Assembly (NCBI GenBank): GCA_030710605.1
Contig: CP092873.1
Coordinates: 1,552,892-1,616,891 of the forward strand
Direction: 5' to 3'
From: Cordylochernes scorpioides
Taxonomy: Eukaryota; Arthropoda; Arachnida; Pseudoscorpiones; Chernetidae
DNA: 64,000 bases
Below the pieces are notes generated by a model that saw nothing but the letters and a program-made list of their open reading frames with translations, was not told the origin of the DNA and searched no databases. Each line of letters opens with the position of its first letter. Position 1 is the stretch's first letter. A program made the translations under genes and the position numbers. Below are positions 1 through 64,000 of the stretch, piece by piece.

Positions 1-1559
1 AAATGGACCTAAACAGGAAATTTTAAATATCTCGAAGGATTGGTTGTTCACCCTGTCATTTAAAAAAATATTTTTTCATTGTCCAACACGGCGCAGTATT
101 TGCGCCTATTACAGAGGAAACAAGCAAACTGTGGATTAAATGTTTACATGTATCAAGCGACAGGGTTCATGGAATTTGTCCAAACAAAGTGGTTGGGGTA
201 AGAGAGTTAAATCATTTAGATCTGGGAACAATCTCACTTCTGTGAAGTTCGGTCAGTCGTAGATAAGGTGAAGTTTGTTCAGTTTCTCCGCAGGAACAAT
301 TTGGTGTTTCTGATAGTTTTATGTAAGTACTGCTGGAATTTTCTGGTGATGTGACAAATTGAGTGACTATAAAATTAGGATGGAACTGTGTAGGAATGGC
401 GTTTGGAAAAATAGAGCAAATTGAGCATTATGAATGAATGGATACAAATGATTTATAATAGATTTTATTCGTCCCCAAAATGGTGTAAATATTTCTCTCT
501 CTCTCTCATGGTGAATTTCGTTTTTCCAGTTTATATTTTATTGATTTATATTTGAAATGGTCGTTTATGAAAGGTGTGAGATATACCACAGAGTAATTTA
601 TTAACATGGCTCTCAAATATTGGTCAAAGATTCAAATATGGAATTTTCTCTTTTTCCCACTCCGCGGTTTTTGAAATTACGTAATATTTAAAAAGAGATA
701 TTAAAAAAGAAACATGTCGATATGTATCAAAATTACCTGCGGGAGGCTTCTAGGAGTTTCCCCCATGCACACTCAGTTTTATACCAAACTAGTAGAAAAG
801 CCCGTCCAAGGACGGCTAGAGCAGGTGGATTCCTAATTCTATTTCTCACATTCCTTTTTGATACTTAATAATATGTAATCGGAAGCGTTCGAGGTAAAAG
901 GTAAATATGTTAACTTTTCTATTAGTTAAAATGATATTTTATATATTTTATAATTTTTCAAATCGACATCAAAATTGTTATTATAATTTAAAAAGAACAG
1001 TGAGCCAGAGATAAAAAAATATATTCGCAGTTTTTTTGTTACCAAACAAACCAAATATGATGATAAATATCGAATATAAAGTTATAAGTCAAAAACAATT
1101 GAGCTATATTAATTAATATAATAAAGAGAAACGGTCATTCTTTTTTCTTTATATATAGGTTTTGCAACTTTAAGACATTTATAAGAGACAACAATAAAAA
1201 ACAATAATATAAGACAGCACAATTTAATTTTTTTTACTTTAACAACATTTTCATTTTTAGATTTTCTTTGAAACTCTAACATCAATATGTTTTCGTTATT
1301 GAAAAACCTTAATTGGAAATAACATTATTCTTACTATTTTATTTAGTGTGTACTCTCAGTTGTACTCTCACGGCATAATATCAACATTTTATAGTATAGT
1401 GTAAAAATGCAAAAAAAAACGTTACACTATAATATAACACTATATAATATAACAATGTGACATAGATCAATTTTCGATATATATTGAAATTTTATTCTAT
1501 TTTATTTTGAGCGTCTATTTTGAATATTCACTAAATATCGAAATGAATATTAACTAAAT
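1..1559. other. AT-rich noncoding sequence
   Basis: No coding region or RNA gene is visible. The sequence is AT-rich with short microsatellites, such as CT repeats near 500 and an AT-rich stretch at 1420-1460. All reading frames are short. Confidence 0.6.
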
Positions 1560-2506
1560 ATCGAATAAAGAATATAAATATTTAATAAAATAAAAAATAC
1601 GCATAGGCATATTTAATATAAGCAATATTAAAATAGCCAATTTCTGGCGTAATTAAATATTGGCGTATAAAATAGAATATTAAGAGAGTAGTTAGGGAAC
1701 AAACATACATACAGACAAACAGACATTTTATGAAAAATGACCATAACAAAATAAAAACGGTGCTAAAATGAAAAATGAAAAATTAAAAATGAAAAATGTT
1801 ATTAAGGTGTAAAATTTTCTAAAGATTACTAAGATTTACTAAAATGAAAAATGTCGTCGTTAAAAGTACGCATTTAAATATTTAGACTATAAAAATTAGA
1901 AAAGAGAAGGCAAGTATGAAAAGTATTTAAAGTGTAAATTATGAATATTATCAAATATGTGGCTGATGTGGCTAGTGTAAATTACGAATATTTATATATC
2001 AAATTATTTCGTTTTATTTCAATCAATGGCCGAGCGAATCGAATAAAGAATATAAATATTTAATAAAATAAAAAATACGCATAGGCATATTTAATATAAG
2101 CAATATTAAAATAGCCAATTTCTGGCGTAATTAAATATTGGCGTATAAAATAGAATATTAAGAGAGTAGTTAGGGAACAAACATACATACAGACAAACAG
2201 ACATTTTATGAAAAATGACCTTAACAAAATAAAAACGGTGCTAAAATGAAAAATGAAAAATTAAAAATGAAAAATGTTATTAAAGTGTAAAATTTACTAA
2301 AGATTACTAAGATTTACTAAAATGAAAAATGTCGTCGTTAAAAGTACGCATTTAAATATTTAGACTATAAAAATTAGAAAAGAGAAGGCAAGTATGAAAA
2401 GTATTTAAAGTGTAAATTATGAATATTATCAAATATGTGGCTAGTGTAAATTACGAATATTTATATATCAAATTATTTCGTTTTATTTCAATCAATGGCC
2501 GAGCGT
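1560..2506. repeat. Direct tandem duplication of about 0.47 kb
   Basis: The block 1560-2037 is repeated almost base for base at 2038-2506, with an offset of 478 bp. The copies differ by a few substitutions and by a 10-bp insertion in copy 1 near 1962, where TGATGTGGCT is itself locally duplicated. Both copies end at the same CCGAGCG motif. The near identity points to a recent duplication. No coding capacity is seen. Confidence 0.85.
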
Positions 2507-5095
2507 GTCGCTAACGTCGAGCTTAACGTCGAGCTAAATGCGTATTTTTACTAACTGCGTTATTTTTAAATGTTTAAATATAATTTTGAAGTTACCTGAA
2601 TAATTCAGGGACTAAATGTAATATGTATACGAAATATTGTCGTATAAAATAAAAATATTAAGAGAGGAGTTAGGGAACAAACAAATATCCAGACTACGTA
2701 ACTTGAACACGTGACACAGAATGGACCAATCCTATTCGGCTTCAACGAACAAACGCTTTATTATATGTGATGTCAAACCGAGGTTCGACCACGATTTATA
2801 TCCAGGGCGTTTAATGCCATCTTTAAAAATAATAAAAATAACGGCTGCACACAATCAACAAATTCTAAATCCTAATTAATAGAATCTATCGCGCGACCTC
2901 TCCGCAAAGAATCCATCGTGTGAGAGATAATGTCAAACAGAGAGAGTTGGGAATTATACCAATATGGCGCGAAAGTAATTTTTGTTCGTTTTTCTATTTT
3001 ACATAATGGACCATAGCGAGACATGTGTAAAGCAGAATCTAGCGCCGGGTTTTCTTTTTTTAAAAATAAAACATCTTGTCCCTTGCGCGATGGAAAAACA
3101 TTGACGAGCCCCAGACCACCCCAATATTTTAACTTGCAGTAAGGACATTAGTAGGTTTATTTATTTATTTATTTTAAAAAGGGGGAGGGGAATAGTTATG
3201 AATAGATTCTATTCTTGAATAATGCTGTTAAATTTTATAATTTTTCCTCTAGACATCTCCAGGTTTTGGTTCAACTTACACAGATGGTCTGTTATTATAA
3301 CATTTGGACTGAAGCCGCACAGACATCTGGAAAACTTGGTGTATCCTCCTGGGGGCCTATTCGGATGGTGTCATAGAAATTCTAATTGCAATTTGATGGC
3401 GTGAAGGATAACTTACAGTAGCTGTGGCATTCTCTAGTTTCGTAATATAACCCGGGAGCAATGCATGCTAATGGCAGATTCTTGGATGCAATATCTCGCT
3501 TGCTCAATCGCCACGGATCTAATTACTGATCTCTCTCTCTTTTTTTGGAGCGGTCGAACTGCCCTGATTGCAGAAATAATGTAAGAGTCAAACCTCCAAG
3601 AATATTCCTTGTTGCAGACATCTGACCTTTTACAGAAATCTTACGTCCGGATCTAACTTCTAGAATATTCTTGGTACGCACAAAATGGCAGAAGTGCAGA
3701 TATCATCAAACATGAGTACTTAGCTTCCAGACAGAAATATTCCCTGTTGTCACGTCTGCCTCTGAATTTTGGGCGTTCTTGAAGGATCTTCAATTATTTT
3801 AAACCGGCGTCAACCGGTTCAGGTTTAAAATCATCTCAATAATGCTGACAGCAGGCCATATTTCTGATGTGATCACAGAAGTTTTGCTTGATTATTTTCT
3901 GGCTTAAATATTGTGGAATTCTTCGTTCAGTTGGTAAGACTTTCTATTTTGTTTACTAAATTCTTCGGTCATTTTGCCAACTTTCTGATTTTATTGGTGC
4001 ATTTTTGCCAGTTGTCAAACTTTTCTGATTTAATTGCCAATTCCTTTGGTAAGTTTTCAATATTTTACGATTTAATTACTGAATTCTTCGTGGTCAGTTG
4101 TCAAATTTTTCCGATTTATAATTACTGAATTCTTTGGAAAAGCCTCTTTCAGATTTAAATACAGAAATATTTTGCCTTGACTAGTTTCCGGTTTGATTTA
4201 GAAAATGTTCGGCCAAAATTAATAAAAAGCTTTGGTGTGTCATCATACATTCTTTTTTTTTTTACAGAAATCTTTGAATGGGTTGTGTATACCTTTTTAT
4301 TTACAGAAATCTTTGAATAGTCGTTAGGGTTTAAACAACAACCTATAGATGATTGTTAGGATCTCAATTTATATTAAGTAACCCTTAAAAATATTAAATT
4401 TTAAATTTACTTACAGAAAAATTGTTTTATATTTTTAAAATATCAATTTTATTTATATAAAAAACTATGTGTGTGGAGATGCAATAAGTATATTAGAAAA
4501 TAATTACAAGATTGGTGACATCAAGTTAAAAAGCCAATTGCCGGAGTTTATGTTCGGTGTATCCGGGGCCGCATTACTTACTAACGAGATCTCAATTTAC
4601 AAATATCAATAGGTAAAGTATGTTTCTCCAGAAACAAATCATATTGCAAGCCTCCCATTGGCAATGTTATCTCAGAAACAACTGGAGCTAGTGGATCGGA
4701 ACCGTGGGGATTATTGGATAGCAGACGAGCATTGTTATATATTCCTCATTTAGAAACACAATAGCTTGTGATTCAACAATCTGGTACCCTTATATAAAAA
4801 GAGGTCTGAAAACAAATTGGATTCTTCACAGTATGAAATCCTCAAACACTGTGCTTACAATACATCCAACTGCACACATGTCGTTGTAAGACACATGGAG
4901 CATATAGAATTGGAATCAATTACTATGCTTATGTGACCAAGAAGATCACAACCCAGAGCATATTTTAATCCCACTTGTTGCAGACCTGAGAGAACGTTGT
5001 CAAATAAACAGTTTAAAACCAAAATGGTCTCCAGTAGAGAAAAAAAAAAAAAGAATATCAAACATTTAACAAGTTCTGTAGACTCTATCTGTTGA
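2507..5095. other. Noncoding sequence, no gene recognised
   Basis: The frames are short (71 codons or fewer) and have no domain resemblance. The stretch holds only simple-sequence patches, such as TTTA repeats near 3160 and an A-run just before the satellite at 5041. Confidence 0.5.
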
Positions 5096-8000
5096 GAAGA
5101 GATCCAATAAGTTGTGTCAGTTTTAAACTCCAGCTAACGGCAGTCACCGAACAGGAGATTCAATAAATTGTGTCAGTTCTACACTCCAGCTAACGGCAGT
5201 CACCAAACAGGAGATCCAATAAGTTGTGTCAGTTCTAAACTCCAGCTAACGGCAGTCACCGAAAAGGAGATCCAATAAGTTGTGTCAGTTCTACACTCCA
5301 GCTAACGGCAGTAACCGAACAGGAGATCCAATAAGTTGTGTCAGTTCTACATTCCAGCTAACGGCAGTCACCAAACTATAGATCCAATAAGTTGGGTCAG
5401 TTCTAAACTCCAGCTAACGGCAGTCACCGAACAGGAGATCCAATAAGTTGTGTCAGTTCTAAACTCCAGCTAACGGCAGTCACCGTAAAAGAGATCCAAT
5501 AAGTTGTGTCAGTTTTAAACTCCAGCTAACGGCAGTCACCGAAAAAGAGATTCAATAAGTTGTGTGAGTTTTAAACTCCAGCTAACGGCAGTCACCGAAC
5601 AGGAGATTCAATAAATTGTGTCAGTTCTACACTCCAGCTAACGGCAGTCACCGAACAGGAGATCCAATAAGTTGTGTCAGTTCTACATTCCAGCTAACGG
5701 CAGTCACCAAACAGGAGATCCAATAAGTTGTGTAAGTTCTAAACTCCAGCTAACGGCAGTCACCGAACAGGAGATCCAATAAATTGTGTCAGTTATAAAC
5801 TCCAGCTAACGGCAGTCACCGAACAGGAGATCCAATAAGTTGTGTCCGTTCTAAACTCCAGCTAACGGCAGTCACCGAAAAAGAGATTCAATAAGTTGTG
5901 TCAGTTTTAAACTCCAGCTAACGGCAGTCACCGAACAGGAGATTCAATAAATTGTGTCAGTTCTACACTCCAGCTAACGGCAGTCACCAAACAGGAGATC
6001 CAATAAGTTGTGTCAGTTCTAAACTCCAGCTAACGGCATTCACCGAACAGGAGATCCAATAAGTTGTGTCAGTTCTAAACTCCAGCTAACGGCAGTCACC
6101 GAACAAGAGATCCAATAAGTTGTGTCAGTTTTAAACTCCAGCTAACGGCAGTCACCGAACAGGAGATCCAATAAGTTTTGTCAGTTCTACATTCCAGCTA
6201 ACGGCAGTCACCAAACAGTAGATCGAATAAGTTGTGTCAGTTCTAAACTCCTGCTAACGGCAGTCACCAAACAGGAGATCCAATAAGTTGTTCCAGTTCT
6301 AAACTCCAGCTAACCGCAGTCACCAAATAGGAGATCCACTAAGTTGTGTCAGTTCTAAACTCCACAAACGGCAGTCACCAAACAGGAGATCCAAAAGGTT
6401 ATGTCAGTTCTAAACTCCAGCTAACGGCAGTCACCAAACAGGAGATCCAATAAGTTGTGTCAGTTCTAAACTCCAGCTAACGGCAGTCACCAAAAAGGAG
6501 TTCCAAAAGGTTGTGTCAGTTCTAAACTCCAGCTAACGGCAGTCACCAAACAGGAGATCCAATAAGTTGTGTCAGTTCTAAACTCCAGCTAACGGCAGTC
6601 ACCGAACAGGAATTCCAATAGGTTGTGTCAGTTCTACACTCCAGCTAACGGCAGTCACCGAACAGGAGATCCAATAAGTTGTGTCAGTTCTACATTCCAG
6701 CTAACGGCAGTCACCAAACAGTAGATCCAATAAGTTGTGTCAGTTCTAAACTGCTAACGGCAGTCACCAAACAGGAGATCCAATAAGTTGTGTCAGTTCT
6801 AAACTCCAGCTAACGGCAGTCACCGAACAGGAGATCCAATAAATTGTGTCAGTTATAAACTCCAGCTAACGGCAGTCACCGAAAAAGAGATCCAATAAGT
6901 TGTGTCAGTTTTAAACTCCAGGTAACGGCAGTCACCGAACAGGAGATCCGAAAAGTTGTGTCAGTTCTACACTGCAGCTAACGGCAGTCACCAAACAGTA
7001 GATCCAATAAGTTGTGTCAGTTCTAAACTCCTGCTAACGGCAGTCACCAAACAGTAGATCCAATAAGTTGTGTCAGTTCTAAACTCCAGCTAACGTCAGT
7101 CACCAAACAGGATATTCAATAAATTGTGTCAGTTCTACATTCCAGCTAACGGCAGTCGCAAACAGGAGATCCAATAAGTTGTGTCAGTTCTAAACTCCAG
7201 CTAACGGCAGTCACCAAACTGGAGATTCAATAAGTTGTGTCAGTTTTAAACTCCAGCTAACGGCAGTCACCGAAGAGGAGATCCAATAAGTTGTGTCGGT
7301 TTTACACTCCAGCTAACGGCAGTCACCAAACAGGAGATCCAATAAGTTGTGTCAGTTCTACACTCCAGCTAACGACAGTCACCAAACAGGAGATCCAATA
7401 AATTGTCTTAGTTCAACACTAGCTAACGGCAGTAAACAAACAGGAGATCCAATAAGTTGTGTCAGTTCTAAACTCTAGCTAACGGCAGTCACCAAACAGT
7501 AGATACAATATGTTGTGTGAGTTCTAAACACCCGCTAATCGCAGTCACCAAACAGGAGATCTAATAAGTTGTGTCAGTTCTAAACTCCAGCTAACGGCAG
7601 TCACCAAACAGGAGAACCAAAAGGTTGTGTCAGTTCTAAACTCCAGCTAACGGCAGTCACCAAACAGGAGATCCAATAAGTTGTGTCAGTTCTAAACTCC
7701 ATCTAACGACAGTCACCAAACTGGAGATCCAATAAGTTGTGTCAGTTCTAAACTCCAGCTAACGGCAGTCATCGAACAAGAGATCCAATAAGTTGCGTCA
7801 GTTTTAAACTCCAGCTAACGGCAGTCACCGAACAGGAGATCCAATAAGTTGTGTCAGTTCTACACTCCAGCTAACGGCAGTCACCGAACAGGAGATCCAA
7901 TAAATTGTGTCAGTTCTACACTCCAGCTAACGGCAGTCACCAAACAGGAGATCCAATAAGTTGTGTCAGTTCTAAACTCCATCTAACGGCAGTCACCAAA

Positions 8001-11000
8001 CAGGAGATCCAATAAGTTGTGAGAGTTCTAAACACCAGCTAACGGTAGTCACCAAACAGGAGATCCAATAAGTTGTGTCAGTTCTAAACTCCAGCTAGCG
8101 GCAGTCACCAAAAAGGAGATCCAAAAGGTTGTGTCAGTTCTAAACTCCAGCTAACGGCAGTCACCAAACAGGAGATCCAATAGGTTGTGTCAGTTCTAAA
8201 CTCCAGCTAACGGCAGTCACGAACAGGAGATCCAATAGGTTGTGTCAGTTCTACACTCCAGCTAACGGCAGTCACCAAACAGGAGATCCAATAAGTTGTG
8301 TCAGTTCTATACTTCAGCTAACGGCAGTCACCAAACAGGAGATCCAATAAGTTGTGTCAGTTCTATACTTCAGCTAACGGCAGTCACCAAACAGGAGATC
8401 CAATAAGTTGTGTCAGTTCTATACTTCAGCTAACGGCAGTCACCAAACAGGAGATCCAATAAGTTGTGTCAGTTCTATACTTCAGCTAACGGCAGTCACC
8501 AAACAGGAGATCCAATAAGTTGTGAAGTTCTAAACACCAGTTAACGCTAGTCACCAAACAGGAGATCCAATAAGTTGTGTCAGTTCTAAACTCCAGCTAA
8601 CGGCAGTCACCAAAAAAGAGATCCAATAAGTTGTGTCAGTTTTAAACTCCAGCTAACGGCAGTCACCGAACAGGAGATTCAATAAGTTGTGTCAGTTCTA
8701 CACTCCAGCTAACGGCAGTCACCAAACAGGAGATCCAATAAGTTGTGTCAGTTCTACACTCCAGCTAACGGCAGTCACCAAACAGGAGATCCAATAAGTT
8801 GTGTTTGTTCTAAACCCCAGCTAACGACAGTCACCAAACAGGAGATCCAATAAGTTTTGTCAGTTTTAAACTCCAGCTAACGGCAGTCACCGAACAGGAG
8901 ATTCAATAAATTGTGTCAGTTCTACACTCCAGCTAACGGCAGTCACCAAACAGGAGATCCAATAAGTTGTGTCAGTTCTAAACTCCAGCTAACGGCAGTC
9001 ACCGAACAGGAGATCCAATAAGTTGTGTCAGTTTCAAACATCTGCTAACGGCAGTCACCAAAAGGAGATCAATAAATTGTGTCAGTTCTACACTCCAGCT
9101 AACGGCAGTCACCAAACAGGAGATCCAATAAGTTGTGTCAGTTCTAAACTCCAGCTAACGGCAGTCACCAAACAGTAGATCCAATAAGTTGTGTCAGTTC
9201 TAAACTCCAGCTAACGGCAGTCACCGAACAGGAGATGCAATAAGTTGTGTCAGTTCTAAACTCCAGCTAACGGCAGTCACCGAACAGGAGATCCAATAAG
9301 TTGTGTCAGTTCTAAACTCCAGCTAACGGCAGCCACCGAAAGAGAGATCCAATAAGTTGTGTCAGTTTTAAACTCCAGCTAACGGCAGTCACCGAACAGG
9401 AATTCCAATAAGTTGTGTCAGTTCTACACTCCAGCTAACGGCAGTCACCGAACAGGAGATCCAATAAGTTGTGTCAGTTCTAAACTCCAGCTAACGGCAG
9501 TCACCAAACAGGAGATGCAATAAGTTGTCAGTTCTAACTCCAGCTAACGGCAGTCACCAAAAAGGAGATCCAAAAGGGTGTGTCAGTTCTAAACTCCAGC
9601 TAACGGCAGTCACCAAACAGGAGATCCAATTAGTTGTGTCAGTTCTAAACTCCAGCTAACGGCAGTCACCGAACAGGAATTCCAATAAGTTGTGTCAGTT
9701 CTACACTCCAGCTAACGGCAGTCACCGAACAGGAGATCCAATAAGTTGTGTCAGTTCTACATTCCAGCTAACGGCAGTCACCAAACAGTAGATCCAATAA
9801 GTTGTGTCAGTTCTAAACTCCTGCTAACGGCAGTCACCAAACAGGAGATCCAATAAGTTGTGTCATTTCTAAACTCCAGCTAACGGCAGTCACCGAACAG
9901 GAGATCCAATAAATTGTGTCAGTTATAAACTCCAGCTAACGGCAGTCACCGAAAAAGAGATCCAATAAGTTGTGTCAGTTTTAAACTCCAGGTAACGGCA
10001 GTCACGGAACAGGAGATCCAAAAGGTTGTGTCAGTTCTACACTGCAGCTAACGGCAGTCACCAAACAGTAGATCCAATAGGTTGTGTCAGTTCTACACTC
10101 CAGCTAACGGCAGTCACCAAACAGGAGATCCAATAAGTTGTGTCAGTTCTAAACTCCAGCTAACGGCAGTCACCAAACAGTAGATCCAATAAGTTGTGTC
10201 AGTTCTAAACTCCAGCTAACGGCAGTCACCGAACAGGAGATCCAATAAGTTGTGTTTGTTCTAAACTCCAGCTAACGACAGTCACCAAACAGGAGATCCA
10301 ATAAGTTGTGTTTGTTCTAAACTCCAGCTAACGACCGTCACCAAACAGGAGATCCAATAAGTTGTGTCAGTTCTAAACCCCAGCTAACGGCCATCACCAA
10401 ACAGGAGATTCAATAAATTGTGTCAGTTCTACACTCCAGCTAACGGCAGTCACCAAACAGGAGATCCAATTAGTTGTGTCAGTTATAAACTACAGCTAAC
10501 GGCAGTCACCGAACAGGAGATCCAATAAGTTGTGTCAGTTCCAAACATCTGCTAACGGCAGTCACCAAAAGGAGATCAATAAGTTGTGTCAGTTCTACAC
10601 TCCAGCTAACGGCAGTCACCAAACAGGAGATCCAATAAGTTGTGTCAGTTCTAAACTCCAGCTAACGGCAGTCACCAAACAGTAGATCCAATAAGTTGTG
10701 TCAGTTCTAAACTCCAGCTAACGGCAGTCACCGAACAGGAGATCCAATAAGTTGTGTTAGTTCTAAACTCCAGCTAACGACAGTCACCAAACAGGAGATT
10801 CCAATAAGTTGTGTCAGTTCTACACTCCAGCTAACGGCAGTCACCAAACAGGAGATCCAATAAGTTGTGTCAGTTCTATACTCCAGCTAACGGCAGTCAC
10901 CGAACAGGAGATCCAATAAGTTGTGTCAGTTTTAAACTCCAGCTAACGGCAGTCACCAAACAGGAGATCCAATAAGTTGTGTCAGTTCTACACTCCAGCT

Positions 11001-14000
11001 AACGGCAGTCACCGAACAGGAGATCCAATAAGTTGTGTCAGTTCTAAACTCCAGCTAACGGCAGTCACCAAACAGGAGATCCAATAAGTTGTGTCAGTTC
11101 TAAACTCCAGCTAACGGCAGTCACCAAAAAGGAGATCCAAAAGGTTGTGTCAGTTCTAAACTCCAGCTAACGGCAGTCACCAAACAGGAGATCCAATTAG
11201 TTGTGTTAGTTCTAAACTCCAGCTAACGGCAGTCACCGAACAGGAGATCCAATAAGTTGTGTCAGTTCTACACTCCAGCTAACGGCAGTCACCGAACAGG
11301 AGATCCAATAAGTTGTGTCAGTTCTAAACTCCAGCTAACGGCAGTCACCAAACAGGAGATCCAATAAGTTGTGTCAGTTCTAAACTCCTGCTAACGGCAG
11401 TCACCAAACAGGAGATCCAATAAGTTGTGTCAGTTCTAAACTCCAGCTAACGGCAGTCACCGAACAGGAGATCCAATAAGTTGTGTCAGTTATAAACTCC
11501 AGCTAACGGCAGTCACCGAAAAAGAGATCCAATAAGTTGTGTCAGTTTTAAACTCCAGCTAACGGCAGTCACGAACAGGAGATCCAATAAGTTGTGTCAG
11601 TTCTACACTGCAGCTAACGGCAGTCACCAAACAGTAGATCCAATAAGTTGTGTCAGTTCTAAACTCCTGCTAACGGCAGTCACCAAACAGGAGATCCAAT
11701 AAGTTGTGTCAGTTTTAAACTCCAGCTAACGGCAGTCACCTAACAGGAGATCAATAAGTTGTGTCAGTTCTACACTCCAGCTAACGGCAGTCACCAAACA
11801 GGAGATCCAATAAGTTGTGTCAGTTCTAAACTCCAGCTAACGGCAGTCACCAAACAGGAGATCCAATAAGTTGTGTTTGTTCTAAACTCCAGCTAACGGC
11901 AGTCACCAAACAGGAGATCCAATAAGTTGTGTCAGTTCTAAACTCCAGCTAACGGCAGTCACCAAACAGGAGATCAATAAGTTGTGTCAGTTCTACACTC
12001 CAGCTAACGGCAGTCACCAACAGGAGATCCAATAAGTTGTGTCAGTTCTAAACTCCAGCTAACGGCAGTCACCGAACAGGAGATCCAATAAGTTGTGTCA
12101 GTTCTAAACTCCAGCTAACGGCAGTCACCAAACAGGAGATCAATAAGTTGTGTCAGTTCTAAACTCCAGCTAACGGCAGTCACCAAACAGGAGATCCAAT
12201 AAGTTGTGTCAGTTCTAAACTCCAGCTAACGGCAGTCACCAAACAGTAGATCCAATAAGTTGTGTCAGTTCTAAACTCCAGCTAACGGCAGTCACCAAAC
12301 AGGAGATCCAATAAGTTGTGTCAGTTCTAAACTCCAGCTAACGGCAGTCACCGAACAGGAGATCCAATAAGTTGTGTCAGTTTCTAAACTCCAGCTAACG
12401 GCAGTCACCAAACAGGAGATCCAATAAGTTGTGTCAGTTCTAAACTCCAGCTAACGGCAGTCACCGAAACAGGAGATCCAATAAGTTGTGTCAGTTCTAA
12501 ACTCCAGCTAACGGCAGTCACCAAACAGGAGATCCAATAAGTTGTGTCAGTTTTAAACTCCAGCTAACGGCAGTCACCGAACAGGAGATCCAATAAGTTG
12601 TGTCAGTTCTAAACTCCAGCTAACGGCAGTCACCAAACAGGAGATCCAATAAGTTGTGTCAGTTTTAAACTCCAGCTAACGGCAGTCACCAAACAGGAGA
12701 TCCAATAAGTTGTGTCAGTTCTAAACTCCAGCTAACGGCAGTCACCAAACAGGAGATCCAATAAGTTGTGTCAGTTCTAAACTCCAGCTAACGGCAGTCA
12801 CCAAACAGGAGATCCAATAAGTTGTGTCAGTTCTAAACTCCAGCTAACGGCAGTCACCAAACAGGAGATCCAATAAGTTGTGTCAGTTTTAAACTCCAGC
12901 TAACGGCAGTCACCGAACAGGAGATCAATAAGTTGTGTCAGTTCTACACTCCAGCTAACGGCAGTCACCAAACAGGAGATCCAATAAGTTGTGTCAGTTC
13001 TAAACTCCAGCTAACGGCAGTCACCGAACAGGAGATCCAATAAGTTGTGTCAGTTCCAAACATCTGCTAACGGCAGTCACCAAAAGGAGATTCAATAAAT
13101 TGTGTCAGTTCTACACTCCAGCTAACGGCAGTCACCAAACAAGAGATCCAATAAGTTGTGTCAGTTCTAAACTCCAGCTAACGGCAGTCACCAAACAGTA
13201 GATCCAATAAGTTGTGTCAGTTCTAAACTCCTGCTAACGGCAGTCACCAAACAGGAGATCCAATAATTTGTGTCAGTTCCATACTCCAGCTAACGGCAGT
13301 CACCGAACAGGAGATCCAATAAGTTGTGTCAGTTCTAAACTCGAGCTAACGGCAGTCACCGAAAAATATATCCAATAAGTTGTGTCAGTTTTAAACTCCA
13401 GCTAACGGCAGTCACCGAACAGGAGATCCAAAAAGTTGTGTCAGTTCTAAACTCCAGCTAACGGCAGTCACCAAACAGGAGATCCAATAAGTTGTGTCAG
13501 TTCTAAACTCCAGCTAACGGCAGTCACCGAACAAGAGATCCAATAAGTTGTGTCAGTTCTACACTCCAGCTAACGGCAGTCACCAAACAGGAGATCCAAT
13601 AAGTTGTGTCAGTTCTAAACTCCAGCTAACGGCAGTCACCAAACAGGAGATCAATAAGTTGTGTCAGTTCTAAACTCCAGCTAACGGCAGTCACCAAACA
13701 GGAGATCCAATAAGTTGTGTCAGTTCTAAACTCCAGCTAACGGCAGTCACCAAACAGGAGATCCAATAAGTTGTGTCAGTTCTAAACTCCAGCTAACGGC
13801 AGTCACCAAACAGGAGATCCAATAAGTTGTGTCAGTTCTAAACTCCAGCTAACGGCAGTCACCAAACAGGAGATCCAATAAGTTGTGTCAGTTCTAAACT
13901 CCAGCTAACGGCAGTCACCAAACAGGAGATCAATAAGTTGTGTCAGTTCTAAACTCCAGCTAACGGCAGTCACCAAACAGGAGATCCAATAAGTTGTGTC

Positions 14001-17000
14001 AGTTCTAAACTCCAGCTAACGGCAGTCACCAAACAGGAGATCCAATAAGTTGTGTCAGTTCTAAACTCCAGCTAACGGCAGTCACCAAACAGGAGATCCA
14101 ATAAGTTGTGTTTGTTCTAAACTCCAGCTAACGACAGTCACCAAACAGGAGATCCAATAAGTTGTCAGTTCTAAACTCCAGCTAACGGCAGTCACCAAAC
14201 AGGAGATCCAATAAGTTGTGTCAGTTCTAAACTCCAGCTAACGGCAGTCACCAAACAGGAGAATCAATAAGTTGTATTTGTTCTAAACTCCAGCTAACGA
14301 CAGTCACCAAACAGGAGATCCAATAAGTTGTCAGTTCTACACTCCAGCTAACGGCAGTTACCAAACAGGAGATCCAATAAGTTGTGTCAGTTTTAAACTC
14401 CAGGTAACGGCAGTCGCGGAACAGGAGATCCAAAAAGTTGTGTCAGTTCTAAACTCCAGCTAACGGCAGTCACCAAACAGGAGATCCAATAAGTTGTGTC
14501 AGTTCTAAACTCCAGCTAACGGCAGTCACCAAACAGGAGATCCAATAAGTTGTGTCAGTTCTAAACTCCAGCTAACGGCAGTCACCAAACAGGAGATCCA
14601 ATAAGTTGTGTCAGTTCTAAACTCCAGCTAACGGCAGTCACCAAACAGGAGATCCAATAAGTTGTGTCAGTTCTAAACTCCAGCTAACGGCAGTCACCAA
14701 ACAGGAGATCCAATAAGTTGTGTCAGTTCTAAACTCCAGCTAACGGCAGTCACCAAACAGGAGATCCAATAAGTTGTGTCAGTTTTAAACTCCAGCTAAC
14801 GGCAGTCACCGAACAGGAGATTCAATAAGTTGTGTCAGTTCTACACTCCAGCTAACGGCAGTCACCAAACAGGAGATCCAATAAGTTGTGTCAGTTCTAA
14901 ACTCCAGCTAACGGCAGTCACCGAACAGGAGATCCAATAAGTTGTGTCAGTTCTAAACATCTGCTAACGGCAGTCACCAAAAGGAGATTCAATAAATTGT
15001 GTCAGTTCTACACTCCAGCTAACGGCAGTCACCAAACAAGAGATCCAATAAGTTGTGTCAGTTCTAAACTCCAGCTAACGGCAGTCACCAAACAGTAGAT
15101 CCAATAAGTTGTGTCAGTTCTAAACTCCTGCTAACGGCAGTCACCAAACAGGAGATCCAATAATTTGTGTCAGTTCCATACTCCAGCTAACGGCAGTCAC
15201 CGAACAGGAGATCCAATAAGTTGTGTCAGTTCTAAACTCGAGCTAACGGCAGTCACCGAAAAATATATCCAATAAGTTGTGTCAGTTTTAAACTCCAGCT
15301 AACGGCAGTCACCGAACAGGAGATCCAAAAAGTTGTGTCAGTTCTACACTCCAGCTAACGGCAGTTACCAAACAGGAGATCCAATAATTTGTGTCAGTTT
15401 TAAACTCCAGGTAACGGCAGTCGCGTAACAAGAGATCCAAAAAGTTGTCAGTTCTACACTGCAGCTAACGGCAGTCACCAAACAGGAGATACAATAAGTT
15501 GTGTCTGTTCTAAACTCCAGCTAACGACAGTCACCAAACAGGAGATCAATAAGTTGTGTCAGTTCTAAACTCCAGCTAACGGCAGTCACCAAACAGGAGA
15601 TCCAATAAGTTGTGTCAGTTCTAAACTCCAGCTAACGGCAGTCACCAAACAGGAGATCCAATAAGTTGTGTCAGTTCTAAACTCCAGCTAACGGCAGTCA
15701 CCAAACAGGAGATCCAATAAGTTGTGTCAGTTCTAAACTCCAGCTAACGGCAGTCACCAAACAGGAGATCCAATAAGTTGTGTCAGTTCTAAACTCCAGC
15801 TAACGGCAGTCACCAAACAGGAGATTCAATAAGTTGTGTCAGTTCTAAACTCCAGCTAACGGCAGTCACCAAACAGGAGATCCAATAAGTTGTGTCAGTT
15901 CTAAACTCCAGCTAACGGCAGTCACCAAACAGGAGATCCAATAAGTTGTGTCAGTTCTAAACTCCAGCTAACGGCAGTCACCAAACAGGAGATCCAATAA
16001 GTTGTGTTTGTTCTAAACTCCAGCTAACGACAGTCACCAAACAGGAGATCCAATAAGTTGTCAGTTCTAAACTCCAGCTAACGGCAGTCACCAAACAGGA
16101 GATCCAATAAGTTGTGTCAGTTCTAAACTCCAGCTAACGGCAGTCACCAAACAGGAGAATCAATAAGTTGTATTTGTTCTAAACTCCAGCTAACGACAGT
16201 CACCAAACAGGAGATCCAATAAGTTGTCAGTTCTACACTCCAGCTAACGGCAGTTACCAAACAGGAGATCCAATAAGTTGTGTCAGTTTTAAACTCCAGC
16301 TAACGGCAGTCTCGAACAGGAGATCCAAAAAGTTGTGTCAGTTCTAAACTCCAGCTAACGGCAGTCACCAAACAGGAGATCCAATAAGTTGTGTCAGTTC
16401 TAAACTCCAGCTAACGGCAGTCACCAAACAGGAGATCCAATAAGTTGTGTCAGTTCTAAACTCCAGCTAACGGCAGTCACCAAACAGGAGATCCAATAAG
16501 TTGTGTCAGTTCTAAACTCCAGCTAACGGCAGTCACCAAACAGGAGATCCAATAAGTTGTGTTTGTTCTAAACTCCAGCTAACGGCAGTCACCAAACAGG
16601 AGATCCAATAAGTTGTGTCAGTTTAAACTCCAGCTAACGGCAGTCATCGAACAGGAGATCCAATAAGTTGTGTCTGTTCTACACTCCAGCTAACGGCAGT
16701 AACCAAACAGGAGATCCAATAGGTTGTGTCAGTACTAAACTCCAGCTAACGGCAGTCACCAAACAGTAGTTCCAATATGTTGTGTGAGTTCTAAACACCC
16801 GCTAACGGCTGTCACCAAACAGGAGATCTAATAAGTTGTGTCAGTTCTAAACTCCAGCTAACGGCAGTCACCAAACAGGAGATCCAATAAGTTGTGTCAG
16901 TTCTACACTCCAGCTAACGGCAGTCACCAAACAAGGAGATACAATAAGTTGTGTCAGTTATAAACTCCAGCTAACGGCAGTCACCAAACAGGAGATACAA

Positions 17001-17109
17001 TAAGTTGTGTCAGTTCTAAACTCCAGCTAACGGCAGTCACCAAACAGGAGATCCAATAAGTTGTGTCAGTTCTAAACTCCAGCTAACGGCAGCGACCCAC
17101 CAGGAGATG
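5096..17109. repeat. 56-bp satellite array, about 214 units
   Basis: A 12 kb head-to-tail array. The 56-bp unit contains CTCCAGCTAACGGCAGTCAC, then CAAACAGGAGATCCAATAAG, then TTGTGTCAGTTCTAAA. Units vary at a few fixed places (CCAAA or CCGAA; CTAAAC, CTACAC or TTAAAC; GGAGA or GTAGA), and some have 1-7 base deletions. The last unit decays into unique GC-rich sequence at 17090-17110. The unit length is not a multiple of three and stops are frequent, so reading frames inside it are artefacts. The assembled copy number may be wrong if the array was collapsed. Confidence 0.97.
12880..16600. repeat. Higher-order duplication of about 1.9 kb inside the satellite
   Basis: Rare unit variants recur at a constant offset. 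The CATCTGCTAACGG variant is at 13061 and 14958. The GAAAAATATATCC variant is at 13361 and 15258 (both offset 1897). The GAATCAATAAGTTGTATTTG variant is at 14261 and 16157 (offset 1896). This is about 34 monomers. Parts of the interior have diverged or been homogenised since. A similar relation with a 3070-bp offset links the CAGGTAACGG variants at 6921 and 9991. Confidence 0.7.
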
Positions 17110-17260
17110 AACGGGCGGCTGACACAATTAGTGCGGGGAACAAGCCACACGAATGGATAGGTCAAAGGCCTGTGACGTCACGCCATCTCAGCCAATGTCA
17201 AGGCTCCCCCAGGTAACCATGGCGACGGGCAAACAGGCGGTGATCACAATTGCCGGGCCC
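17110..17260 (+). promoter_or_regulatory. GC-rich proximal promoter region of the LPMO gene
   Basis: This unique, GC-rich stretch lies between the end of the satellite and the TATA box. It contains TGACGTCA-like (17173) and CCAAT-like (AGCCAATG, 17191) motifs. Its promoter role is inferred from position only. Confidence 0.4.
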
Positions 17261-17296
17261 TATATAAGCCGGGAGATGGTCCCTGGCTCTTCATTT
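17261..17296 (+). promoter_or_regulatory. TATA box and initiator, probable LPMO promoter
   Basis: TATATAAG lies at 17261-17268 and a TCATTT initiator-like motif at 17291-17296. The spacing puts the start site about 32 bp after the first T of the TATA box, the usual distance for RNA polymerase II. A 5' splice donor (CTGCAG|GTAGGT) follows 24 bp downstream. The link to the LPMO coding exon at 20799 is inferred: it is on the same strand, and I see no other promoter of this quality between the two. Confidence 0.6.
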
Positions 17297-17316
17297 CACA
17301 ACCCTTTACACTGCAG
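17293..17316 (+). other. Putative noncoding first exon of the LPMO gene
   Basis: A short leader runs from the predicted start site to a consensus donor, GTAGGT, at 17317. The partner acceptor may be at about 20729 (pyrimidine-rich, CTACATTAG), about 20690 or about 20658, all upstream of the ATG at 20799. This is inferred, with no transcript evidence. Confidence 0.4.
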
Positions 17317-20300
17317 GTAGGTTCTCTTCCAACACGGCCTAACATTGCAGGTTGGGATGGCAAAATATTTTGCAAATATTATACATCTATATTCATTTTT
17401 TTTTTCAAAATCAAATATATATTTATTTTGAGAATTTCCGTTTATAAGCGTTTTAAGGTTTCTTCAAATTTCCGATTTTTTCGTCAAAAAATTGTTTGTA
17501 TTTTAGATACATAATATTATTATATTAAATACTTGTTTTAATTTTTTATTTTATATTTATGTATTTTGAATTAATAACGCTTGTTCCGGATATCAAATGT
17601 TAATTATAAATTACAAAATAAGCGTTATCCATTCAAAGTTATCAAAAAGGATTGCTGGATTTTCAACATATTTGTATTTATAATTAAAGTGTTTTTAATT
17701 GTAAAATTTGCTTCTCTGCTCGGTGTGTAAATTTTCATACACATTTTAATGGGCATGTTTTTTTGCACTTTTAAAAATTAATGTGAATTTAAAATGACTG
17801 TATAATAAAATTATTGTAATCTATAGTAAAATATTTCTTTAAAAAAATAAATAACTAGTTATTTCTCTCATGATATATCTATACATTTCAAAGAAAGATA
17901 ATATTTTAAAAATTACTCTATGTGGTGTTGTAGTAAATATAATAAATGGGGATATCTTTGATGCAGAAAATGGATTTAATCAGATGAAGGTTTATATTTT
18001 TTAAATCGCTAATAGTTTAGCGCGGAATAAACGGTGTGAGGAACATTCCCGCGGGGAGTGGAGGCTGGTCCCAGGTGTGCCGTACAGCACACAATTGCTG
18101 GAAACTCGGACACATCCAATATTTGGACGCTACCAAATGGAGCTGTTTGTATACTTGGTAATTCCTGCCAATAATATCGGCGGAGCTGGAACGTATATAT
18201 TTCACCTTTTAAACTAGTTCTCATAAATAANNNNNNNNNNNNNNNNNNNNNNNNNNNNNNNNNNNNNNNNNNNNNNNNNNNNNNNNNNNNNNNNNNNNNN
18301 NNNNNNNNNNNNNNNNNNNNNNNNNNNNNNTATAGCATTTCCTCTGAATTGAAGTCGTGATAAACTACCAATCAAGTTTCCAACTCTGTCGAATTACTGT
18401 AGTGCTGTAAAAAACTTTGGGAGAAAGTCCTCATGTGGAGATTGCTTCTAGATCCGTTTTACAGCAGGAAAGAAAATCGGGGCTGCACATAGAAACTATA
18501 GACATTACTTCTAATCAACGGTGTGTTACAGGGAGAAAAATTTTAAAAATGTAAATTGAAATATCGCGTTGTTTGTAAGTGACTATATAAAAGAGAGAAA
18601 ACGGAAGAGATATAATTCATTGACTCGTAGACAAATAGAACCACAAAGCCGAGATTTGTCTCACGGCGCAGTCAGCCCAGAGGTTGGGATGCTGGGAAGC
18701 CGCGTGTACAAATTTCTCCGCCGTGCTCCGCCGTTAGCGGCTGTTTCACGCTATCGAACATGTGGGGAGTTGAGCTGTGGAATATGCTGACAGAGGTTTG
18801 AATTAATGGGTCTGCCGGGAGAGATCTAATTGTTGGCTAGGAGAGTCCTGCAGGCCAATCTCCACGGCCGCACAATTCTAAAGAATCTACAAGTTTGTAT
18901 TAAACCTGCGTTGGTAGAAATGGCTTCAATCCTAGGCCGTGGCAGCGTGATGAATCATCGCCCGGTCGAAGAAGAGCACTCACTACTGTCATTAAATAAT
19001 TGCAAGGAAACAATGATTGTATAAAAAGATGATTGACAGGACAAATTGGCGCAAAGCTGTTTTTTTATTGTTTGTTTCATTGTGTCCAGATTGATATAGC
19101 TTTTTGTTGTTCCATTGTGTTGTGGATGTCGAAAGTTCCCAGCCTGAACAGTGCGATATAGGAAGCCACACGTGTTCGACCAATCCCTATCATTAAGCAG
19201 TTTATCCGGAAGCGGAAAGTTGGTAATTTATCTCCGCGCCCTATCACTTAGCTGCCTCCGTGTCTGCTGGATATATATGTGCGGCGGGGGGCAAAAGAAC
19301 GCTGTGACCTTCGGCTGGCAACGCTGTAATCATTCTTCAATTTTTCACCAGACGAACGTTTAAGCATATTTCTTGTGCGCGTAATTGGGCCGGCGTCTGT
19401 CAGGAATTGCAACATCCCTTTCCTCGAACTCTTTTTTTAATTGGGGCTCGTAATCTATTTTTTTTTATTTCTTTCTTAAACATTTTTCTAATTGCTTTTT
19501 TAAAAAAAAAATCATTTTTGATAATTATTTTTGTTACCTAGAAAAAGGGTTACGCCCTAACATATTTTTTGTTATTTTTCCGAGTGTAGTTGTGCTTCCA
19601 GAAATGATCGACCATTGTTCTGGCGTTTTTTTTCCCTCGCGCTTCTGTTTGTTCGTCCTCGTAGTCACGCTTCCCTCCTGGCTGCTATACATCAGCCCAC
19701 CCTGGTATAACGTTTCAAAATAAACAGATTTGTGCCGATTCTGAAACACTTAGAAGAATCCAATATCCCACTGAAATGGCCGTTGTTAAACATCGTTGCT
19801 GCCAGCCAGGGAAGCCGGAATGCTGTGCTAACCCAGTTTCGACGGCTCCATGGATTAACGCCGCAATCAAAGGAGATTACGTCGTGTTTGCCCACTCTAT
19901 AATCCTTCCTTCCTTGGTTGAACATCAGAGATGTCTTAGTACTCCTTATTCTCCAGGACCAAGGAACTATCACATCGCACTCTACTTTTTTAAATTGTAA
20001 AAATCAAAATGGATGTTGCCGACTGGTGTCTCCCAGGCCGGCAGGATGGGAAAGTCGGGCAGAGCGGCGATTACTCACCCGCCCCGCCCCCCGGACTTCA
20101 GGTTCATAACGGATTGACTCGGGGTTAGTGGGCTTGTTGTGGGAGGGTGGGGCAGCTTTCTCCCGTCCTTGTTTTTTTACAAAGTTGTTCTACCGCCGAG
20201 TCATCCATCACCGCGAGTAAAGTGGATCACTCGCGTCAAGTTCTTCTCCTGTCGCCAATGAGGCTAAATCTGTTGCACTTTTGATTTCTGAAAATCCTTT

Positions 20301-20729
20301 AGGTGTTTTCTTTAAGAAATAAATGATGGGAGAGCCCAACATTCCCTTTCCCTACTTCTAGTCTCTCAGTACTGGCCAGGTATGCTGTCCTGGACTATGG
20401 ATCTCTCCAAAGATTTTCTTTTGTGTTAATGGCATAGGGGATTAGAGACTCTATCTGAGAGAAATGTTTCAAGAAAGTCCACGTCGCTCCAACGTGACCA
20501 ACAGAGATAAGATAGCGGAGACACAATCGTCAGAGATAGTCGCTTGGTATTGCTAAATCACAGGAGTGGAATCTTGGATGCAAAAAAAAAAAATTTTGTT
20601 CGATACTTCTTCTCCTGCTTAAATCTCGGTAAAGGAATCCCTCCAGCTCTTCCTTTCAGGTTTGTTTGGTCTTGGAGGGTCTGTCAGTATCCTTCTTCCT
20701 CTGAATTCTATTACCTTCACCTACATTAG
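17317..20729 (+). other. Putative first intron; nothing else recognised
   Basis: AT-rich at first, then mixed composition. It contains the assembly gap 18231-18330. The open frames here (93 codons or fewer) overlap on both strands and show no recognisable domain. Confidence 0.4.
18231..18330. other. Assembly gap (100 N)
   Basis: A run of exactly 100 N, the usual placeholder for a gap of unknown length. Confidence 0.98.
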
Positions 20730-20798
20730 ATCAACTTGGGGCACTCAAAATGCCAAGGAAATCTCTGTATCATTCTGTGAGCTGACTGGGCGTGCAGC

Positions 20799-20969
20799 AT
20801 GCTGGCGACTCTGGCGCTGCTCCTGGCGGTTGCCGCCGTTCTCCTGCCGCGGCCTGCCGAGGCCCACGGCCGCCTGCTCGAGCCCCCGTCCCGCTCCAGC
20901 ATGTGGAGGTTCGGCTTCCGCACCAAACCTAACTACAACGACAATGAGCTCTTCTGCGGCGGATGGGCG
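20799..20969 (+). CDS. LPMO first coding exon (signal peptide and copper-brace His)
   Basis: 57 codons in phase 0, ending at GGATGGGCG|GTGAGT. The ATG at 20799 is chosen because it gives a hydrophobic 22-residue signal peptide (Leu/Ala/Val core, then PRPAEA) directly before the obligatory His-Gly. Confidence 0.93.
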
Positions 20970-23900
20970 GTGAGTACTTCTCCAATCGTTTGAAGTGTAT
21001 CGCGTGCCTTTATCCCTCGTGTTACAAGTGGTCGCCTGTCACGAGGATCATGTCGGAATTCGAAAGTGGAGGAGCCGTCAGTCAACGCCAGCTAATATCC
21101 TGGTTTTAAAAAATGAGCCGTGCAGTTAAGCCGATGTCTGGGAATGCGCTGAGATTAGAGAAAGTGTGAAATTTGCGATTCAGTCGAGGAGAAGGTACTT
21201 CGCACAGCTTATGTTCACTCCTTTAAAAATGTGACAAATTCTTTATCTCGGCCATATGGCTTCATTTATAAAGTGACGTCTGACAGCTGTCTGACATAAT
21301 CCCCCAGGCTCCTCGCTTTATTTTGATTCACCTATCTGTGCGGGATATTGCGAAACTTTCTTCAAAAGGGTCTTTGGCCAAAATATAAAAAAAGTTCCTG
21401 CTCTTTGTGTAGTGAAGCAAAAATTGTTGCGAATGTGAAATTTGAGACTCTTTGACTGGCCTGTGGTCGACCTTCATGAGATCTGCCATTTCTCGCAAGG
21501 AGGAATGGCTTTGTTGAGCACGGTCTTATAACGCACGCAGAACGATCGGAAACATCCTTTTTGTCTCTTTCTGAACACCAATTCTAAGTTGTCCATTTGG
21601 TCCTGTTCTTCCAGTCACACTGGGAAGAGTTTCATCACAGGGATCAGAGAGACTTGGTTGAAGCTATAGGACAGTCATTTTGTTTTTAACATTTTATTCT
21701 CAGTTAATGAGACGAGTTATTTTGTAATCCCCTTGTTACGCGGAGAAAAATCTTTTTTTTTACATTAGATAAAAGCTAAATAAAACGCTTTCCTATCAAA
21801 ACAAAAACTGGAAATTTGTCTTTTGACAGTCGTCCTTATGGTTCGGAAAAAGGTCTCATTATTTGAAGTTTACAAAAAGACAGAAACCGGGTTGAAGCTC
21901 TCATTACACGCCGTGTTTCGCGGGAAACATCCAGGCTTTCCACGGTTTGAGAACCTGCGTTTCGACTTTTTATTCCTCAGAAGAGACAATATATGTACGT
22001 TCCCGAAATGGCTCCTTATACACTTTGCAAAAAAAAAACCGATTCAATCAAAATATACAAGGTATGTCCCATAAGTTCCCGGACTGGGTCCATAAAAAAA
22101 AGGTAAGATATTAAAAAAAATAAATAAATAAAACTTTTCAAAGTAATCCCCCCTTGCTTCAACGCACCAGCGCCATCGTTTCTCCCAATTGTCGAAACAG
22201 TTTTTATAGGCCTCTTTTGGGATGCTCTTCAATGCCAACAGCGATTTTTCTATTATGCCATCCCTCGTGTCAAAATGTCTTCCTTTTAGAACTGCTTTAA
22301 ATTTGGGAAACAGGAAAAAGTCATTTGGTGCGATGTCTGGGGAATAGGGTGGTTGAGGTAGGATTTGTGTCCCGTTTTTCGCGTCACCAAGTGCGCTGTG
22401 TGAGGGCGGGCATTGTCATGGTTTAGGATCCAGTCACCATTAGTCCATTTTTCTGGCCTTTTTTTTTTCGAATCGCTTCTCTTAGACGGCGAATAATGCC
22501 CAAATACATTTCCTTAATAACTGTTTGGCCTGCAGGAAGATACTCGTGATGAACAATGCCCTTGTTATCCAAAAAGGCGACCAGCAACATCTTGTTTCTG
22601 GATTTCAATATCCTGGATTATTTGGGTCTAGGCTCACCCTGACCTCCCCACTCGGCAGATTTGACGCTTGGTTTCAGGCTCATAGCCATAGACCCATGTC
22701 TCGTCGCCTGTGATTATCTTGTCTTTCCATTCCGGATCCGTTCTTGTCATTTGCAACATGTCACAGGTTGCAAGCCGACACAGGTTTTGTTCATTAGTGA
22801 GGAATCTTGGGATGAATTTTTCAGGAGTCTTTTTGAGCTTCAAATCTTCGGTTACGATCCTTCCAATCGTTGTTTTAGAGATGCCTGTGTCTTGCTCTAG
22901 CTCTAGCAAAGTGGTTCGAGGTTTTTCTTTTATCAAACCGGTGATTTTTTGCACATTTTCATCAGTCCTTTGAAATTTTGGGCGTCCTTGCCGAGGATCA
23001 TCTTCAATGGAAATTCTGCCAGCTTTAAATCTAGAATGCCATTCAAAAATAGTTGTTCTCTTTGAGGCGTCATTGGGGAATACTTTATTAGGCATTTCAA
23101 AAGTTTCGGTTGCTGATATTTGAAGTTTCACACAAAATTCAATGCAAATCCTCTGCTTCAATTTTTGTTCCATCGTAAAATCGCCGCAGCGCAAGGTGTA
23201 ACCTTTAAATAAATTAGAATGACCTTGGCGCGCGCGCACGTACCGCCTCGATATTGGTACCACCGTGTTGCCAGATATTTTTTCTATAATAAGCAGTCAT
23301 ATTTATTTACATTTTTCATTCATTTATTTTTTTTATGGATCCAGTCCGGGAACTTATGGGACATACCTTGTATACGACCTACAGCTATATAGAGAAATAA
23401 GTTTTTCTATTTTTAATTCCGCACACTTCAGGCAATCGGGAGTCACTGGCATCAAGGAAAGTTCGATGATTAAAAAAACCGAGGACGAGCAACAAAGGGC
23501 TTGGTTTCGAGGAATGTGATTTGACCTTGGGGACAAGGTGGCATTGTGTGGATGTAGGGCATCTGGAGCATGATCGATTGCGACAAACAAGTTTTGCATA
23601 GGGCACGGCCACTCCCACATCCCCGCTGACCCAATGAGATTCTAATGGCCGAAATGAACACCTCCTCATTTTCATATTCTGCACGGGTAATTTGACCATC
23701 CTCCATTTTAATTTGAGGGCCGGTTCTTTGTCTCGATGTTGCTACACCATGTCGCGGTCATTGCTGTCGTGGCGTAACCATCCTGTCCGTCTCTGGACAC
23801 TTGCAGTGACGATCTTTGTTCAGCCCGTCATAGCTGTCCCCGCCACTCCGGACACTTGCAGTGACGATCTTTGTTCAGCCCGTCATAGGTGTCCCCGCCA

Positions 23901-26900
23901 CTCCGGACACTTGCAGTGACGATCTTTGTTCAGCCCGTCATAGCTGTCCCCGCCACTCCGGACACTTGCAGTGACGATCTTTGTTCAGCCCGTCATAGCT
24001 GTCCCCGCCACTCCGGACACTTGCAGTGACGATCTTTGTTCAGCCTGTCATAGCTGTCCCCGCCACTCCGGACACTTGCAGTGACGATCTTTGTTCAGCC
24101 TGTCATAGGTGTCCCCGCCACTCCGGACACTTGCAGTGACGATCTTTGTTCAGCCCGTCATAGCTGTCCCCGCCACTCCGGACACTTGCAGTGACGATCT
24201 TTGTTCAGCCCGTCATAGCTGTCCCCGCCACTCCGGACACTTGCAGTGACGATCTTTGTTCAGCCCGTCATAGCTGTCCCCGCCACTCCGGACACTTGCA
24301 GTGACGATCTTTGTTCAGCCCGTCATAGCTGTCCCCGCCACTCCGGACACTTGCAGTGACGATCTTTGTTCAGCCTGTCATAGGTGTCCCCGCCACTCCG
24401 GACACTTGCAGTGACGATTTTTGTTCAGCCCGTCATAGCTGTCCCCGCCACTCCGGACACTTGCAGTGACGATCTTTGTTCAGCCCGTCATAGGTGTCCC
24501 CGCCACTCCGGACACTTGCAGTGACGATTTTTGTTCAGCCCGTCATAGCTGTCCCCGCCACTCCGGACACTTTCAGTGACGATCTTTGTTCAGCCCGTCA
24601 TAGCTGTCCCCGCCACTCCGGACACTTTCAGTGACTATCTTTGTTCAGCCTGTCATAGGTGTCCCCGCCACTCCGGACACTTGCAGTGACGATCTTTGTT
24701 CAGCCCGTCATAGCTGTCCCCGCCACTCCGGACACTTGCAGTGACGATCTTTGTTCAGCCCGTCATAGCTGTCCCCACCACTCCGGACACTTTCAGTGAC
24801 TATCTTTGTTCAGCCCGTCATAGCTGTCCCCGCCACTCCGGACACTTGCAGTGACGATCTTTGTTCAGCCCGTCATAGCTGTCCCCACCACTCCGGACAC
24901 TTGCAGTGACGATCTTTGTTCAGCCCGTCATAGCTGTCCCCGCCACTCCGGACACTTGCAGTGACGATCTTTGTTCAGCCCGTCATAGCTGTCCCCGCCA
25001 CTCCGGACACTTGCAGTGACGATCTTTGTTCAGCCCGTCATAGCTGTCCCCGCCACTCCGGACACTTGCAGTGACGATCTTTGTTCAGCCCGTCATAGCT
25101 GTCCCCGCCACTCCGGACACTTGCAGTGACGATGTGCCGCCCATCGTGGCTGTCCTCGCCAAATCAGCCGATCGACAGACCAGCTCAAGGCAGACTTCAG
25201 TTCATTTTGAAAACGAGAGGAGCCGATAGAGAGATAATGGTAAACATCAGGTATGCCAGGTGGTCCCTTCAACTAATGTCACTAATCACCGCGAAATTCT
25301 ATCGTGACTCTCACGGCGCCAGGCTGTCTCCGCCCTTCCATCCCACTTTTGGAATACCATTAGCACGCCAGCAGTAAGTCATCAGCAACATCATGCGTTA
25401 GCGTAGATTGGGCAGAAAACAACTGAGTAGAACTAAGCCCGCAAAGAAATGGCTAGAAATTGGTGATTTACTTCCCAGCCATACCTGGGCGGAGGCCACA
25501 GCGTCGTTTAAAATAAAGAGCTGCGTCGTGGAGGCCAGGCGGTGCATTGAACTTCGCCTGCGGGGATGATTTCAGCCACCGGCCGTTTTTTGTAAGGTTC
25601 CCGGGGGTCGGGATTTTTTTTCCACCGCGGGAGGTGTGTGGCCATTACTGCGGCAGCCTTCCTGCTCCCACGGCCTCTTCCTGCTCTACCTCGCTGCTAA
25701 TCTGTTTTGCCACCAACTTCGAATCTCCAGTGATGGTGAACTTCTCTTTTAAGGCCAGAAGTTGACAAATACAGCGGTGCCGCCACCTCGACGTGCTGCA
25801 ACCCTCGCGCCAGAAGGCTGCAGGGGTCGGCGCCCCCCTCAGTTCATCGAACACATTATCTTAATGGAAGACAAATTTCTTGACGCCTCTGCTGCCACAC
25901 TTCACCTTACCACGGGGCCCCCGCCCCCCACTCTTCGCTTTTATCCGCTTAATATGCATTCATTAGCCTGACCGGGCACTGCCCTGCCCCCACTTGATGG
26001 GACGTACATCTTCAAGCTTTCTCACGGAACCCCGCCAAAATTGCCACACACAGAAAGAAACTACAAGCCAAACAACAAAATGAAATGGCGAATTGAAAAA
26101 CTGGCGGAAAATAAGAAATTATCTTAAAAAAACAAAAAGCGGAAAAAGTTGTTCTTGTAGAGGTCATTTCACTTTCCCACCCATTGTTCTCCGTCCGTCC
26201 GTCCTTAGGCCTAAAGAGGACCACTTTTTGTTGTTCGTTTGGCCGACCTGACGTGTGCCACAATCAATTATCATTAAAGATTCACGTTCGTTGTACTTAG
26301 GCTTAGGGATTGATGTTTGCTGATACTTGGCTTTTGAACATTTTTTTTTAAAGAAGGAAAAATCTAATGAACGTATATTACATGCTCCAAGAAAGAATGT
26401 TCTTTTTACAACCAGTCATTTAGCTATCACATATTGATGGATGCACCTTCGCAACCATAATATTTTGTAGAATATTTATTGCATAAAATTTGACATTCGA
26501 AGTCGAATGTGAAGTTTCGCAATCCGCCACTCAGTAGCCTGCGACACACACACACATTTGTTACACAAAATGTTACAAATAATTTCCACAATAATTTATC
26601 ATATTCCAATTTGTATTAGTTCCCCACGTCTCTCTCCAGGGAACGACCTTGGTCTACTTAATAAATAACTTTGTGACTGGCTCGGTCGACAGAGACGATC
26701 CGTCATATCGGCAGCTATTAATCACCTTTTTGAAATGGCCAGATGTTCGTTTCCCGGAAAATGAGTTTCCGCCAAGAACACTTTAATGAAATATCTGAGA
26801 AGTTTTAATTAGGGGTGGCGATCGATCAGGGGGAGATCCGGAATGGTCGTTACTTTAGTGGACAGTGGTCTCTGGCCTTTACCACAGCAGCCCTAGACTT

Positions 26901-29900
26901 GGACAACACTACCCCCGGCAGCCCTAGACTTGGACAACACTACCCCCGGCAGCCCTAGACTTGGACAACACAACCCCCGGCAGCCCTAGACTTGGACAAC
27001 ACAACCCCCGGCAGCCTAGACTTGGACAACACAACCCCCGGCAGCCTAGACTTGGACAACACAACCCCCGGCAGCCCTAGACTTGGACAACACAACCCCC
27101 GGCAGCCTAGACTTGGACAACACAACCCCTGGCAGCCCTAGACTTGGACAACACAACCCCCGGCAGCCCTAGACTTGGACAACACAACCCCTGGCAGCCC
27201 TAGACTTGGACAACACAACCCCCGGCAGCCCTAGACTTGGACAACACAACCCCTGGCAGCCCTAGACTTGGACAACACAACCCCGGCAGCCTAGACTTGG
27301 ACAACACAACCCCTGGCAGCCCTAGACTTGGACAACACAACCCCCGGCAGCCCTAGACTTGGACAACACAACCCCTGGCAGCCTAGTAGAACCTGGTCTC
27401 TTATTAAGTCCTCTAAAATAAAAAAATCTCGGAGCGGAAATGAATTCACCAGGCGTAAAGATGGAAACAATTTCTTTTGTTTCCTCCAACTGGAACAATT
27501 TTTTCTAGCTATTTGAACTTGACCGCAGTTTTACCCCCCCCCCCCCCCCTTTTTTTTTTTTCCTCCCACATTTTAAAGAAGAGGTTCCAACAGTTCACGC
27601 CTGCCATGGTTAGCGATCTTGCACTCAGTAAATAGATGGTGAATAAATATTGTTTTAAATTTGAATTTACAAATAGATCAGTATTCAGAGAAAGCTTTAG
27701 CGAAGTCAACTTTCGGCCAAATATGAAGCGAGGAAAGTGAGAAGGGACCATCTATCAAGTTAGAGGGGAAAGCCAGGAAGTGGGGGGCGATGACGGCTGT
27801 GATAGAACGCGTGCTGCTTGGTATGCACAGCGGACTGGGCACTTAATGGAATAAATGGCGGGAGAAATGGCCTCGTTAAGTTGTCATGGCGGTAGTATGT
27901 TTTTATTTCAGGAATATGTTCTCTTTATGGGCCCGTTTTACGGCAGGAGCTGCGCCGTGGCGGGAACAAATGTCTGTACCGCTCCAAGATTGGACTTCAT
28001 TCTGCAAACCCCGAACTACCCAAAAACAAAAACATGACCTCCTCATTTATTTCCTAATTAATTAAAGGCTAAAAGTATATTTTGACCATTAAAGTTCCAA
28101 CATTTGAACTGTCGTTGGATCACTTGCCCGGACCTTGTTTTTCCCAGCCTGACCCTGTGGCGCGCAGGTCCAGTGGCAGCGCAACGGCGGCAAGTGCGGC
28201 ATCTGCGGCGACCCCTGGCACCAGAAAGAGCCCCGGGACAACGAGGCTGGCGGGAAGTACGGCAAGGGGATCATCGTGAGGCACTACAAGCCAGGCCAGG
28301 TGGGTAACCTTTGTCTTCTACCTGACTTGTAAACTAGATGCTAGCATACTTCCTCAAAGTGTCCTCTCTTATCTCTGTATCAAAATATTCCCAGGACGCG
28401 ATTCATTGTGCATAGTTTTATGCATATATTTATATAATTATCTTTTATAATAGTGCAGACTGTGCATGTATTGACAAGATGTCAATATAATTATTTCAAT
28501 TGTCTAACAGCGGCTGTGGTGTGCAGAAAATCTCGGTGCGAGTCCAGCTAACGGCCAACCACCGCGGCTACTTCGAGTTCCGCCTGTGCCCCAACAACAA
28601 CCCCGAGGTGGAGGCCACGCAGGAATGCCTGAACCAGAACCTTCTGGAGATGGCCGACGGCTCGGGCACCCGCTACTACCCCGGGCCCTCGGGTCGCAAG
28701 TCCAGTGATCNNNNNNNNNNNNNNNNNNNNNNNNNNNNNNNNNNNNNNNNNNNNNNNNNNNNNNNNNNNNNNNNNNNNNNNNNNNNNNNNNNNNNNNNNN
28801 NNNNNNNNNNACACGCTCGAGGTCTTGCTGCCCAAGAAGCTCACCTGCACCCAGTGCGTCTTCCAGTGGACCTACACGGCTGGTACGTCCATCATTTCGT
28901 GTCGAACATCACAGGAAGCCATAACTTACACGCAATACTTCATATTAGAATTGTAAGGAGTTTCACAATCGGCCAAGGAGGGTCGATGTTTTTCTTTAAG
29001 TCTGCCGAAGAGCGATTATGGCTTGAAAACTAGCATTTATAATTTTAAAAATAATCCCTATATATAAGTCACGACCGTCTTTCCTAATCGGCCTCTGTCA
29101 CGGATGCGCGCGCACAGGGAGGTCACGTGCTCGCCGGCAGCCAATAAAAATTAAAAAAAAAAAAACTCCCTCGAGCCGGATTTGAACCAGCGACCTAAGG
29201 ATCACCGTTGTAACATCTACAGTCCTCCGCTCTGCCAACTGAGCTATCGAGGGATACAAACTGTATGAATAAGTTTACCTTATAAAGTCAACTAATCCTA
29301 TTTCTACACAAAATGTACTCTCTCATACATATATTATATTATCCCTATATATAGTCACGACCGTCTTTCCTCATCGGCCTCTGTCACGGATGCGCGCGCA
29401 CAGGGAGGTCACGTGCTCGCCGGCTCCCTCGAGCCGGATTTGAACCAGCGACCTAAGGATCACCGTTGTAACATCTACAGTCGGGTAAAACACGGGCGTT
29501 GCCCGGGTCATTCGGCTAGTAATAATATAATCATTATGTAAAAAATCTCTATAATTTTAATCACATTTTATAATTCAACTTAAATAAATAATAATTTATT
29601 TTCTGCTAAAATAGAAGAAGACAGAAAAACCAGAAGTTTAAAATATATAGATACATTTTTGTTCCTTCTGCCTTGTCCATCGATTAAATTTGAATGCCAA
29701 AATATATTGTTATATATCGATGCTCGAATGTTGAGTTCGGCCGGATGTGCAGGCAACAACTGGGGCAAGTGCCCGGACGGCAAAGGCAGAGTGGGCTGCG
29801 GGCCCCAGGAGACCTTCCGCGGCTGCTCCGACGTCCAGATCGGCGGCGAAGGCGGTGGGGACGACGGCGGGGAGAACGACATCGAGCCCGGCAAGCGGCC

Positions 29901-30606
29901 CAAGCCTTCCTCCACCACCACACCTAAGTACAACACGACCACGCAGCGCTGGACCACCACATCCCGTCCCAAGTGGACGAAGAGTACCACAGTTCGTCCC
30001 AAGTGGACCCATAGCACAACGGTCCGTACCAAGTGGACCCATGGTACCACAGTCCGTACTAAGTGGACCCACGGGACCACAATCCGCACCAAGTGGACCC
30101 ACGGGACCACCAACCCTCCCAAGTGGACGCAGTACCCCACTAAGTGGTGGTGGAACCGCTCAACTTCCCGCCGGCCGAGCTGGAGCCAGCCGACCACCCC
30201 CACCAGCCGTCCGCCCACCCAGGCCACCAAGCAGTGGAGCAAGCCGCTCCCCACCACGGAGAAGCCAGTTCGTAACATCACCGTTACATGGTGGAAGCCC
30301 AGCAAGTCGTCGACTTGGAAGGCCTTCTCCAGCACGGTCAAGCCCTGGCAGACCAAGCCGTGGGACGACCGCAAGGAGCCCACGACGCCCAAAACGCACA
30401 AGCCCCCGCGCGTCACGCCCAAGCCGACCTCCAAGCCCCGCACAACCAAGACCCCCTGGGTGGACATCAACGACATAGACGACGACAAGGAGACCAAGCC
30501 CTGCCAGTCCCGACTCACCTGGGGCAAGATGAAGGGCATGAACGACTGGTGCAAGACTAACTGCGCGCGTGGCTTCTGCCCAGCCTCCCATTGCGTCTGC
30601 TACTAG
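20799..30606 (+). CDS. AA15-family lytic polysaccharide monooxygenase, secreted (chitin-binding type-4 domain protein), five coding segments
   Basis: A copper enzyme that oxidatively cleaves chitin or cellulose. Join: 20799-20969, 28168-28299, 28527-28710, gap, 28811-28882, 29753-30606. Residues 1-22 form a signal peptide. Cleavage after AEA leaves an N-terminal His (HGRLLEPPSRSSMWRFGF), the first copper ligand. The second is the His of LTANHRGYFEF, residue 113, or mature position 91, which as I recall is the spacing of the characterised firebrat AA15. Other family marks are NYNDNELFCGG, GKCGICGDPW, LCPNNNP, TCTQCVFQWTYTAGNNWGKC and GCGPQETFRGCSDVQI. The catalytic domain (about 230 residues) is followed by a 240-residue Thr/Pro/Trp-rich tail and a terminal six-Cys module. 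All exon junctions keep frame except across the assembly gap. The estimated length is about 500 residues. In arthropods such enzymes act outside the cell on dietary polysaccharide or cuticle chitin; which applies here is unknown. Confidence 0.93.
22056..22100 (+). repeat. Mariner left terminal inverted repeat
   Basis: Starts TACAAGGTATGTCCCATAAG. It is the inverse complement of 23328-23372 with a few mismatches (GGGTCC here, GGATCC at the other end). Confidence 0.9.
22130..23173 (-). pseudogene. Mariner transposase, frameshifted
   Basis: The reading starts with MEQKLKQR (ATG at 23173) and runs through the helix-turn-helix DNA-binding region (SKTTIGRIV) to the first catalytic Asp motif, ITGDETWVYGYEPETKRQ. 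The frame is lost just after this, near 22660. The remainder continues in other frames: LLVAFLDNKGIVHHEYLPAG (22500-22600), then HDNARPHTA with the second Asp (22394-22420), then PPYSPDIAPNDFFLFPKFK with the third Asp, then the C-terminal KRWRWCVEARGDYFEK. A further indel lies between the second and third Asp motifs, where about four residues of the usual DD34D spacing are missing. It cannot encode an active enzyme. Confidence 0.92.
23328..23372 (-). repeat. Mariner right terminal inverted repeat
   Basis: Inverse complement of 22056-22100. It ends CTTATGGGACATACCTTGTA and is followed by the TA duplication. Confidence 0.9.
23796..25131. repeat. 55-bp minisatellite, about 24 copies
   Basis: The unit contains GACACTTGCAGTGACGATCT, TTGTTCAGCCCGTCATAGCT and GTCCCCGCCACTCCG. 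Copies are nearly identical, with recurrent single-base variants (GCT/GGT, CCC/CCT, TTGCAG/TTTCAG), suggesting recent expansion or conversion. It is intronic and noncoding. Confidence 0.96.
26888..27386. repeat. 31-bp minisatellite, about 16 copies
   Basis: The unit is CAGCCCTAGACTTGGACAAC followed by ACAACCCCCGG. Copies vary by loss of one C or by CCCCC/CCCCT. Intronic. Confidence 0.95.
28168..28299 (+). CDS. LPMO second coding exon
   Basis: 44 codons in phase 0 between acceptor GGCGCGCAG and donor GTGGGT. It encodes VQWQRNGGKCGICGDPWHQK through IIVRHYKPGQ, the Cys-rich part of the AA15 domain. Confidence 0.93.
28527..28882 (+). CDS. LPMO third coding exon(s), interrupted by the assembly gap
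   Basis: Starts after acceptor GTGTGCAG at 28526 and reads KISVRVQLTANHRGYFEFRL, including the second copper His, then on to GRKSSD at the gap. After the gap it reads TLEVLLPKKLTCTQCVFQWT and ends at ACGGCTG|GTACGT (28882, phase 1). The left and right frames do not agree across exactly 100 bases. Either the gap length is only a placeholder or an intron lies in it. A loss of about 30 residues would fit the family. Confidence 0.88.
28711..28810. other. Assembly gap (100 N) inside the LPMO coding region
   Basis: Exactly 100 N between two in-gene coding segments whose phases are incompatible with a true 100-base spacing. Confidence 0.98.
29167..29253 (-). tRNA. tRNA-Tyr (GTA) with a 14-nt intron
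   Basis: On the minus strand the acceptor stem CCCTCGA pairs with TCGAGGG, followed by a TA at positions 8-9, an A box (TAGCTCAGTTGG), anticodon stem GAGGA/TCCTT with loop CTGTAGA (anticodon GTA), and a B box (GGTTCAAATCC). A 14-nt insertion, ATGTTACAACGGTG, sits directly 3' of the nucleotide after the anticodon, where eukaryotic tRNA-Tyr genes carry their intron. A run of 12-13 T follows within two bases of the 3' end, a good RNA polymerase III terminator. The gene looks intact. It lies antisense in an LPMO intron, inside Helitron sequence. Confidence 0.92.
29425..29482 (-). pseudogene. 3' two-thirds of a tRNA-Tyr copy inside the Helitron
   Basis: Identical to the 3' part of the tRNA at 29167-29253, through the intron and the anticodon. 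It stops at CTACAGTC, where the Helitron 3' terminus begins. The D arm and 5' acceptor strand are missing, so it cannot fold as a tRNA. Confidence 0.9.
29753..30606 (+). CDS. LPMO last exon: end of catalytic domain, Trp/Thr repeat tail, Cys module
   Basis: It begins GNNWGKCPDGKGRVGCGPQE and ends the catalytic domain at SDVQI. A Thr/Pro/Lys/Trp-rich low-complexity tail follows. It holds five tandem 10-residue units of the type KWTHGTTVRT (DNA 29971-30120, 30 bp each), then KWWWNRSTSRRPSWSQ and Pro/Thr-rich sequence. The last 36 residues have six cysteines in the pattern C-x15-C-x3-C-x4-C-x4-C-x-C, ending CVCY and TAG at 30604. The tail is probably heavily O-glycosylated; this is inferred from composition. 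Confidence 0.93.
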
Positions 30607-31400
30607 AGAAACCTCGACAAACAACACTCGGCTAGTCTTTGTCTCACTCTTAGAAAACCTTTGATTCTTTCTAAGATTTGGCTTATTGGGTTCGACCAGA
30701 TATGTGCAGTGCTTATAGGAACCATTTCCGCCGCTTTATTTAATTTATAATCATCGAATCGTTCATCGTTTTATTGGAATCGAGGGCAGGGATCCTCCCT
30801 TTTTTAATTTATTGTTTAATTTATTTTTATATCAAAAATCATTTAATTATTTATTGCGCGCATCTCTCCTTCAGCGAAATCCTCTCATCAAATTATTTAT
30901 TTATTTATTAAAAAACCTAACTTTTAAACCAAAAAGAAAGTAAAACACTTGAGGCATTTGAAACCAAGTTCCCTCCAAGTATTCGAACCAAAAACTTGTA
31001 CATAGCGTGGCTCCTCCCTCCAAGTATTATTTACCTGCTGTATATTTACTGCTGTCCGCTGTATGTATGTATTTACAATGTTTCCTCACGCTGTATTTAT
31101 TGTTTGTAAATAGATTTTTATACATAGAGACTATATATTGGGTAAATTATTTTTAATTGGGAAACTTAACTATAAAAAAAACTCTGATATTTAGAGTTGA
31201 AACCCCCACAAAAGTTTGTAAAATATAAATTGTGCCTAAATTTTTATACCAGAGCCAACGGAAGGCAATCCCAGTGCCAATGGAAATTCCTGAGTTCCTG
31301 TTTTTTTTCTTTCATTTTTATTATTTTATTTTCACTCCAATCTTATATACCTGTAATATTATTGCTTCAAATGTGAATAAACTTGCATGGAATACCTGGG
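30607..31400 (+). other. LPMO 3' untranslated region with AU-rich motifs and poly(A) signal
   Basis: AT-rich sequence after the stop, with repeated ATTTA/TTTATTTA motifs (30815-30915), which can mark unstable mRNAs. A clear AATAAA lies at 31376-31381. The actual end is not known. Confidence 0.5.
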
Positions 31401-32187
31401 AGTCGCTCATTACCTTGCACGGCAGCTTGGGACGACATCAACCGCTGACCCTGGAATCCAAGCCAGCGGGGTGTTTGGCAGATAATCTCCCAACTGCACA
31501 CAACAACAAAAGCCTTTTAATAAGACTGGCGTCTTATAGGGACTCTCGTTCTGAAGTCCAAAGCGAAAAGGCAAACAAACACAATGCTAAGAATATCAAC
31601 AAATAAGTAATCAGCTATACCCCGTCTTGGTAGCGAGACACTGAGTGACTTCAGGTCATCTTCCCTTTCTTTTCTTTGATCAATTTTATAAACTTTTCTG
31701 CTGAACCTTAGAGCTGGTAGTACAAGGAGACAAAACTCTCATCGGCGATGCATCTAAATCTTTGACCGACCCTCTGACACAAAAATACTTGAACAAGGCC
31801 TGCAGAATTCAGGTAGACCTACTTCGAGAGAGATGTTATCGAAATGGTTTGAAATTATCTCCATTCCCTCCAAGCAGATCTAACATGTTCTAAAGTGTGA
31901 AACTTGATACCCCCCCTTTTTTTTCACTTCTTTATCATCGCAGTATAAGGTCTGTAGAAATTGTTTTAGTAAACAGAACTCAGCGCCATCTGGACGATGC
32001 TGTGCTTAAAGGAAAATATTTGTGAAGTTTCCACAGTTAGAATCCTCTCGTTCCATAGTTTCGTTGAGCACCAAGAAAAACCCTAAAGTGCAGACTCTAT
32101 AAGTACAATACACTAGCTGTAGTGATGATACACTGATGAGCCATGCCTTCCCAAGATTCTTTTTTTTTTTCAGTTCACCAATTGTAG
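31401..32187. other. Noncoding sequence, no gene recognised
   Basis: I see no coding region. A short piece at 32128-32152 (CACTGATGAGCC, then CTTCCCA) resembles the dispersed foldback family seen at 43740. Confidence 0.4.
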
Positions 32188-32719
32188 TGACAAAAGTTAC
32201 TATTTACGGGTTAACACACAAAGTTGCAATAATCTAAGGCCTACAGTAAGATTAACTAAACGCACAAAAAGCGTACACTCAAGATTACGACAAAAAAGTA
32301 AATAATAGCTCACAATTTGTTATTATAAATAAAATAGAAAAAAACAGCACTTAGCTTTATTGCTGCTTAGGTAGGGATCGGACCGGGGTTAGACAGGTAT
32401 GCGAGGAGATAGCCAGACAGGGATATAGCACGCAGAGACACTTTAAGCGTCTCCACACAATAATCCACAACACTCGCCTCGACTCATACCATACGGAATT
32501 ATTCTTGCCTTCACCCGCACAAGTCTCAGTGGAGACTTTTCCGGGCACTCCGAATACCCCTCATACCATAGCCCCCTTTATATACAAACATGGCCACATT
32601 CGTCCAATGAGAGAAGCGGGAGAGATTTGTTCACAAACAAACGAAAACACAAACTCTTTCCACTAAAACCTGAGATAAGATATGATAAGGTTGCAAATAT
32701 TTGTCAATATAATTTGACA
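32188..32719 (-). mobile_element. Solo LTR of an LTR retrotransposon
   Basis: 532 bp bounded by TGTCA...TGTCA, read on the minus strand, and flanked by an exact 4-bp target duplication, GTAG (32184-32187 and 32720-32723). On the minus strand it has a TATATAAAGG promoter-like motif (about 32576) and an AATAAAG poly(A) signal (about 32357), the normal order in an LTR. No internal domain is present, so it is a solo LTR. Confidence 0.85.
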
Positions 32720-32723
32720 GTAG

Positions 32724-33586
32724 AAGTCGTCCTAAATTATGCGCTATCCCCAACAGAAACAGTTTTCTAAAGGCAGCGTTGAGAATTTGCATCAATATCC
32801 GGGATTAGATGACACAAGAATATTTGACCTGTGCTAAACAGATGTCACAATAACTTCGGTGTAAATGCTGGAGACCTGCACTTAACAGTTTCTAAACAAA
32901 AGGACTGGAATCAAAGGTAGAGCTAGGTTAGTGAAGGGAGCAACTTCGTTCCTGCAGCAAGTTTGCGATAATTGTGGGAAAATCACAAAGAACACATAGC
33001 TTTAAAAATTTCAATTTCCAAACTCATGGAGGTGTTGGAGAAGCCAACTTTGCGACACGGAGTGTGTTCACAACCCGTGATCACTTCTGCGCTGTGGAAC
33101 TTCCTACCTGAAGAAAGGTTGATTAGGTAGTAAACCTGGCGAGGTTAGATTGGAGGAACTCCTCCGTGCGATGGAAGATCGCCACATTCAGGAGCACAGA
33201 GAGACGGACCGAGCGGAGCATTAGGTTACCTTAGAGAATTGGGCTTGTGCCAAAATAATGGCAGATTTTAGCAGACACTTTCAAACAAATCTATTTGTTA
33301 ATTTGAATAAAAGTATTAGATTCTATATATATTGATGATGAGAAACAAGTTTTTAGAGTTTCAGAAGACAATGAACTCGTTGCTTTCGCATTACCTTCTC
33401 AGCATTCCCCGCGGTCAAGTTGCTTGAAGAAGTAATAGGTCGGGACCACAACATTAGTCGGTGCCACGGCGGCCTGCGACATTTCGAGTTGTCTCCGCAG
33501 TGTCGTGTCCAGATTAGAACTGGCGAGACAAGGCTCTGCGGGGATTTCTTGATTTTAACCAACTATTCAATACAATTACGCGCCAT
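32724..33586. other. Noncoding sequence, no gene recognised
   Basis: No supported gene or RNA. The only open frames are short and have no domain resemblance. Confidence 0.45.
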
Positions 33587-33590
33587 GTAG

Positions 33591-34488
33591 TGACAAAAGT
33601 TACTTTTACGGGTTATCACACAAAAATCAATATACTAGGGCCTACAGTAAGAGTAACTTAAACACAGAAAAACGTACACTCAGGAGTACTGACAAAAGTT
33701 ACTATTTACGGGTTAACGCACAAATACAATATACTAGGGCCTACAGTAAGAGTAACTTAAACACAGAAAAATCGTGGACTCAAAAGTACAACACACAAAA
33801 AAAAGTAAATAATAAATCACAATTTGTTAAATAAAATAAAAAAACACAGTACTTAGCTTTATTGCTGCTTAGGTAGGGATCGGACCGGGGTTACACAGGT
33901 ATGCGACGAGATTGCCAGACAGGGATATAGCACGCAGAGAACACTTTAAGCGTCCCCACACGATAATCCACCACACTCGCCTCGACTCATACCATAGCCC
34001 CCTTTATATACAAACATGGCCACATTCGTCCAATGAGAAGGCGGGAGAGATTTGTTCACAAACAAACGAAAACACAAATTCTTTCCACTAAAACCTGAGA
34101 TAAGATATGATAAGATTGCAAATATTTGTCAATATAATTTGACAGTACAACACCACCAACAAAAAGGAGATAAATAAAGAAAACTCACTATTTGTTAAAC
34201 AAAAACAGTAATTATCTTTTATTTGCAGCGTTGATGAGGAGCGGACCGGGGTTACACAGGTATGCTAGGAGATCACCAGACAAGCACACAGAGAACGCTT
34301 TAAGCGTCTCCACTCGAACACCACTCCACGACTCCTCGCATCCCGTTTCAACCCTCTTTTATGTACAAACATGGCCACATTGGTCCAATGAAAAGGCGTG
34401 GGAGATCAGTTAACTCAACAAATAAACAACATTCTTCCCGCATAACTGAGAAGATAAAAACTGCTTATGTTTGTCAAATAATTTGACA
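33591..34488 (-). mobile_element. Older solo LTR, split by a second LTR insertion
   Basis: The two parts, 33591-33689 and 34149-34488, are continuous with each other when compared with the LTR at 32188. The outer GTAG target duplication is present on both sides (33587-33590 and 34489-34492). It is more diverged than the inner copy (for example ATGTACAAACATGG where the others read TATACAAACATGG). Confidence 0.82.
33690..34144 (-). mobile_element. Younger solo LTR nested in the older one
   Basis: 455 bp, TGTCA...TGTCA on the minus strand, with a 4-bp target duplication GTAC (33686-33689 and 34145-34148). It is close to the copy at 32188 but lacks an internal stretch of about 60 bp present there near 32500-32560. 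Confidence 0.85.
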
Positions 34489-34492
34489 GTAG

Positions 34493-35104
34493 GATCAAAA
34501 TATTGGAACGATAGAAGAATAAACATAATTGTAGTAGAAAGTGATGTTAAAACTGATGTTTCATTTATTTATCTTACATCACTCTCCTTCAACACAAGCT
34601 ACGATAAGAGGATTTAATTCTAAGAACTTTCTTGTTTGACAGCTAGAACTGCCTCCCCTCAGTCTGCTCGGTTTTGCGTCCCAAGTCACCGGGGATTGTC
34701 ATCTGATCTGCAGCGGATTATGCAAATCCCAGCGTTTAAATAGCGCCAATAGAAACTCCGCCGTTATCAACCACTCCGCCATAGACACGCGGTGTGTCAG
34801 AGACCTATGGAAATACGCCACTTACCCACGTAGAAACCAGATGGGCTCAGGACACGCCCCGGAGTGGACTTCTGCCGAACCCACTGCTGAGTCATTGCAA
34901 TAAATTCTTACACCGGAATCTATCTCATCTCCAGGAACCTGGGTTGTAAATATCTCTCTCATTCGACGGCGACAATTCGATGAAGTCAGCAGACGACGGT
35001 ACCGCCGTTATTCCTAACTGTATAGCCACGATAATGTTTTATCATAAAATATATTTTAGAATGTTACAAATAGCAAAAATGTCAAGATATTTAAAATAAA
35101 AAAG
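34493..35104. other. Noncoding sequence, no gene recognised
   Basis: No supported gene or RNA. The frames are short and unremarkable. Confidence 0.45.
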
Positions 35105-35357
35105 ACACATCCTGACCGTTGAGCATTTTAAATGGAAGATCGCCTTCTAGTGGAACATTGCACCAAAGTATTTGTCCAACCCATCTTTTAAAAAAATAAA
35201 TTAGGGCCTACAGCGTTGGTTGACTTTTCTCGATTTATCAAGAAAATGGGTTGGCCAAGTACTTTGGAGCAAACTTAAATCAACCTTTAGTTTATATTTG
35301 CGCCACTAGATGGCGTTATTCCATATAAAATGCTCATGTGAGCGGTCAGGATGTGCC
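35105..35357. mobile_element. Foldback element related to the hammerhead-carrying family
   Basis: The ends are inverse complements (CACATCCTGACCGTTGAGCA and GTGAGCGGTCAGGATGTG). The right half (35213-35356) matches 61758-61890 downstream of a hammerhead: GGTTGACTTTTCTCGATTTA here against GGTTAGCTTTTCTTGATTTA there, then AATGGGTTG..CCAA, then GGCG and ATGTGAG..AGGAT. The ribozyme core itself is missing here. Confidence 0.65.
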
Positions 35358-37541
35358 TTAAGTATTCTAGAATACTTACAAAAAAAAAAAAAATTAAGAA
35401 GCAATTACCAAAGAACATATGTCTTTCATTCAAAGTGTTGCCATACTTCTTATAAATTTTAGTTAATATTGATCACTTATAAATTATTTAAAAGAAATAA
35501 AAACCTACTCCGCGCCAACAGATTAACTTAATCACAATAAGTTTCCATATTTTCTGATCAACATTTCTCAAAAGATTACATTTTCAATTGTCCCAGGTCA
35601 CCTGTAGCCGATCATTCAAGTCTCCATCGTACATTTGCCATCCTTTCTCACCATATTGACGGAGCTGATCTTGGCTAACATGGAGACGTTGGACTACACG
35701 ACGGAACATTGGGTGAGGCCGATCAACCAGGGTACAACACGTCAATGGCTGCAATTTGCCCCGGGGACCTCGAGATCCTGCCCCTAGTGTTGTTGGGTCC
35801 CCTTCGATCCCGTCCACAGTAGTGAGGTGACCTTCAACGCCCCCACGCCCAGAAGAGACCTGCTCGCGGCGTTCTTTGAGCTTTGAAAAGACAAAATCCT
35901 GCAATAAAGTAGATATACTTTCCACAGAGGACTCATCAGTTTAAACATAAACTCCCCTAAAGTTTGTAGGTAAATAAAGTCTTCCGGGATCTAGTGGCGC
36001 CATCTACCGCCCGCTAACAGAAGTATTTTCCATCAGATCTGTGCGGCCGATCCAGACAGCTCGACGCCAGAAGACGTCCGCGGTCAGCAACCGGCTGACT
36101 CTACCTTCCAATATTTACAACATGCCAAGTAGCTTACACTTTAAAACTCCAGTTGGCGGCCTGGATACACCTACTGCAGCAAAGCTAAATAAAGGAAGGG
36201 GAGAACACAGCTCTCAACGTCCCAAGCTACAGGATGGGGAATATTTGACCTATTGGACACAATATAGTGTTAGGTCCGAGTTCCGGTTTGTGCAGAGTAG
36301 TCGATTGCATATCCCGTGGTCCCCGCGTAGTACTAAGTATTATTTCCATTGGTCAGGTAGAGTTCCGCGCCCTAGTTCCATGAATAAGTCTTGTTATTAA
36401 ATTCCAATAGATGTAATATGCATACTGCTCCGTATTTTCCTTTGATTTCAACAAAATTAGGCAACAAATTATGTTGTTGTGAAAACGAATATAAATTTAT
36501 TTTGAAATTTAGCGAATAATCAGACTCACGCGGAATTATGAAAGAGTAAAAAGATCGGTTTAAAATTCGACGTCCAAATGTGTGGACAGATGTGTTTGAT
36601 ACAGCTTGGCTGTTCCAATGAACCGAATAGAGGAGCCTTGGGTAGGTAACGTTCCACCTGGTTCGGCCGGTCTGTTCCTGGAACACCCCGTTGTACCGCC
36701 ATCATTTTGTGTCCAGATTGGGCAGGTTGTCTGCTGGACTAATGCTAAGTTGCCAATGTGGACGCCGCCGTGTCCCAACATGTTGGTCAGAAGCTGCTCT
36801 TGTGCCAGGGATCGACTTGCCACCGTGTTCTGCTCACGTTAGACGAGCCGACATTAAGGTCTTACTTCTTGGTCAGTGATTACGCGACTTTAACCTCGGC
36901 ATGGTGCGGTGTTAAGTCAACGCTTGTACGACCTCTTCCGCCACCTTGCCCATAAATAGAATGATAAATGAAATGGTCCTCCCTGAACAACGTCAAATGG
37001 GAGAGAGGTAGTTTGGGTGTCATTAGGTCACAGCGTCAAGTTTAGCCGCAGTGAATCAGTCAGGGAGGTATTCCCCTACACGATGTCGCCAAGGGGTCGT
37101 TAACGGTCTTCTAGTTAATTAGGTCGGCGAAGAAGCCCCGCGGTGCCTGCTGGGAAAGTTCCCTACTCAATATGCAAATCTCCACTTTTCTGGAAGTTTT
37201 ATGGTCCGACTTTATGGCACAATTCGGATGAGAACAAGGTCTTGTGGAATTGCTTCTTTTGTTCCCCATCTGTCCCGGACCTTCGCATTAACAAGTCAGT
37301 TCGACAATTTTATTGCTTTCTTCCAAAAAACGCACTTTTCTCAGAATATTATTCCCTAAATCTCAAAGAACTCTTGCGTTACAGAGCCATTTTATCACTC
37401 GGCAAAAAGTAATATATTCCCATGCCTTTAGTCGCAGAATAAATCCGCCGATAGAGGCGAGGGTTAGAGAATGAAATCACTTCTTGACATTGTCACTTCT
37501 TCCATACTCCACTGTGGCTCCAAAATTTGTAACACATGGCT
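35358..37541. other. Noncoding sequence, no gene recognised
   Basis: There are open frames of 113-119 codons (35584-35925 minus; 36041-36400 plus), but they have no recognisable domain, signal or splice context. I do not call them genes. Confidence 0.4.
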
Positions 37542-38286
37542 TAAAATCCCGACAGACTAAAATTCCAAAGACTAAAATCTCAACAGACCAAAAGTCCAAC
37601 AGACCAAAGTCACGACAGACTAAAATCCCGACAGACCAAAATCCCGACAAACCAAAGTCACGTCAGACTAAAATCCCGACAGACCAAAGTCACGACAGAC
37701 CAAAAGTCCGACAGACCAAAGTCACGACAGACTAAAATCCCGACAGACCAAAATCCCGACAAACCAAAGTCACGACAGACTAAAATCCCGACAGACCAAA
37801 GTCACGACAGACCAAAAGTCCGACAGACCAAAAGTCCGACAGACCAAAGTCACGACAGACTAAAATCCCGACAGACCAAAATCCCGACAGACCAAAAGTC
37901 CGACAGACCAAAGTCACGACAGACCAAAAGTCCGACAGACCAAAGTCACGACAGACCAAAGTCACGACAGACTAAAATCCCGACAGACCAAAAGTCCGAC
38001 AGACCAAAGTCACGACAGACTAAAATCCCGACAGACCAAAATCCCGACAGACCAAAGTCACGACAGACTAAAATCCCGACAGACCAAAGTCACGACAGAC
38101 CAAAAGTCCGACAGACCAAAGTCACGACAGACCAAAAGTCCGACAGACCAAAGTCACGACAGACCAAAATCCCGAGAGACCAAAGTCACGACAGACTAAA
38201 ATCCCGAACAAACCTAAATCCCGAACAGACCAAAATCCCGACCAAACAAAACCTCGACAAACCAAAAAATCCCGACAGACCAAATA
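37542..38286. repeat. 16-bp minisatellite, about 46 copies
   Basis: Alternating 16-bp variants: GACAGACTAAAATCCC, GACAGACCAAAGTCAC and GACAGACCAAAAGTCC. They are arranged in irregular higher-order blocks of 48-64 bp. The unit is not a multiple of three and the open frames in it are artefacts. Confidence 0.93.
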
Positions 38287-39044
38287 AGAGAATAGATCAG
38301 CAAAATGCTCAAAAACCCCGGACCGGACTAAGAGACAGCGCGTGTTTCCCTGTCTACATACGGCGACGTTACTCTTGTAGACTTTATTGGGATTTTCGAA
38401 GGAGATTTTTACACATAGTGGATTTTAATTCACTTAGGTTTTACATTACACTTGAATTTTATTTTACTTGAATATTCCTTTTCACAATTGAATTTTATTT
38501 GGATATAACTTTGATTAGCGAGCCGTACTTGACAAACTTCAAAACGTCGACAGAGAGTTATCGGAATGTTGAGAAAATTATTTCGTTGATAATATTCTCT
38601 CCACTTCAGTCACTCAGAGTTGTTCACCCCGGGACTTAAAGATATTTTAAAATTTTGTTGGATTTAGACCATGTGGGAATTTGGGTTGTAGGGAATATGC
38701 CGTTTATTATATACACACACAGAATATAATTTATACACACTCCGCGCACACCCTGAACCGCCAACTTGGGAACTCCGTGTGACCGCAATGTTGACAAATC
38801 CACACTCCGATTTACCAAGTGACGTTGGCCGACAACAGGAATGGAAGTATTCTCACCGACATCTCGCACGCTCCCAGTAGGCATCGCCTCGTTCCCTCCT
38901 GACTCTACTGGACTTTGTTCTCCTCAGCGGCGATCTACGTTTTCTTCGTAGGTTCCGAAATACGTGGTGTCGCTGGCTGGTGATTCTCCACCAAACTCTG
39001 CAGCGGTGGCGCCATGTTCATTGTATAGTTGTAGGTATCTCCAA
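38287..39044. other. Noncoding sequence, no gene recognised
   Basis: Nothing supported; no repeat family recognised. Confidence 0.4.
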
Positions 39045-39300
39045 TAAGAAAAACTTAATATTTTGGCAAAGAGTTTCTTTATATTGAGGTGTTACGAGCT
39101 TTCGAGCAAATTTTGCTCTTCAACGGGCAAATCCAAAAAAAAATTAAGAAAGATGTCATCGGATCACACATATTGCAGCTATTAAATAAACATATCTTCA
39201 TTTGTTTTTGGATTTGTCCGTTGAAGAGAAATTTTACTCGAAAGCTTACAGCATCTCAAAATAAAGAAACTTTTTGCCCTAAAATCAAGTTATTCGAATA
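39045..39300. mobile_element. Foldback element with hammerhead-like hairpins
   Basis: The arms 39047-39130 and 39205-39300 are imperfect inverse complements (GGCAAAGAGTTTCTTTATAT against AATAAAGAAACTTTTTGCC). Each arm, read towards its own end, carries the block CCGTTGAAGAG, a short hairpin, CTCGAAAGCT. The layout is like the CUGANGA-stem II-GAAA core, but with U for the first C. Confidence 0.65.
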
Positions 39301-40377
39301 TTTCTGGGTAACTATCACAGTATCTATCTGATTATTTAAAACGATACTTTTGCCTGTATTGATGTCTATGAAACCATGTTATAATTGGACTAAAGATGGT
39401 AATTTGACGCGATTGTTTGTCTCTCTTGCTTTATTACACAACTACGTCACATTCGGGGAATATATTGCACAGCAAGTACTTGGTCAAATTTGATCTGGTG
39501 AACCGTACTACACCACTTCTTTACTGCCATTAATCAACACGATGTCAACTCACATCAATTCCAGCCAAGTGGTGAACAGCGGAGTTAAATCATTCTACTC
39601 TTGAATTGATCGGCTTATAACACATACTGGACATCGGACTGCTACATAGTTCTGGACATTCGGAGATGAGGGGAACTGCATCAGTCGCTGGTAACTACCG
39701 TCTATGTTGAGATGGTGTCTGCCATTGTTGTGGCAACCAGCGGCACTACACGGAGTGGGTCAGAACCTTCCAAATAGGAGAAGAATTGTTGGATTTCTAA
39801 CACCAAGTCCGGGATGGTCTACAGGATTCTTAATTTAAAAAGGAAATATTTCTAGAGGTGCTGAGGACATCTCATGTGGAGTACTTGGGCCCGGGGGTTG
39901 GCACACGTGCCGCCATCTGTGAACCACTATTGGTACTATTTATAATATTTTCTCCAACAAACGCAGGTTAAATAATTATTCTGCGCACGCAACAAATAAA
40001 AATTAATTTATATTCAATATTAGATAATTTTATATATGTGAACTAACTTTTTTAAAAATAATAATAACACTTATAAGAATTAATAATTTTAAGCATTTTT
40101 TTAAATGAAGGTATGGTTCATCAGTGATGAGCCATTTCAATTTGTAATCATTGCAGGTTCAAGGCTGTAGAAATAAAATGTAGATTATGTATTTTAAAAA
40201 ATTATCGTTAAAAAAGGTTATAATTTTCAGCGATAGAGGGTTATTGATACTACTTATAAGAATAGTAGAATTTCCGGTATATATAGAGGATATAAAATAA
40301 TGAATGAATATCATATTATAAAAGAACGAGTCGCAGGATATCATTGCTGGAAGACACCGAAGCAACAATGAGATATA
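39301..40377. other. Noncoding sequence with a repeat fragment
   Basis: No gene seen. A fragment at 40108-40155 (GGTTCATCAGTGATGAGCCA, then ATCATTGCAGG) belongs to the dispersed foldback family of 43740-44032. Confidence 0.4.
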
Positions 40378-40809
40378 TTAAATCCAAAAGACAAAAAAAC
40401 CCTCTCGCAATCAGTATCTTTTATTATTACAAATAACGGACCTTAGCTTTCGAACAATTAGATCTTCAACGGGCGGTTCATTACAAAACGAAATCAGATT
40501 CTTATTAATATATAGAGGTAATAGAAATAAATAAATACAAATATCTTCGCTCAAAGATATGCTAAAAGGTAAATTAGAGAATTGAAAATAATCAGATACG
40601 ACAAAAAATTCTTTAAAACTAAATTAAGATTAAAACTAAGTGGGGAAGGGGGGGGGGGGGGGGGGGGGGGGGGGGTGGGGGACCATAGCAGAATTCGTTC
40701 TTCAAACTCTTTTAAAAAAGGCAGCGGAACTGTACGGACTTCTAGCAGAAGAATAGAATCCGGAACATTCCGCTGCCTTTTTTAAAGAGTATGAAGAACG
40801 ATTCTGTCT

Positions 40810-40845
<36 letters not shown>

Positions 40846-41111
40846 TTCCCCACTTAGTTTTAAACTTAATTTAGTTTTAAAGAAATTTTTGCGTATCTGA
40901 TTATTTTTCAATTCTCTAATTTACCTTTTAGCATATCTTTGAGCGAATATTTGTATTTATTTATTCTATTACCTCTATATATTAATAAGAATCTGATTTC
41001 GTTTTGTAAGAACGCCCGTTGAAGAACTAATTGTTCGAAAGCTAAGGTCCGTTATTTGTAATAATAAAAGATACTGATTGCGAGAGGTTTTTTTGTCTTT
41101 TGGATTTAATT
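40378..41111. mobile_element. Long near-perfect palindrome with G-run and C-run
   Basis: Arms of about 360 bp (40378-40750 and 40760-41111) are almost exact inverse complements around a small centre near 40755. The left arm carries a 28-G run (40648-40675) and the right arm a 35-C run (40811-40845). The hairpin block CCGTTGAAGA..GTTCGAAAGCTA occurs in both arms (minus at 40446-40480; plus at 41015-41045), as in the element at 39045. Confidence 0.85.
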
Positions 41112-41337
41112 TTATGCGCAAGTTCTTTGATCTTAGAATGAGATATATATTTACATAATAAATCTGAAATGCTTATTTTGGATCAAGTGTATTCCTTGTG
41201 CCCGCACAATATCAGACCAACTCAGGGAACATGGCTCAGGAACCATTGGTGTGTAGGAAGACAGGTCCTTTTAAAATAGTTATTTATATATTTTGTACAA
41301 ATGTAATTACATCTCTATTGTAGCTCTTATATTTAAC

Positions 41338-41535
41338 ACTCATGGATAAAACTTAATAAATTAAAAAGTCGTTGATGTCACCGGTCGTCTTTTTTTTTTT
41401 TTTTCTGGCGGAGACAAGAGGAAATTTTGTTTACTCTTGGTTATCTCGTGTGTGTTTAATAACTGTGTATCGAATATCTTTCAGAGTTATTGTCCCGATA
41501 TACACGTACAACGTCCTTAAGTATTGTCCATGAGT
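41338..41535. mobile_element. Small element with 19-bp terminal inverted repeats
   Basis: Left end ACTCATGGATAAAACTTAA; right end TTAAGTATTGTCCATGAGT, inverse complement with two mismatches. The interior matches the flank and one unit of the 118-bp array at 55200-56462 (GTTGATGTCACCGGTCGTC against CTTTGATGTCGCCGGTGGTC, and TTGGTTATCTCGTGTG). Confidence 0.75.
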
Positions 41536-41863
41536 TTAGGATCGGTAGAGATTAAATCTAACCTTAAAGCTCCAGGTTCTAGGACAACTTGGTCGAACAG
41601 CACTGGGATTGTCCAAGTTGTACAAGCCGATAAAATCTCACGCAGTAAGTCAAACCATGTAGCTGTTGTTTAACCTATTTGGTGCACTCTATAATGACAT
41701 TTCTTGTAAGTAACTCCTATGTAAATTATATTCCATTAATGTACATAACCTTGTAATAAATTATAATTCTGGCAGGGAAACGTTAATGCTATTTACTAAT
41801 CCATCACAATACAGATTTCTGGTAACTCAAACTATTTATATAGCGCCCCGGTTGTTTCTCTTT

Positions 41864-42112
41864 AAATAACGCCATTTTCTACTGTGCCCTTACTGCAAAG
41901 GTATAAATATTGGGAGGGGCCTGACTCATCAGTGGTTCACCCTCAAGTTTAATCTACCATACTGCTCTAATGTTTTATTGGGTTGTTCAATGCAATAGTA
42001 CAGGGGTACGGTGTAGATTGAACTGATGAATCCGCTGGAGGGGTTCACCTCTGATGAGCCAGGCGCCTCCCATTATTTTTATCATTGCAATAAAATAACA
42101 CACAGAATAGAA
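41864..42112. mobile_element. Foldback element of the GCAGTAAGGGCAGTAG family
   Basis: Inverted arms. The left contains GTGCCCTTACTGCAAAGG..GGGAGGGGCCTGACTCATCA. The right contains CTGATGAGCCAGGCGCCTCC..ATCATTGCAATAA. It is a decayed member of the family at 43740-44032. Confidence 0.7.
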
Positions 42113-43739
42113 AAAAAAATCTATAAAAAAAAAAAAAGAAACATACGCCGCGTTTTTAAATTTGTGTTTTCATTTCTATAATTACCTATAAGGTCAAACT
42201 AGGATCAAATGACCCCCCAGTAATCTGGGAAGGAGACTGACCAGAGCGGTGTAACTGAAGACTTTATAGTTTCTAGAACGTGGAGAGCTGTGATGCCGCC
42301 CCGACATGGGAGCGAGCGGTACATGCTGGGTCTTTCAACTGACTTTTTTGGCGTTTTTAATTTTAAAAATTTAAAATAAATTATTTCAGATGTTCCGATA
42401 TTTCATTTCTCAAGGAGGATGTTCTGGGCTCATGGGTGCCATCATTCCCTCACTAGAGTTCTGTTCGCTTCTTGACTCCGGCGGCTACTCGGCCGTGGAC
42501 TACGGAGCGGAAATTTACCCAACTTCTTGTCGCCGATGTATCGTCCAGGATTGTGAGGCCAATTTTCTCTTTATCGCCAGACTTCACACGTCTTGTATTA
42601 TCCTCAAATAAGTCAAAGTAACAAGACAATTTTATCGCTACCAATAATGGACGTTGTCCATCAGCGCCAACATCGCCTGTCCAAGATCTCCCCGACACTC
42701 GCCGGGTCTTCCTCTACTCCAGGGTTCAGCCTTTCTACCAGATCACCGCTCGACTCCGCCAATCCCAAGATTGGCACAACATTTCATTCCGTCACCACCT
42801 GATGTTATAGAATCGCCGGTTTCGATCCCTGCAACATTTCACTCTCTCGTGGCAGCAACACTTTATGTTTATTCCGCTGGTTGCAAAATGGAATTTACAC
42901 TCGTCCAAATTGGGAGAATTGCGGCATTTTTAGATTGGATTCTGATCTTTTCTACACCTGGTCGGCAAATGTTATCTCTTTCATTTTCTATTTCTAGAGC
43001 TTGGTCATAGACCGCTGGCGTCGTGTAGATGATTTCAGACCGCCGTCATCAACATCTACCAACTCCTACGGTCTGCGAACTCCGAGATGTCGGTGATATC
43101 AACGGAGGGAGAATATCCATGGATGATTCCAGGACAAGACTCAACGTTGCTATCACAGGCCAAAGAAAGAAATAATTGAGAGAACAAGAACCTATTAAGA
43201 AATTTTTATATATAAAAAAAAGCATTACGGCACAGGTTGTGGACTTGCGTAAATATAATATTTTAAAAATCACCGCGCACGTGAGTAGGAAATAAAGAAA
43301 GTGGGTATTTAACCTTATCTAGACAAACCGTCCGTTCGCTATACTCGGCGCTGCTCGGTAGGGAGTATTTTAACAACTCGACAGAGGAAATCCGTAAAAA
43401 TAGTTACAAATCGATTCAAAAGATGGCGCCACCTACTCGCGGCGGCTGGCCTGTGTACCTACTTCCCCGCTGTGGCTGAAGTGTCAACGTGGCTTAAGTT
43501 TTACTGATATGTTCCAACAATACATACTCGAGTGGACCCGACAATGGAACTGCCTTTTTAAGCTAACAATGGCAGAAAACAAACAGAATAGCTGTGTCCC
43601 GAGGTCATGTCAGTCTTCTGGATACGGAGGGAATTCAACTCCCCTACATCGAACCACAGAATTATGGAACAAACCACAATTCTAAATACAAAGCAGTAAG
43701 TGTGGAAATCATTGTTGGTTTATTTACATTTTGGTATTG
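42113..43739. other. Noncoding sequence, no gene recognised
   Basis: The open frames (up to 118 codons) are overlapping and have no recognisable domain. I see nothing further. Confidence 0.4.
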
Positions 43740-44032
43740 GAAAAATTTAAACTATTTTTGGCGCGTATGATTCTTTTAAAATAAATCAACTTTCTACTGC
43801 CCTTACTGCAATGATAAAATAATGGGAGAGCCTGGCTCATCAGTGGTGAACCCTTCCAACGGTTTCACCTTTTTAATCTACCATACCGCTGTAATATGGT
43901 AGATTAAACTGGCGAAACGTTGGGAGGGTTGATGAGCCAGGCCCTCCCATTATTTTATCATTGCAGTAAGGGCAGTAGAAAGTTGATTTATTTTTAAAAG
44001 AATCTTACGCATCAAAAATAATTCAAATTTTT
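43740..44032. mobile_element. Foldback element, best copy of its family, with permuted hammerhead-like core
   Basis: Arms of about 145 bp are inverse complements around a centre near 43890. Each includes AGTTGATTTATTTT, CTACTGCCCTTACTGCAATG, ATAAAATAATGGGAG and the core. Read on the plus strand in the right arm, the core is CTGGC-GAAAC-GTTGGGAGGG-TTGATGA-GCCAG: a GAAA and a UGAUGA box joined by a closing CTGGC/GCCAG stem. The left arm holds the same on the minus strand, with an intact CTGATGA. Confidence 0.8.
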
Positions 44033-45000
44033 CATAACAGATGGCGCGCTAATGCAACATATTTTGGTATTGGTCTCGTGATTTCTATTTTGTGGTGAAC
44101 GTGCGAGAACCTCGAGTCTGTCGGATGTTTTGAATTTGACGAGGGGTCGTAGCGTCGATGAAATCAAAGATCTCTGGACACCGAGGTCTAAAGGACCCTG
44201 GCGTCTAGAGGTCTCGAGTCACATCCCGACTTTCTCCAATGTCGGGTGGTGGCCACCCACTCTATTAGCTTTGTTTATTGGCTCACGGACTTCGACAAAG
44301 TTCAACTGTAGCTGAGAAACAATAACTGGCGAAACCGCTGGGAAGGTTAGCCATTGGAGCGCCAGGCCCTCCCAATAATTTTCACATTCCTTTCGGTAGT
44401 GTTTTAATTTCAATAAAAAAAAATCCCAAATATTTAGCCCGGATGTTCACATTTTAAACTCGCACGTTTTTCTCGCCACATTATTCTGTGGACGTTCTGA
44501 ATCCTTTTTTATCGCACGTCGGGATATTGGCCTCAATGTGTTCACACGTAACTAAAAGCTCAATTGTTAGAATTTAAATGCCATTTTACACAAGTTGTTC
44601 ATTAAAATACATTTTCTTTATTTACAATCGAACTGCGGAATTGTTTAGTTAATTACTAATAGCTCAATGAAGGAGGAGGAATGGAAAAGCCAAGTTGAAA
44701 CATACGTCCAGCTCTACAGCAACTGCACTAACGTACGAGCTAACAACTGAGTACTTTCAACAACGCGTAAAGTCAAATGTAAACAAACTGTATGTAAATA
44801 TATCGTCAAAGTTCTTGTGATCCCAGTTTCTCTCAACAAGTCCATCGGTAGTCTCTCATTGGTAGTCTCGTCTGCTTTCCCGATCTTCGGTTCCATTTCT
44901 TTCATCGTAAGACATGCCACGTGGTATAGCCTAGAATTATGAACGGCCGGTCACATTTTTATTAATTTTGTTTACTTTTTTGACGTGACAACGTCTTAAA
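44033..45000. other. Noncoding sequence with a fragment of the foldback family
   Basis: 44313-44410 is a degraded copy (ACTGGCGAAACCGCTGGG, then GCCAGGCCCTCCCAATAA). I recognise nothing else. Confidence 0.45.
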
Positions 45001-45827
45001 TTAGGTTGCGGCTGGGAGTCACTTATGAAAAAGTGTAACGCCCGGTAACGTTACGATGAGTCACCGAACGTGAGTGCTGCGCGCGCAGCTGCGCGCGCAG
45101 CGCTAGAGAATTAGGCGCATTGAATCGGCGCATGCTTGTCTCTGTCTTTGTCTTTCTCGAACGTTCTTGGCGTTGGAAAAACAAGAAAGCGTCATAATAC
45201 AAGTTCACACGTGTGGTTAAAGTATCGTCAGCTGTGTCTGTAGTGAAAATGTGGAGTGCTTAGATTCGTCATTTACAACAACTACAACAATAAAGGTAAA
45301 TAATTGTACACTGATATTTCATTATCGTAAACTATGATTGATTGATTAATTGTTAGATTGACACAAAAGTTGAGAAACTGAGTTTATAGGTTATGTCATA
45401 CTATTGATAAATGTTGATAGTGTTAAGTAAATTATTAGTTTAAAATTAATTAATTAATTAATTATTATTTTACAAATTTCAAATAGTTTCAAATTTATTT
45501 AGCAAAAATTTGAACCTTCGATCTGAATAAATGTTTTGATTTTCGAATTGATTATTTAAAATTACAAATATTAAGAAAAAGTGGCAGATATAAGAAAACT
45601 TTATTTAAACTGTGTTGAGCAAGAATTTTAACATCTAATATAAGTAAATGTTTTAATTTTCAACTTCATCATTTACAATTACAAATTTTATTTAATTTCA
45701 AATTTATTTAGCAAAAATTTGAACCTTCGATCTGAATAAGTGTTTTGATTTTCAAATTGATTCTTTAAAATTAAAAATTCATCCATTCAATTTCAAATGT
45801 TCAACAGGAATCACCACTCTCAAAACA

Positions 45828-47237
45828 ATGGAAACGGTGCCTTCAACTTCCAGTACTTCAATGGAGACGGAGGATATCGTGCCGTCAACGTCTGCAGTAC
45901 CTTTCGTTGTTCCACACACCACCTCTACCGCCAGAACGAATGCTCAGCGACAACGTGAGTACAGACTACGAAAAGCATTGACCAGAACTCCTGAACAAGT
46001 AAGAGCCTTTGCAAAAGCGGCTGCGGAGAGGCAACGCAGGTTCAAGCTACGTAAATCTGCTAACATAGCCCTCACCAGCGGTACGTCAGAGTCACCTGCT
46101 TCAACGTCTTGTTCTGTGGTGGAGAGAACAAGCGTTCCTGTCGTGGCGGAGAGAACGAGCGTTCCCCTAACTAACGCTCAACGGCAACGTGCATTCCGAC
46201 AACGTAGAGCAGCATCTTCTCGGACTGATGTACAACCGACTACTTCTTCAAGCCAAACAGCAATACAACTGGAACAATCCACCTGGTATACCAAATGGTC
46301 ATCGTCAATACGGAGATTTCAATCTACTTTCCTGGACAACGATTTTGACCATGCTTGCTCGGTTTGTGACAGATTGTGGTTCAAGAATGACCTTAAAACC
46401 ATCACTGCACTACAACTGAAGGTAATCTCGGATTGGTACGTTAAGGAAAATAGGCAGCTACGCAAGGAGGATTATACAAAGTCTTGCAACACCTGTAGAC
46501 AATCACTGAATAAGCGTAAGCTTCCTACTCTCGCAAAGGTCAACGGCTTCTCATATCCTGACATACCTCCAAGTCTACCGCCTCTGGATCCTATCAGTGA
46601 ACGTTTGGTCTCACCGCGCCTTCCATTTATGCAAGTGCGTCGACTGCGTCATGATTTCTCTTATGGAATTATTGGACAAGTGATAAACGTCCCAGTCAAC
46701 GTACAAGACATGGTAAAATGCTTGCCTCGCCATCTAGAAGAGGACGATGTTATCAACGTTAACATCAAAAGGAATCTTGCACACAGAACAAATTACATCA
46801 GCGGGTACATGTCTAAGCGTACGGTCAAAGAATGGTTAGATGTACTTCAAAATTCAAGTCTATATCGTTTGTACGATATCAAAATAGATTTGTCAAGACT
46901 GCAGCCTGCATTGCCATCAGATGAAGGCCTTCAAGATGATCCTGCTAATCGGATCGAAGCAATCTCCGCCGAATATACGCCCGAGTCTGAAGTTCTTGCT
47001 GCGAGACAGCACACACTACTGTGGAATGAAGAGGATTGTCTTGACATCGCACCAGGACATTCAAGTTTATACTCGGTGCTGTATATATTCATCCAGGAGC
47101 TAGTATGCAGGATATTGGAATGTTACTATGGCAAGGACTCGGTCCGTACATTCACAACAGCCAGTACGTGCCACCGTTCGTGCAAATTGATTCTAGTATA
47201 CCGATTCTTCTGTGTGGTGATTTTAACAAAAACGTAA
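45828..47237 (+). CDS. Helentron N-terminal protein (DUF6570-like), truncated
   Basis: The meaningful part is residues 1-410. Three basic repeats come first: NAQRQREYRLRKA (38-50), AERQRRFKLRKSA (66-78) and NAQRQRAFRQRRA (116-128). A CxxC pair follows (ACSVC at 176-180; SCNTC at 219-223), probably a zinc site. Next is the conserved block PLDPISERLVSPRLPFMQVR, FSYGIIGQVINVPVNVQDMV and a Tyr-rich region, ending WNEEDCLDIAPG. As I recall them, these match the region preceding the Rep domain in animal Helitron/Helentron proteins. Everything after APG (residues 411-469) is a frameshifted reading of the endonuclease and is not protein-like. No Rep HUH motif or Pif1 helicase is present, so it cannot transpose alone. 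Confidence 0.82.
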   Translation: METVPSTSSTSMETEDIVPSTSAVPFVVPHTTSTARTNAQRQREYRLRKALTRTPEQVRAFAKAAAERQRRFKLRKSANIALTSGTSESPASTSCSVVERTSVPVVAERTSVPLTNAQRQRAFRQRRAASSRTDVQPTTSSSQTAIQLEQSTWYTKWSSSIRRFQSTFLDNDFDHACSVCDRLWFKNDLKTITALQLKVISDWYVKENRQLRKEDYTKSCNTCRQSLNKRKLPTLAKVNGFSYPDIPPSLPPLDPISERLVSPRLPFMQVRRLRHDFSYGIIGQVINVPVNVQDMVKCLPRHLEEDDVINVNIKRNLAHRTNYISGYMSKRTVKEWLDVLQNSSLYRLYDIKIDLSRLQPALPSDEGLQDDPANRIEAISAEYTPESEVLAARQHTLLWNEEDCLDIAPGHSSLYSVLYIFIQELVCRILECYYGKDSVRTFTTASTCHRSCKLILVYRFFCVVILTKT

Positions 47238-47443
47238 AACCTGACAACTCGTTTCTTAATTTCATGAAAAATACGTATAATCTTGATTGCGTATCAAACG
47301 TTTCTAAGTCAACTACGTTAAAAGGAACAACTATCGACTTGACTTTCGCAAGACACATTACAGCAGAAACACTTCCTTTCATTTCATATTTCTCCTATCA
47401 TCGTCCTATCCTCAACAAAATCACTCAAATAGGAATTAGTTAA
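47063..47443 (+). pseudogene. Helentron C-terminal endonuclease fragment (EEP family)
   Basis: In a frame different from the upstream region it reads KFILGAVYIHPGASMQDIGM, IPILLCGDFNKNVK and TTLKGTTIDLTFARHITAET, then FSYHRPIL and a stop at 47443. GDFN, the D of IDL and the SYHRP His are the second half of the exonuclease-endonuclease-phosphatase catalytic set. The N-terminal half (metal-binding Asn/Glu) is missing. Such endonucleases are fused to the C terminus of Helentron helicases. Confidence 0.82.
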
Positions 47444-47640
47444 GTTTAAGTTTACATGTACAATGTTTTAGTAAACAAAATATATTTCTATAGTTAAAAT
47501 TTGTGCAATTCTTATTTTCATTCAATTCCTTGTTCCTATTGTGCAATTTAATTATATTCATATCAATAAATATTCTACCGTTGTCACGTAAAATCTTCGC
47601 CCGTAAAACCGACTTTACAGGCAACCATTGTTTTTTTTTT

Positions 47641-50594
47641 TAATATCGAAACTTTGATGTTTGAATGCTTTTTTTTTAAGTTTCATAATTATAAATAACT
47701 CCCCACCCCCAATTTTTTAATAAACAAAAATGGAGCCGCTTTAAGTTCTGTCAGTAAGTATATGTAAATGGTGGGGAAAGAGTATGTTAATTATTTCAAG
47801 CATAGCATTCAGAGCCATCTGTATTTAAAATATGAAAATATTTCGCGCGCCAATTGATTTTCACTTTAATATTTAAATAATCATGAAAACTATTGGGATT
47901 GGCCTGGTTGATCTTCCCGGAAGTTGCCGTTGTTTGCGGTGAACTCTTCTTCTGGTAAAACTGTAGAGTTTTAAAACTCTGGGAAATTTTCCTGCGTTTT
48001 CAAATCAGTATAAGCTCTGAAGCTCCAGGGCCCAAAATATGTGAAGCAAGTTCATCCTCGGTTTATAAAATGAAACAACTTTCAGAATCTTCCTCAAGTT
48101 GCAAGCCCTTGAGCCACTATAGGTCCGAGGATCCAAACATTTGACATTTACTGACACAACTTATGTTGATCGGACCAGACCCGGCACATTGAAAATATTC
48201 GCTGGTCGAAATTCTGTCGTAACTTGTCGTTTCAATCTTCCAAGTCCGCTCGCGTTTTGTAGTTGGGAATTGGACATCTTCCATTGACGGCAGTAGTTGA
48301 ATAACAGTTACGGTGCGCATAGCTTCTCTACTGATAGTACGTTAGTTATTTCAGGTATATTCATCCTGTATACAGTCTGATTATTCCTGAACCTGGGCAA
48401 TCCTCTGTTCGGTTTTTTCAAGAGGTATTCATCTTTGTTCTTCTGAGCATAGAGATGAATGGCCACTGTCTTTTAACGATGATCAATATTCAAAAGCAAG
48501 CTGAGTCTAAAGATGTATGAAGCGTCATATAATTTCGAACCATTCAAGGTGTTTTTGAATTTACGATTTAGTAAAGCAAAGGCCTGTGAAACACTGATGA
48601 GCGCAGAGAGATTTAGCAAAGCCACATTAAGCAGCCAAGTTGTAGTCCTCATGAGCAAAAAATGGGACCTTTACGCCAAGTTGTCGACTCTCGGTCTCAA
48701 CCCGTAGTCGCCTAAGCATTCTATGAGGGTTTACTTTCGCCAGAACTCTAGCATCCCAAGTAGATGGCCGGCCATTCCCTAATGTCTCACTGGAGATATC
48801 ATCCAAAGGAGAACAAAACTGGCTTGGGCGGCAGTTCTTCACCCCAATCTCCGGGACGTGGGAAATTTGTCAAAACAGCCACCGACCGACCTGGGGTTCC
48901 GGAACGTCTCAAGTGCTGTCACACAAGCTCAATCAAGGTTGGGAAAGGTTGTGACCCTCAGACGAAATGGGTCCTTTTCCAACCAAACGATACACCTTTG
49001 GTCAACATGGCGCTGAATCTAGGTCGGCGCCAGCGGCGGCTGGTTAACTGGGGGGAGGCCTCTGCGGGCCCCCGTGCATATACGTGGAGCAGGGTACATT
49101 GAGAGAAACTTGTTCCATTTATTAACTCTCGAGCGAATTTACGGCGGGAGTATTGATCTCCAACAACTACCATTCGACAAACCAAAGTGATGAATATCTA
49201 TAAAGTGAATATATTAACTTATCAAATCCCATAATTTTAACAACTATTACACAATCTAGTACATTCAGAATGGCGTTGTTCCACTGAGTGAATATACATC
49301 GAGTGGTACTCTAACCCGTACCTTGATTATCTACAGACTGTGTAGGTCCAGAGATGTTACGTTTCCACGTTTGTAGCCAGGTGAATATTTTCTATGCTCC
49401 CCCACACATGCGTTAGAGTGTGGCACATCGCACTCGTGTTAAGTATCCATACAAGCAGGATCACTACGGGGATCTGTTGTGATATAGAGTGCCAGTTGTA
49501 ATTCATCAGATATAGTGGGCGCATCCCATGTGTTATCTGGAATACACTCAATGGAGATGTAAAAATCCTTCACAAGAAACGGGAAGTGAAACTTGGCACA
49601 AAGGCCGGCCACCCAAAAGGGGATTTCAAGAACGGGAGGCTTATAGGAGATAAAGAAAGTGAAAGGTGAAAAAGAAAATAAAAAACATTGAAGATTACCC
49701 GAATGTGGTTACCTGAACAAATGGATTAAAATTTATAAAAAATCCCCAACAAAATTCGAATAACAAAAATGGGGGAAATAATATGGCAGTAACTCCTTAT
49801 GTTAAATGAACCGCGATAACAAGAAATAAAACTAGAATTTTGATGAAATTTAAAATTTGGTACAATACCCGAATTTAAAAAATAAAATAAACAAGACACA
49901 GTGTATAAACATATACATGTATGTATATAGAATGATTGTAAGCGAAGCTTCGCTAACGTTATCGACACAGGTAATCTCGCCATTTGAAACTGTTATCGTC
50001 AATTTAATTCTATTAACTGGTATCAAGTTAAATATTATCTTCTTAATTCTAATATAAATTCTTTCATAAAAGAAAAAATATATTCATTATCTAATTTGTC
50101 ACTACAGTGAGGTATTTGTATAGCATTGCAAACATATTTCGCTTACGACACACTCTTTGATGACTACATTTAGTGTTAGATGTTATTTACTAATATTATA
50201 ATAATATATTCCCCTCTATTTCCGCACCAGATTGTCATCATTATAAAGCTATAAACCACAATTCTTTTAAATAAAAAATTAACATCTCTCATAAGGAGGA
50301 AAAAATTCTTTCTTCACTTTAGTTTTTTCAAAATTATAGTAAAAATATTATAATGGTTCTGTCTTTGCTCTTTTCTATAAAACTTCCGCTTAATACTTTT
50401 TTATCCAGCCTATAACGTATAACTGGCTAAGCTGTGCTGGAAGGTTTTTTTCTTTCATTTTATAATTCTAATTTATTTATCAAAAATATCAAAAGCGCAA
50501 ACATCTTATATTTTAACTCTCTTAACTCCATATATTTACTTTATATATGTGTTTACTCAAATCTAAAATTTATCTTAATTTTATTATATATATA
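47641..50594. other. Noncoding sequence, no gene recognised
   Basis: It turns strongly AT-rich after 49700. A frame of 112 codons at 48764-49102 has no recognisable domain and is not called. Confidence 0.4.
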
Positions 50595-51126
50595 TTTAAT
50601 TAAAAAGAGGCATATATTGGATCAAAATAACATTTATTTTACCAATAGTTCAGTTGGCTGAACGCCAACCTTTATCAAGGTATTATAACATTTTAAAGTG
50701 TGTCAACAACAAACTCAGCGCCACATAACGTCAACAGAATTAAGTTTTAAAAAACATGTTGTCACATTCAAGAGGAATTTTTTTTATATATGCATTTATA
50801 CCATGGACAAAATATATCCCGTTAAACATGGGTGTGAATATTTTGAAAAATTAACAATGACATATATTTTATATTTAAAATTATCTGTACTATGTGTAAA
50901 AAAAAGGTTTTTCGTATAAAAAATAAATAAAAATAACAAAATATATATAAAATAAAATGTTAAGCTAAAATGTTTACCCAAAACCCAAAGCGATTTTGAA
51001 AATAGAGCAATCCATAAATGGCACATTAAATATGTTATAACACCTTGATAAAGGTTGGCGTTCAGCCAACTGAAATTTTGGTAAAATAAATGATATTTTG
51101 ATCCAATATATGTCTTTTTAATTAAA
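50595..51126. mobile_element. Foldback element with GTTGGC-GTTCA-GCCAAC hairpin
   Basis: The arms are inverse complements from TTTAATTAAAAAGAGGCATA (left) to TATGTCTTTTTAATTAAA (right). Both carry CCTTGATAAAGGTTGGCGTT followed by CAGCCAACTGAA. A third copy of the right arm lies at 60425-60560. The block has the layout UUGAUAA-hairpin-GAAA, like a decayed hammerhead core. Confidence 0.75.
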
Positions 51127-52453
51127 CATTTATATATCGTGTGTGTACAGAATTAGTTTGCTATTTTCTGATAAAAAAAAGTCTAATCAATACATTTAAT
51201 ATAATATTTAAACTCTTTGACTAATAATTTTTCTACTAAATTTCCCCCTAAATACTTTTAAAACATATAATTGAGGAAAAATAAATTCAATAAAACATGC
51301 ACTTGAAAATATGGAATACAATGAACAAAATGTAAGTAAGAAAAACTGGATTTATATATATAATATGAATATGATGTTTTTTTTAATGGAGAGATTAAAT
51401 TTGTTAGTTTAAAAACACAAATGGTATTTTGAATCTGCACAATATATTTTTATTTAAATTATATAAATATTAAAATACATTTTATATATTTTTTAAAATA
51501 GAACAATCCATAAATAAATCTTTAATTAAAAAGGCATATGTTGGATCAAAATATCATTGGTTTTGATAAAATAAATGATATTTTGATACAACATATGCTT
51601 TTTAATCAAACATTATATATATAATACTAATCTTTTAAACCAATTAAATGCTAATGGTTTTGAGAGTGAGGGTTTTTAAATAAAAATATTCATGAAAATA
51701 TAAAGGGGACTACATAAATTTAAGATCATTTAAATTGCATCATTTAAATCAAAATGCTTTAAAAAGATGTTTTTATTAAATTTGTGATAAAAATAAAAAC
51801 TTACTCAATATTAAGAAAAAGGCTTCTCTTGATTATATTTCACCAAAGATTACATAAAATATAACCTACATATTTATTTCTATCTTAATATTTAACAAAA
51901 CATTATAATCTTCTGTTTTATTTCCAATGATGCTAAATTGAAATCCTATAATTCATAGAAAATAAAATTTAATTAGAATTTGTAACCATTGGAACAAGAT
52001 ATTAATAGAATTTATTTTCAATAATTGATAACTAAATTGTATAATTTGGTTCATTTAGTGTGTGTGCGTTATAGAAACTTTTATATTTTATTTAAAACCT
52101 TTATACGTTTTAATAAATTACGCTCATATATAAAACTATTAAAAAAATACTTTTCAAATTTGCGCACGAATTCCTATATCCAATTTAATCAATTAATAAT
52201 ATATTAATGAATTATTATATCCTTATTTTAAATTAAAATGAATGTGGGGAGTTGTGTTTAAATTATATCAAAAATGTATTATTGTTCCATGCTTGTCGGC
52301 ATCACAGTAACAGCAAAGATTAAATAGATTAATGTCAAATATTCTTAATACTTCTCTAGTAAGAAACATTTACTTTCTTGCTCTTGAGAAATTGCTAACA
52401 TTTATTTTTCTAATAAAAATATTGCGAGCGAAACATAAGTAGCTCTCCTCTCT
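51127..52453. other. AT-rich noncoding sequence
   Basis: 51530-51615 is a small inverted repeat (GGCATATGTTGGATCAAAAT and its inverse complement) related to the arms of the element at 50595. Nothing else is supported. Confidence 0.5.
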
Positions 52454-53345
52454 CCTTGCACAATATTAAAACTTTTTTTTAAATTCCAAGGTAAACTTTC
52501 TCTTCACAATTTCTTCAACATATTTCTTTGCCTTCATTAATGCGTTATAGATCTTATTGATATATAGGTTTTTAACTTTTAATTTAGACAATTTTAATTT
52601 ATATTTAGACATTTTTTTCATTTTAAATTATACATTTTCAATTTAGACACATGGACTTTTCTATAAAAATAAAAATAAAAATGTCTAAATTAAAATGAAA
52701 AATGTCTAAATTGAAATGAAAAATGTCTAAATATAAATTAAAATTGTCTAATTAAAAGTTAAAACCTATATATATTTTTGTGCAATTTTTAAATTAAAAA
52801 TATTGAAATACAATTCACGTATTGTATCGTGTGATATATAGGTTTTTAACTTTTAATAAGACATTTTAAATTTATATTTAGACATTTTTCATTTTAATTT
52901 AAACACTTTCAACTCCTTGCACAATATTAAAACTTTTTTTTTAAATTCCAAGGTAAACTTTCTCTTCACAATTTCTTCAACATATTTCTTTGATATAGCC
53001 TTCATTAATGCGTTATAGATCTTATTGATATATATATTTGTGCAATTTATTAAATTAAAAATATTGAAATACAATTCACGTATTGTATCGTGTGATATAT
53101 AGGTTTTTAACTTTTAATAAGACATTTTAAATTATATTTAGACATTTTTCATTTTAATTTAAACACTTTCAGTTTTATTTAGACATTTTCAATTTTAATT
53201 TAGACATTTTTCATTTTAATTTAGACATTTTTCATTTTAATTTAGACACCTGGACTTTTTATAGAAAAGTCCATGTATCTAAATTAAAAATGAAAAATGT
53301 CTAAATATAAATTAAAATTGTCTAATTAAGAGTTAAAAACCAATA
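52454..53345. repeat. Two AT-rich foldbacks with a duplicated shared segment
   Basis: 52454-52558 is repeated at 52914-53035 (CCAAGGTAAACTTTCTCTTC, then AACATATTTCTTTG). Each is followed by a foldback (52560-52775 and 53099-53342), built from TTTAGACATTTTTCATTTTA motifs and their complements, around a GGACTTTT-CTATA/AAAAGTCC centre. Confidence 0.75.
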
Positions 53346-53473
53346 TTCTAATTTTGCATAAAAATAATTGCACTCCTTTTTTTTGTAATAATTAGTTAAA
53401 TATATAGTTTTAATTGTATTAAATGAGTTTCGAATTGTTCAAAAATGGGAATAAATTAATTAACATATAAAAA

Positions 53474-53545
53474 GTCGGTGGACGAGTGGGTAACACCCTC
53501 GATTCCCGACAGTCATGAACCGGGATTGAATCCCGCATTGAAATT
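53474..53545 (+). repeat. tRNA-derived sequence, probable SINE head
   Basis: GTCGGTGGACGAGTGGGTAA fits an A box of the Ser/Leu tRNA type. CGGGATTGAATCCCGCATTG supplies a B box and T-arm. The same GTCGGTGG start and CCCGCATTG end occur in the SINE at 62001. There is no proper acceptor stem, so it is not a functional tRNA. Confidence 0.6.
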
Positions 53546-55199
53546 TTGTTTAATATATGAATAACCTTCATATATTATTCACTGTTTCAATTATCATGAA
53601 CTAGGTTGCTCTTGTTGAGCGGTACCTAATAATGTGATTTTGAACCGATATTAATTAATAAAAATTATTAAGTATATAAAAATGATTTAATTATTTTAAA
53701 GTATAAAAAATTAAAAAAGGTTTATAATGTCTGATGTATAATGATACAGATTTATATACTTACATAAAAATAATTTCGAAACAAAATCAATATACTCAAT
53801 CTAAACCACAGACTAATGTATTTCACCTAATTAGAAAGGGTAAGCGAATATTCTGAAACTCAATGTGTAAATCCGGTCAACAAGTCAATTGCAACATCCT
53901 GTGACAAAAAAAAAAACTCATAGATTATCCTCTTTAATCAGTTGAGTAGAAATCCGTGATGTCAGGGATTAAGGAACTTCCCCCACTTTCCCATTATTAA
54001 ACAAGCAGAAGAAGAAAACGGATGAAGGGGATTGTCAAAGCACCGAGCGGCCACCTACGCCGAAATCACATCCAAATTATTGATAATACGGACGATACAA
54101 TCGTTTGTTCAATCCCCCCTTCTTTAAGACGCGTACACTGGAAGTGAGGCGTGAGCGGGGGGGAATAGAAATCGACGATAACTGTTGAAGGCCCCCTTCC
54201 GACCGCAGAGGGGGGTGAGGATGGGAAAGAAATGCTTCAAAAAGCATCGACTTTATGATAAATCATGCAGAAGATCCGATGACCTCATCTCCCGAAAGGA
54301 AGGAAGAATCTTCAAGAATAAATCTAGGTGGAATAAAAAAAATCAGAAGAATAACCTTGCGAGAAAAAGGAAGGACGTAATTTTGAAGTATTTCCGAAGA
54401 AAAGTATGTTTTTTATATGGTAAGAAAAGTAGCAATAAAACGTTAAAGATTTCCACTCACTGATCAAGCATTGTCCCCGTTCCCTTCTGTGAATAAATAT
54501 TACCCGTGTTGCCTACCTTTTTTTTCTGTTCCTCTCTTATTGTGCCGAAGTTAGAAATCTAATAAAACGAAGCCAAATATTTGAAGAAAAAATGGTATCG
54601 GGGAGCGAGTTATTAGAAAATTAATAAAAACGAAATTGAGTTTGGTATAAAAAGGAGCAGGGTGTGTCGGAATCTGGGTTTGTGTAGTAGGTTAGTGGGA
54701 TCGTCTGCTGTGGAAGAATTTGGTGCAAATTAAGGCGAGGGTTGCAGCTGTCGTGTGGCGCAATCTATTTGCACATCTCCAGCTGCCATCCCGCGTCAAG
54801 CTTCCGTTTTCTAATATAGTATTTTTTTTTTTTTTTGCACAAAACGTGCACCATGTGTGAATGTCATCGCCAGTTTCTCTGCATTGGAGCAGGTCCCGTT
54901 CTTGGAGACATCATACTTCTCTATCTCCCCACAGCTCCAGTCCATTTCTTCTTATTTCTAACACCTCATTTCACCCTCAAGAACGTTCTTCACCGAACCC
55001 TCTATATCCCGTTCATTTCTCTGTGCGTTTGGACGATGGTCAAGCGACGCGTGAAAAGCCATGCCACTTGTACATGTGGCAATGTGACAAACGCCACATT
55101 CCCAGCTAACATTGTGCACAGGAACCTGTGTTTCTGTCGAATGTTCTTCTGTCTTCTAAGAACAGATAACAATTTCTTGGTGAAACTTAAAAACCAATA
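53546..55199. other. Noncoding sequence, two weak unassigned frames
   Basis: A TATAAAAAGG motif at about 54640 could be a core promoter. Frames at 54185-54463 (Lys/Arg-rich) and 54835-55200 (Cys-containing) have no recognisable domain. I do not call a gene. Confidence 0.35.
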
Positions 55200-56462
55200 G
55201 TTTCATTGACAAAACTTAAGGAGTTGGAAAGTCTTTGATGTCGCCGGTGGTCTGTTTTTATTTTTTAAGGATATATAAGCAATTTTGTTCACACTTGGTT
55301 ATCTCGTGTGTCTTCAATAAAGGTCACGTAATATCTTTCAGAGTTATTGTCTGAATCCCGATATATATACTGAAAGATACAACTTCCTTAAGTTTTGTCC
55401 ATGAGTGTATATTGGTTATCTCGTGTGTCTTCAATAAAGGTCACTGTAATATCTGTTAGAGTTATTGTCTGAATCCCGATATACATGCTAAAAGGTATAA
55501 CTTCCTTAAGTTTTGTCCATGAGTGTATATTGGTTATCTCGTGTGTCTTCAATAAAGGTCACTGTAATATCTTTCAGAGTTATTGTCTGAATCCCGATAT
55601 ATATACTGAAAGATACAACTTCCTTAAGTTTTGTCCATGAGTGTATATTGGTTATCTCGTGTGTCTTCAATAAAGGTCACTGTAATATCTTTCAGAGTTA
55701 TTGTCTGAATCCCGATATATATACTGAAAGATACAACTTCCTTAAGTTTTGTCCATGAGTGTATATTGGTTATCTCGTGTGTCTTCAATAAAGGCCACTG
55801 TAATATCTTTCAGAGTTATTGTCTAAATCCCGATATACATGCTGAAAGGTACAACTTCCTAAGTTTTGTCCATGAGTGTATATTGGTGATCTCGTGTGTC
55901 TTCAATAAAGGTCACTGCAATATCTTTCAGAGTTATTGTCTAAATCCCGATATACATGGTAAAAGGTACAACTTCCTTAAGTTTTGTCCATGAGTGTATA
56001 TTGGTTATCTCGTGTGTCTTCAATAAAGGTCACTGCAATATCTTTCAGAGTTATTGTCTAAATCCCGATATACATGGTAAAAGGTACAACTTCCTAAGTT
56101 TTGTCCATGAGTGTATATTGGTTATCTCGTGTGTCTTCAATAAAGGTCACTGCAATATCTTTCAGAGTTATTGTCTAAATCCCGATATACATGGTAAAAG
56201 GTACAGCTTCCTTAAGTGTTGTCCATGAGTGTATATTGGTTATCTCGTGTGTCTTCAATAAAGGTCACTGCAATATATTTCATAGTTATTGTCTAAATCC
56301 CGATATACATGGTAAAAGGTACAACTTCCTAAGTTTTGTCTATGAGTGTATATTGGTTATCTCGTGTGTCTTCAATAAAGGTCACTGCAATATATTTCAG
56401 AGTTATTGTCTAAATCCCGATATACATGGTAAAAGGTACAACTTCCTTAAGTTTTGTCTAAC
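55200..56462. repeat. 118-bp tandem array, about 10 copies, inside a dispersed element
   Basis: The unit contains TTGGTTATCTCGTGTGTCTT, CAATAAAGGTCACTG, CAGAGTTATTGTCT and CTTAAGTTTTGTCCATGAGT. Units start near 55294, 55412, 55530, 55648, 55766, 55884, 56001, 56118, 56238 and 56352. The left flank (GACAAAACTTAAGGAGTTGG, then GATGTCGCCGGTGGTC) is the left end of the small element at 41338-41535, where the unit is single. Confidence 0.92.
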
Positions 56463-57360
56463 AGCGTAAATATATATAGGTATGACAAAATGTATCCCTG
56501 GATGGCTTAATTTTCATTTTACTTATATTTGTTTTAAAATTTTTTTCAAAAAAACAATGATTCATGAAATCGAGTTAAATAAAAGTTTTTAAAATGGGGA
56601 TGGGTGTTATAGCAACAATCACATTTCTGGAGCCTCGGCACGGCTGGGGATTGAATCGTTGTCAGACGACTCGACCTTCAGTTATCGTCTGTCTCAACGT
56701 TATATCTTGTTTGAACAATGGCAAGAAACTGAAGAACTTTGTAGATCTCCTACACTACAGTGGAGAAACCTCCTGGAAGAAGCTAGCCACGCTGTGGCCG
56801 ACCTCACTAACGCCTCAACAGCGACCAGACCCTCGCCTGTCGCTTTGACATTCGAAATATTTTCCATCGCAGTAAGGACAGTAGAAGTTTGATTTAAAAC
56901 ATTCGCGTCTAACATTCGTTATATATAGATGGCGCGCGTTATTACTTCGTATTAACTAAGAAATCACAGAAAAACCTCCGATTTTCTGCAGAACTCCAAG
57001 TTGGAAATTTATTTGCAGCTTCCACGTAGAAGTTTGCTCTGGTCGCTCGCCAATACTTGCTGTTCTCATGCCACCTCGGCCAGAAGAAAATCTTTGTTTT
57101 TCACGAAGTATCAATAACTATCATTCTTTCATCATAATCTCAAATAAAATTCACGTCGGGAAGACATCAAATGTTATCAATGGTTCACGTCTTTTCATGC
57201 TTAGTTGGGATCCTGGCGAATGGTATTTGTTGAAACGTCGCTGTGAATAAAGAATTGTATCTGGGATTGCCACAAGGGCCAGACAACTTGATCAACCTAA
57301 GCGGGAATACAGTCAGCCGGCACAGAGGTGGGAGCATCTACAGCAGACATTCCAAATGAT
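56463..57360. other. Noncoding sequence with a foldback-family tail
   Basis: 56865-56940 (CATCGCAGTAAGGACAGTAG, then GATGGCGCGC) is the end of the family seen at 43740. No gene is recognised elsewhere. Confidence 0.45.
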
Positions 57361-57515
57361 TTAAGGAAGAAACATTTTTTTGCAACAAGTTTCTTTTATT
57401 CTGCAATTTGGCAAGCGAAATCGGCCTGATGATAGGCTAACGCCTGAAAGCTTGCCAAATTGCAGAATAAAAGAAACTTGTTGCAAAAAATTTTTTCTTC
57501 CTTAAATTACTGATT
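57361..57515. mobile_element. Foldback element with a hammerhead-like loop
   Basis: Arms 57361-57416 and 57450-57513 are nearly perfect inverse complements (GTTTCTTTTATTCTGCAATT and its complement). The loop region holds the motif described at 57423-57456. Confidence 0.85.
57423..57456 (+). ncRNA. Hammerhead-like motif, intact core, short stem I
   Basis: GGC, then CTGATGA (57426-57432), one extra T, stem II AGGC-TAAC-GCCT (57434-57445), GAAA (57446-57449), GCTT, then GCC. AGCT is palindromic, as in dimeric minimal hammerheads, and CUU is an acceptable cleavage triplet. Stem I is only 3 bp (GGC/GCC). Activity is uncertain. Confidence 0.45.
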
Positions 57516-58275
57516 GCAATTATTTAGGTTTTTATAGTGATTCCAAATGATGTACATCAAGTATCCAATGTACGAAGGACGATACTGACGTTGACTGCAC
57601 ATATTTGACATTGCACATGTTACGACATCGCGGTAACGACTGCGCAGCGATGTCAAGTCTACGACCCAAACATCGACCATGTTGCAGCCACCGGGGTTTT
57701 CTGCGATGGTTTCCTCGCTGCATGGAACCGAAGACTTCAGATAGGAATATTCATCACCTAAAATCTCTATCGACCAGGGAATATCACTCGAACATCAAAT
57801 GGATCATCTCGGGATCTAGATTTCCTCAAGATGTGATGTAAAGTGCCGAAGGTGTGTCTCCAGACAGTGGCGGTCGCTGAACCGCTGGGCCAATGTTTGC
57901 CTTCCCCGGATAAGTATGCAGCTAGGAAGGGTTAAGCAGGGGGTCGTCTTTATTTGTCTTCTCGCGGGTGGGCCGCGTGGGTGGCTACCAATTGTGGAGC
58001 TCCAAGTTACAGCTGAGCCCAAAACTTAATGAATTATACTGCACAGCCTGTGTGACACCGGCCTCTCGGGCCTGGGTTGAAGGCGGTGGAATCCAGCAAT
58101 CACGCAACCTCCCCGCCCAGCCAATCTGCCGGCAATAGCTCTGCGGATCACCCGGATGCCAACACACCAGTTGGTGCAAATAGGAAGCTGAAGCTGTAAA
58201 TTGTCATCAAAATAACTCTTTGGCCAATTTAGGCCAACATAGTTACGGTAATGGAAGGTTAATGTCTACATCAGG
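57516..58275. other. Noncoding sequence, no gene recognised
   Basis: Moderately GC-rich, especially 57840-58160. It looks like old repeat material, but I cannot assign a family. Confidence 0.35.
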
Positions 58276-58313
58276 ATTCGCTTCTCGGCTTCTCGGCTCT
58301 AAGATCAAGTGTA
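58276..58313 (+). pseudogene. 5' end of U2 snRNA, retrocopied fragment
   Basis: TCGCTTCTCGGC, then CTAAGATCAAGTGTA, reproduces the highly conserved first 35 or so nucleotides of U2 snRNA, with an altered first stem-loop. The fragment is bounded by a 12-bp direct repeat, TACATCAGGATT (58267-58278 and 58312-58323), which looks like a target-site duplication. The rest of U2 is absent. Confidence 0.7.
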
Positions 58314-58406
58314 CATCAGGATTACTTATCGTATTGATAGAGGCTGCCTGGCCGGCATTCATATTTATATGAAAACTAGACATTTCGGCCAGTTGGAGTT
58401 TTTAAT

Positions 58407-58450
58407 TTTCTCAACGTTTCGACAAAAATCTTTTGTCTTCGTCAGGAGAA
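58407..58450 (-). ncRNA. Hammerhead-like ribozyme motif (minus strand)
   Basis: Read on the minus strand: stem I TTCTC, CTGACGA, a long stem II (GACAAAA/TTTTGTC after one extra A), GAAA, CGTT, stem I GAGAA. The core is intact. ACGU is palindromic, so stem III could form between two molecules, and GUU is a valid cleavage triplet. The extra A before stem II is a deviation. Confidence 0.55.
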
Positions 58451-58548
58451 GTAAATAAAAATAAAGCATTTGGCAAGGCGTTAAAAATTGTTAATTGTAA
58501 GATTGTTAACAAATTTTAACGCCTTCCCAAATGCTTAATTTTAATTTA

Positions 58549-58596
58549 CTTTTCCTGACGAAGACAAAATATTTTTGTCGAAACATTGAGAAAATA
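58549..58596 (+). ncRNA. Decayed hammerhead-like motif (plus strand)
   Basis: The partner of the motif at 58407 in the opposite arm: TTTTC, CTGACGA, stem II, GAAA, CATT, GAGAAAA. The change CGTT to CATT breaks the palindromic stem III. Confidence 0.4.
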
Positions 58597-58636
58597 AAAA
58601 AAAACTAACTGGCCGAAGTGTCTAGTTTTCCTAGAA

Positions 58637-59470
58637 ATCAGGATTACTTGGTTATCTCACTACGGCAGATAAGTCTGTAGATTTCTTATTGACATCTCTC
58701 AAAGGTAAAAATGATACACATAAAAGTTAAAGAGTTATACATTATGGGGGAACACTATAAACAAAGAGACAATGTATATAATTACATATAGTCGAGGAGA
58801 CTTCCCCAACACAGCAGAGTCCTCCTCCAGACAGGATCTCTCAGTTCAATGTTGATACTTATAGAGAGTCAAGTGCAAACTATAAACAAAGAGACAATGT
58901 ACATGATTACATACAGTCGAGGAGACTTCCCCAACACAGCAGAGTCCAGACAATCAGGAGGTTATCTCTCCTCATTTCAGAACTTAAGACTTGTAAATAG
59001 ATATCTTTGTTGACACAAGAATGGAATTGTCGACTACAGGAAGAAGTTCTACTTACATTGCTCGCTACACAGAGAGAAAGCCGCTACATCTACGAGCCCA
59101 GCTGGATGGATACCTGCGGCGTCTATGAACACGACACCAACTGATTTTATTTGCATATCAATCTTTATATTATAGGATTAGTTATTTACATAAGTTTTTA
59201 TAAAACGGTGTATGCTAATTATTCATATGTTCGCCATTTCTCGCGCCCGCGCGCTACAATTCTCTGCCAACAGAATCTAACCTCAGGACAACACACGACC
59301 TGGTCACACAAGCTGAGCGGCATGGAAGCTGAAATGCCGTTTTAAGCCACACGTGCCAAACCCTGGTTTGATAAAGGAAGTTGAGTAGCCGAACACAACA
59401 ACAACAACAAAGAAGAACCTAGGACTCTTTGTGGCAACTAACCTAGAAACAGACCTATAACATGTGAAGA
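58637..59470. repeat. Noncoding; includes a short direct duplication
   Basis: 58755-58830 is repeated at 58880-58950 (CTATAAACAAAGAGACAATG, then GTCGAGGAGACTTCCCCAAC). An (AAC)n tail-like run lies at 59395-59412. No gene is recognised. Confidence 0.6.
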
Positions 59471-59635
59471 AATATCAGAATGACATTTGAAATTTATCCC
59501 GCATGTGTTTCTTTTTCAACGAAAAATCAAAATTTATTTAAGGAGAAATAACGATTAAATAACTCCTTAAATAAATTTTGATTTTTCGTTGAAAAAAGAA
59601 ACACATGCGGGATAATTTTCAAATGTCGTTTTACA
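59471..59635. mobile_element. Foldback element
   Basis: The arms are inverse complements around about 59555: GCATGTGTTTCTTTTTCAAC and GAAAAATCAAAATTTATTTA are mirrored on the right. It is the same family as the larger element at 60855-61515. Confidence 0.85.
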
Positions 59636-59786
59636 ATCACAAACCGCATTATATTGTATTGTAAAATATCAGAAACAAGACACTTGGAGACTTGTTGTTG
59701 AATCTGATCAAAGAATTCTAACCGTTCAATATGAAAGTACAAAAGTGAAATTGCACTGGGACCAGGTGGACAGAAGAACACATCTC

Positions 59787-59895
59787 CTGGATGTTCCTTA
59801 CTCTGGATGTTCCTTACTCTGGATGTTCCTTACTCTGGATCTTCCTTTCTCTGGATGTTCCTTACTCTGGATGTTCCTTACTCTGGATGTTCCTT
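59787..59895. repeat. 16-bp tandem repeat, about 7 copies
   Basis: The unit is CTGGATGTTCCTTACT, with small variants. Confidence 0.93.
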
Positions 59896-59957
59896 CTTGG
59901 AGTCCACTTATAAAATTCATTTTTGTTTATTTATTTATTTTTTTTTAAATCCTAAAA

Positions 59958-60704
59958 AAAAATTTTTTTTTGCTCGAGGCAAAAACATATTACGATCTTC
60001 TAATCGTGCAACTGATGGCTTGCGCCATCTGTCGGAATAAATATCAACTTTAAAATTATTCCAGCGGACGAGGGCCAACAGCCTGAAACGCCTACATTGG
60101 TTAGCTGTTGTTTAATCGAGAAATGGTACTTGGATAATATATTCTGTAATATAGTTTTATGCGCTTTGTGATTTCGATAAAAATAATTTAGTTCAGCATT
60201 TCTTTTACATATAATTTGTTATTTTTATTTTATATATAAAAAAAACTTTTTACACATAGTACAAATATTTGTAAATATAAAATAGGTGTTATTGTTAATA
60301 GTCAAAATATTCACACTATTATTTTACAAAATTATTTTGTCCATAATATAAATTTATATATCATTTTTCTCCCTCCCCATTGAAAATTAAGCAAACATAT
60401 TTTTTTAAAAACTTAATTCTATTGACGTTATGTGGCGCTGAGTTTGTTGTTGACACACATTAAATATGTTATAACACCTTGATAAAGGTTGGCGTTCAGC
60501 CAACTGAAATATTGGTAAAATAAATGATATTTTGATCCAATATATGTCTTTTTATTTAAAGATTCTGTAATATCTAATTAAAAAATCAACGAATAGTTGA
60601 TATTTATCCCGGTAGATGGCGCAAGCCATCAGCAACTCTCGGTTGCACGATCAGAAGAAAGTAAAATGTTTTTGTGTGCCTCGAAAAAAAAAAAGTTATA
60701 TATT
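59958..60704. mobile_element. Large inverted-repeat element with a nested fragment
   Basis: The outer arms match in inverse orientation: TCGTGCAACTGATGGCTTGC, then GCCATCTGTCGGAATAAATA on the left, and TATTTATCCCGGTAGATGGC, then GCAAGCCATCAGCAACTCTC on the right. A decayed hammerhead core lies at 60061-60100. The interval 60425-60560 is a copy of one arm of the foldback at 50595. Confidence 0.7.
60061..60100 (+). ncRNA. Decayed hammerhead copy
   Basis: Aligns with the intact copy at 61719, but has CGGACGA for CTGACGA, a damaged stem II (GGGC/GCCT) and no proper cleavage triplet. Expected to be inactive. Confidence 0.6.
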
Positions 60705-60854
60705 AAGTTAAAAAAAATTAACTTTATAAGAGAGATCCAGGAGTCACTAAGGAACATTCGGCAAGGTCACCATCTCGTCTGCCGAGAATAACATAATTCA
60801 CAGAGAGGCTTTGTTATATTGTGTTTGATATTTTATTTTATTTGAAAATTAAAG

Positions 60855-61515
60855 AATAAAATGATCCCGCATGTGTTTCTTTTGAACGAAAAATCGAAAT
60901 TTATTTTAAGGAGAAATAACGATTATTTCTAACCTTAGGGATGAGGTATGATAGGATGAATTGTGAAGAGTAATGATGAACGGAAAAATAAAAGTGTCCA
61001 GGGATGGGAATCGAACCCACAATGTTCCGCTTACCGGGCAGATGCCATGTCCACTAGGCTACCCTGGACATATTTTTCCGTTCGTAAAAATATTATATAA
61101 AGTAATTTATAATACAATATAATTCTTTAAGTTCATTTACATAGTTTTATTTTATAGTCATAATTCCTATTTCTATTTTAATTACATTTGAAATATCACT
61201 CCGCATGTAAATTTATATGTTGTATATAATGGCTCAAGCGCGCTTATACCCTGTTAGTATATTCATACTAGCCACGCCTGTGGAAGAACCGAAAGGTTCG
61301 AAAGCTTGCATAAGTATAATAAAAGAGGCTCCTTCGTAAAACTTTAGATTCGTTATACAATAATACAATATAATGATAATAATTATACAATAAATACAAA
61401 CTAAAATAATTACTCTTCACAATTCATCCTTTCATACCTCGTTATTTCTCCTTAAAATAAATTTCGATTTTTCGTTCAAAAGAAACACATGCGGGATCAT
61501 TTTAAAATGTCGTTC
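60855..61515. mobile_element. Foldback element enclosing a tRNA-like gene
   Basis: The outer arms 60862-60970 and 61405-61505 are inverse complements (CCCGCATGTGTTTCTTTTGA and its complement; CGAAATTTATTTTAAGGAGA and its complement). Inside lie the tRNA-like sequence (60996-61068), itself flanked by CGGAAAAATA/TATTTTTCCG, and a block GTGGAAGAACC-GAAA-GGTTCGAAAGCTT near 61280. Confidence 0.8.
60996..61068 (-). tRNA. tRNA-like gene, anticodon GGT by position (possibly a pseudogene)
   Basis: On the minus strand: acceptor TCCAGGG/CCCTGGA, TA at positions 8-9, A box TAGCCTAGTGG, anticodon stem TCTGC/GCGGA with loop CCGGTAA, T arm GTGGG-TTCGATT-CCCAT with a perfect B box (GGTTCGATTCC). It folds as a cloverleaf. 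However, position 33 is C rather than U, anticodon GGT (Thr) is unusual for a eukaryote, and the acceptor pairing extends two bases beyond the end. It may be a repeat-borne tRNA relic. Confidence 0.6.
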
Positions 61516-61700
61516 TACAATCATAAGCCGCGTTATATTGTATTATAAAAAAGGTCAGGTGTTAGTATTAAAATATTTCTATTTTATTATATTATTTTTT
61601 AAAATTATTTTTCACGTGTTAAGCGTATTTACGCAAGTTTGGTCTTAAATATCCATTTCTTGATTTCTTAAGAAGCCTCTGAGACCAAAATATTTTTGGT
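61516..61700. other. AT-rich sequence leading into the hammerhead element
   Basis: 61665-61724 (GAGACCAAAATATTTTTGGT, then TACAGCTTGCACCACG) matches the flank of the second hammerhead at 63760-63808, so it belongs to the same element. Confidence 0.55.
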
Positions 61701-61718
61701 CGTAGAGATACAGCTTGC

Positions 61719-61760
61719 ACCACGCTGACGAGGGCCAACAGCCCGAAACGCGTCCGTGGT
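61719..61760 (+). ncRNA. Hammerhead ribozyme, minimal type, intact
   Basis: Every element of the hammerhead is present in order. Stem I is ACCACG (61719-61724) pairing perfectly with CGTGGT (61755-61760). The core is CUGACGA (61725-61731). Stem II is GGGC/GCCC with a CAACA loop (61732-61744). GAAA follows (61745-61748), then CGCGUC (61749-61754) with predicted cleavage after C61754. Stem III within one molecule would be just two pairs, but ACGCGU is self-complementary, so two RNAs can build it together, as known for hammerheads of Penelope-like elements and newt satellite RNA. It self-cleaves RNA in cis or as a dimer. No protein-coding part of the host element is seen nearby. Confidence 0.8.
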
Positions 61761-61890
61761 TAGCTTTTCTTGATTTACCAAGAGAATGGGTTGACCAAAT
61801 ATAAGAGAACAGGCTAAATCAACGTTTAGTTGATTTCTGTTCCACTTATGGCGCTCTGCAATTTAAAAAGCACATGTGAGGATATGCCTT
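61761..61890 (+). repeat. Downstream part of the hammerhead-bearing element
   Basis: Matches 35213-35356 and, in its first 60 bases, 63845-63905: GTTAGC, TTTCTTGATTTA, AATGGGTTGACCAAAT, then GGCG and CACATGTGAGGATATGCC. Confidence 0.6.
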
Positions 61891-62000
61891 TTTTTAAATT
61901 TTATTTCTGGCATCGCGCGCGGAACCAAGATAAAAGAATCACAAACTGCTAATAATGTAGCAGAAGAATTTTTATTTTATTTATAAACAACAACAACTGG

Positions 62001-62320
62001 GGGTCGGTGGAAGGCTGGTTAAACCGTTTGGTTTTCGACCACTAAGACCTGGGTTCGAATCCCGCATTGGACACTTTTTCCTGATTAAAAAAAAATGCTC
62101 CAATGGCCCCCGATTCTTGCAAAAAAGTCCAACCCCACCAGCGAGTGCAAGTAACCAAACGGGGCTCTGGCACATTTGTAAGTGCAAAGTCGAACTGCTT
62201 TTCACATGTGTAGACATGTGGTGCACTTACAGTAAAAGCAGTCGCTAACTACCCACCATGATTATCATGGCCTGTACCACGTGTACTAGGGATAAGCAAA
62301 CAACAACAACAACAACAAAA
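62001..62320 (+). mobile_element. tRNA-derived SINE with (AAC)n tail
   Basis: The head GTCGGTGGAAGGCTGGTTAA, then CTGGGTTCGAATCCCGCATT supplies the A and B boxes of RNA polymerase III. A central region of about 200 bp follows (GTCCAACCCCACCAGCGAGT, GGCACATTTGTAAGTGCAAA, GTGTAGACATGTGGTGC). The tail is AAGCAAACAACAACAACAAC. No open frame, as expected. Confidence 0.85.
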
Positions 62321-62744
62321 CGTTAATTAGCCGCCGGGGATAATTGCGTCAAATGTTAAACTGGAGCAATTCTATAGATCACTCGATACAAGGAAACAAT
62401 GAGATAGATCAGGAAGGTTTTTTTTAGAATGATAGTTATAAATATATTTACCAAAGTGATATTAAATCTCTGACAATTCTCTCTGCTATTCACAAATTCA
62501 TACAGATCTTCAAATATTTTGGCAAATGTCAGAAAATGTTTCTCATCCCGCGAGCTTCTCATGTAAATTAAATGGAATTGTTTGGAACAAAGTACCTGAG
62601 GTTTGTCACCCCGACGTCACGGCAAACGTCAGCCCCAGTTGGTAAATCCCTGCTCCAGCTCGCCCGGTGGCCTCAATTGTCTCCAAAGATCTTCAGCCCG
62701 ATCGCCACCTCCCGGCCCTAATCAATACTTGGAATTGTTCAAAC
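62321..62744. other. Noncoding sequence, no gene recognised
   Basis: Nothing supported. Confidence 0.4.
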
Positions 62745-63335
62745 GCTGATTCTCCCATTGGCCAACAATCCTGCGGTGAGATTGGGAGAACCTGGCTCGT
62801 CAGTTCTCTGCAGTTTCGCCAGTTTAACCTGTCAGGCCGCTTTACTAGTGGAGATTTGGGAAGTTATTTAGGAAATAAAACTATTAACACAAAGCAATAA
62901 CGCGCCATCTATACATATAAAATAAAAGGATTTAAAAGCGCGAATGTTTCTTTTATACATAAAACGAACTTCCACTGCCCTTACTGCGATGAAAAAATAT
63001 ATTGGGAGGGCTTGGCTCATCAGTGGTGAACCCTCCCAGCGGTTTCGCCAATTTAATCCACCAGACCGCTTCTCAGAGCTCTAATACTGTATTGGATCAT
63101 TCTGCTTTTATATGCTACACTGAAGGATGGAATCTTAGAAATGGTTAAGTAAACTATGGACATAAGCTTATAGGACAGTAGAATTACATTCAAAACTATT
63201 AAATCACGAACTTTTTGTCAAATAAAAATATTTTCCTACTGTCCTTTAACTGCGATAAACAAAAATATTGGAAGGGAAATCAGTGGTGAAGGCTTTCAGC
63301 GGTAATCCGCCATACCACCGCCATAGTACTGGAAC
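62745..63335 (-). repeat. Three copies of the GCAGTAAGGGCAGTAG family with permuted hammerhead-like cores
   Basis: Minus-strand copies lie at about 62755-62840, 62895-63080 and 63225-63335. The first reads CTGGC-GAAAC-TGCAGAGAA-CTGACGA-GCCAG. The second reads TTGGC-GAAAC-CGCTGGGAGGGTTCACCA-CTGATGA-GCCAA. The closing stem changes in a paired way (CTGGC/GCCAG against TTGGC/GCCAA), and the variable base of CUGANGA differs. The third copy has lost the core. Confidence 0.7.
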
Positions 63336-63441
63336 ATTCTACTTAGAATAATAAACACAGGTCGGAGAGAAAATATTGTCGATATTTTATTATTACAGAA
63401 TTGGCCAAATATCCATTTTTTTTATTAATCAAGAAAAGCTA

Positions 63442-63485
63442 ACCATGTACACGTTTCGGGCTTGTTGGCCCTAGTCAGCGCGGTT
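63442..63485 (-). ncRNA. Damaged hammerhead copy
   Basis: Minus strand: CTGACTA replaces CUGANGA (the essential G is lost). Stem II GGGC-CAACAA-GCCC and GAAA are kept, but CGTGTAC is not palindromic and stem I is mismatched. Expected to be inactive. Confidence 0.65.
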
Positions 63486-63802
63486 TTGGAATAAATCTAA
63501 CGCCTAGTTGATATTTATTCCGACAGATGGCGCAAGATATCAGCAACTTTCAGTTCCACAAATAATCAGCGTGGGTTCAAGCTGAATCTCAACGACCAAA
63601 AAAGCTAGTCTTTGGAGCATCCTGAAAAATGATTAAACATATATATATAGGCTAGAAGAGCGTGAGAACACCAAACTGTGAAAAAATAGTAAAAAAGTGA
63701 AATTGTTTGGCTGTCTCACGCCCTTCCGGACTAAATACCTGTTTCATGATTTTTCAGGATGCCCCAAAGACCAGCTTTTTTGGTCGTTGAGGTACAGCTT
63801 GC

Positions 63803-63844
63803 ACCACGCTGATGAGGGCTAACAGCCCGAAACATGTCCGTGGT
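63803..63844 (+). ncRNA. Hammerhead ribozyme, minimal type, intact
   Basis: Stem I ACCACG (63803-63808) pairs with CGTGGT (63839-63844). The core is CUGAUGA (63809-63815). Stem II is GGGC/GCCC with a UAACA loop (63816-63828). GAAA (63829-63832) is followed by CAUGUC (63833-63838), with predicted cleavage after C63838. Compared with the copy at 61719, it differs only at the free position of CUGANGA, the first loop base, and the two central bases of stem III, where CGCG becomes CATG and stays palindromic. The shared flank GGTACAGCTTGCACCACG shows that both belong to one repeat family. Confidence 0.8.
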
Positions 63845-64000
63845 TAGCGTTTCTTGATTGATCAAGAATGGGTATTTGGTCAATTCTGGAATAATTAAAA
63901 ATTAACGATTAATTGTTATTTATTCCGACATATGGTGCAAGTCATCATAAAAGTTTAATTGCACGATCAGGAGATGCCGTTTTACCTAAGTCCCAACATT

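Follow-up and report, generated by a model that had tools for sequence, protein, structure and literature searches.

A type I hammerhead motif in the pseudoscorpion Cordylochernes scorpioides lies in an abundant 338-nt retrozyme-like repeat with PLE-like insertion scars

Results

Hammerhead motifs in the window

The window analysed here is a stretch of 64,000 nucleotides of Cordylochernes scorpioides DNA, positions 1,552,892-1,616,891 of contig 11 in a genome of 2.62 Gb and 24 contigs. Its positions 63803-63844 are a complete type I hammerhead motif (copy B, Table 1), in which the series CUGANGA ... GAAA ... UH and stems I and II are all present: a stem I of 6 bp, CUGAUGA, a stem II of 4 bp, GAAA and A-CAUG-U. 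Another motif of the same kind, copy A, is also 42 nt long, and the gap-free alignment of the two differs at 4 of 42 positions, with CUGAUGA in B against CUGACGA in A, loop II reading UAACA against CAACA, and the two inner letters of CAUG against those of CGCG. The initial annotation had called B a second intact hammerhead and placed the four differences at exactly these sites, and both statements hold. A search for the core pattern at up to 3 mismatches returns only A and B in the 64 kb and nothing in 100 dinucleotide shuffles, and a structural scan with a strict core and stems again returns only these two. Rfam at gathering scores reports no hammerhead in the window, and at a relaxed score its HH9 model matches the damaged copy C alone (15.8 bits); microRNA and snoRNA matches at the relaxed score fell short of their gathering thresholds and were discounted.

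Table 1. Hammerhead copies, pieces of the 338-nt element and other features in the window
Feature	Position	Strand	Remarks
Copy A, intact hammerhead motif	61719-61760	+	CUGACGA, CGCG
Older single element copy holding A	61608-61901	+	75% identical to unit
Copy B, intact hammerhead motif	63803-63844	+	predicted cleavage after UC
Copy B plus stem Ib	63796-63849	+	stem Ib AGCU/AGCG, outermost pair lost; internal loop UGC/U
Plus arm holding B	63702-63983	+	unit 232 through 338 to 177; 85% identical to 338-nt unit
Minus arm with damaged hammerhead C	63378-63706	-	pieces 63378-63484 and 63565-63706
Damaged hammerhead C	63437-63491	-	CUGACUA (G8 lost); extra A in loop II
Piece of another element copy, lying inside the hammerhead of the minus arm	63505-63559	+	splits that hammerhead (read by eye)
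Damaged hammerhead D	60053-60106	+	CGGACGA (U4 lost)
Inverted fragment	59995-60049	-	head-to-head with the arm of D (60064-60151, +)
Further fragment	60562-60658	+	unit position 75-168
Old fragment F	35217-35359	+	hammerhead core lost
Foldback-like region	60857-61504		tRNA-like gene at 60996-61068 (minus, 53.4 bits) within a 66-nt perfect inverted repeat
SINE-like repeat	about 62000-62320		tRNA-like head (by eye); CAA-rich end
Mariner-like transposase piece	22044-23296	-	HTH_48 at 22634-23296
DUF6570 protein	45723-47237	+

The damaged copies that had been reported at 63442 (minus) and 60061 are real as well, C being without G8 and D without U4. The arm that holds B has a 3' end of the short type near 63983 and meets the minus arm at 63702-63706 with a 5-nt overlap, head-to-head, and copy B and the damaged minus copy C are probably the two arms of one head-to-head insertion. 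A target duplication of at least 8 nt was looked for around this old insertion and not found. Beside the fragment nested in the minus arm there is an imperfect repeat of about 9 nt, read by eye, which may be a target duplication.

An abundant 338-nt repeat

The hammerhead belongs to a short, non-coding and very abundant mobile repeat with a unit of 338 nt, whose copy number and anatomy can be observed directly. The exact pattern CTGANGAGGGCNAACAGCCCGAAAC occurs 16,394 times in the 2.62-Gb genome (8,256 + 8,138), and the core with three of the four stem II pairs left free occurs at 36,900 sites (18,403 + 18,497), the reversed-pattern control giving 0 in both cases. In a 200-kb genome sample (20 x 10 kb from fixed places on contigs 1-10, 500 bases of it N) the element accounts for 14 pieces and 2,006 bp, or 1.0%. 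Loci L040 and L041 show one and the same array, embedded in a TA microsatellite, which starts from unit position 13, continues through four full 338-nt units and ends with positions 1-233; it carries five intact cores, and its unit 2 is identical to unit 1 while the others are at least 99.7% identical.

Metazoan non-LTR retrozymes are described as short tandem repeats of 150-450 bp, low in GC, that contain a type I hammerhead (Cervera and de la Pena 2020, PMC7229834); in the same description they are non-coding, occur in thousands of copies, have a strongly self-paired unit and make target duplications of more than 4 bp. The 338-nt element is likened to them by these described features rather than by sequence comparison. 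Its unit has a GC content of 41%, in line with the values below 50% of retrozymes, its longest stop-to-stop frame is 49 aa, and 65% of its RNA is paired; folded as a circle it reaches -114.4 kcal/mol against -71.9 +/- 6.4 in 100 shuffles (z -6.7). Target duplications above 4 bp are found in part of the insertions (see below).

The closest Rfam model, Hammerhead_HH9 (RF02275), aligns with the element over the core, stems Ib, I and II and the cleavage site at 26.5 bits (E 0.0011), which is below its gathering score of 52, and helix III is absent from the alignment. The internal loop UGC/U falls at the corresponding place in the HH9 alignment, where a contact between loop I and loop II might form. 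Viral and prokaryote collections held no relatives: ten contigs (L001-L010) have hammerhead-like cores, but their flanks are unlike those of the element, and a stricter hammerhead pattern had no match there; a single archaeal match was taken for chance. Four of the viral contigs (L002, L003, L004 and L009) have near-identical flanks across samples.

Helix III and a probable dimer

The initial annotation had read CGCG to CATG as a double change in stem III that keeps the palindrome. The palindrome is indeed kept, but there is no ordinary intramolecular stem III here, because the four letters sit between A15.1 and U16.1 and helix III amounts to one A-U pair closed by a palindromic tetraloop. Since four such letters are unable to fold on themselves, they either cap a single base pair as a tetraloop or supply one strand of an intermolecular helix III, and their palindromic order allows two RNAs to build helix III together. 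The stable helix III expected of a type I hammerhead is lacking in the monomer; as a dimer could provide it, only the case for a monomeric ribozyme is weakened. All 17 aligned copies (described below) retain A15.1-U16.1 and the outer C-G of the tetraloop; in most of them the search pattern allowed nothing else as the first C. At the inner pair, 16 copies have G-C and B has A-U. Elsewhere the palindrome has been lost, as in L029 (CACA) and D (CGCC).

The same one-base-pair helix III with a palindromic tetraloop is described for the axolotl motif HHR_Amex1, and for amphibian motifs dimers are reported to be necessary for higher cleavage rates (PMC7229834). By analogy with the axolotl motif, the one-pair helix III suggests a ribozyme that probably works as a dimer. 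Most invertebrate retrozymes are described as self-cleaving efficiently (PMC7229834), whereas the 338-nt element has a helix III of the amphibian type in an arthropod host. Predicted energies place the dimer hammerhead close to the best dimer for the consensus (-41.7 vs -42.2 kcal/mol) and further from it for A (-41.7 vs -45.8), B (-37.4 vs -42.9) and L049 (-43.9 vs -49.1), and the monomer hammerhead lies 7-9 kcal/mol above the monomer MFE (e.g. -11.1 vs -18.2). Four sequences were scored in both forms, and in no case, whether as monomer or as dimer, does the hammerhead have the lowest energy.

Selection on the fold

To assess whether the stems covary, as the initial annotation had proposed to check, we aligned genomic copies spanning the whole motif; of 49 such copies 20 are distinct, and 17 entered the alignment (the 47-, 53- and 55-nt copies were excluded). 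Most of these come from loci L012-L041, which were picked by an exact core ending in GAAAC; this leaves no room for variation in stem II or at the tetraloop's first C in the copy by which a locus was found. In the alignment 96.5% of the cells pair and four pairs have changed on both sides. A second lineage (L017, L049 and L059), diverged by 23-25%, shows swaps in stem Ib (U-A to C-G), stem I (A-U to U-A) and stem II (G-C to C-G), with part of stem I lost since in L059, and the fourth doubly changed pair is the inner palindrome pair, in B alone. The covariation is directly observed: its score of 0.164 compares with 0.074 +/- 0.012 in shuffles, is reached by none of 500 of them, and lies above that of all slid structures. 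Less distinctive are two plain counts: 28 of the 500 shuffles reach as many doubly changed pairs, and 262 reach as many pair types.

Among the 100 cores listed of the 36,900, which are the first stretch of contig 1 and no random draw, 68 have G-C and 22 have C-G as the middle pair of stem II, hybrids being limited to a single C-C with G-G absent, and stem II as a whole is GGGC/GCCC in 51, GCGC/GCGC in 18 and of another type in 31. These 31 consist of 16 that are fully paired through G-U or A-U and 15 with at least one pair broken. A covariance model run over 264 kb (the window and the sample) gives 10 matches, nine of them from the family of the 338-nt element; judged by eye, A, B and L049 are intact and C, D, L043, L054, L058 and L059 are damaged or cut short, so that in the sampled DNA alone one of five family copies is intact. 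This proportion, together with 16 paired against 15 broken stems II, indicates that inserted copies decay neutrally. The compensatory swaps across lineages and the broken single copies together indicate that the lineages have been compensated while individual copies decay; the copies under selection are those that amplify.

The initial annotation had taken the A/B differences themselves as a sign of selection on the RNA fold. When four random substitutions were placed in the consensus 200,000 times, the motif survived in only 1.8% of the variants (3.1% without the palindrome requirement), which speaks for this, yet the pair was chosen for both members being intact. The U or C at the free base of CUGANGA is a lineage marker (U in 54 and C in 46 of the 100 listed cores, with C in all 22 copies that have the C-G pair), and the step from CGCG to CATG takes two transitions of the CpG type. 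Compared with the 338-nt unit, the ribozyme of A differs at 1/42 positions and its flanks at about 58/242 (p = 0.0007), but in B the values are 3/42 and about 34/226 (p = 0.23), which is no significant slowing; the whole element around A is 24% diverged from the unit and that around B 15%. It is quite unlikely that the differences between A and B demonstrate selection by themselves, and the claim is partly supported by the sequences, in that selection on the fold appears at the level of the lineages and not of this pair.

Insertion scars

The 3' ends of the element, taken as the ends of alignments, fall into two zones about 50 nt apart: of 66 free 3' ends, 33 lie at unit positions 170-189 and 17 at 220-239 (together 50), and 16 lie elsewhere. 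This is the optional 3' tail known from PLE insertions. An inverted neighbour stands on the 5' side in 30 of 80 pieces and on the 3' side in 10 of 80. Loci L013, L014, L020, L031 and L040 were excluded from this count as duplicates or overlaps, and the overlapping L028 and L029 were both kept in the survey of 3' ends, which counts a few pieces twice; L028 and L030 share a duplicated flank. Both outer ends lie in the 3'-end zones in 8 of 15 head-to-head pairs (L015 180/180, L023 188/230, L025 182/234, L026 182/228, L027 187/233, L028 233/182, and L036 187/233 and 177/233) and not both in the other 7 (L016, L022, L030, L034 and three in the window).

Of 22 insertions tested, 8 are flanked on both sides by a shared word of at least 9 nt, which we read as a target duplication; the same holds for 15 among 462 mismatched pairs. 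This test covered 22 of the 30 loci, with L013, L014, L019, L031, L040 and L041 left out as duplicates of a locus or array and L017 and L036 for their AT-microsatellite targets. With words of at least 8 nt, the proportion is 6 of 11 for head-to-head insertions (18 of 110 mismatched pairs) and 8 of 18 for single or tandem insertions (26 of 306 mismatched pairs). The words around head-to-head pairs measure 12 nt in L022, 8 in L025, 11 in L026, 13 in L027, 12 in L028 and 17 in L036, the last in an AT repeat. Alternative 3' ends, head-to-head copies inside one target duplication, and partial tandems are thus all directly observed, as in PLEs.

Discussion

A proposed PLE-type cycle for the element

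The insertions of the 338-nt element share with PLEs that carry pseudo-LTRs (pLTRs) the hammerhead, head-to-head inverted copies and partial tandems, as well as duplications of about 8-13 nt, an optional 3' tail and AT-rich targets (PMC3846280, PMC11167929). The element differs in a tail of about 50 nt rather than 30-40, in a unit of only 338 nt, and in that no RT or GIY-YIG gene was found in the stretches scanned: six-frame Pfam scans of the window at 56-64 kb and of the first 5 kb of L048 and L062 gave no PLE reverse transcriptase or GIY-YIG. In a rotifer, PLE insertions are reported with partial tandems, duplications of 8-10 bp and head-to-head inverted pLTRs, one of which may bear a 31-bp tail; the pLTR sequences are considered sufficient for moving a foreign gene in trans (PMC3846280). 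Both strands are cut and extended by a purified lizard PLE, whose reverse transcription has two adjacent internal start sites, which explain the tail (PMC11167929).

The best explanation of these data taken together, to which we give a probability of roughly 0.7, is that the element is retrozyme-like, of the metazoan-retrozyme type and behaving as a free-standing PLE pseudo-LTR, with the hammerhead as the processing ribozyme in a PLE-like cycle. In such a cycle a tandem copy of the unit would be transcribed, and the hammerheads of neighbouring units would pair through the palindrome ACGCGU (or ACAUGU), complete helix III in dimeric form and cleave 3' of GUC, which would yield unit-length RNA, perhaps circular. 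A PLE-type enzyme would then nick an AT-rich target and begin reverse transcription at either of two internal RNA sites that lie about 50 nt from each other; where both strands of the target are primed, head-to-head inverted copies would arise, tandems would come from going more than once round a circle or on along a multimer, and repair would leave the 8-13-nt target duplications. Cleavage, dimer action, circles and PLE enzymes as the mover are steps of this cycle that we infer from the genome.

The set of PLE-type scars with no PLE gene in view leads us to read PLE enzymes as the mover, which is the best reading of an unsettled question: the mover of animal retrozymes and the purpose of PLE hammerheads are stated as open (PMC7229834, PMC7761336), with PLEs named as strong or likely candidates. 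For the retrozymes described in PMC7229834, PLEs are named as no more than strong candidates for the mover, whereas in the 338-nt element the scars themselves are resolved as PLE-like. On balance we lean towards the view that these scars tie a retrozyme to PLE enzymes through a pLTR-like 338-nt RNA, a dimeric hammerhead, two internal start sites and priming on both strands. Two published observations qualify parts of the cycle. Self-priming on antisense RNA has been put forward as another source of head-to-head copies (PMC3846280) and may be one here too, and hammerhead mutants of the lizard PLE still inserted in vitro (PMC11167929).

Alternative origins

The repeat could instead be the pseudo-LTR of a full autonomous PLE family, with the copies at hand truncated or solo pLTRs. 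PLEs do show head-to-head pLTRs, the tail and solo pLTRs, some of which capture foreign DNA between target duplications (PMC3846280), and hammerheads reside in their pLTRs (PMC11167929, PMC7761336). Against this, the array of L041 consists of four complete and two partial units head-to-tail with frames of at most 49 aa, and among 25 loci (5 duplicates of 30 left out) non-element DNA of at least 80 nt adjoining the element is common to two loci only for L028/L029, which overlap, and L028/L030, which share the duplicated flank; other repeats elsewhere are common to 77 of 300 locus pairs. Two copies in L062, 3,284 bp apart, were considered as the pLTRs of one PLE, but they enclose no RT or GIY-YIG and are part of a longer duplicated stretch (514-1086 and 3798-4368). 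A full PLE family is therefore unlikely, and our first reading of the element as a PLE remnant was dropped, because tandem units without a long frame fit a retrozyme better.

An enzyme of the LINE type moving the element as an ordinary SINE would account for AT-rich targets, 5' ends that vary and target duplications of around 10 nt. Alternative 3' ends and frequent head-to-head copies are unlike the usual products of LINEs, and since the element has both, including head-to-head copies whose two outer ends are 3' ends, we regard this origin as very unlikely. That the hammerhead is a dead relic in plain satellite DNA, with neutral A/B differences, is barely credible: four of five family copies in the sampled DNA are indeed broken or cut short (by eye) and stem II decay looks neutral in the 100 listed cores (16 kept, 15 broken), but three stems have changed in a compensatory way between lineages 23-25% apart, 16,394 exact cores are present, array units are at least 99.7% identical, and dispersed insertions carry target duplications.

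Implications of a retrozyme possibly moved by PLE enzymes

Retrozymes, PLE hammerheads and dimeric hammerheads with a one-pair helix III are already in print. Among the literature matches listed, judged by title and the start of the abstract and with subscription papers largely outside, none joins head-to-head PLE scars to a retrozyme. If PLE enzymes do move the 338-nt element, it would be the non-autonomous partner of PLEs, which is predicted but undemonstrated in the cited passages of these papers. Its tens of thousands of copies, near-identical arrays, clustered 3' ends and head-to-head insertions provide a dense record of how reverse transcription starts and ends, and the element also offers naturally occurring variants for studying covariation in a hammerhead that probably builds its helix III only when two RNAs meet.

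Other features of the window and sample

The covariance model also found a second, unrelated hammerhead family with re-paired stems at L048:639-693 (+), which is C4 near 10,000,639. It has the palindrome ACCAUGGU in helix III and lies within a 61-nt inverted repeat (553-613/766-826, 92%), and L048:2156-2935 holds a 52-bp tandem array (11 offset copies) followed by an inverted copy. A MoaF_C match in L048 (E 0.003, below the cut-off) and a Cornifin match in a repeat ORF of the window were set aside as weak, and an LPMO_10 match was sub-threshold (E 0.0014). The CpG o/e ratio is 0.68 in the genome sample and 0.85 in the window; these values, the LPMO_10 match and a mariner-type HTH agree, if weakly, better with an arthropod host than with a vertebrate one. 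The DUF6570 protein in the window is of a kind that we presume may be Helitron-associated, and there is also a piece of a mariner-like transposase. The tRNA-like gene and its inverted repeat look like a foldback mobile element carrying a tRNA, and the SINE-like repeat of the window has, as judged by eye, a counterpart with a tRNA-like head in L063 at about 260-400.
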